Assembly: GCF_030065885.1 (NCBI RefSeq)
Contig: NZ_JASJCS010000064.1
Coordinates: 1-35,098 of the forward strand
Reading direction: 5' to 3'
DNA length: 35,098 bases
Origin: Ilumatobacter sp.
GTDB taxonomy: Bacteria > Actinomycetota > Acidimicrobiia > Acidimicrobiales > Ilumatobacteraceae
Shown here: positions 1 through 35,098 of the stretch, in pieces
How positions within the stretch are numbered: position 1 is the stretch's first letter
Layout: each line of letters opens with the position of its first letter
Notes under the pieces: generated by a model
Told to the model about the DNA's origin: nothing
What the model saw: the letters and a program-made list of their open reading frames with translations, nothing else
Database searches by the model: none
Made by a program: the position numbers and the translations under genes

Positions 1-414
1 GCCACGAACCCCGACGCCGAGTTGACCGCGTTCCTCCCGACCGACGCCGCCTTCCGCCGCTTGGTCTACGAGATCTCCGGTCAGTGGATCCGCTCGGAGG
101 CCGAGGTCTTCGCCGCCGTCGTCGGCCTCGGCGTCGAGACCGTGGGCAACGTCCTCGCCTACCACGTCGTCCCGGCGAAGATCTCGTACCGCGACGCGCT
201 CGCCAGCAACGGTGCGACGATCCCGACGCTGCTCGACGGGGCCACGCTCGACGTCAAGGTCAAGCGCTTCTTCTGGTTCCGCTACGTGCAGCTCGTCGAT
301 GCGGACACCAACGACCGCGACGCACGCGTCGTCCGGCCGAACATCGGCGGCGAGGCCGCCAACGGCTTCGCCCACGGGATCAACCGGGTGATGCGCCCGA
401 TCGACCTGCCCTGA
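1..414 (+). CDS. Fasciclin (FAS1) domain protein, 3' part only
   Basis: The frame is open from the first base and ends with TGA at 412-414, so the true start lies before the window. The visible 137 residues resemble a FAS1 domain: the sequence TAFLPTDAAFRRL matches the family's first conserved stretch (T-x-F-x-P-T-x-x-A-F), and LAYHVVPAKIS matches the second (L-x-Y-H-V-V/I-P). FAS1 domains are usually secreted or surface-anchored adhesion modules. No C-terminal anchor follows the domain, which ends in RVMRPIDLP. An apparent TTG start at 22 is inside the domain and is unlikely to be the real one. The signal peptide, if present, is outside the window. Confidence 0.85.
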   Translation, partial: ATNPDAELTAFLPTDAAFRRLVYEISGQWIRSEAEVFAAVVGLGVETVGNVLAYHVVPAKISYRDALASNGATIPTLLDGATLDVKVKRFFWFRYVQLVDADTNDRDARVVRPNIGGEAANGFAHGINRVMRPIDLP

Positions 415-474
415 GCGACTGATCAACCCCCACCACCCAGCTCGCCCGAACCCCCCGGTCGGGACGAGCGGCTT

Positions 475-516
475 CGAGAGCCGGGTTCGCAGTGCCTCCC
501 GCGGGCCCGGCTCTCG
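475..516. terminator. Inverted repeat between convergent genes, candidate terminator
   Basis: A perfect 11-bp stem (475-485 pairs with 506-516, CGAGAGCCGGG) encloses a 20-nt loop. It lies between the ends of the fasciclin gene (+) and cysS (-), where a bidirectional terminator would be expected. There is no T-run on either side, so if it terminates it does so in the U-less manner often proposed for high-GC actinobacteria. Confidence 0.5.
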
Positions 517-568
517 CCGTTCCCGGCGGGCTTGCATCAGCCGGACGGCGGGGCCCGCCTGCCGCGTG

Positions 569-1924
569 TCAGCGGCGGACCGACGTGCCGTCGCGTGTGG
601 TCTCGACGATCCAGCCGGCGGCTTGGAGCTCGTCGCGGATCGCATCGGCAGTGGCGTAGTCCTTCCCGGCACGCGCCTGATCGAGGGCGGCGGCGCGGGC
701 GGCGATCTCGGCCGGTACGTCCGTGGCCGCGTGCAGCTCGAGTCCGAACGTCGCCGCGATCTCGTTGGCAGCGGCGACCAGGCCCGCGGCTGCGTCGTCA
801 CCTGCGTCGAGCGCCGCGTTCGCATGACGCACGGTGTCGAACAGCAGCGCGGTCGCCCGCGGCGTGTCGAGATCGTCGTCCATGGCCGAGCGGAACTCCT
901 CGAGCACGGCCGGATCGGGCGGCGCAGCCGGCACGTCGGCGGTGCGTGCTGCGAACGCGTCGAGGCCTGCCAACGACTTGACCACCGCGTCGACGCTCTC
1001 CTGCGTGAACGTGACCGGGCGGCGGTAGTGCGACTGCAGCAACGTCATGCGGTACGCCCGCGGGTCGAACGCCTCGATGAAGTCGAGCAGGTTCGACACG
1101 TTGCCGAGGCTCTTGGACATCTTCTCGCCCTCGGCATCGACGACGAATCCGTTGTGCATCCAATGCGTGGCGAAGCGCTTGCCCAGCGCTGCGGCCTGGG
1201 CACGCTCGTTCTCGTGGTGCGGGAAGCGCAGGTCCTGGCCACCGCCGTGGAGGTCGAAGCCCTCGCCGAGCAGGCCGAGGCTCATCACGACGCACTCGCT
1301 GTGCCAGCCGGGCCGTCCGCCGCCCCAGGGTGACGGCCATGACGGCTCGCCCGGCTTCGAGAACTTCCACAGCACGAAGTCGGCGGGGTGGCGCTTGTCG
1401 CCGGCGCCGAACACCTCGCGATCGCCGCCGCCCGAGCGCATGTCGTCGAGCGACTGGTGGGCCAGCAACCCGTAGTCGGGCACGGTCTCGACGGCCAGGT
1501 ACACGCCGTCGTCGGTGAGGTAGGCGTTGCCGCCGTCGACGAGCTCGCCGATCAGCTCGACCATCTCGTCGACGTACTCGGTCGCGTGAGGCACGTCGCT
1601 CGGTCGCTCGACGCCGATGCCGTGCATCGCCTTGAACCACATCGCCTCGCACTTGGTGGCGATGTCCTGCCACGGGCGGTCCTCCCGCACCGCACGGTTG
1701 ATGATGTTGTCGTCGATGTCGGTGACGTTGGAGACCAGCCGCACCTCGAACCCCGACCACTCGAGGTAGCGCCGGAGGATGTCGTACGTCAGCGTGGCGC
1801 GGCCGTGGCCGATGTGCGCCGGGCCGTACACCGTCGGCCCACAGACGTAGATGCTGACCTTCCCGGGCTCGCGCAGGGCGAGCTCACGGACCTCTCGGGT
1901 CGCGGTGTCGTAGAGGTGCAGCAT
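569..1924 (-). CDS. cysS: Cysteinyl-tRNA synthetase
   Basis: Class I aminoacyl-tRNA synthetase charging tRNA-Cys with cysteine in the cytoplasm; 451 residues, normal for CysS. The HIGH motif is at residues 37-40, preceded by CGPTVYGPA, and KMSKS is at 268-272. The zinc ligands of E. coli CysS (C28, C209, H234, E238) correspond to C28, C211, H236 and E240. A C-terminal helical part (about 310-451) ends in the DALRxxG-like stretch typical of the family. The related mycothiol ligase MshC is excluded because that enzyme is shorter and its HIGH-region context differs. The ATG at 1924 was chosen because a TAGGAT -10 element lies 8 nt upstream and homology begins there; the frame continues open upstream without homology. 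Confidence 0.96.
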   Translation of the reverse strand: MLHLYDTATREVRELALREPGKVSIYVCGPTVYGPAHIGHGRATLTYDILRRYLEWSGFEVRLVSNVTDIDDNIINRAVREDRPWQDIATKCEAMWFKAMHGIGVERPSDVPHATEYVDEMVELIGELVDGGNAYLTDDGVYLAVETVPDYGLLAHQSLDDMRSGGGDREVFGAGDKRHPADFVLWKFSKPGEPSWPSPWGGGRPGWHSECVVMSLGLLGEGFDLHGGGQDLRFPHHENERAQAAALGKRFATHWMHNGFVVDAEGEKMSKSLGNVSNLLDFIEAFDPRAYRMTLLQSHYRRPVTFTQESVDAVVKSLAGLDAFAARTADVPAAPPDPAVLEEFRSAMDDDLDTPRATALLFDTVRHANAALDAGDDAAAGLVAAANEIAATFGLELHAATDVPAEIAARAAALDQARAGKDYATADAIRDELQAAGWIVETTRDGTSVRR

Positions 1925-1932
1925 GGTCGGCC

Positions 1933-1938
1933 ATCCTA
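1933..1938 (-). promoter_or_regulatory. Leaderless -10 element of cysS
   Basis: TAGGAT on the minus strand, 8 nt before the cysS ATG. The spacing fits transcription starting at the start codon itself. Confidence 0.5.
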
Positions 1939-1986
1939 CGACCGGCCCCACCGATGCCGGCGTTGAGTTCCGACCGCTGAAGCCGA

Positions 1987-2023
1987 CCCGTCGCGAGTTG
2001 TGTCCGAGACAACTTGCGACGGG
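1987..2023. repeat. Long intergenic palindrome (copy a)
   Basis: A 37-bp palindrome with 18-bp arms around C2005 and two mismatched pairs. The arms run from CCCGTCGC inward to GTTGTGTC. It lies 26 bp past the stop codon of the Fae-like gene (minus strand) and 48 bp before the -10 of cysS. Its centre, GTGTC-C-GAGAC, resembles the centres of the palindromes at 5375 and 14619. It may act as a terminator, an mRNA 3'-end stabiliser or a dispersed repeat. Confidence 0.65.
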
Positions 2024-2049
2024 AGTGGCGCTGGGATGGAACGGTGTCG

Positions 2050-2562
2050 CTACGACCGACCCGAGCGGAAGTACGGGTTCTCGGGAACCTCGATCTCGAC
2101 GAGGTGACCGTGCCACGGACCTCCTGCGGCCCCGACCTTGAGCGCCGCGATCGTCGCGTCGCGGGTATTCGCGAACACGGCGTCTTCGTCGTCGGCCTGC
2201 GGATCGATCCACGCCGAGACGATGAGGCAGAGCTCACCGTCGGGGTCGTCCATCTTCAGGTCGAGCACCGCAGCGGCGACGCCCGCCTGCCCCGCGCCCA
2301 GCGTCAGCTCGGCGTGTCGCTGATCGGTCACACCGATCGCCGGCACGAAGAGGGTGAACGGCACGACGGGCAGATTCGGCTTGGCCACCACGACGAACGG
2401 CGAATGCCCCATCGTCGGCGTGGCCAGCGCCGTGGTCCACGCCGAACCGACGGGGCCGTCCCGGACCCCGAGCACCGTGCTCACGAGCACCGCCTCGGCG
2501 CCGGAGCCGGCGGACCCCTCCCCGAACTGGGGAGCCATCGGCGTGGGCTGGTCGGTCGTCAC
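2050..2562 (-). CDS. Formaldehyde-activating enzyme (Fae) family protein lacking the catalytic His
   Basis: 170 residues, the length of Fae, which condenses formaldehyde with tetrahydromethanopterin in C1 metabolism. Visible matches to Fae run over most of the protein: the start F-G-E-x-x-x-G-x-G near 13-21, DGPVGSAW near 35-42, GHSP then KPNLP (about 51-64), GAGQAGVAAAV near 88-98, and a region with W-I-D-P-Q-A-D-D near 120-127. In canonical Fae the segment after G-x-G-x-E holds an invariant His that acts as the catalytic base; here that position is Leu26, inside AEAVLVSTV. It may therefore bind pterin or formaldehyde without canonical catalysis, or do something else. No other methanopterin-pathway gene is in the window. 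The GTG start at 2562 is uncertain; Met9 (ATG at 2538) is an alternative. It is divergent from the phosphorylase gene. Confidence 0.8.
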   Translation of the reverse strand: MTTDQPTPMAPQFGEGSAGSGAEAVLVSTVLGVRDGPVGSAWTTALATPTMGHSPFVVVAKPNLPVVPFTLFVPAIGVTDQRHAELTLGAGQAGVAAAVLDLKMDDPDGELCLIVSAWIDPQADDEDAVFANTRDATIAALKVGAAGGPWHGHLVEIEVPENPYFRSGRS

Positions 2563-2594
2563 GGCGCCGTCTTTTTGTTCATCGCTCGCGACTC

Positions 2595-2600
2595 TACGCT
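2595..2600 (+). promoter_or_regulatory. Leaderless -10 element of the nucleoside phosphorylase gene
   Basis: TACGCT, 6 nt before the ATG at 2607. Confidence 0.5.
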
Positions 2601-2606
2601 GGCGCC

Positions 2607-3320
2607 ATGCCGATCCACTTGCGCGCCGAGCCCGACGACTACGCCCCGAACGTGTTGTGTCCGGGTGACCCGAGGCGTGCGCAGTACATCGCCGAGACGT
2701 TCTTCGATCCCGGCTTCCGCCTGGTCAACGAGGAGCGCGGCATGCTCGGCTTCACGGGCACGTTCGAGGGCGCGCCGATCAGCGTCCAGACCACGGGGAT
2801 GGGTTGCCCGTCGGCCGGCATCGTCTTCGAGGAGCTCGTGATGCTCGGGACGAAGCGCTTGGTACGGGTGGGCACGTGCGGCGGCCTCAAGGAGGGCATG
2901 CAGATGGGCGACACGGCGATCGGCATCAGCGCGACGCCGGAGGACCCGACCGCGCTCCGGCTGGCGCAGATGGACTCCTACGCTCCCGCCGCCACGTTCG
3001 AGCTCGTCGAGACCGCAGTGCGGCTGAGTCGTGAGCAGGGCGCCGAGGTCCACGTCGGCCCGATCGTGTCGAGCCACGTCTTCTACGACCCCGACCCCGG
3101 CACGTTCGCCCGGTGGAAGCGCGTCGGCCACATCGGCGTCGAGATGGAGGCTGCGATGATGTACACCGTCGCGGCGATCAACGGCCTCGAGGCGCTGGCG
3201 ATGATGACGGTCTCGGACATCCTCGAGGAGTCGGGCGAGGCGACGCGCATCGGCGACGACGAGCTCAAGCGAGGTGTCGACGCCATGATGCGGATCGCCT
3301 GCCGCGTCGCCGTCAGCTGA
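2607..3320 (+). CDS. Nucleoside phosphorylase, NP-I family, DeoD-like
   Basis: Cleaves a (deoxy)nucleoside with phosphate to give base and (deoxy)ribose-1-phosphate in the cytoplasm; purine or pyrimidine salvage. The 237 residues align almost gap-free with E. coli DeoD: His4, the phosphate loop PGDPRRA with Gly20 and Arg24, RGMLGFTG, RVGTCGG, Phe159, the ribose-binding E-M-E at 179-181, and the catalytic Asp204. Two positions differ. DeoD Ser90 is Thr, as in uridine phosphorylases. DeoD Arg217, which helps Asp204 protonate purine N7, falls on Leu220 (with Lys221 next to it). The base specificity is therefore open: purine is likeliest, but uridine or broad use is possible. The start is supported by a leaderless -10 element and by family alignment from residue 1. 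Confidence 0.85.
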   Translation: MPIHLRAEPDDYAPNVLCPGDPRRAQYIAETFFDPGFRLVNEERGMLGFTGTFEGAPISVQTTGMGCPSAGIVFEELVMLGTKRLVRVGTCGGLKEGMQMGDTAIGISATPEDPTALRLAQMDSYAPAATFELVETAVRLSREQGAEVHVGPIVSSHVFYDPDPGTFARWKRVGHIGVEMEAAMMYTVAAINGLEALAMMTVSDILEESGEATRIGDDELKRGVDAMMRIACRVAVS

Positions 3321-3759
3321 GATTCTCGTGATTGTTCGCGACTTCTGGTCGAGCCGGCGCGTCTGTTCATCGTGCGACGCCGGACCGACCACCGTTCCCC
3401 CACCGACGTCGCCGATGCCAGTACCACGGCAGACGGCACGCCACAGGCCGATCGCGGCGAACGTCGCGACGGCCTGTGGCGGGTCGTGATCGAGTTCGAG
3501 CGCCTCCGGCGAGGCCGGGCGGCATACACCGACGACCCGCCCCGCCGCGTCGACCGCCTCCCCTGACGCCCGATCGGTCCTGGCCCGCAAGCGCGGGGCA
3601 CCGATCCGAGCCCGTCGCACGGCGCCACCATCGCCGACGAGGCATTCAGGTTTCCGAGTCGGAGGCGGATCGGCCGAGCGCAAGATGCGACGAACCCGAA
3701 CTGGCTGATGGGCAGCGAGCGGCGAGACGGAACGCCGCGATCGGGCGATCCGGCCCGAC
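3321..3759. other. Gene-poor stretch between the phosphorylase gene and ilvC
   Basis: About 440 bases between convergent genes. Several frames are open on both strands, but all give Arg/Pro/Ala-rich translations without recognisable domains, as expected of random high-GC sequence. I see no tRNA, no strong hairpin with a T-run and no insertion-sequence ends. A short frame at 3372-3566 (+, GTG start) cannot be excluded but has no support. Confidence 0.5.
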
Positions 3760-5357
<1,598 letters not shown>

Positions 5358-5374
5358 GAGAGTGCTCCTCGAGA

Positions 5375-5409
5375 GCGTTACAGAAGGTGTCTGACACCTT
5401 CTGTAACGC
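5375..5409. repeat. Perfect 35-bp palindrome between ilvB and ilvN (copy b)
   Basis: Arms of 17 bp (GCGTTACAGAAGGTGTC and its exact complement) flank a single T at 5392. It begins 3 nt after the ilvB stop and ends just before the ilvN Shine-Dalgarno region. It has no T-run, so it is not a typical intrinsic terminator. In mRNA it would fold into a very stable hairpin that could set the ilvB:ilvN ratio or protect 3' ends. Its centre is shared with the palindromes at 1987 and 14619. Confidence 0.85.
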
Positions 5410-5412
5410 TGG

Positions 5413-7164
5413 TCAGGCGAGTCGATCGCGGATGGTCTGCTGGGTCGGGTGCACGATCAGCTCGTCGTTCGACGCGCCGGCGGGCACCATCGGGAACACC
5501 TTCTCGTCGGAGTCGGTGCGGAACTCGACGACCACGCTGCGGTCGTTGATCGCGTTCGCCTTCTCGATCGCCGGGGCGACCTCCTCGGGCGACTCGACCC
5601 GGATGCCGACGCAGCCCATCGACTCGGCCCACTTCACGAAGTCGGGCACGTCGGTCGAGAGGTACACCTCGCTGTAGCGCTCGTCGTAGAACATCTCCTG
5701 CCACTGGCGGACCATGCCGAGGTAGCTGTTGTTGAGGAGCGCCACCTTGATCGGGATGCGCTCGACCGTGGCGGTCACCAGCTCCTGCGCGGTCATCTGG
5801 AAGCAGCCGTCACCGTCGACGGCCCACACCGTGTGATCCGGCCGGCCGACCTTGGCGCCGATCGCAGCGGGGACCGAGAAGCCCATCGTGCCGAGGCCAC
5901 CCGAGTTCACCCAGGTGTACGGCTCGTCGAAGTTCCAGTGCAGCGACGACCACATCTGGTGCTGCCCGACGCCGGAGCAGAGGATCGTGCCCTCGGGCGC
6001 CGCGTCGCGCAGCTCCTCGAGGCAGTGCTGCGGCTTCAGCGCGGCGCCCGGCTCGCTGCGCTCGTAGGTGAGCGGGAACTGCTCTTGCCAGCCGGAGATG
6101 CGGCTCTTCCAGGCACTCGTGTCGGGCTGCTCGGCGCCACCTTCCTTGAGGTCGCGGATGGCCCTCACGATCTCCTCGGTGACGAGCCGGCAGTCGCCGA
6201 CGATCGGCACGTCGGGGCGCCGCACCTTGCCCTGTTCGGCCGGGTCGATGTCGACGTGGATGATCTTGGCCTCCGGCGCGAACGAGTCGACCTTGCCGGT
6301 GATGCGGTCGTCGAAGCGGGCGCCGAGGTTGATGAGCAGGTCGCTCTTCTGCATCGCCGTCGTGGCAGTCGCCGTGCCGTGCATGCCGGGCATGCCGAGG
6401 TTGAGCGGGTGGCTGTCGGGGAACACGCCACGCGCCATCAGCGTCGTGACGACGTGGATGCCGGTGAGGTCGACGAGCTCGCGCAGCACCTCCGCGGCAC
6501 GCGCCTTGAGCATGCCGCCGCCGACGTAGAGGACCGGGCGCTCGGCCTGCATGATGAGGCGCGCCGCCTCCTTGATCATGCGCGGATGCCCCTTCGTGGT
6601 CGGCCGGTAGCCGGGCAACGACGCCGACACCTCGTCGTCGCTCGGCCAGTACCAGCTCATCTCGTTCTGGAGGATGTCCTTGGGGACGTCGACCAGGGTC
6701 GGGCCGGGGCGGCCGGTGGTGGCGATGTGGAAGGCCTGCCGCACCACCATCGGGATGTCGTCGGCGTCGAGCACCAGCTCGTTGTGCTTGGTGCACGACC
6801 GGGTGATGCCGACGGTGTCGCACTCCTGGAACGCGTCGAGCCCGATGCCCGAGCTGGCCACCTGTCCGGTGATCGTGACGGTGGGGATGGAGTCCATGTA
6901 GGCGTCCATCAGCGGCGTGACCATGTTCGTCGCCGCCGGACCCGACGTGACGACGGCGACGCCGGCGCGCCCGGTCACGTGCGCGTAACCCTCGGCCATG
7001 TGGCCGGCGCCCTGCTCGTGGCGTACCAGGATGTGGCGCATCGAGGACTCGATCAGCGGGTCGTAGGCCGGGAGGATCGCACCGCCGGGCAATCCGAACA
7101 CGGTGTCGACCTGCTCCATCTCGAGCGATTTGATGAGGGCTTGGGCTCCCGTCATTCGGGTCAT
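5413..7164 (-). CDS. ilvB: Acetolactate synthase large (catalytic) subunit
   Basis: Thiamine-diphosphate enzyme condensing pyruvate with pyruvate or 2-ketobutyrate; first common step of branched-chain amino-acid synthesis. 583 residues. The N-terminal pyrimidine-binding domain contains VFGLPGGAILPAYD and the catalytic Glu in VRHEQGAGHMAEGYA. The C-terminal diphosphate domain holds the GDG...N motif (VDGDGCFQMTAQE through ALLNNSYLGMV). The ATG at 7164 is chosen because AGGAGA lies about 9 nt upstream and the family begins at this point; the frame stays open further upstream only because it runs through the leader terminator. First structural gene of ilvBNC, controlled by the attenuator at 7211-7317. 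Confidence 0.97.
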   Translation of the reverse strand: MTRMTGAQALIKSLEMEQVDTVFGLPGGAILPAYDPLIESSMRHILVRHEQGAGHMAEGYAHVTGRAGVAVVTSGPAATNMVTPLMDAYMDSIPTVTITGQVASSGIGLDAFQECDTVGITRSCTKHNELVLDADDIPMVVRQAFHIATTGRPGPTLVDVPKDILQNEMSWYWPSDDEVSASLPGYRPTTKGHPRMIKEAARLIMQAERPVLYVGGGMLKARAAEVLRELVDLTGIHVVTTLMARGVFPDSHPLNLGMPGMHGTATATTAMQKSDLLINLGARFDDRITGKVDSFAPEAKIIHVDIDPAEQGKVRRPDVPIVGDCRLVTEEIVRAIRDLKEGGAEQPDTSAWKSRISGWQEQFPLTYERSEPGAALKPQHCLEELRDAAPEGTILCSGVGQHQMWSSLHWNFDEPYTWVNSGGLGTMGFSVPAAIGAKVGRPDHTVWAVDGDGCFQMTAQELVTATVERIPIKVALLNNSYLGMVRQWQEMFYDERYSEVYLSTDVPDFVKWAESMGCVGIRVESPEEVAPAIEKANAINDRSVVVEFRTDSDEKVFPMVPAGASNDELIVHPTQQTIRDRLA

Positions 7165-7210
7165 GGCTTGGTCTCCTGGTCGAAGGGGGTCGTGGGCGGA
7201 CGTCGGTGGG

Positions 7211-7245
7211 CGAAAAACGAAACGACCTCCCGTCGTCGGGAGGTC
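7211..7245 (-). terminator. Intrinsic terminator of the ilvBNC attenuator
   Basis: On the minus strand a perfect 9-bp stem (GACCTCCCG, 4-nt loop, CGGGAGGTC; 7245-7224) is followed immediately by a T-rich tract, GTTTCGTTTTTCG. It sits between the leader peptide and ilvB and is the clearest rho-independent terminator in the window. Confidence 0.85.
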
Positions 7246-7248
7246 GGG

Positions 7249-7276
7249 GCGCACGCGGCAGGTGAAGCCGGTGCGC
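7249..7276 (-). promoter_or_regulatory. Leader hairpin overlapping the leader-peptide stop
   Basis: In the transcript, GCGCAC-CGGC pairs with GCCG-C-GTGCGC, with one bulged base and a 7-nt loop. Its first base belongs to the leader stop codon TAG, so a ribosome finishing the leader peptide would melt it. It probably acts as the pause or competing hairpin of the attenuator. I could not identify the alternative antiterminator pairing by eye. Confidence 0.6.
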
Positions 7277-7317
7277 TAGTCGATGAGTACTACGAGGGCG
7301 CGAGGTGCTGCACGCAT
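7276..7317 (-). CDS. ilvBNC leader peptide (attenuator)
   Basis: A 13-codon reading frame translating as MRAAPRALVVLID, with consecutive Leu-Val-Val-Leu-Ile codons just before the stop. That is the signature of a branched-chain amino-acid attenuator: ribosome stalling on these codons when Leu, Val or Ile is scarce would alter folding of the downstream hairpins. It is followed within 31 nt by an intrinsic terminator and then ilvB. No strong Shine-Dalgarno sequence is visible before the ATG. Such ilvB leaders are known in actinobacteria; assignment here rests on codon content and position. Confidence 0.85.
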   Translation of the reverse strand: MRAAPRALVVLID

Positions 7318-7400
7318 CAGGCGACAGCATGACAGAACTCCGGGTGGAACACAAGCGCGGGTGGGCGCCGCAACGGGGCGGACTGTTGGCGCGGCTCCGC

Positions 7401-8744
7401 TCACGACCCCCGCGCCGAGCCGAAGTCGACGACCACCCGAGCGCCGCCGAGCGGGCTGTCGTCGATGGTCACCGACCCGCCGTGAGCGATCGCGACCTGG
7501 TGTGCGATCGCCAGCCCGAGACCGGAACCCGGCCCTGTTGCTCCGGCTCGCTCGAATCGTCGGAGCACTCGGTCGCGGTTCGGTGCGGGGATGCCGGGGC
7601 CGTTGTCCTCGACCGCGACCGCGCCGGCATCGACCCGGACGACCAGTTCCGCCGGCGACCCGTCGGCGGGTCCGCCGTGCAGTACGGCGTTGCGAACGAC
7701 GTTGGCGACGGCGAGCTGCGCGCCGTCCGCCCACAGCGGGACGGGCGGCTGCGGTGACGCTTCGACCCGGACGACGACGTCCGCACGTGCCGTCTCGGCG
7801 GCGACGACTCCGTCGACGATCTCGGCCAGATCGACGGGCTGGAACCACGCCGGATCCGCGAACTCGGCGTCGGCGAGCGTCCGAACCGCCGCGAGACCCG
7901 TCCCGGCGCGTTGGAGCTGATCTCGCGCCATCGCCAGCGCCGCAGCACGGTCGGCCCCACTCGCAGCGTCGCTCGCCGCGATGTCGAGGTTCGTCCGGGC
8001 CGACTGCATCGGCGTCCGCAGCTCATGGGTCGCGGAGGAGGCGAACCCCCGCGCCGCCTCGAGGGCTGCGTTCCGTCGAGCGGTCTCCGCGGCGAGGTCG
8101 GCGAGGCTGCTGTTGAGCGCCGCACCGACCTCGTCGACGTCGGGCGTGCCCGATCGCTCGTGGACATGCCAGGTGGCGGGGTCGTCGCGGTCGATCGCGG
8201 CAGCGTCGGTCCGAAGCTGGCTGAGCGGCATCGCGGCTCGCCGCCCGAGCAGGTAGCCGACGGCCCCGGCGAGCAACGCAGCGATCAGACCGATCATGGT
8301 GAGCCGGCGGCGGAGGCTGCGGATCCGGTCGTCGACATCGCCGAGGGGTGCGATCAGCTGCACGGTGGCCACGTCGCCGACCCGTGGCACGTTCGTCACG
8401 TCCGTCGTGAGCACGCGCCATCGCTCGCCGTCCGCGGAGACGGTCACGAAGCCCTCGCCGGTGTCTGCCGGCATCGACGGCGGCACGCGACCGAGGTCGA
8501 TCATGGACCCCGTGTCGCCCGCCACGACCCGTGTCGCCGGCATCGTGAGCCGCAGCTCCGACATCGCAAGCTGCTCGGCGACCGCCACGACGATCGGCGC
8601 GCTGGCGAGCCGCGCTTCGAGCTCGTCGTCGGTCTGCCGTTCCAACTCGCCCACGAAGCGTGCCTGAACGACGACGACGACACCGATGACGGCGATCAGG
8701 GCGGCGCCGAAGGCGGCGAGCCCGGCGCGCGTCGCGAGCCTCAT
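7401..8744 (-). CDS. Two-component sensor histidine kinase
   Basis: 447 residues in the classical membrane layout. TM1 is at about 8-27; an extracytoplasmic sensor region at about 28-148 has no recognised domain; TM2 is at about 149-168, followed by a HAMP-like linker. HisKA has the phosphoacceptor His240 in SATHELRTPMQS. The HATPase has the N box (NVVRNAVLHG, Asn352), G1 (EDNGPGIP, about 379-386), F box (RRFERA) and G2 (GSGLGLAIA, about 407-414). All catalytic motifs look intact. The ATG at 8744 overlaps the regulator stop by 4 bases (ATGA), so the pair is translationally coupled. Last gene of an operon that starts with a secreted helical protein and a lipoprotein, which suggests it senses an envelope condition. 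Confidence 0.93.
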   Translation of the reverse strand: MRLATRAGLAAFGAALIAVIGVVVVVQARFVGELERQTDDELEARLASAPIVVAVAEQLAMSELRLTMPATRVVAGDTGSMIDLGRVPPSMPADTGEGFVTVSADGERWRVLTTDVTNVPRVGDVATVQLIAPLGDVDDRIRSLRRRLTMIGLIAALLAGAVGYLLGRRAAMPLSQLRTDAAAIDRDDPATWHVHERSGTPDVDEVGAALNSSLADLAAETARRNAALEAARGFASSATHELRTPMQSARTNLDIAASDAASGADRAAALAMARDQLQRAGTGLAAVRTLADAEFADPAWFQPVDLAEIVDGVVAAETARADVVVRVEASPQPPVPLWADGAQLAVANVVRNAVLHGGPADGSPAELVVRVDAGAVAVEDNGPGIPAPNRDRVLRRFERAGATGPGSGLGLAIAHQVAIAHGGSVTIDDSPLGGARVVVDFGSARGS

Positions 8745-9427
8745 GACGCGCGCAGCACGAACCCGACCCCGCGGACCGTCTCGATCTCCGGCGCCGACTC
8801 GACGGCACCCAGTTTGCGCCGCAGGTAGCCGATGAACACGTCGACCACGTTCGTGTCGACGTCGAACTCGTAGCCCCAGACCAGCTCGAGGAGCCGCACG
8901 CGGCTCAGCACGATGCCGGCGTTGCGAGCCAGCGCTGTCAGCAGGTCGAACTCGCGGCCGGACAGCTCGATCCGCTCGCCCTCGACCGACGCGAGTCGGC
9001 GGTCGACGTCGATCCACAGTGCCCCCGCAACGACCACGTCGGTGTCGCCCGTCGTCGGCGCCCGGCGGAGCAGCGCTTCGATCCTGAGGACCAGCTCCTG
9101 GAGATCGAACGGCTTGACGACGTAGTCGTCGGCGCCTGCTTCGAGTCCGACGATGCGATCACCCACTGCGTCGCGGGCGGAGAGGACCAGGACGGGGACG
9201 TCCCACCCGTCGGCGCGCAGCTGGGCGCAGAACTCGGTGCCCGACTGCCCGGGGAGCCCGACGTCCAGCACGATCAGATCCGGTCGACGTCTGGCGATCT
9301 CGGCCCGAGCGGCATCGGTGTCGCGGGCCCCGACCGCCTCGAAGTCGTGCAACCGAAGGCCGCGAGCGACCGCGTCGCGAACCTCGGCGTCGTCCTCGAC
9401 GATCAGGATCCGGCGACCAGCTGGCAC
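8741..9427 (-). CDS. OmpR/PhoB-family response regulator
   Basis: 228 residues. The receiver domain (about 5-118) has the acidic pair D12-D13, phosphoacceptor Asp55 (IVLDVGLPG), switch Ser83 and Lys105 (VVKPF). A winged-helix DNA-binding domain (about 130-226) contains ELSGREFDLL, the recognition-helix region TNVVDVFIGYLRRKL and the terminal hairpin ETVRGVGFVL. The GTG start at 9427 lies 4 bp after the lipoprotein stop and the gene overlaps the kinase start by 4 bases. It presumably acts at phased direct repeats; one candidate, CTAAGGA spaced 11 bp, lies upstream of the operon at 10434-10451 (inference). Confidence 0.95.
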   Translation of the reverse strand: MPAGRRILIVEDDAEVRDAVARGLRLHDFEAVGARDTDAARAEIARRRPDLIVLDVGLPGQSGTEFCAQLRADGWDVPVLVLSARDAVGDRIVGLEAGADDYVVKPFDLQELVLRIEALLRRAPTTGDTDVVVAGALWIDVDRRLASVEGERIELSGREFDLLTALARNAGIVLSRVRLLELVWGYEFDVDTNVVDVFIGYLRRKLGAVESAPEIETVRGVGFVLRAS

Positions 9428-9431
9428 GGGG

Positions 9432-9923
9432 TCAATCTTGACTCAGCTGCGCATCGACGTCGTCCAGGAGCGCCTCGATCTCGTCGAGCACGGCCTCGAG
9501 CTCGGCGAGCTCCGCCTCGCTGATCGGCGGCTCGACGACCTCGTCGACGCCGCCCTGCTCCGCTTCGTCGGCAGTCGTCGGGGTCGACGGCTGCGTGGTC
9601 GCCGGTGCCGGTTCGAGCTCAGCGGCCGGGTCGGCGCCATCGGTCGTCGCAACGGTCCCGCCGTCGTCGACCTCGCCGAGGTCGACGAGGTCGCCCCCGG
9701 ACGTGGTCACCACCGAGACATCGGTGTCGTCGACTGCGACGCTGCCATCGACGGGCGCAGCCGAGCTCGTCTTCTGCGACGACGTGTCCACGGCCTCGAC
9801 CTGCGACTCGACGCTGGATCCCGTCGTCGCCGTCGAGACGCCCGACGAATCGTCGCCGGAGCCGCAACCGGCGACGACGAAGACCGCCGCCGCGACTGCA
9901 GTCAACGTGCGGTGAGCGCTCAC
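9432..9923 (-). CDS. Putative lipoprotein with acidic low-complexity body
   Basis: 163 residues. A short signal peptide ends in a lipobox-like VVAGC, giving lipid-modified Cys20. The mature part is rich in Ser, Thr, Asp and Val (about 21-120) and looks disordered. It ends in a strongly acidic amphipathic helix, about 133-163, with the E-L-A-E-L-E-A-V-L-D-E-I heptad-like pattern. I recognise no family. The GTG start overlaps the upstream stop by four bases (GTGA) and only 4 bp separate it from the response regulator. It is therefore an integral member of the two-component operon and may be an accessory sensor outside the membrane (inference). Confidence 0.75.
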   Translation of the reverse strand: MSAHRTLTAVAAAVFVVAGCGSGDDSSGVSTATTGSSVESQVEAVDTSSQKTSSAAPVDGSVAVDDTDVSVVTTSGGDLVDLGEVDDGGTVATTDGADPAAELEPAPATTQPSTPTTADEAEQGGVDEVVEPPISEAELAELEAVLDEIEALLDDVDAQLSQD

Positions 9924-10360
9924 TGATCGAGTTCGGCACAGCGGTCGAGGATGTCCTCGACGTGCACCGCTCGTTCGCGGAGTTGCTCGAGCGACATCTC
10001 GCGGATCTGGAGCCGGTTCTGCAGCATCGTGCCGCGGTCCTCCCAGCCGCGACGCTGCGCGTTCTCGACCCGGGCCTGCAGCCAGGCGAGCGAGCCGCGT
10101 GTCTCGGCGTCGCCCTCGAGGCGTTCGATCCGGTTCTGCACACGAACCTGCACGTTCTCGGCGCGCAGGCAGAGCCGCTCGAGACGCTGTTGGATCCGCG
10201 CTGCCTCGTCCTCGGAGGTCTCCGGCGCATCGCTCGACGCCGTCGCCGCGCTCACCGCGGCCGGCGCGACGAGCACGGCACTCAGCCCGAACGCTGCGAT
10301 GGCGACCGAGCGGGCCGCGCTGCGCTTCGGCCCACGTTGGGGGGTGGTGGGGGTTGCCAT
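9920..10360 (-). CDS. Secreted helical (CpxP/Spy-like in layout) protein
   Basis: 146 residues. The N-terminus has a basic stretch, a hydrophobic core (about 19-36) and an A-x-A-type cleavage region near AVSAATA (35-41): a Sec signal peptide. The remaining ~100 residues are charged and entirely helical in character, with heptad-like Leu/Val spacing and many Arg and Glu. Cys64 and Cys141 sit near the two ends and could form a disulfide. I find no sequence match to CpxP or Spy; the resemblance is small size, periplasmic all-helical nature and position as first gene in front of a two-component system. The ATG at 10360 is preceded by a ~70-bp region with an inverted repeat and a phased direct repeat. 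Confidence 0.75.
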   Translation of the reverse strand: MATPTTPQRGPKRSAARSVAIAAFGLSAVLVAPAAVSAATASSDAPETSEDEAARIQQRLERLCLRAENVQVRVQNRIERLEGDAETRGSLAWLQARVENAQRRGWEDRGTMLQNRLQIREMSLEQLRERAVHVEDILDRCAELDQ

Positions 10361-10379
10361 TGGTCTCTCCGTCTGTCGG

Positions 10380-10403
10380 GGGATCCGCCTGTCGGCGGAT
10401 CCC
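10380..10403. promoter_or_regulatory. Perfect inverted repeat upstream of the two-component operon
   Basis: GGGATCCGCC, 4-nt spacer TGTC, GGCGGATCCC. It lies 20-43 bp before the ATG at 10360, so it is either an operator or a 5'-UTR hairpin. The same stretch also reads as an imperfect 16-bp-period direct repeat (CTGTCGGSGGATCC twice). Confidence 0.6.
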
Positions 10404-10433
10404 GGCTCTCGATGGTCACGATCGTCGGCGTTC

Positions 10434-10451
10434 CTAAGGACGCTCTAAGGA
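10434..10451. promoter_or_regulatory. Direct repeat CTAAGGA with 11-bp period, candidate response-regulator site
   Basis: CTAAGGA at 10434-10440 and again at 10445-10451, one helical turn apart. This is the geometry bound by OmpR/PhoB-type regulators as head-to-tail dimers. It lies 74-91 bp upstream of the operon encoding such a regulator and about 87 bp upstream of the divergent MOSC gene, so either could be the target. Autoregulation is an inference. Confidence 0.55.
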
Positions 10452-10525
10452 TCAGCTGTGACGCTCGCCACACGGGCGACCATGGAGAACTGCGCTGCAC
10501 GAACGGATGGTCGCGAGACCGCTGC

Positions 10526-10531
10526 TACGGT
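10526..10531 (+). promoter_or_regulatory. Leaderless -10 element of the MOSC gene
   Basis: TACGGT, 6 nt before the GTG at 10538. Confidence 0.5.
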
Positions 10532-10537
10532 CCGGCC

Positions 10538-11239
10538 GTGCTCACGGTCTCGGAGATCTGGCGGTTCCCGGTGAAGTCGCTCGGTGGCGAGCAGCTCGAC
10601 GCCGCCGACGTCGACGAGCTCGGCATCGCCGGCGACCGGCAGTGGGGTCTCTACGACCCGGCGACCGGCATGGTGTTGACGGCGCGCCGGGAACCCGACC
10701 TGCTGTTCCTCTCGTCGCGTCTCGACGGCGGTCGCCCGGTGATCACCGACGAGCACGGTGCCGTGCTCGCCGACGACGCCGCGCTCTCGGCTCGACTCGG
10801 CCGTCCGGTCGAGCTCCGGGCCGCGTCCGACGGGCCCGGCACGTTCGAGAACCCGATGGACGTCGACAACGAGGCCGACTGGATGCAGTGGCAGAGCTCG
10901 GGCGGCACCTTCCACGACGGCCGCTCGAAGATCTCCCTCGTGTCACGGGCGTCGCTCGGAGAGTGGGATCGCCGGCGATTCCGCATCAACCTGATCCTCG
11001 ACGGCTCGGGCGAGGAGACGCTGGCCGGCGACGTCACCGTGGGCGCGGCACGACTGTCGATCCGCAAGCCGATCGACCGCTGCATCATGATCAGCCGCGC
11101 CCAGCCGGGCATCGACAAGGATCTGAGCGTGCTCAAGCGAGTCATCAAGGAGCGTGACAACAAGCTCGGCATCGGCGCTGTCGTCACTTCCCCGGGGGCG
11201 ATCGCCGTCGGCGACGTCGTCAGCGGGATCGACAGCTGA
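10538..11239 (+). CDS. MOSC domain protein (YcbX/mARC-like)
   Basis: 233 residues. An N-terminal MOSC_N beta-barrel part begins with VSEIWRFPVKSLGGEQL and contains GDRQWGLYD (about 33-40). The MOSC core follows from about residue 100 and holds Cys182 in RKPIDRCIMI, the position that ligates molybdenum in MOSC and mARC proteins. Members move sulfur or reduce N-hydroxylated compounds with a molybdenum cofactor; the substrate cannot be told from sequence. The GTG start is supported by a -10 element 6 nt upstream and by the family start V-x-x-I-W-R-F-P-V-K-S. Reading continues open upstream but there without homology. It is convergent with the LLM oxidoreductase gene. Confidence 0.88.
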   Translation: MLTVSEIWRFPVKSLGGEQLDAADVDELGIAGDRQWGLYDPATGMVLTARREPDLLFLSSRLDGGRPVITDEHGAVLADDAALSARLGRPVELRAASDGPGTFENPMDVDNEADWMQWQSSGGTFHDGRSKISLVSRASLGEWDRRRFRINLILDGSGEETLAGDVTVGAARLSIRKPIDRCIMISRAQPGIDKDLSVLKRVIKERDNKLGIGAVVTSPGAIAVGDVVSGIDS

Positions 11240-11327
11240 TCACGACGCCACGGCCAGCTGGCACGCCGGTTCCGGCTCGCCGCCGGTGCCGCGGCGGACG
11301 CCGCGCGGGACGCGGGGAGCGAGCACC

Positions 11328-12256
11328 TCAGGCATCCGCGACGGCCGCCCTGACCGCCGGGACGGTCTCGCTGAGGTAGGCGTCGACCATGTCGCGGTCG
11401 AGCGGCGCGCGGACGGCGACGTTGACCATGTCCGCACCGGCGTCCCGGGGTACTCGAGGAGGCGCTGCACGGCGTCCTCCGGGCTGCCGTTGAGCGATCC
11501 ACCCGACACCCGCTCCCACATCGGGCCCCACTGGGCCGCGAGGTCCGCGTGGGAGCGACCGAGGTCGAACATGACGTTGATCGACCGCTCGATCGTCGAC
11601 GGGTCGCGGCCCAGGTCGGCGCAGTGAGCGTCGAGCACGTCGTTGAGGCGACCGAACTCGTCGGGTGAGATGTACGCCGCGTTCCATCCGTCCGCGCATC
11701 GAGCGGCGATCCGCAGCGTCCGCTTCTCGCCGACGCCGCCGATCCAGAGCGGCATCGTGCCGCCCACCGGCGCCGGGAGCATCGACGCGTTCGAAGCCCG
11801 GAAGTACTCGCCGTCGTGGGTGGTGCGATCGTTCGTGAAGTAGCTCGTGATCAGGCCGGCGGCCTCGTCGAGCATGTCGAGCCGCTCCCCCACCGACGGG
11901 AAGTCGTAGCCGTACGCCTCGGCTTCCCACTCGTGCCACCCGCCGCCGAGCCCGAGCTCGAAGCGTCCGCCCGAGATGTGATCGATCGTCGTCGCTGCCT
12001 TCGCCAGGAGCCCCGGGTTGCGGTACCCGACGTAGAACACGAGGCAGCCGAGGCGGGCGCGCTGCGTGTCGGCCGCCAGCGCGCCGAGGCACGCGATCGC
12101 CTCGAAGTGCGGGATCGTGCCGCCGGCGGGTGGCGCCTCGTAGAGGTGATCCCAGACCGAGATCCAGTCGAGACCCTCGTCGTCGGCGCGGCGCCACAGC
12201 GCCCGCATCTCGTCCATCGACATGTTCTGCTGACCGATGTGCACCCCGAGCTGCAT
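11328..12256 (-). pseudogene. LLM-class (probably F420-dependent) oxidoreductase with a frameshift near its 3' end
   Basis: The N-terminal ~270 residues form a luciferase-like TIM barrel: MQLGVHIGQQ, ISVWDHLYE, the YVGYRNPGLLAKAATTIDHISGG core and FELGLGGGWHEWE. These features are typical of actinobacterial F420-dependent oxidoreductases. At the run CCCGGGG (11444-11450) the frame breaks: the natural C-terminus, ADMVNVAVRAPLDRDMVDAY and on to a stop at 11328, is in another frame. Restoring one base there yields an unbroken 309-residue protein of normal family length. As read, the first frame would instead continue to 11240 with an Arg/Ser-rich tail of no family resemblance. The break could be a sequencing error in a G/C run or a real recent mutation. 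The ATG at 12256 has a TACGTT -10 element 7 nt upstream. Confidence 0.85.
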
Positions 12257-12263
12257 CTGCTCG

Positions 12264-12269
12264 AACGTA
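12264..12269 (-). promoter_or_regulatory. Leaderless -10 element of the LLM oxidoreductase gene
   Basis: TACGTT on the minus strand, 7 nt before the ATG at 12256. Confidence 0.5.
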
Positions 12270-12337
12270 GCCAGTCGTACCGGGTCGTCCGACGCCGGCG
12301 ATCGACGTCGCGTCGTGCGAGGGCGGGCAGACGATCG

Positions 12338-13204
12338 TCAGGCGACCCGCAGGCGCTCGGCCAGCTCGTCGACCGCCGGGTCGTGGACCGAGCCGGCACG
12401 GGTCGCCAGCACGAGCTGGCGGCGGACGAGCTCGGGCCCGATCACCACGTCGACGCGTTCGAACGACGCGTCGACCGGGAGGACGGTCCATCCCAGGCCG
12501 AGCACCACCATCTGGAGCAGGACGTCGGGTTGGTGGCTCTCGGCTGCGATCCGAACCGGCGCGCCGAGCTCGCCGAGACGCTCGGTGATCCGGTGCCGGG
12601 TGTGCGAACCCGACGGGAACAGCAACCACGGCCCCCACGACGACGGGGCGCCGATCGTCGTTCCGGCAGGTGCGACCACGGCGAGCGGCTCGCTCCGCAG
12701 CTCTGCGAGCTCGACGCCGGGCCGTGGCTCGGGAGGTTCGACGCACACCACGAGGTCGAGATCGCCGTCCCGCAGCGCGTCGAGCAGCCGCGCCGACGGC
12801 GACACCGACAGCAGCAGCTCGACGGCGGGCCGTTCCGCGCGGAACGTTCGCAGCACATTCGGGAAGTGCACGACGGCCGCCACGTCGATCATGCCGACCC
12901 GTACCCGGCCGGCCCGGGCCGTCTGCATCCGATCCGACCACTCGAGGAGGTCACGCGTCAGCCCGACGACCCGGCGGGCGTGATCGAGCACGGGCGTCGC
13001 CGCCGGCCGCAGCACCCGGCGCCGCCCCGCTGGTTCGAAGAGGCTGACGCCGACACGTCGCTCGAGCTCGGCGAGCCCCTGCGACAGCGCCGAGGCGCTG
13101 ACGCCCATGCGGTCGGCCGCACGTGCCCAGGTCGACGACTCGGCGACGGCGACGAGGTACTCGAGCTGCCGGATCGAGATGTCGGGGAGCATGGGCGCCT
13201 GCAC
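12338..13204 (-). CDS. LysR-family transcriptional regulator
   Basis: 288 residues, normal LysR length. The winged helix-turn-helix spans about 9-68 with the family pattern IRQLEYLVAVAESSTWARAA, ASALSQGLAELERRVGVSLFE; a linker helix follows, then a periplasmic-binding-like effector domain (about 97-285) with RVGMIDVAAV and DGDLDLVVC. The effector is unknown. The GTG at 13204 is preferred over ATG Met5 because a TATTCT -10 element lies 7 nt upstream. It is divergent from inositol-3-phosphate synthase with 70 bp between start codons, the usual layout of a LysR regulator and its target; regulation of that gene is an inference. Confidence 0.93.
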   Translation of the reverse strand: MQAPMLPDISIRQLEYLVAVAESSTWARAADRMGVSASALSQGLAELERRVGVSLFEPAGRRRVLRPAATPVLDHARRVVGLTRDLLEWSDRMQTARAGRVRVGMIDVAAVVHFPNVLRTFRAERPAVELLLSVSPSARLLDALRDGDLDLVVCVEPPEPRPGVELAELRSEPLAVVAPAGTTIGAPSSWGPWLLFPSGSHTRHRITERLGELGAPVRIAAESHQPDVLLQMVVLGLGWTVLPVDASFERVDVVIGPELVRRQLVLATRAGSVHDPAVDELAERLRVA

Positions 13205-13211
13205 CCTGCGC

Positions 13212-13217
13212 AGAATA
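13212..13217 (-). promoter_or_regulatory. Leaderless -10 element of the LysR gene
   Basis: TATTCT on the minus strand, 7 nt before the GTG at 13204; it supports that start over ATG at 13192. Confidence 0.5.
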
Positions 13218-13261
13218 GTTCAGAGTTGCTTCACTCATGCGTCGGCGACGACGGATTCCCT

Positions 13262-13267
13262 TACGAT
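13262..13267 (+). promoter_or_regulatory. Leaderless -10 element of inositol-3-phosphate synthase
   Basis: TACGAT, 7 nt before the ATG at 13275. The 44 bp between it and the divergent LysR -10 would hold any shared operator. Confidence 0.5.
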
Positions 13268-13274
13268 TCAGGGT

Positions 13275-14594
<1,320 letters not shown>

Positions 14595-14618
14595 CGATCA
14601 CCCCCATCTCAGGTTGTG

Positions 14619-14643
14619 TCAGGTCGTGTCTGACACCTCCTGA
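14619..14643. repeat. Imperfect palindrome at the end of the cyclo-ligase gene (copy c)
   Basis: 25 bp centred on T14631, from TCAGGTC to CCTCCTGA, with two mismatched pairs. The outer TCA at 14619-14621 is the cyclo-ligase stop codon, so the palindrome encodes that protein's last residues (QEVSDTT). It also lies 24 bp past the convergent inositol-3-phosphate synthase stop. The centre GTGTC-T-GACAC and the flanking CCTNCTG-AAC match the ilvB/ilvN palindrome. Confidence 0.7.
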
Positions 14644-15194
14644 AACGGGGTGGCGTCGGTGATCACGAGATCGACGCGGACGTCGTGCGGCTCGATCGGC
14701 AGTTCGGCGACAACCTGGGGCTCGAAGCCGACACCGATCGTGGTGCAGTCGTGGCGTGTCCGGGCCAGGAAGCGGTCGTACCAGCCGCCGCCCTGGCCGA
14801 GGCGGTCGCCGGCCAGGGAGAACGCGAGCCCGGGAACGATCACGACGTCGACCCGGCTCGGATCGTCGGGCGGATGGGCGGCCGGATCGGCGTCGGGAAC
14901 GATGACCTGCTTGCCCTCGGCACGGCACCACTCGATGAACGGGGCCGTGATCGGCTCGCCCGGCACCGAGTCGAACACCATGACCACGGTGGCGCGGGCC
15001 ACCTCGGGCCGCGCCCGGACGTGGCGCCACAACCGAGCCGAACGTTCCGCACGGTCGGGGAGCGCCCTCCGTATCGCTCGCATCTCGCGCCGCAGGGCCC
15101 GCTTCGCGTCGTCGATGCCGGTCGTGGCCTCCGCGCTCGCCGCGTCGCCGATCGCGCCGGGTCGCCTGGATGGGTGGTTGATCGGGTCCGGCAC
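14619..15194 (-). CDS. 5-formyltetrahydrofolate cyclo-ligase family protein
   Basis: ATP-dependent conversion of 5-formyl-THF to 5,10-methenyl-THF, returning a storage folate to the C1 pool. 191 residues. After a non-conserved N-terminus (1-27) comes the typical K-R-A-L-R-R-E-M-R helix; VMVFDSVPGEPIT lies near 72-84, and the C-terminal signature VDVVIVPGLAFSLAGDRLGQ with GGGWYDR (about 115-141) includes the G-x-G-G-G-x-Y-D-R nucleotide/folate-binding motif. The GTG at 15194 is supported by TAGATT 8 nt upstream. It is divergent from the flavin reductase gene, with their -10 elements physically overlapping. Its stop lies inside palindrome c. Confidence 0.92.
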   Translation of the reverse strand: MPDPINHPSRRPGAIGDAASAEATTGIDDAKRALRREMRAIRRALPDRAERSARLWRHVRARPEVARATVVMVFDSVPGEPITAPFIEWCRAEGKQVIVPDADPAAHPPDDPSRVDVVIVPGLAFSLAGDRLGQGGGWYDRFLARTRHDCTTIGVGFEPQVVAELPIEPHDVRVDLVITDATPFQEVSDTT

Positions 15195-15202
15195 GCTCGC
15201 GG

Positions 15203-15212
15203 AATCTAGTGT
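15203..15212. promoter_or_regulatory. Overlapping divergent leaderless -10 elements
   Basis: The 10 bases AATCTAGTGT contain TAGATT on the minus strand (15208-15203, 8 nt before the cyclo-ligase GTG) and TAGTGT on the plus strand (15207-15212, 7 nt before the flavin-reductase GTG). They share bases 15207-15208, so RNA polymerase could open only one promoter at a time. Confidence 0.55.
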
Positions 15213-15219
15213 CGGTCAC

Positions 15220-15741
15220 GTGACGGACGCCGCAGACCACTCTTTCGACAGCCAGGAGTTCCGGACCGTGCTCGGGCACTTCCCGACCGGGGTCACCATC
15301 GTCTCGGGCATGCACGACGACGAACCGGTCGGGTTCACGATCGGCTCGTTCACGTCGGTCTCCCTCGACCCGCCGCTGGTGGGCTTCCTACCGATGAAGG
15401 ACAGCGAGACGTGGGCGTCGATGGCGAAGGGCGGGTCCTTCTGCGTCAACGTGCTGTCGCGCGACCAGGCCGACCTCTGCTGGAAGTTCGCCAAGAGCGA
15501 CGACGAGGAGCACCGCTACGACGAGGTGAAGTGGCACCCCGCGCCCACTGGATCGCCGATCATCGACCGCGCCGTCGCGTGGATCGACTGCAACGTCGAG
15601 GAGGTCTACGAGATGGGCGACCACTACTTCGTGCTGGGCCGCGTCGTCGCGCTCGACGCCGACGCCGACCAGAACGGCGAGGGCCCGTTCCCGCTCCTGT
15701 TCTTCAAGGGCACGCTCGGCGGATTCGCCGCCGAGGGGTAG
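15220..15741 (+). CDS. Flavin reductase family protein (FMN-binding split barrel)
   Basis: 173 residues, the size of the flavin reductase-like domain family that reduces FMN or FAD with NAD(P)H, often to feed a two-component monooxygenase. Recognisable blocks: LGHFPTGVTIVSG (about 16-28), GFTIGSFTSVSLDPPLVGF with the flavin-contacting T-x-x-S-x-x-S-V-S-L-x-P-P, FCVNVLSRDQ, and near the end HYFVLGRVV followed by PLLFFKG. The partner oxygenase is not in the window apart from the distant LLM oxidoreductase. The GTG at 15220 is chosen for its TAGTGT -10 element 7 nt upstream. Confidence 0.9.
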   Translation: MTDAADHSFDSQEFRTVLGHFPTGVTIVSGMHDDEPVGFTIGSFTSVSLDPPLVGFLPMKDSETWASMAKGGSFCVNVLSRDQADLCWKFAKSDDEEHRYDEVKWHPAPTGSPIIDRAVAWIDCNVEEVYEMGDHYFVLGRVVALDADADQNGEGPFPLLFFKGTLGGFAAEG

Positions 15742-15821
15742 GGGCCACGTCGGTCCGCCGCTTCACGCCGCGCAGGACCGGCCGAGGAGCGGCGCCATCC
15801 CCGTCCTGCGAAGATGACGGG

Positions 15822-16157
15822 ATGAGCGACGATGTGAAGCGCAGTTGGCAGGCGCTCGGCGAGCAGATGAGCGCGCTCGGCTCGCTCGTGCACGAGCGGC
15901 TGAGCGCGCCGGGCGACGACCGTGACGGCGGGGGACGGGCCGACGGCGCGACCGAACAGATCAGGGCAGCCCTCGAGGACGTGGTGGTCGCCACCCGCCA
16001 GCTCGGCGAGCGGATCGGCGATGTCGCTCGCGACGAGGACGTCCGTGCGACCGCGACCGACACGATGGGCTCCCTCGACGACGCGCTCCGCGCGACCGTC
16101 GACCTGATCACCGAGCGGATCGAGGACGTCGTCGGGACGGCATCCGACGACGAGTGA
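15822..16157 (+). CDS. Small helical protein of unknown function
   Basis: 111 residues, no signal peptide or membrane segment. It is predicted to be helical throughout: a first helix at about 4-28 (SWQALGEQMSALGSLVHERL), a Gly/Asp-rich break at 30-42, then long amphipathic helices at about 44-68 and 78-105, ending in an acidic tail. The pattern suggests a coiled coil or small oligomer. I do not recognise a family. The ATG at 15822 is 80 bp after the flavin reductase stop and has no clear TANNNT element, so it may belong to that transcript. It is followed after 70 bp by the DUF3054 gene. Confidence 0.65.
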   Translation: MSDDVKRSWQALGEQMSALGSLVHERLSAPGDDRDGGGRADGATEQIRAALEDVVVATRQLGERIGDVARDEDVRATATDTMGSLDDALRATVDLITERIEDVVGTASDDE

Positions 16158-16227
16158 ACGAGCCCACGCCGGGTCCGGTCGCGGCCGGAGCGCCCGAAGC
16201 ACGCCGGATCCCGGCACACTGACCTCC

Positions 16228-16620
16228 ATGGCCGCTGAACGTCGCCACGCCCTGGCCGTCGGCATCGACACGTTCGCCGTCGTGCTGTTCGTGGCGATCG
16301 GCCGTCGCAGCCACGACGAAGGGTCGGCGCTGAGCGCCACGATCGAGACCGCGCTCCCGTTCCTGATCGGCCTGGCGGTGGCGTGGGTGCTCGTGCGAGC
16401 GTGGCGGCACCCGCTGGCGATCCGTGTCGGGCTGGCGATCTGGCCGATCACGGTCCTGGTCGGCATGATCGCACGCCGGACGCTCTTCGACCGCGGTACG
16501 GCGACGTCATTCGTGATCGTGGCGACGCTGGTCCTCGGGGCCTTGCTGGTCGGCTGGCGCGTCGGTGCGCGGCAGCTGCTCGGCCGGAGGCCGAGTCCGG
16601 CCCGACTCGGCATCCGCTGA
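16228..16620 (+). CDS. DUF3054-like integral membrane protein
   Basis: 130 residues with about four hydrophobic segments (approximately 8-25, 39-57, 66-86 and 95-113). The phrase AVVLFVAIGRRSHDEG near the first segment, PFLIGLAVAWVLVRAW near the second, and VGMIARRTLFDRGTATSFV leading into VLGALLVGWR are characteristic of the actinobacterial DUF3054 family, whose function is unknown. It ends with a short basic tail. Neighbours (a helical protein before, a diguanylate cyclase after) do not suggest a role. Confidence 0.8.
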   Translation: MAAERRHALAVGIDTFAVVLFVAIGRRSHDEGSALSATIETALPFLIGLAVAWVLVRAWRHPLAIRVGLAIWPITVLVGMIARRTLFDRGTATSFVIVATLVLGALLVGWRVGARQLLGRRPSPARLGIR

Positions 16621-16717
16621 GCCCGGCGCATCGCGGCCCGATACCTGGCACGACACAGCCGATCCCGGACTGTCCCAGCCATGTCTCCCCTGTTCGTGCG
16701 CGGCATCGTGGTCACGC

Positions 16718-16737
16718 GGATCACCACGAGGTGATCC
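16718..16737 (+). promoter_or_regulatory. Hairpin covering the Shine-Dalgarno of the diguanylate cyclase gene
   Basis: GGATCACC and GGTGATCC form a perfect 8-bp stem with a 4-nt loop (ACGA), ending exactly one base before the GTG start. The only plausible Shine-Dalgarno sequence, GAGGTG (16728-16733), lies in the loop end and 3' arm. In mRNA the hairpin would hide it; alternatively the DNA palindrome is an operator. Confidence 0.5.
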
Positions 16738-19641
16738 GTGCCGGCCGCGCCACTCCCGCATGACGAAGCAGATCGTCTCGCGGCCCTCCGAAGGCTCGGC
16801 ATCCTCGACACGCCGAGCGAGGAGCGCTTCGACCGTCTGGTCCGGGTCGCCTCGACCGCGCTCGGCATGCCGATCGCGCTCGTCAGCCTGATCGATCAGC
16901 ACCGGCAGTGGTTCAAGGCACGGGTCGGGCTGGACGCGACGGAGACACCCAGGGAGCAGGCGTTCTGCGCACACGCGATCACGAACCCTGGCGAGACGCT
17001 CGTCGTCCCGGACGCCACGCAGGACGAGCGGTTCGCGGACAACCCGCTCGTCACCGACGACCCCAACATCCGCTTCTACGCCGGCCGGGTCGTCCACGGC
17101 ACCGAAGGCCAGCCGCTCGGCACGCTCTGCGTCATCGATCGGGAGCCGCGCCAGTTCGACGCGCACGACAACCAGGTGCTCTGCGATCTGGCCGAGCTCG
17201 TCGAGGAGGAGCTCGCCCAATCCGACCGCAACACCGTGGTGATGGCACTCGAACGCAGCGAGCGCAGCAAGGCGACGCTGCTCCATGCCCTCGAGGAGGG
17301 CCTGGTGGTCCAGGACGCGACCGGCCGCATCGTCGAGTGGAACCGAGCCGCCACCGAGCTGCTCGGGCTCTCCGACGACGAGCTGGCCGGTCGTACCTCG
17401 ATCGATCCCCGCTGGCGGGCCGTCCACGTCGACGGCCGGCCGTGGCCGGGCGAGGACCATCCCGCCATGGAGGCGCTGCGAACGGGCGAACCGGTCAGCG
17501 ACCGCACGATGGGCGTGCACCGGCCCGACTCGTCGCTGGTCTGGCTCCGGGTGAACTCGCGGCCGATTCGCGACCGTGACGGCCACGTCACGAGCGTCCT
17601 CACGCTGTTCGCCGACGTGGTCGCGACGTTCGACAACGAGCGCGCCTCCGAGACCATGACGCTGCGCCTTCGCCAGGCGATCGAATCGTCCGGCATCGGC
17701 ACGGCGATCCTCGACGGCCGCGGTTCGACGATGTTCGTCAACGACGCCTACACGGACATCCTGGGCCTCGGCCATCACGACCTGCTCGGCCGTACGCCGA
17801 CCGTCTGGATCCATCCCGACGACCCGCAGTACGGCGGCCGCGGCTTCGACGAGCTCGGCTGGGGCGATTCGGTCCGTCTCACGACGGAGATCCGAGTGCT
17901 CGGCCACGACCGTCGCGACCGATGGGTGCGCGCCCACCTCACCCGTCTCGTCGATCGGTCGACCACCGATCGATTCGTGTTGCAGCTCGAGGACGTCACC
18001 GAGCGGCGGCGGTTGGCCGACGCGCTGCGCAGCAGCGAGGAGCTCGCCCGCGCGTCGCTCGACTCGCTCGAGCAGGGCGTCGTCCTCGCCGACGCGACCG
18101 GGGCGATCCACCAGATCAACCCGGCCGCCGAACGCATCCTCGGCCACACTGCCGACGAGCTGACCGCCGCGTTCCGATCCGGGACGTGGGAGACGTACGA
18201 CGAGCACGGCAAGGTGAAGCCGCGTGACCAGCGCCCGATCCGTCGGGTGATGGACACCCGCGAGGCGGTACGGAGCGAGATCCTCGGGTGGCGCCACAGC
18301 GCCGGCCACCTGGTCCTGCTCAGGCTGTCGTGCGTCCCGATCCCCGACGCGGACGGCGTCGAAGGTCGCTTCGTCGTCGCCTTCGCCGATGTCACCGACC
18401 AGCACCGGGCGGAGCGGCTCGTCGACGCGACCTTCGCCATGGCGCCAGTCGGACTGGCGCTGGTCGACGACGAGCGATCGGTGGTCCGCTGCAATCCGAC
18501 GTTCGCCACGCACGCCGGTGGGAACGGCGAGGACCCGGGGGGCCAGGCGCTCGACGCCCTCCTCGACATCGCCGGTGACGCGCCGCGGGAGGACGGCACC
18601 GGTGCCGGGCTCGGCGACGAGCTCCACCTCGCCGCCGACGACGGCACCCAGTCGTGGATCGAGACCCGCAGCGCCGAGATCGACGACTTCGACCGGTCGA
18701 TGCGCATCGTCGCCACGTTCGACGTCACCGCCCGCAAGCAGCTCGAGCTCGATCTCCAACGCTTCAGCCACCTGTTCGAGAACGCCAACGACATCATCAC
18801 GGTCGTCGACCCGACCGGCCAGGTGCTGTACGCCAGCCCGAGCAACGAGCGCGTCCTGGGCTACCCGTTCGGGTGGCGGAGCCCCGGCGGCATCCTCGAC
18901 CTGGTCCACCCGGACGATCTCCCGGCGACCGCGGCCGAATTCGAGGCGCTGCGCGCCGGTGCACGCGGGTCGGATCCGTTCACGATGCGCGTCCGCAGCT
19001 TCGACGGTGAGTGGAAGCACATCGAGACGATCGGCACCAACCTCGTCGACGAGCCATCGGTCAAGGGGATCGTGCTCACCTCACGCGACGTCACCGAACG
19101 GCAGCAGCTCAGCGCCGAGCTCGCCCACCGGGCGAGCCACGATCCGCTGACCGATCTCCCCAACCGGGCCGCCGCCGAGGAGCGGCTCGCCGACGCCCTC
19201 CGGCGCACGCCCGGGGATCGCCGGCTCGTCGGCGTCTGCTATCTCGACCTCGACGGGTTCAAGACGGTCAACGACACGCTCGGCCACGCCGCCGGCGACG
19301 AGGTGATCGTCGACGTCGGCCGGCGACTCGCCGACGGCGTCCGCGAGAGCGACCTCCCGGCGCGCTTCGGCGGCGACGAGTTCGTCGTCGTGCTGGACCA
19401 GCTCCCCAACGCCGAGCGGGCGGTCGCCGTGGCCCGCCGGCTCTGGGAGGACCTCACCACGCCGCCGCTCCGGTCCGGTGACGTCCCGGTCGGCGTCAGC
19501 GTTGGCATTGCCGTCAGCCAGCCGGACGACACGGTCGACTCGCTGCTGTCCCGCGCCGACACCGCTCTGTACCGCGCCAAGAGCAGCACGACGTCGAAGG
19601 TGATCCTGTACGAAGGCCTCGACGTCCCGTCCGTCACGTGA
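16738..19641 (+). CDS. GAF-multi-PAS-GGDEF diguanylate cyclase
   Basis: 967 residues, no membrane segment, so a cytoplasmic sensor making cyclic di-GMP. An N-terminal GAF domain (about 20-160) has LVSLIDQHRQWFKARVG and FCAHAI. About five PAS units follow, starting near 175 (EEGLVVQDATGRIVEWN), 310 (SGIGTAILDGRG), 445 (LEQGVVLADATGAI), 560 (APVGLALVDDERS) and 680 (NANDIITVVDPTGQVLYASP). The C-terminal GGDEF domain has DPLTDLPNRAA, YLDLDGFKTVNDTLGH, an intact GGDEF motif at 878-882 and the product-inhibition I-site R-E-S-D at 869-872. No EAL or HD-GYP phosphodiesterase is attached. The GTG is the most upstream start compatible with the GAF domain and has a GAGGTG Shine-Dalgarno sequence inside a hairpin. 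Confidence 0.94.
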   Translation: MPAAPLPHDEADRLAALRRLGILDTPSEERFDRLVRVASTALGMPIALVSLIDQHRQWFKARVGLDATETPREQAFCAHAITNPGETLVVPDATQDERFADNPLVTDDPNIRFYAGRVVHGTEGQPLGTLCVIDREPRQFDAHDNQVLCDLAELVEEELAQSDRNTVVMALERSERSKATLLHALEEGLVVQDATGRIVEWNRAATELLGLSDDELAGRTSIDPRWRAVHVDGRPWPGEDHPAMEALRTGEPVSDRTMGVHRPDSSLVWLRVNSRPIRDRDGHVTSVLTLFADVVATFDNERASETMTLRLRQAIESSGIGTAILDGRGSTMFVNDAYTDILGLGHHDLLGRTPTVWIHPDDPQYGGRGFDELGWGDSVRLTTEIRVLGHDRRDRWVRAHLTRLVDRSTTDRFVLQLEDVTERRRLADALRSSEELARASLDSLEQGVVLADATGAIHQINPAAERILGHTADELTAAFRSGTWETYDEHGKVKPRDQRPIRRVMDTREAVRSEILGWRHSAGHLVLLRLSCVPIPDADGVEGRFVVAFADVTDQHRAERLVDATFAMAPVGLALVDDERSVVRCNPTFATHAGGNGEDPGGQALDALLDIAGDAPREDGTGAGLGDELHLAADDGTQSWIETRSAEIDDFDRSMRIVATFDVTARKQLELDLQRFSHLFENANDIITVVDPTGQVLYASPSNERVLGYPFGWRSPGGILDLVHPDDLPATAAEFEALRAGARGSDPFTMRVRSFDGEWKHIETIGTNLVDEPSVKGIVLTSRDVTERQQLSAELAHRASHDPLTDLPNRAAAEERLADALRRTPGDRRLVGVCYLDLDGFKTVNDTLGHAAGDEVIVDVGRRLADGVRESDLPARFGGDEFVVVLDQLPNAERAVAVARRLWEDLTTPPLRSGDVPVGVSVGIAVSQPDDTVDSLLSRADTALYRAKSSTTSKVILYEGLDVPSVT

Positions 19642-19676
19642 CCGCCCGCCCGGCCGGTCCGCGGACCCGCTCGGCG

Positions 19677-19868
19677 TCAATCGTCGGCCGGCGCCCGCAG
19701 ATTGAGGTACAGCGCAACGAGCGCGACGAGCACGATCGCCCAGACGAGGAACCTGATCAAGAACCGAATCGTGCCGATCACCGCGCCGAGCAGCCAGAAG
19801 AGGACGAGCGCGACGATCACCCATCCGACGATGCTCGCGAGCATGCTGCGGGGTCGCCCGGCCGCCAC
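19677..19868 (-). CDS. Small two-helix membrane protein
   Basis: 63 residues: a basic start (MAAGRPRS), two hydrophobic segments at about 10-31 and 36-56, and a polar tail ending NLRAPADD. No family recognised. It is considered real because the GTG at 19868 has a TAGTGT -10 element 6 nt upstream, matching other leaderless genes here, and because the hydrophobic pattern is unlike the Arg/Pro-rich shadow frames around it. It is convergent with the diguanylate cyclase gene. Confidence 0.7.
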   Translation of the reverse strand: MAAGRPRSMLASIVGWVIVALVLFWLLGAVIGTIRFLIRFLVWAIVLVALVALYLNLRAPADD

Positions 19869-19874
19869 GGTCCC

Positions 19875-19880
19875 ACACTA
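19875..19880 (-). promoter_or_regulatory. Leaderless -10 element of the small membrane protein gene
   Basis: TAGTGT on the minus strand, 6 nt before the GTG at 19868. Confidence 0.5.
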
Positions 19881-19957
19881 CGCGCGTGTCTGCCCACCCT
19901 GCGGGATACACCCACTCCGTGCGCTCGTGCACGACCGTGTCACACCCGTCCGCGAGG

Positions 19958-21187
19958 ATGGCGGGGGTGGAGTCGGCGAGCGCGTACGCAGCGGTCGAAC
20001 CGAACCTCCGGCTGATCCCGCTCCACCAGGCGCTCACCCGTTCGCTGGTGTGGCTGCCGATCTTCGTGCTGTTCACCCGGGCGCGGTTCGATCTCGACGG
20101 CGCGCTGGTCCTGGCCTCCCTCTACTACCTGTTCGTGGTCGTGCTCGAGGTGCCGTCGGGCTGGATGAGCGATCGGCTCGGCCGCACGATCACGCTGCGC
20201 ATCGCCGCGGCGAGCTGGGTCGGGGCGCACCTCTCGTTCCTGATCGGCGACGACCGGTTCTGGGCGATCATGCTCGGCCAGTTCCTGCTCGCCGGCGGCT
20301 TCGCCTCGTTGTCGGGCACCGACGTGACGTTCCACTTCGACACCCTCGAGTCGTTGGGCCTCGAGCGCGAGTTCGCGCGTCGCGAGGCGAGGGTCGCCTC
20401 GATCGGCTTCGCGGCGGCCGCGATGAGCGGGGTGGCCGGTGGGGTGCTCGGTCTGGTCGATCTGCGGCTCGCCTTCCTCGCGTCGCTGGCGCTCGCCGTC
20501 GCGCAGCTCGTCGTGGCGATGCGCCTGGTCGAACCGCCCACCGGCCGGCACGCCGACCCCTTCGTGCGGCAGCTCCGGACGTGCGCCGGCTACCTGCGCG
20601 ACCGCTGGATCGGGTGGATCTTCTTCTACGGCGTCGTGCTGGTGACGCTCGAGCACGTTGCGTTCACCGTCGCCCAGCCCTGGATCACCGAGGTCCTCGA
20701 TCGCCCGGCCGACGACCTCGGCGTGACGCCGCTGCTGACCGGCACGACGTTTGCGGTCGTTGCCATCGTCGGCTCCGTCGCAGCACGCTCGAGTGCCCGG
20801 CTCGGCGAGCGGTTCGGCGTCGCGCCCACGCTGATCGGCTTCGGCGCGCTCTCTGCGGCCGTCGTCACCGGCATGGCGCTGTGGGTGCACGCGGCGATGC
20901 TCGTGCTGCTCGCCTTCCGGAGTGCGCAGGGCGCGGCGGCGCCGGTGCTCATCAGCGCCGCCGTCGCCCCCGTCACCGCGCCCGGGCATCGCGCCACGCT
21001 GCTCAGCATCAACTCGCTCGCCGGCCGGCTGAGCTACGGCGTGTTCCTCCTCGTCGTCACGACCGACGCCGAGGACGACGTGGTCGGCGTGCTCACGACG
21101 TTCTCGATCGTGTCGTGGTCGCTGGTCGCGGTGTTGATCGTCACTGCGTGGTGGGCCACGCGAGGCCGAGCCGCCGCCACCACCTGA
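19958..21187 (+). CDS. MFS transporter
   Basis: 409 residues with about 12 hydrophobic segments, the first at about 23-39 (VWLPIFVLF). The MFS signature loop between TM2 and TM3 appears as G-W-M-S-D-R-L-G-R-T. The charged loop around residues 185-205 marks the middle of the 6+6 arrangement. The substrate cannot be inferred. The ATG at 19958 puts ~20 residues before TM1; a GTG at 19886 in the same frame would add 24 non-hydrophobic residues and overlaps the divergent promoter region, so it is less likely; GTG at 19967 is another option. Confidence 0.88.
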   Translation: MAGVESASAYAAVEPNLRLIPLHQALTRSLVWLPIFVLFTRARFDLDGALVLASLYYLFVVVLEVPSGWMSDRLGRTITLRIAAASWVGAHLSFLIGDDRFWAIMLGQFLLAGGFASLSGTDVTFHFDTLESLGLEREFARREARVASIGFAAAAMSGVAGGVLGLVDLRLAFLASLALAVAQLVVAMRLVEPPTGRHADPFVRQLRTCAGYLRDRWIGWIFFYGVVLVTLEHVAFTVAQPWITEVLDRPADDLGVTPLLTGTTFAVVAIVGSVAARSSARLGERFGVAPTLIGFGALSAAVVTGMALWVHAAMLVLLAFRSAQGAAAPVLISAAVAPVTAPGHRATLLSINSLAGRLSYGVFLLVVTTDAEDDVVGVLTTFSIVSWSLVAVLIVTAWWATRGRAAATT

Positions 21188-21205
21188 GCCCAGCGGCCGC
21201 ACCGA

Positions 21206-21715
21206 TCACGCCGCGATGTCGTGGACGGAGCCGTCGTCACGGACGAGCGTGTTCTCGGTCAGCGTGACGGTCATGGGACGCTCGAACCTCGCGAGAGCGT
21301 TGGTGAGGCCGGTCAGCTGCATCGCCAGGACGACCCGCGTGTCCGTCGGCGCCAGCGCTCGTTCGACCGAGACGCGGGCGGAGTCGCATCCGAGGACGAC
21401 GACGGCGTCGTAGTCCGCAGCGCGCTTCAGGAGGCGCTTCCGCTGGCCGCTCGTCCAAACGCACATCATCGGGCTCGGGATCCACATCCGGAAGACGCCG
21501 GTCTTGATCCCGCGGCGCTCGAGGGAGTCACGGACGTCCCGGATGTGGGCCTCGAACGCCTCCGTCTTGACGCCGTGCCGGAGGGGCTCGAGCCACGGCG
21601 CGCCACGCTGCATGGCCAAGCTCACCGGTGGACACACGGGGCACGAGACGATCAGGGCGGAGCGAGCCTCCGCCAGCTCGTCCTGAACGTCGATCGATTC
21701 CAGATGAAGGGGCAT
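21206..21715 (-). CDS. Unrecognised four-cysteine protein (CPxCPP ... GCDSA)
   Basis: 169 residues, soluble, no signal peptide. Four cysteines look like ligands: Cys25 and Cys28 in VSCPVCPP, Cys85 in MMCVWTSGQRKR and Cys110 in VVVLGCDSARV. The strand-turn placement of the last resembles sites in iron-sulfur or corrinoid-activating proteins, but I cannot name a family. The C-terminal part (about 120-160) looks like a beta-rich domain. It has the strongest Shine-Dalgarno in the window (GAGGAGG, 6 nt before the ATG) and a possible TTGACG -35 upstream, in contrast to the leaderless neighbours. It lies between an MFS gene (convergent) and the SOS-boxed HNH gene (divergent). Metal binding is an inference. 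Confidence 0.7.
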   Translation of the reverse strand: MPLHLESIDVQDELAEARSALIVSCPVCPPVSLAMQRGAPWLEPLRHGVKTEAFEAHIRDVRDSLERRGIKTGVFRMWIPSPMMCVWTSGQRKRLLKRAADYDAVVVLGCDSARVSVERALAPTDTRVVLAMQLTGLTNALARFERPMTVTLTENTLVRDDGSVHDIAA

Positions 21716-21831
21716 TCCAAACCTCCTCGGGTTCCACCTCCACGGTCTCACGATCGTCAACGGATCGCGTACCGACCTCGGCCGGTCGCTGACGAGGATT
21801 CGTCTGATTTGCTGGTGTTTCGCGTTGCATA

Positions 21832-21847
21832 TCGAACGTATGTTCGC
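21832..21847. promoter_or_regulatory. SOS box (LexA site) of the HNH gene
   Basis: TCGAAC-GTAT-GTTCGC matches the actinobacterial/Gram-positive type LexA consensus TCGAAC-N4-GTTCGA at 11 of 12 defined positions. It directly abuts the -10 element TATCCT at 21848, where bound LexA would block RNA polymerase. Confidence 0.75.
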
Positions 21848-21853
21848 TATCCT
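21848..21853 (+). promoter_or_regulatory. Leaderless -10 element of the HNH gene
   Basis: TATCCT, 6 nt before the GTG at 21860, immediately downstream of the SOS box. Confidence 0.55.
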
Positions 21854-21859
21854 CTACCC

Positions 21860-23137
21860 GTGGACACATTGGTCGTCGAGCTGCCGTCATCGGCCGAGGA
21901 CTGGGCCTCGTTCGAGGGCCGCGAGTTCGACGCCAAGGTGCGCGTGCTCGACATCGCCGGGCGGCGCATCGAGGCGGCGATCGTCGGTGCGACCGACCAC
22001 TCCCATCGCACCGGCCACTTCCTCACCGACGGGCATCGCACGGTCGGCAACTGGCTGATGGCGACGACGAACTGCTCGCGTGGCGAGGCCAACGCACGGC
22101 GCCGCTCGGCGAAGCTGATTCGCGAGCTCACGACCGTGGCCGAGGAGTTCATGGCCGGCAAGGTCGGCGTTGCGCAGGTGCGAGAGCTCGCGCGGCTGGC
22201 CGCCAATCCGAGAGCTGGTGATCAGCTCGGCGAGTCCGAAGATCTGCTGCTGGAGGCCGCCCAGACGCTCGAGTTCGCAGACTTCCGCGTCGTGACATCG
22301 CGCTGGGAGCAACTGGCCGACGCCGACGGCGCCCACCGCGAGCACGAGCGAGCGCACGACGAGCGCAACGCTCGCTGCGACTTCGACGGTGCCGTGTTCC
22401 GGTTCGAGACGTCGCACGGCGTCGTACAGGGCACGTCGATGCGCGACGTGTTCCAGGCGTTCTGCGATGCCGAGTTCGAGCGCGACTGGCAGTGGGTGCA
22501 AGCGACGTACGGCGACGAGGCCAACCGGTCGTTGCTGCCGCGCACGGCTGGTCAGCGACGTGCCGACGCCTTCGTAGCGATGGTGCTGGCCGCCGCGGAG
22601 GCCGGGGTCGGCGACGGCCGCTCGATCGACACCACGGTCAACCTCGTGTGCGACCTCGACCAGTACGAGCAGCGACTCGAGTCCGAGATCACCGGCGAGC
22701 CGGTCGACGTCGACCCGTCGACGGTGAAAGAGCGGCGGTGCGAGACGACCGACGGTGTCCCCGTCGACCCTCGTCAGATGGTCGCCGCCGCAGTGCTCGG
22801 CCGGCTCCGTCTGATCGTCACCGACGAGGCGGGCGTGATCGTCCACGCCGGCCGCAAGCGCAAGCTGTTCAACGGGGCGCTGCGAGAGGCGATCATGGCG
22901 ATCGACCCGATGTGCGGCTGGCTCGGCTGCACGCTCCGGGCCCAGATCTGCGACATCGATCACCTCGAACCGAGATCACGAGGCGGGCCGACCAACCCCC
23001 GGAACGGCAAGATCCTCTGCCACAAACACAACGTCTTCAAACACGTCAACGACTTCCGGGTCAGCCGACGAAGCGACGGCACCATCGAGATCCACCGCCC
23101 CGACGGCAGTCAACTTCGCCCACCCGACGCGGCATAG
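21860..23137 (+). CDS. DUF222 / HNH endonuclease domain protein (13E12-like)
   Basis: 425 residues. The helical DUF222-type region spans about 15-300 with the characteristic HRTVGNWLM and REL-rich helices. A C-terminal HNH nuclease domain (about 350-397) has Cys352, Cys357, the D-I-D-H core at 365-368, N379/N382, then ILCHKHN at 385-391 with Cys387, so the zinc and catalytic residues look present. Members are abundant in actinobacteria, including the 13E12 repeat family of mycobacteria, some of which are known to be DNA-damage inducible. The SOS box abutting its promoter fits that. The GTG at 21860 is set by the -10 element. The frame is open far upstream without homology. It is probably a solitary selfish or stress gene; no partner is adjacent. 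Confidence 0.92.
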   Translation: MDTLVVELPSSAEDWASFEGREFDAKVRVLDIAGRRIEAAIVGATDHSHRTGHFLTDGHRTVGNWLMATTNCSRGEANARRRSAKLIRELTTVAEEFMAGKVGVAQVRELARLAANPRAGDQLGESEDLLLEAAQTLEFADFRVVTSRWEQLADADGAHREHERAHDERNARCDFDGAVFRFETSHGVVQGTSMRDVFQAFCDAEFERDWQWVQATYGDEANRSLLPRTAGQRRADAFVAMVLAAAEAGVGDGRSIDTTVNLVCDLDQYEQRLESEITGEPVDVDPSTVKERRCETTDGVPVDPRQMVAAAVLGRLRLIVTDEAGVIVHAGRKRKLFNGALREAIMAIDPMCGWLGCTLRAQICDIDHLEPRSRGGPTNPRNGKILCHKHNVFKHVNDFRVSRRSDGTIEIHRPDGSQLRPPDAA

Positions 23138-23222
23138 GTCGCGGATCACGGCGTGCGTGGGAGCAACTCGGTGGACGCTGCATCGCGGCCCTCAGCGAGG
23201 CGACGCGGAGACGGCCAACGAC

Positions 23223-23903
23223 TCAGCCGGCGGGGCCGTGGTAGCGGTCGTCGCCCGTCGCACAGTAGGTGTTGAAGGAAGCCCGGTCGTTCGGCGTCAA
23301 CCCCGCTGCCGACCATGTCAGTTCCTGATCCGGTTGCTCGGCACCAGCGAAGTTCGTACCCGGCTTCTCACCTTCCGACACGAGACGTAGCGTCGAACCG
23401 TCAATCACGAAATCCGTGACCGAGCAGGACACCTCGATCAGGACGCGGGGCGTCGACCCGCGAGGATCGACACCCAGAACCGCGACATAGCCGAGCCCGT
23501 TCGTCCCGCCGGAGCGGCAAGCGGCAACGATCGACTCGCCGCCGGGCACCACGCGATCTGCGATCTCGGTGCGACACCCGCGTGCCCCGTAGCTGGTCGG
23601 CGATCGGTGAAGCAGGACCGGAACAGTCTCCCCATCGATCTCGGCAAGAGCTGCCAGCACGAGGTCATCCATCCGGTCACTGCTCGCAGTCCCGGCGACG
23701 AGCCGCACGCCGTCCTCACGCGTGGCGTCGCCGAGAATCTCGGTCACACCTGCCACCGGGGCTGCCGGTCGACTTCCACCATCACCCTGATTCGAGCTGG
23801 GTTGATTCGTCGGCGTGGCGCGCCGAGGAGCATCGTCAGCACAGCCCGAGAGCATCGCGAGCAGGAGGAGGCCCAACCCCAGCCGCCGGCCAGAGGATTC
23901 CAT
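23223..23903 (-). CDS. Putative lipoprotein of unknown function
   Basis: 226 residues. The signal peptide has RR then LGLGLLLLAM and a lipobox LSGC, giving lipidated Cys21. A Ser/Asn/Gly/Pro-rich linker (about 30-52) leads to a globular part with three or more cysteines (in GARGCRTEI, VAACRSGG, VSCSVTD and NTYCATGDD), which could form disulfides outside the membrane. No family recognised. The ATG at 23903 is preferred; the preceding codon is GTG and could also serve. Convergent with the HNH gene, 85 bp apart. Confidence 0.75.
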   Translation of the reverse strand: MESSGRRLGLGLLLLAMLSGCADDAPRRATPTNQPSSNQGDGGSRPAAPVAGVTEILGDATREDGVRLVAGTASSDRMDDLVLAALAEIDGETVPVLLHRSPTSYGARGCRTEIADRVVPGGESIVAACRSGGTNGLGYVAVLGVDPRGSTPRVLIEVSCSVTDFVIDGSTLRLVSEGEKPGTNFAGAEQPDQELTWSAAGLTPNDRASFNTYCATGDDRYHGPAG

Positions 23904-24153
23904 CACCCGACCATCATGTCCGAGCAGCTACCTCGCCTCCCGGATGTGAGACGAGCGCAACGACGCAGTGCCGGGCGGACGCCTCGTCGCGATCGTGCAT
24001 ACCCGAGCGTAAGATCTGCGAGGCGGTCTCGGTGGCGGGCCGGCCACTCCTCGATCGGGCTCGAGGCGATGCACCAGGGCTGTAGGTCGAGTCCCGTCGC
24101 CGAGACGCGCCGCCCGTTCGACGACCGAACCGCAGCACGCTCGGGAAGACGTG

Positions 24154-24462
24154 TCAATCGGTGGGGGCCACGGCTGCCCAGCCGGCCGCGGAGACACCAA
24201 GCCGTCGCCCGATCGTCACGATTCGGTCGTAGGTGTCCCGACGGATCGGCAGCGGCGGCTCCCTGGTCATGTAGCGCAGGTGATCGAACGCAAGCCCGAG
24301 TTCGCTGGCGCCAAGGAAGTCGTTGACGACCTCACGACCATCGAGGAGATAGACCTGATCGAGCCCGGACCCCGGCGCCGGCGTTCCACGAACCTCATCG
24401 AACGCCGCCTGCATCAGCGGTTCGATGTCATCGAGCACGTCGAGGATGAGCGCAGCGGTCAC
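24154..24462 (-). CDS. Hypothetical protein downstream of ilvD
   Basis: About 102 residues from a GTG at 24462. Acidic and compositionally normal: LILDVLDDIEPLMQAAFDEV, then YLLDGREVVNDF, LGLAFDHLRYM and a C-terminal RIVTIGRRLGVSAAGW. It lacks the Arg/Pro bias of shadow frames, which supports a real gene. No domain recognised. The start is uncertain; the frame is open to 24528. It follows ilvD on the same strand after 67 bp and could be cotranscribed. The 250 bp before the lipoprotein gene (23904-24153) hold nothing I can assign. Confidence 0.5.
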   Translation of the reverse strand: MTAALILDVLDDIEPLMQAAFDEVRGTPAPGSGLDQVYLLDGREVVNDFLGASELGLAFDHLRYMTREPPLPIRRDTYDRIVTIGRRLGVSAAGWAAVAPTD

Positions 24463-24529
24463 AGCATGTGGAGCCCGCGCGCACCGACGGCGATCGATCC
24501 AGCGCGCCAGTGGTCTGGATGGGGCCACG

Positions 24530-26254
24530 TCAAACCACGTTGGTGATGGCGCCCTTCTCGGCGCCTTGGGCCAGCCTGGCGTACTTGGCCAGCACGCCGG
24601 TCGTGTAGCGGGGGTCCGGCGGGCCGGTCCAGTCGGTACGACGTCGTTCGAGCTCGTCGTCGTCGACCAGCAGATCCAGGGTCAGGGTCGGCACGTCGAT
24701 CTTGATGCGGTCGCCGTCCTTCACGAACGCGATCGGGCCACCGTCCACCGCCTCTGGGGCGACGTGGCCGATGCAGAAGCCCCACGTGCCGCCGGAGAAG
24801 CGGCCGTCGGTGATCAGCGCGCAGTCTGCGCCCCGGCCGGCACCCTTCAGCGCGCCGGTGATCGCCAGCATCTCGCGCATGCCCGGCCCGCCCTTCGGGC
24901 CCTCGTAGCGGATCACGATCACCGTGCCGGGCTCGATCTCACCGCCCATGACGGCAGCCATCGCGCCGTCCTCACCGTCGAACACACGGGCCGTGCCCTC
25001 GAACGAGCGCTGCTCCTTCGTCAGACCGGCGACCTTCACGACCGATCCGCTCGGGGCCAGCGAGCCGGTCAACACGTTGAGGCCGCCCTCCGGGTTGATC
25101 GGCGTCGACGCCGGGTAGACGACCGTGCCGTCGGGAGCGGGCGGGTCGATGTCGGCGAGGTTCTCGGCCATCGTCTTGCCGGTCACCGTGACCTCGTCGC
25201 CGTGCAGCATGCCCTCCTCGAGCAGATGCTTCAGCACGACGGGCACACCGCCGACCCGGTCGAGGTCGGTCATGTGGAACTTGCCGCCCGGCTTCATGTC
25301 GGCGAAGTGCGGCACCCGTGACGCGACCTTGTTGAAGTCGTCGAGGTCGAGCTCGACGCCGGCCTCGTTGGCGATCGCCAGCAGGTGGAGCACGGCGTTG
25401 GTCGACCCGCCGAGCGCGTTGGCGAGCGCCATCGCGTTCTCGAACGCGCCCTTCGTGAGGATGTCGTGCGGGCGGAGGCCGGCCCGCAACATCTCGACGA
25501 CCGCCTCGCCGGCGCGGCGGGCGTCGTCCTCGCGGCGACGGTCCACCGCGGGCGGCGACGCCGAGCCCGGCAACGACAGGCCGAGCGCCTCGCCGATCGA
25601 GCTCATCGTGTTGGCGGTGAACATGCCGCCACAGGCGCCCTCGCCGGGACAGGCGTGCTTCTCGATCGCGAAGAGCTCGTCCTCGGTGATCGTCCCCGCT
25701 GCGCAGGCCCCGATCGCCTCGAACACCGACGTGACATCGAGCGCCTTGCCGTTGAGGTAGCCGGGCAGCGTCGAGCCGTTGTAGACGAACACGCCGGGCA
25801 GGTCGAGGCGGGCGATCGCCATCATCATCCCTGGCATCGACTTGTCGCAGCCGCCGGTCGCAACCAGGCCGTCGAGTCGCTCGCCGTGCATCACCGTCTC
25901 GACCGAGTCGGCGATGATCTCCCGGCTGACGAGCGAGGCGTGCATGCCCTCGTGGCCCATCGAGATGCCGTCCGACACGGTGATCGTGCCGAACTCGAGT
26001 CCCACACCGCCGGCAGCTCGCACGCCCTCCTTGGCAGCTGCCGTCAGCCGGCGGAGCGACACGTTGCACGGCGTGATCTCGTTCCACGACGACGCGATGC
26101 CAACCTGCGGCTTGTCCCAGTCGTCCTCGCCGAGGCCGACCGCTCGCAGCATCGCCCGCGACGCCGCCTTCTGGATGCCGTCGGTGACGTCGCGCGACCG
26201 CGGCTTGATGTCGACGGGGGTGTCGGCCGAGGTGGAATCAGATGCACCGGTCAT
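24530..26254 (-). CDS. ilvD: Dihydroxy-acid dehydratase
   Basis: Dehydrates dihydroxy-isovalerate and dihydroxy-methylvalerate to the 2-keto acids, the third common step of branched-chain amino-acid synthesis. 574 residues, normal length. Three cysteines placed as iron-sulfur ligands are visible in [18 protein letters not shown] and [14 protein letters not shown], the pattern of [2Fe-2S]-type enzymes. Further signatures: [17 protein letters not shown] and [11 protein letters not shown]. The ATG at 26254 has a TACCCT -10 element 7 nt upstream. It is transcribed on its own, 17 kb from the attenuated ilvBNC operon. Confidence 0.97.
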
Positions 26255-26261
26255 GGCCGTG

Positions 26262-26267
26262 AGGGTA
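26262..26267 (-). promoter_or_regulatory. Leaderless -10 element of ilvD
   Basis: TACCCT on the minus strand, 7 nt before the ATG at 26254. No attenuator-like leader is present here, unlike ilvBNC. Confidence 0.5.
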
Positions 26268-26321
26268 GTGCCACGCTGCGGAGGCGAACCTGGTGGGACG
26301 CGCACCCTCTTCGGTCATCGC

Positions 26322-26327
26322 TAACGT
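26322..26327 (+). promoter_or_regulatory. Possible leaderless -10 element of the LemA-linked operon
   Basis: TAACGT, 9 nt before the ATG at 26337; the spacing is at the long end of the set. Confidence 0.35.
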
Positions 26328-26336
26328 CGGCGCCGC

Positions 26337-27005
26337 ATGGCCTGGCTCACCCCCGTCGTCGTCGTGGCGTTCATCGCAGCGGCCCTGCTCGCCGCCCGGT
26401 ACGGCGCACAGCGCGAGCGCAAGCGCCGGCTGGCGGCCCAGGCGCGCGCACGATCGTTGGGGTACGAGATGGATCTCGACGACGGGAAGCCGCCACAGCT
26501 CGGCATGGCGCTGTTCGAGCTCGGCCGCTCGCAACGCGTCAGCTACCGCACGTGGCGCCACGACTCGCCCGACAGCGTCTTCCAGTACCAATACGTCACG
26601 GGCTCGGGCGACGATCAGAAGACCCATCGCCGGACCGCCGTGCTCGTCCACGTGCCGTTCGACGCTCCGCACCTGCGGATCGAACTCGAGGGCTTCTGGT
26701 CGACGGTCGGGCGGGCGGTCGGGATCCGCGACATCGAGATCGAGTCGGAGGCGTTCAACGATCGATACCGCGTGCGCAGCGACGACGAACGCTTCGCGAT
26801 CACCCTCCTCGACCACGAGATGATCGCCTGGATGCTGTCCCCGCATTCGGGTGGCGGCGAGGTGCGGTTCGAGTTCGCCGGCCGCTGGATGCTGTGCTGG
26901 GGCGACCGCATCGACGACGAGCACCTGATCCCGCTGCTGCAGTGGGCGCAGCACGCCCGGCTGAACCTGCCCGAGGTGTTGACCAGCCTCTACCCGCCGA
27001 CATGA
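26337..27005 (+). CDS. Membrane-anchored protein coupled to LemA
   Basis: 222 residues. One N-terminal transmembrane segment (about 3-21, PVVVVAFIAAALLAARYGA) is followed by a basic stretch (QRERKRRLAAQAR) that would stay in the cytoplasm. The soluble domain (about 45-215) has alternating strands: VSYRTWRHDS, VFQYQYVTGSGDD, VLVHVPFDAPHLRIE, FEFAGRWMLCWGD. This resembles the loosely defined DUF3137-type proteins that accompany LemA, but I cannot assign it firmly. The stop overlaps the lemA start by four bases (ATGA), which indicates coupled synthesis and probably a joint complex. Confidence 0.75.
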   Translation: MAWLTPVVVVAFIAAALLAARYGAQRERKRRLAAQARARSLGYEMDLDDGKPPQLGMALFELGRSQRVSYRTWRHDSPDSVFQYQYVTGSGDDQKTHRRTAVLVHVPFDAPHLRIELEGFWSTVGRAVGIRDIEIESEAFNDRYRVRSDDERFAITLLDHEMIAWMLSPHSGGGEVRFEFAGRWMLCWGDRIDDEHLIPLLQWAQHARLNLPEVLTSLYPPT

Positions 27006-27523
27006 ACACTGCGATCACCGTCGCCGTCGTGATCGTCGCCGTGCTCGCGGTCGGCTACCTGCTGTCCTACAACCGCTTCGTCTCGGAGCGTCAGGCGGTC
27101 GAGGACGCGTGGTCCACCATCGACGTCGAGCTCGAGCGGCGCCACCACCTCGTACCCCAGCTGGTCGAGTCGGTCCGGGCAGCCGCCGAGCACGAACGTG
27201 AGCTGCTCACCGAGGTGGCGCGCCGCAACGACGCCGCGATCGAGGCGCCACACACCCCGGCGGCAGCGAACACGTGGGAGCCGCCGCTCGTCGAGGGCGT
27301 CGCCGAGCTCGTCGCGCTCCGCGAGCGCTACCCGGCGCTCAACTCGCAGGCGAACTTCCTGCGGTTGCAGGGCGAGCTGGCGATCACCGAGGACCGCATC
27401 GCGGCGGCGCGCCGCTTCTACAACACCCGCGTCGAGAAGCTGAACCGTCGCGTCGAGGCGTTCCCCTCGTCGCTCGTCGCCGCCCGCCACGGCATCGAGC
27501 AGGCCGACTTCTTCGACGCCTGA
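27002..27523 (+). CDS. LemA family protein
   Basis: 173 residues. An N-terminal transmembrane segment (about 5-23) is followed by the LemA helical bundle: YNRFVSERQAVEDAWSTIDV, the signature L-x-x-R-x-x-L-V-P-Q-L-V-E-S-V, LRERYPALNSQANFLRLQ-x-E-L, then ITEDRIAAARRFYNTRVEKL and a terminal FPSSLVAARHG. LemA proteins are membrane-anchored with a long helical domain; their role is not firmly known, with links to envelope processes. The usual F-P-x-x-x-x-A end of the family is present. It is translationally coupled to the preceding membrane protein. Confidence 0.93.
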   Translation: MNTAITVAVVIVAVLAVGYLLSYNRFVSERQAVEDAWSTIDVELERRHHLVPQLVESVRAAAEHERELLTEVARRNDAAIEAPHTPAAANTWEPPLVEGVAELVALRERYPALNSQANFLRLQGELAITEDRIAAARRFYNTRVEKLNRRVEAFPSSLVAARHGIEQADFFDA

Positions 27524-27542
27524 TCGTGCCCGCCGACCGGCC

Positions 27543-27557
27543 GAGCCGGACCGGCTC
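27543..27557. terminator. Short perfect palindrome after lemA, weak terminator candidate
   Basis: GAGCCGG-A-CCGGCTC, 20 bp past the lemA stop, no T-run. A near-copy (GAGCCGGACGGGCTC, 27757-27771) flanks the other end of the tandem repeat before the convergent MFS gene. Confidence 0.4.
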
Positions 27558-27609
27558 CGCCTCCCGAGCTCACGGCCTCCGCAGCGCCACGGCTGCTACG
27601 ACGCTCGCC

Positions 27610-27756
27610 CGCCGGACACCACCATCCCACGACCCCGACCGTGCCCCGCCGACCGGCCCGCCAGACACCACCATCCCACCACTCCGACCGTGCCTCGCCG
27701 ACCGGCCCGCCAGACACCACCATCCACCCACTCCGACCGTGCTTCGCCGACCGGCC
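27610..27756. repeat. Three tandem copies of a 49-bp unit
   Basis: Units at 27610-27658, 27659-27707 and 27708-27756, each beginning CGCCRGACACCACCATCC and ending CGCCGACCGGCC; units 2 and 3 differ at only a few positions. A partial copy of the unit end also occurs at about 27528-27540, followed like the last unit by GAGCCGGAC. The array fills the space between convergent lemA and an MFS gene. There are no spacers, so it is not a CRISPR. Confidence 0.85.
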
Positions 27757-27782
27757 GAGCCGGACGGGCTCCGCCCGTTCCG

Positions 27783-29030
27783 TCAGGACGCGGTCGGCGC
27801 GAGGCCGCCAGCGGTGGCGGGCTCGGGCTCGGTCGGTGTCGCCACGACGAACCGCCACAGCACGACCAGGCCGATCACGGTCGCCACCGCACCACCGAAG
27901 AAGCCGGCCTGCTTCGAGAACACCTGCCCGACCGCACCGAGCACCAGGCCGCCGGCCACGCTGCCGACCTCGAAGAACATCGTGAACGAGCTGAGCGCAC
28001 TGGCCCGCTCGTGGTCGCCGACGCGGTTCACGACGTTCGCCATCAGCGACGGGTACATGAACGCCATGCCGGCCCCGATGCCCGCTGCGCCGAGCCAGAG
28101 CGCCCACGGCTCGGCGACCGAGCTGATCAGCACCAGAGACAGCGTCAGCGTCACGAGCGCGATGCTGACCGTCCGATGGGCGCCCAACCGTTCGGGCACC
28201 TTTGCAGCGAGCAGGCGTAGCGACAGGCTCACCGCGCTGTACACGAGGAACAGGCCGGCCGAGCCGGCCAGCCCGACCTCGCGGGAGTGGTCGGGGATGA
28301 ACGCGAAGTACACCGACAGCGCCGCGATGCCGGTGGCGAGCACGACGCCCGGCCAGAGCGCGGCTCGGTGGAAGAGCGGCGCCTTCGCTGCTGCGGGCGC
28401 GGCCGTCCGGTCGACGCGCCGCGGCACGCCGAGCACGGTGAACGCCGTGACGAGCGCGAACGCCGACCCGACGAGGAAAGTCGTCGCGAACCGGTCGTCG
28501 CCGAGCACCGCCTCACCGATGGTCGGGCCGATGCCGATGCCGCCGAACACGGCGACCGAGAAGTAGCTCGCGGCCTCGGCCCGCCGGTTGGCCGGCGAGA
28601 GGTCGGCGATCAGCGTCGAGGCGGCCACGAAGAGCGCCGCCTCGCCGAGCCCCATCACGGCCCGCAGCAGCAGGACGTGCCACAGCGCAGTCGCCAGCGC
28701 CGTCAGGGCACCGGCGGCCGCCGCCATCACGGCGCCCGCCATCATCAGCGCCCGACGGCCGAACCGGTCGGTCAACCGGCCGAGGAACGGCCGCGCGAAC
28801 ACCGCGGCCGCCGCGAACGACGCCACCGACAGGCCGACGCCGAACTCGCCGGCGCCGAGCTCTTCCTCGATGAAGCGCGGCACCGAGACGAGCACGATGC
28901 CGATGTAGAGGAAGAAGAAGAACGCGGTGACCGTCACCGAGAGGAACGGACCCGAGATCAGCCGCTCGCGGGGCGCGCCAGGACCCGGCCGTTCCGGGAG
29001 GGGGGTACGCGGGAGGCTCACCGACGCCAT
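27783..29030 (-). CDS. MFS transporter, possible exporter of the downstream-linked cluster
   Basis: 415 residues from ATG 29030, with about 12 hydrophobic segments. TM1 (about 29-48, VTVTAFFFFLYIGIVLVSV) is preceded by the Arg-containing RERLISGPFL. The MFS signature between TM2 and TM3 is G-R-L-T-D-R-F-G-R-R. Long drug-efflux-like features such as RAVMGLGEAALFVAAST point to an exporter, but the substrate is unknown. It lies 90 bp downstream of the transglutaminase gene on the same strand and could belong to that operon. In-frame starts further upstream (29060, 29087) add only low-complexity residues. Confidence 0.85.
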   Translation of the reverse strand: MASVSLPRTPLPERPGPGAPRERLISGPFLSVTVTAFFFFLYIGIVLVSVPRFIEEELGAGEFGVGLSVASFAAAAVFARPFLGRLTDRFGRRALMMAGAVMAAAAGALTALATALWHVLLLRAVMGLGEAALFVAASTLIADLSPANRRAEAASYFSVAVFGGIGIGPTIGEAVLGDDRFATTFLVGSAFALVTAFTVLGVPRRVDRTAAPAAAKAPLFHRAALWPGVVLATGIAALSVYFAFIPDHSREVGLAGSAGLFLVYSAVSLSLRLLAAKVPERLGAHRTVSIALVTLTLSLVLISSVAEPWALWLGAAGIGAGMAFMYPSLMANVVNRVGDHERASALSSFTMFFEVGSVAGGLVLGAVGQVFSKQAGFFGGAVATVIGLVVLWRFVVATPTEPEPATAGGLAPTAS

Positions 29031-29120
29031 GCTCGCCGCTGCAACGTGCGGCGCGGCCATCGGATTCCTCGCCGCGCCACATGTCACAGCCGGCGGGCCC
29101 GGGCCCGCGTACGCGCCTGG

Positions 29121-30005
29121 TCAGACCCGAGCGACGTCGACCGAGACCGTCAGCGTCTGCGCCGTCGACGGGCCGATCATCACGCCGCGCACCGGTGTGA
29201 CGTCGCCGTAGTCGCGGCCCCACGCCACCGTGACGTGGTCGTTGACCGGCAGGTGCCCGTTCGTCGGGTCGAAGTCGACCCATCCGGCCTCGGGCATCCA
29301 GACCGAACACCAGGCATGGGACGCATCGGCACCGACCAGGCGCTCCTCCCCCGGCGGCGGCACCGTCTCGATGTAGCCACTCACGTAGCGCGCCGCCAGC
29401 CCGACCGAACGGAGGCAGCCGATCGCGAGGTGAGCGAAGTCCTGGCACACCCCGCGGCGAGCGGCGAGCACGTCGACGAGGGGTGTCGAGAGGTCGGAGA
29501 AGTGCGGGTCGAACTCGAACGTGGTGAAGATGTTCGAGCACACCTCGGCGACCGCCTCGACGATCGGGCGGCCCGGCGTGAACGACGAGTCGGCGATGGC
29601 GTGGAGCGGCGCCCCGAGCGCCGCTGTGTCGATCAACGCCGAGTCGGCGCGGAAGGCGCCGACCTCCACAGCGAGGTCGCCCTCGAGGCCGTCGAGTCGC
29701 GCGACGACGCCTTCCCACGGCGTGTCGTCGTGCGGCATCGCCTGCTCGTCGAGCTCGACGACGCTCGTCGCCTCGACGGCGATGTCGTCGTGCGGCTCGT
29801 GCAAACCGAACTGGTTGACGAGGTTGCCGAACGGATCGAGGAACGAGTCCCACTCGGATGCCGGCGGGTCGAGGCGGACCTCGGACTCGACGACGCGCTG
29901 CCACCGCGTCGGGCGCGGCACCAGGCAGGCCACGGTGTACCCGTCGGTCATCGTGGCGCCGTACCGGTATTCGGTGCGATGGTTGACCCGGAACGTGCGC
30001 GTCAT
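29121..30005 (-). CDS. Transglutaminase-like cysteine peptidase/transferase
   Basis: 294 residues. An N-terminal beta domain (about 3-95) begins FRVNHRTEYRYGATMTDGY, typical of bacterial transglutaminase N-terminal regions. The core has the complete triad: Cys187 in RRGVCQDFAH, His230 in DASHAWCSVW and Asp246 in VDFDPTNG. Such proteins cleave or transfer amide bonds and are consistently found beside circularly permuted ATP-grasp and alpha-E genes, where they are predicted to remove or process the peptide made by the ligase. The ATG overlaps the upstream stop by four bases (ATGA). Predicted cytoplasmic: no signal peptide. Confidence 0.94.
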   Translation of the reverse strand: MTRTFRVNHRTEYRYGATMTDGYTVACLVPRPTRWQRVVESEVRLDPPASEWDSFLDPFGNLVNQFGLHEPHDDIAVEATSVVELDEQAMPHDDTPWEGVVARLDGLEGDLAVEVGAFRADSALIDTAALGAPLHAIADSSFTPGRPIVEAVAEVCSNIFTTFEFDPHFSDLSTPLVDVLAARRGVCQDFAHLAIGCLRSVGLAARYVSGYIETVPPPGEERLVGADASHAWCSVWMPEAGWVDFDPTNGHLPVNDHVTVAWGRDYGDVTPVRGVMIGPSTAQTLTVSVDVARV

Positions 30006-32290
30006 GCGTGCTCTCCCCCGGTCGGCCGCATGACGATCGGGTTGACCGGCGTGGAGAACCACCGGCTGACGACACGTGCGCCGGCGTCGACGAGGATCGC
30101 ACGCAGCTCGGCCACCATCTCGGGGAGCGGCCGATCGAGCGCAGCGCTCGCCCGCTCGGCCAACTCGCCCACCACCGGCCAGTCGCCGGCGTCGGCATGG
30201 GCGGTGAGCCGGTCGATCGACGCCGCCAGCGAACGCGGGTTGGCGCGGTCGTGCACGATGAGCGCGATCGCGGCACCGACCTCGACGTCGCTCCGGTACC
30301 GACGCCGGTAGGCGACCAGGCTCTCGCTCGCCGCCAGCAGCACCTCGACGGCCGCATCGTCGGGTGCGTCCGCGGACAGGTCGGCCGGCAGCACGAGCTC
30401 GCCGTCGGCGCCCGGCACGCCGAGCACGCCCTCGATGAGGTCGAGCACCACGAGGCAGCGCTCGAGCCGCCGACCAGCGTCGCCGATCAGCCAGGCCGGT
30501 CCCTGCACCGTGCTCTCCTGCCACAGGCCGGCGATGGCGCCGAAGTCCGCCACCAGCGAGTCGAGATCGTCGACGACGGTCCGGTGCCGTTGCAGCGTCG
30601 CACGACGCTCCGCGAGTCGGGCGAGCACGCGGCCGGTGGTCACCGAGAGGAACTCTCGCACGGTCGTCGCCTCGGTGAGCAACGAGCCCACCTCGCGAGC
30701 GACGGCATCACCCACGAGCGACAGCTCCTCTCGCACCGCGTCGACGCTCGGTGCCTCGGCGGGAGCGGGCTCGCCCTCGCGCCGGGCCCGGCGCGCCAGT
30801 CGGCACATCGTCGCCGCCCACGTACCACCGCCGAGCCCCGCAAGCCCCGGATCCTGCTCCATCCTCGACGCCACGACCCGCATCACGCGCGTCATCGCCT
30901 CGGCGCGCTCCGCGGCACGGTTCATCCAGTAGAGCGAGTCCGCGGCCCGGGTCGGCACCGACCGCCCGAAGTCGACCTGCGGCAGCCTCGGTCCGACGGT
31001 GGGAGCGACCGTGTGCCCGAGCACCCAGACGTCCTTGGCCGTGCACGCGGTCGGTCGCGCCGGGTCGTCGCCCGGCGCGACGACGCGGCCCGTGCCACCC
31101 GGCAGCACGACGACACCGCCGCCGTCGTGCACGGCGAACAGCCGCAGGACCACGCCGGCGTGGGCGAGGCCGGGGTCGACCGAGCCGGGCGCGAGCGGCG
31201 ACCCTGCGAGCGGCCGATCGGGACGGTCGAGCATCGGGAGGAGCTGCTCGAGAGGGCGGATGGCGTCGATCGCAGCGGCGACGAAGGGCCGGACGTCGGA
31301 GGACTCGACGACGCCCGCGCCGTGCGCGTTGGCCAGCGCGATGCCGCCGGCGCGCACGGCTTGCAGCAGACCGGGGACGCCCGCCGATCCCCGTGCGGCG
31401 ACGTCGAGCGGGTCGATCTCGGCATCCTCGAGCCGACGGAACAACACGTCGACCGGTTCGAGACCGTCGAGCGTGCGCAGCCAGACGCGTCGCTGCCTCA
31501 CCACGAGGTCGGCCCCCTCGACCAGGTTCACGCCGAGCTCGACCGCGAGATACGAGTGGTCGACGTACGAGGGATGATCGAGGCCGCCGGAGAACACCAC
31601 CGTCCGTGGGCTCGCAACGCCGGTGATCGCGGCGAGCGCGCGGCGCACCGAACCCGTGTACCGGGCGAGCGACGCCACGTCGGCCGCGGCCATGACATCC
31701 GGCAGCACCCTCGACGTGACCGACCGGTCGAGCAGCGCGTAGCCGAGCCCCGGCGGCGCGTCGGTGTGGTCGCGGACGACGTACCAGACGCCGTCGGTGC
31801 CGAGCGCCACGTCGACTGCGTAGGTCATCAGCCACCGGGCAGGGGATGCGCCGACGGCGTTGATGCGGTATCGGTCGGTACCGGCGAGCGCCTCGATCGG
31901 CACCGTCCGATCGCGAACGAGGCGGCGGTCGCCGTACAGGTCCGAGATCACGGCCTCGAGCGCCTCCATCCGTTCGGCGACGGCGAGCGACAGCCAGCGG
32001 AACGTGGCCGCGTCGAGCACCACCGGGATCGGGTCGAGCCGCCACGGCCGGCTCTCGACCGTCACGGGACGGCCGTCGGCGCGGACCGGCAGGTCGTGGA
32101 CCAGATGGCCGGCGCCCTCGGCCGCGAGCAGCCGGTCGGCCCGGAGCTGGCGGTCGGCGATCCGGGTGGGATCGAGCAGCCGCGGGGCGAGGCCGTCGGG
32201 AAGGTCGAGCGTCGTCGGTGCGCGGGTTGCTCGGCCACGGTCGACGGTCGCCGCCGACGTGCTCGTGCCGGACCTCGCGCGGTCAGACAT
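30002..32290 (-). CDS. Circularly permuted ATP-grasp / alpha-E fusion with a degenerate ATP-grasp
   Basis: 762 residues. The first ~440 match the circularly permuted type 2 ATP-grasp fold: VVLDAATFRWLSLAVAERM, VVRDHTDAPPGLGY (about 171-184), GVNLVEGADLVV and VDVLFRRLEDAEIDPLD. After GVPGLLQAVRAGGIALANAHG the family normally has a long segment with a K-P-A ATP-binding lysine and a V-A-Q/Q-E-x strand. Here about 30 Pro/Leu-rich residues (350-380) replace it, and the chain resumes at LRLFAVHDGGGVVVLPGG. Residues about 445-745 are an alpha-E helical domain (SLYWMNRAAERAEAM). The total is some 80-100 residues shorter than fusions I know of. It is probably a pseudo-ligase or scaffold (inference). 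It overlaps its neighbours by 8 and 4 bases. Confidence 0.9.
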   Translation of the reverse strand: MSDRARSGTSTSAATVDRGRATRAPTTLDLPDGLAPRLLDPTRIADRQLRADRLLAAEGAGHLVHDLPVRADGRPVTVESRPWRLDPIPVVLDAATFRWLSLAVAERMEALEAVISDLYGDRRLVRDRTVPIEALAGTDRYRINAVGASPARWLMTYAVDVALGTDGVWYVVRDHTDAPPGLGYALLDRSVTSRVLPDVMAAADVASLARYTGSVRRALAAITGVASPRTVVFSGGLDHPSYVDHSYLAVELGVNLVEGADLVVRQRRVWLRTLDGLEPVDVLFRRLEDAEIDPLDVAARGSAGVPGLLQAVRAGGIALANAHGAGVVESSDVRPFVAAAIDAIRPLEQLLPMLDRPDRPLAGSPLAPGSVDPGLAHAGVVLRLFAVHDGGGVVVLPGGTGRVVAPGDDPARPTACTAKDVWVLGHTVAPTVGPRLPQVDFGRSVPTRAADSLYWMNRAAERAEAMTRVMRVVASRMEQDPGLAGLGGGTWAATMCRLARRARREGEPAPAEAPSVDAVREELSLVGDAVAREVGSLLTEATTVREFLSVTTGRVLARLAERRATLQRHRTVVDDLDSLVADFGAIAGLWQESTVQGPAWLIGDAGRRLERCLVVLDLIEGVLGVPGADGELVLPADLSADAPDDAAVEVLLAASESLVAYRRRYRSDVEVGAAIALIVHDRANPRSLAASIDRLTAHADAGDWPVVGELAERASAALDRPLPEMVAELRAILVDAGARVVSRWFSTPVNPIVMRPTGGEHA

Positions 32291-33212
32291 CGACGTACCG
32301 CCCGACGATCGCGTCGTGGAGCCGAGCGATCGCGACCTGCACCTGGTCCATCGCCCGATCGAGCTCGGCCCCCTCGGTGTCGCGCGGATCGGAGACAGCC
32401 AGCGCCTCCTCTGCTTCGGTGAGCGCGACGATGACGTCCTGCGGCTCCGGCAGCGCGAGCAGCACGGTGCGGATGGCGTCGAAGCACCCCTGCACCGACC
32501 GCGGGAACGCCGAGTAGCCGAGCAGGAAGCGGACCACCGCGATGCCGTCGATCGGCCCGTGGGTGGCCCGCTGGTACATCTGGAGCGCGGAGACCGATCG
32601 GAGCACGCTCATCCAGCGCACTTCGTCGGCGACCAGCGCCTCGCGGTCGGTCTCGCTGAGAATGCCGGCGGCGGCGACACCGAGCACCCGCGTCGTCATG
32701 TCGGCCCGCTCGACCAGGCGTCCGAGCCGGAACATGCGGTACGGGTTGGCCCTGGTCATCGTCGACTCGAGGACGCCGTCGAGTCGACGGCTCGTCTCGA
32801 TGACGCGCACGAGGAACCGGTCGCGGAGCTGGCGCTCGACCGCGGGTCCCGCCGTCGCGTCGACGTACTGCGACAGCTGGTTCACCGACTGCCAGGCCTC
32901 GCGCGGCAGGACCTCGCGCGTGGTCCTCAGGTTCTCGCGCGCCGAGGTGACCGCGCTGCGCACGCTGCTCGGGTTGGCGCGATCGGCGATCAGGTGCCGG
33001 AGCACGGTGCGCTCGCCCTCGGGATCGTCCTCGGGGATCGGCAGCTCGACGTTCGAGCCGGCGATGACCGCGAGGGGTTCCCAGCGCAACACGCTCGGCG
33101 AGTCGACCACGAGGTCGTTGTACGCCCGCACGATCCGCGCCGTGTCCTCGGCCCGTTCGGTGTAGCGCGCTCCCCAGTAGAGGCGGTCGGCGGTCCGGGC
33201 GAGCAGTGCCAT
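32283..33212 (-). CDS. Alpha-E domain protein
   Basis: 309 residues, all-helical alpha-E domain. The start LLARTADRLYWGARYTERAEDTAR is the family signature (L-x-R-x-A-x-x-L-Y-W-x-x-R-Y-x-E-R-A-E). It is repeated in weaker form at about 195 as MFRLGRLVERADMTTRVL, reflecting the internal duplication typical of the family. Alpha-E proteins occur only with circularly permuted ATP-grasp enzymes and probably serve as subunits or acceptors; biochemistry is lacking. The ATG at 33212 shares a base with the upstream stop (TGATG) and its own stop overlaps the next gene by 8 bases. The frame extends upstream, but with no homology. Confidence 0.93.
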   Translation of the reverse strand: MALLARTADRLYWGARYTERAEDTARIVRAYNDLVVDSPSVLRWEPLAVIAGSNVELPIPEDDPEGERTVLRHLIADRANPSSVRSAVTSARENLRTTREVLPREAWQSVNQLSQYVDATAGPAVERQLRDRFLVRVIETSRRLDGVLESTMTRANPYRMFRLGRLVERADMTTRVLGVAAAGILSETDREALVADEVRWMSVLRSVSALQMYQRATHGPIDGIAVVRFLLGYSAFPRSVQGCFDAIRTVLLALPEPQDVIVALTEAEEALAVSDPRDTEGAELDRAMDQVQVAIARLHDAIVGRYVDV

Positions 33213-34684
33213 CAGCCGTCGCTCCCCTGCACCTGCTGTTGCCGCTGTTGCTGCGTCGCCGGCCCCCCGGGTGGCGCGAAGGACGCGTCGACGATCCACG
33301 TGTCCTTGCTGCCACCGCCCTGCGACGAGTTCACGACGAGCGAGTCCTTGGGCAGCGCCACGCGGGTCAGCCCCCCCGGTGTCACGTAGCTCCGTTCGCC
33401 GGTGAGCACGAACGGTCGCAGATCGACGTGGCGCGGCTCGATGCCGCCCTCGACGAGCGTCGGCACCGTGGAGAGCGAGATGATCGGCTGCGCCACCCAG
33501 TTGCGAGGATCGGCCTCGATCGCGGCGACGGCCTCGTCGAGCTCGTCGCGCGTCGCCCGGCTGCCGATCAGGATGCCGTAGCCGCCGCTCTCGTTCGCCG
33601 GCTTCACGACCAGATCACCGATGTTCTCGATCACGTGCCGGCGCTCGTCGTCGTACATCGTCCGGTACGTCGGCACGTTGCGGATCATCGGCTCCTCGCC
33701 GAGGTAGTAGCGGATGATGTCGGGCACCCACGCGTACACGACCTTGTCGTCGGCGACACCGGCACCCGGCGCGTTGGCGAGCCCGACGTTGCCGGCCTTC
33801 CACGCTCGCATCAGCCCGGGAACGCCGAGCATCGAGTCCTCACGGAACACCTCGGGGTCGAGGAACAGGTCGTCGATCCGGCGGTAGATGACGTCGACCC
33901 GCTCGAGGCCGGCGATCGTCTTCATGTACACGCAGTCGTCGTCGCCCACCACGAGATCGGCACCCTCGACGAGCTCGGCCCCCATCCGCTCGGCGAGGAA
34001 CGAGTGCTCGAAGTAGGCCGAGTTGAAGATGCCCGGCGTCAACACGGCGACCTGGGGGTCGGCGACGCCGTCGGGCGCCAGCGACGCGAGGAGGCGGCTG
34101 AGCTCCTCGGTGTAGCTGTCGACCGGCCGGATCCGCTGGCGCTCGAACAGCTCGGCGAACGCCCGCTTGGTCACCCCCCGGTTCTCGATCACGTAGCTCA
34201 CGCCGGACGGCACGCGGAGGTTGTCCTCGAGCACGTACATCTCGCCGTCGTCGTCGCGGACGAGGTCCGTGCCCGAGATGTGCGCCCACACGCCGTGCTT
34301 GGGCCGCACGCCACGGCACTGTTCGCGGTAGTTCGCCGACGCGTCGAGCAGTTCGGCAGGGAACACGCCATCGGCGATGACACGCTGGTCGTTGTAGAGG
34401 TCGTCGATGAACATGTTGAGCGCTCGCAGCCGCTGGGAGAGGCCGGCGCTGATCTGGTTCCATTCGGGACCCGGGATGACGCGCGGGATGATGTCGAACG
34501 GCCACGCACGATCGATGTTCTGGCCCTCGGAGTACACGGTGAACGTGATCCCCATCGTGAGGATGTCGAGCTCGGCCAACTGCTGACGCTCTCGCAACTC
34601 GGGCTCGCCGATCGAGTCGATCAGGCGCATCAGCGCGGACGCCGCGGGCCTCGGTTCACCGCCGGGCGTGATCAGCTCGTCCAT
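33212..34684 (-). CDS. Circularly permuted type 2 ATP-grasp protein (likely active ligase)
   Basis: 490 residues. It keeps the ATP-grasp elements the fusion lacks: Lys361 in GDLVVKPANESGGYG, the strand NWVAQPIISLSTVPTL (about 395-410), and the acidic/Asn site YVLEDNLRVPSGVSY (about 150-164). Other family blocks: FTVYSEGQNIDRAWPFDIIP, AHISGTDLVRDDDGE and VDVIYRRIDDLFLDPEVF. It is predicted to form amide or peptide-like bonds through an acyl-phosphate. The C-terminus is unusually Gln-rich (QQQRQQQ, about 478-484). First gene of the alpha-E/transglutaminase operon. The ATG at 34684 has TATGGT 9 nt upstream. Confidence 0.94.
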   Translation of the reverse strand: MDELITPGGEPRPAASALMRLIDSIGEPELRERQQLAELDILTMGITFTVYSEGQNIDRAWPFDIIPRVIPGPEWNQISAGLSQRLRALNMFIDDLYNDQRVIADGVFPAELLDASANYREQCRGVRPKHGVWAHISGTDLVRDDDGEMYVLEDNLRVPSGVSYVIENRGVTKRAFAELFERQRIRPVDSYTEELSRLLASLAPDGVADPQVAVLTPGIFNSAYFEHSFLAERMGAELVEGADLVVGDDDCVYMKTIAGLERVDVIYRRIDDLFLDPEVFREDSMLGVPGLMRAWKAGNVGLANAPGAGVADDKVVYAWVPDIIRYYLGEEPMIRNVPTYRTMYDDERRHVIENIGDLVVKPANESGGYGILIGSRATRDELDEAVAAIEADPRNWVAQPIISLSTVPTLVEGGIEPRHVDLRPFVLTGERSYVTPGGLTRVALPKDSLVVNSSQGGGSKDTWIVDASFAPPGGPATQQQRQQQVQGSDG

Positions 34685-34693
34685 CGGCGACCG

Positions 34694-34699
34694 ACCATA
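34694..34699 (-). promoter_or_regulatory. Possible leaderless -10 element of the ATP-grasp operon
   Basis: TATGGT on the minus strand, 9 nt before the ATG at 34684. Confidence 0.4.
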
Positions 34700-34754
34700 G
34701 GCGCCTGGGACGAGGCGCCGCACCCCACCCGCCCTAAGCCTCTAGTGCTGCACA

Positions 34755-34774
34755 CCGTTGTCGGCCTACAACGG
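34755..34774. promoter_or_regulatory. Palindrome CCGTTGT-N6-ACAACGG, candidate operator of pckG
   Basis: Perfect 7-bp half-sites, 6-bp spacer, ending 4 bp before the PEP carboxykinase ATG. It overlaps the -10-like TACAAC (34767-34772, 6 nt before the ATG), so a bound repressor would block transcription. The regulator is unknown. Confidence 0.5.
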
Positions 34775-34778
34775 ACAC

Positions 34779-35098
34779 ATGAACGCTCCCGACTACGTCC
34801 AACACGACGGCCTCAAGCAGTGGGTCGCAGAGATGGTCGAGCTGTGCAAGCCGGCCGCTGTGCACTGGTGCGACGGCTCCGACGAGGAATACGACCGGCT
34901 CTGCCAAGAGCTCGTCGACGCCGGCACCTTCATCAGGCTGAACGAGGAGAAACGGCCCAACAGCTTCCTCGCCCGCTCGGACCCGAGCGACGTCGCACGC
35001 GTCGAGGACCGCACGTTCATCTGCTCGCGCACCGAGGAGGATGCCGGGCCGACGAACCACTGGATGGACCCCAAGGAGATGAAGGAGATCCTGACGGG
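34779..35098 (+). CDS. pckG: Phosphoenolpyruvate carboxykinase (GTP), 5' part only
   Basis: 106 codons are visible before the window ends; no stop. The translation [20 protein letters not shown] begins like GTP-dependent PEP carboxykinases, followed by the substrate-side blocks [40 protein letters not shown] and [10 protein letters not shown]. The enzyme converts oxaloacetate to PEP (gluconeogenesis) or back. The full protein is normally about 600 residues, so roughly five sixths lie beyond the edge. The start is fixed by homology and by a palindrome/-10 region directly upstream. It is divergent from the ATP-grasp operon. Confidence 0.92.

Follow-up and report, generated by a model that had tools for sequence, protein, structure and literature searches.

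Gene clusters that bring together an amidoligase, an alpha-E protein and a transglutaminase are said to have been described first by Iyer et al. in 2009, and glutathione-type ATP-grasp ligases activate a carboxylate as an acyl phosphate and join it to an amine. A larger arrangement, consisting of a DUF2126 transglutaminase, an ATP-grasp/alpha-E fusion, a transglutaminase and a Peptidase_Mx protein, is what we take to be the Rv2566-Rv2569c type of cluster. The amidoligase/alpha-E/transglutaminase type has already been published, as the available text of three papers (PMC5666114, PMC6376114 and PMC3597751) makes clear, and its ATP-grasp, alpha-E and transglutaminase genes recur in the Anbu operon according to the available text of the first two. 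In that of PMC6376114, pull-downs with Anbu as bait for the Yersinia Anbu operon gave no specific interactions, and the ATP-grasp of the Anbu operon released phosphate from ATP and was not stimulated by Glu or Gln (section 8); ligation by the family is therefore a predicted activity, this relative having shown only phosphate release. The available part of PMC12239564 concerns a different system, with an ATP-grasp and an inactive transglutaminase.

Here we analyse a cluster from Ilumatobacter sp., found on a stretch of 35,098 nucleotides (the window) that is an entire contig. It belongs to the amidoligase type, as a preliminary description had proposed, and the literature found, seen in part, reports no product for that type. 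The same description had called the cluster an undescribed pathway, which holds for its chemistry, but is too strong for the gene set, which had already been described. Pfam searches bore out all four proposed gene identities, each on the minus strand (Table 1); the overlaps of 1, 8 and 4 bases between the four genes are exact, and the ATG of the neighbouring MFS gene (Table 1) lies at 29030, i.e., 90 bp past the last stop of the operon. A PEPCK gene, named by eye from sequence, lies upstream in divergent orientation and is truncated by the contig end; MFS and LemA genes are the other neighbours of the operon. Membership in an Anbu operon was rejected, these neighbours including no Anbu gene, and the two proteasome-family matches in the window genome are adjacent to each other on a different contig (C123). 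An anti-phage defence system was likewise rejected, the four proteins having no PADLOC match.

Table 1. Features of the Ilumatobacter cluster and its neighbour, in window coordinates.
Feature	Position	Strand	Basis and reading
Stand-alone circularly permuted ATP-grasp (gene 1), 490 aa	33212..34684	-	Pfam full length; predicted live amide ligase
Stand-alone alpha-E protein, 309 aa	32283..33212	-	Pfam; confident model; internal tandem duplication (by profile comparison)
ATP-grasp/alpha-E fusion, 762 aa	30002..32290	-	Pfam, residue alignment, model; predicted non-catalytic ligase-like subunit
Degenerate ATP-grasp domain of fusion	31001..32218	-	Alignment of 32 lidless fusions; profile comparison
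Alpha-E domain of fusion	30056..30958	-	Pfam; profile match to stand-alone alpha-E
Transglutaminase-fold cysteine amidase/peptidase (predicted), 294 aa	29121..30005	-	Pfam; triad Cys187, His230, Asp246
MFS transporter	27783..29030	-	Synteny; neighbour, judged not part of the system

The fusion was used as query against the class, where 41 of 198 genomes match (most solely through the related stand-alone ATP-grasp), and against the family, where 44 of 221 match, and the regions around these matches were fetched. Among the 42 fetched Ilumatobacteraceae loci with a fusion (genomes G303 and G314 contributing two part-loci each), the four genes are found in the same order and on one strand in all 31 complete loci, including L097, where the ATP-grasp gene matches in pieces; the remaining 11 are truncated at contig ends, and nothing in them speaks against the order. 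This conservation excludes chance as the source of the arrangement. Junctions between the operon genes are short or overlapping in most relatives (gene starts picked by script), and because of these junctions and the kept order the four genes likely form one transcription and translation unit, as had been proposed. A scan of the locus found no promoter-like site and two terminator-like sites against 1.0 expected, one within the MFS gene and one within the fusion gene. Within the window genome, which is about 91% complete, CP_ATPgrasp_2 and Alpha-E families have matches solely in this operon, and a search of NCBIfam with the four operon proteins gave no match. Both families are also present in Synechococcus elongatus and Caulobacter.

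The first gene encodes a full-length permuted ATP-grasp domain, as in other clusters with CP-ATP-grasp, alpha-E and transglutaminase (CP_ATPgrasp_2, PF14403, over 1-374 of 374, E 1e-160), and its sole solved relative by sequence is 3n6x (E 3.1e-154). It carries D140, E153, N155 and K361 together with the Gly-rich loop SGGYG, and these four residues are kept in 50 of 50 aligned stand-alone ATP-grasps. A search across the phylum, covering 296 genomes, yielded 30 loci, and the corresponding Asp, Glu, Asn and Lys are present in 18/18 of the stand-alone copies there; the four stop-bearing matches examined among them (L182, L183, L185 and L188) have the stop between ATP-grasp and alpha-E or where the ATP-grasp ends. 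The pattern D-x12-E-x-N and K-P-x4-G resembles D318, E330, N332 and K533 of E. coli glutathionylspermidine synthetase (GspS), E153, N155 and K361 being mapped to E330, N332 and K533 by eye from motif and spacing, with the numbering confirmed on the sequence. The metal and lid sites are assigned from roles that we presume for E330, N332 and K533. A profile comparison with E. coli GspS gave no match, so that the link to this enzyme rests on a fold search and on the motif read by eye, and the literature yielded nothing usable on metal-ligand residues in related enzymes. By this residue pattern, gene 1 looks like the one live ligase of the operon.

The stand-alone alpha-E protein (Pfam Alpha-E, PF04168, E 1.6e-70) has the ER motif typical of such clusters twice, E19-R20 and E168-R169 being invariant in 42 stand-alone alpha-E proteins. 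Its model is all-helical (pLDDT 93.9) and finds no match in the PDB at E<=0.001, the best fold match having E 0.14 and TM 0.14. The two halves of the protein match each other in a profile comparison (probability 98.3, E 1.2e-14, score 93.0, with a best score of 15.8 among 30 column-shuffled controls), and alpha-E is by this measure duplicated internally in tandem, so that either half carries one of the two ER motifs. In the fusion, the alpha-E domain matches the stand-alone protein at E 5.5e-24, and among 35 fusions its E461, R462 and R611 are invariant and E610 nearly so, which preserves both ER motifs (E461-R462 and E610-R611). At the other end of the operon, the transglutaminase-fold protein (Bact_transglu_N 9.5e-22 and Transglut_core 1.8e-20 in Pfam; nearest solved structure by sequence, 3isr) lies next to the fusion gene and has a catalytic triad, as in other such clusters, with Cys187 in 49/49, His230 in 48/49 and Asp246 in 49/49 copies of 250-360 aa (fragments excluded). 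Because the Cys-His-Asp triad is kept, amidase, peptidase or transferase activity is probable for this protein.

In the fusion, the CP_ATPgrasp_2 match (1.8e-76) extends over only 1-268 of 374, alongside an Alpha-E match of 7.6e-36. In the window fusion, the predicted metal Glu has become Arg (codon 31774-31772) and the Asn has become His (codon 31768-31766), and alignment and profile comparison show that the lid residues matching about 344-400 of gene 1 are missing at about 31210. Thus the fusion has neither the Glu and Asn assigned by analogy as Mg2+ ligands nor, in the window copy, the ATP lid with its Lys and Gly-rich loop, both of which mark an active ligase. The 50 stand-alone ATP-grasps were aligned with 39 fusions (32 lidless and three lid-bearing fusions of the family and four long fusions), leaving out the gene-1 fragments L086 and L097 (two pieces) and the fusion fragments L105, L107, L108, L112, L113 and L114, with L135 outside the fusion set. 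At four of the 132 positions that are at least 97% conserved in the stand-alone proteins, i.e., E153, N155, R68 and R157, the residue is kept in none of the 39 fusions, and the lid lysine K361 is kept in two. Glu and Asn are both absent from 32/32 lidless, 3/3 lid-bearing and 4/4 long fusions.

The same loss is seen beyond the family. Both residues are absent from 30/30 fusions of named genomes (28 by scan, L152 and L159 by tblastn), whose contigs are labelled Actinomycetota, Pseudomonadota, Campylobacterota, Thermodesulfobacteriota and Myxococcota, and from all 12 fusions among the 30 loci of the phylum-wide search; the fusion sets overlap by at least four loci (L138, L143 and L155 are the contigs of L041, L042 and L117, and L173 is the gene of L040). 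The scan of named genomes was seeded with dead fusions, with seed patterns outside the tested residues, and a live fusion in another clade is therefore possible. Removal of the lid is found in 32 of 35 family fusions, the window's included. All 32 lidless fusions lack the Gly-rich loop and the Lys, 29 having no residue at the Lys position and three (L039, L098 and L099) aligning a few residues there, none of them Lys. The other three family fusions (L106, L109 and L110) retain the lid region with Glu changed to Arg and Lys to His, and look like intermediates. A tree built from the part of the domain that precedes the lid has a branch with all lidless fusions on one side (SH-aLRT 91) and requires a single change for the loss of the lid; it came from a quick search on 81 rows (17 of the 50 gene-1 proteins, 35 family fusions and 29 long fusions) with 25 of 78 inner branches left open. 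Family fusions, long fusions and stand-alone ATP-grasps make up three groups, without demonstrating a common origin of all fusions. The lidless row L102 sits on a long branch.

Other parts of the fusion have been retained, as D140, R268, R423, R441, K460, D461 and W463 are kept in 39/39 fusions. Because these residues and the ER motifs are kept while those of the ATP site are gone, the fusion is, as far as conservation can tell, under constraint without a recognisable ATP site. Its model (pLDDT 86, pTM 0.85) matches 3n6x, eukaryotic-type glutathione synthetases, GspS and YgiC/YjfC in a fold search. The preliminary description had listed a permuted ATP-grasp and an ATP-grasp/alpha-E fusion; both domains are real, but the fusion's ATP-grasp has lost the predicted metal and ATP sites and looks dead, which leaves one live ligase rather than two. 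We found no literature on a dead ATP-grasp/alpha-E fusion, although the founding cluster paper may mention one.

Compared with the cluster attributed to Iyer et al., the window operon has the same three families, in the order of the three-gene form (ATP-grasp/alpha-E/transglutaminase) that occurs in the class outside the family (L043-L054), but it differs in having a fusion gene between alpha-E and transglutaminase, and in that the ATP-grasp half of this fusion looks dead and, in most of the family, is lidless. Long fusions accompanied by a transglutaminase also occur in the class outside the family, and several named Acidimicrobiia have both sets in one place, in the order ATP-grasp, alpha-E, DUF2126 transglutaminase, fusion and transglutaminase, in some cases followed by Peptidase_Mx. 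The transglutaminase gene directly follows the fusion in 28/30 named loci, the contig ending in the other two. Closer to the window, genes for DUF2126 and Peptidase_Mx lie immediately upstream of this operon in five genomes of the same genus and after it in two loci of genus g4, and DUF2126 is found in 8 of 221 family genomes. The window operon thus shares with the DUF2126-type cluster its fusion and transglutaminase, and differs from it in that its genome has no match to DUF2126 (a control genome, Synechococcus elongatus, being positive) or to Peptidase_Mx (for which no control genome gave a match). With the genome about 91% complete, the absence of both is likely rather than certain. Since relatives carry the extra genes and the window genome has no match to them, the operon is best regarded, on gene content, as a larger known cluster in reduced form. 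The likeness to GspS and the glutathione synthetases is more distant. The fold appears related by the fold search, and GspS also combines ligase and amidase, according to its record annotation within one protein, but identity is 9-14%, and in the window ligase and amidase are separate genes, accompanied by alpha-E and a dead ligase copy.

The preliminary description had further suggested that the adjacent MFS gene could export the product of the cluster, and had proposed comparing gene order to see whether the two occur together. That the cluster makes a small peptide-like metabolite exported by this transporter now seems very improbable to us. The adjacency itself is, on synteny, old, because 35 loci show the transglutaminase gene and 13 of them have MFS within 400 bp after it, and two further loci (L089 and L116) have MFS immediately before the operon. 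Against export stands the fact that the MFS gene does not travel with the operon: orthologues (E <= 1e-60) are present in 57/221 family genomes, and by hand count 34 of these 57 have no match to the fusion query. Of 17 fetched MFS loci without an adjoining operon, 10 have a gene for acyl-CoA dehydrogenase 12-285 bp upstream of MFS and another four have one 846-2132 bp upstream, and seven have an Ada/AlkA gene at most 152 bp downstream. These 17 exclude L134 and L135, where the operon or its end adjoins or may adjoin, and include L127, which begins 170 bp before MFS so that its upstream side cannot be judged; in that genome (G301) the operon locus L099 runs to the edge of its contig and might lie next to L127, so G301 was not counted among those with the operon elsewhere. 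In G027, G308 and G312 the four-gene operon is indeed elsewhere (MFS locus L126 vs operon locus L039, L128 vs L098 and L129 vs L110, respectively), and MFS remains with its acyl-CoA dehydrogenase and Ada/AlkA neighbours; in G231 the three-gene form is likewise apart from the MFS locus. A genome of the same genus with a listed completeness of 98%, G300 (L119), has no match to the operon, and the surroundings of its MFS gene are preserved. Conversely, acyl-CoA dehydrogenase directly precedes the ATP-grasp in 11/37 operon-bearing loci, and Ada/AlkA directly follows the transglutaminase in 8/35. On this synteny, acyl-CoA dehydrogenase, MFS and Ada/AlkA make up an older neighbourhood, in which the operon resides or into which it has moved. 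Since MFS keeps its own neighbours both in operon-free genomes and where the operon lies elsewhere, it is probably not part of the system.

We consider it rather probable that the operon makes and trims an amide bond, acting through a live ligase partnered by alpha-E, a ligase-like subunit that does no catalysis, and an amidase with a Cys-His-Asp triad. That these proteins are catalytic where so described, that they form a complex and that they run such a cycle of making and trimming is what we infer. By analogy with glutathione-type ligases, the product of gene 1 would use ATP and Mg2+ to convert a carboxylate into an acyl phosphate and join it to an amine, with alpha-E as its putative helical partner. 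The fusion would be a single-chain copy of this ATP-grasp/alpha-E pair in which the ATP site is gone and the rest of the fold kept, and most likely serves as a non-catalytic subunit that holds substrate or product, paired with the amidase encoded next to it. The transglutaminase-fold enzyme, in turn, would most likely cut or transfer the same amide bond. GspS, in which ligase and amidase share a chain, may offer the closest parallel to such a pairing of bond making and bond breaking.

It appears quite unlikely that the fusion has remained catalytic in some unusual way, whether through another nucleotide or metal geometry or by using the ATP lid of the stand-alone ATP-grasp in trans. The residues kept in all 39 fusions would fit such a role, and so would the finding that 19 of the 30 named fusions and 5 of the 12 from the phylum-wide search carry a lysine at the lid site, which indicates that much of the lid is often intact outside the family; however, both predicted metal ligands are missing from every fusion checked, and the Gly-rich loop is gone from all the lidless family fusions on their side of the tree branch. 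An unlikely but somewhat stronger alternative is nitrogen scavenging, in which the transglutaminase-fold protein would act on amides or peptides to free ammonia or amino groups, the acid left behind being recharged or tagged by the ATP-grasp under nitrogen limitation. A cluster of DUF404/407, DUF403, transglutaminase and large transglutaminase belongs to the NtrC/sigma54 regulon of Burkholderia cenocepacia (PMC5491218), Anbu is upregulated under nitrogen limitation in Pseudomonas putida (PMC5666114), and in marine metagenomes these domains associate with those of urea metabolism (PMC3597751), as stated in the available text of each paper. This support stems, however, from other phyla or bulk data, and the available text of PMC5666114 also reports Anbu expression unchanged under several other conditions. 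Nor do the neighbouring genes point to nitrogen: a scan of 72 of 144 listed non-family and 10 of 82 listed family neighbours (without L051, L054, L157, L160 and L089, where a simple gene finder missed the operon) gave no family in more than three of the 72 proteins from related non-family loci, and no nitrogen-specific family is among the 25 neighbour families listed of 120. Nitrogen scavenging is nonetheless compatible with the making and trimming of an amide bond, and could be its setting.

More tentatively, and with the balance of our judgement somewhat against it, fusion to alpha-E may mark a conserved class of ATP-grasp pseudoenzymes that, going by record labels, spans four or more bacterial phyla. 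The dead ligase domain would then be the half of an amide-ligase machine that does no catalysis but binds a peptide-like substrate and hands it on to the cysteine amidase encoded alongside; the Ilumatobacteraceae, with the lid cut out, would be the extreme of this class.

Amidoligase/alpha-E/transglutaminase clusters are widespread, and in the literature found, as far as its available text goes, no product has been assigned to them since they were first listed. While the gene set was already described, the variant added here is the apparently dead, lidless fusion. The residue pattern divides the labour between the two ATP-grasp proteins, making the stand-alone one a candidate for ligation and the fusion a candidate binding subunit, and so points to one protein for tests of ATP use and to the other as substrate bait. 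If the lidless fusion truly binds no ATP, the Ilumatobacteraceae would provide a natural experiment in which ATP binding is dispensable for the fusion's conserved role.

The stand-alone alpha-E gene of the operon (window 32283-33212) encodes an internal tandem duplication, each half of which carries an ER motif; the one-line Pfam description of alpha-E names a conserved ER motif and nothing more. The ATP-grasp gene match in L097, a locus from a MAG, is split into four pieces (4291-7003) separated by gaps of about 200-240 bases, reflecting either an assembly error or real insertions. On the fusion tree, L163, a contig labelled as a Klebsiella pneumoniae MAG, groups closely with the Deltaproteobacteria-labelled L161, and its label may be wrong.

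Two genes next to the MFS/operon site are conserved in much of the Ilumatobacteraceae (loci L038, L084, L090, L091 and L100): one codes for an acyl-CoA dehydrogenase, the other for a fused Ada/AlkA protein in which an Ada zinc domain and an AraC-type HTH are joined to AlkA. In L121, a 46-aa stretch (3371-3508) with 72% identity to the operon's transglutaminase lies 217 bp past the MFS gene, the rest of the operon being absent from that genome, and may be a leftover of a lost operon.

Genes on the upstream side of the operon in the window and in a same-genus locus
Feature	Location	Position	Basis
Start of GTP-type PEP carboxykinase-like gene	window 34758-35098	divergent, upstream of operon	sequence read by eye
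Transglutaminase/DUF2126 amidoligase and Peptidase_Mx zinc peptidase genes	L035 12345-16715	immediately upstream of operon	

In five same-genus genomes (L035, L036, L081, L082 and L083), two genes adjoin the operon on its upstream side: one encodes a Peptidase_Mx zinc peptidase, the other a transglutaminase/DUF2126 amidoligase, which is 1101 aa long in L035. Neither gene was found in the window genome (~91% complete). An N-terminal query from the PEP carboxykinase-like gene had no match in any other fetched locus searched, which indicates that the upstream side of the operon is different in the window's species.
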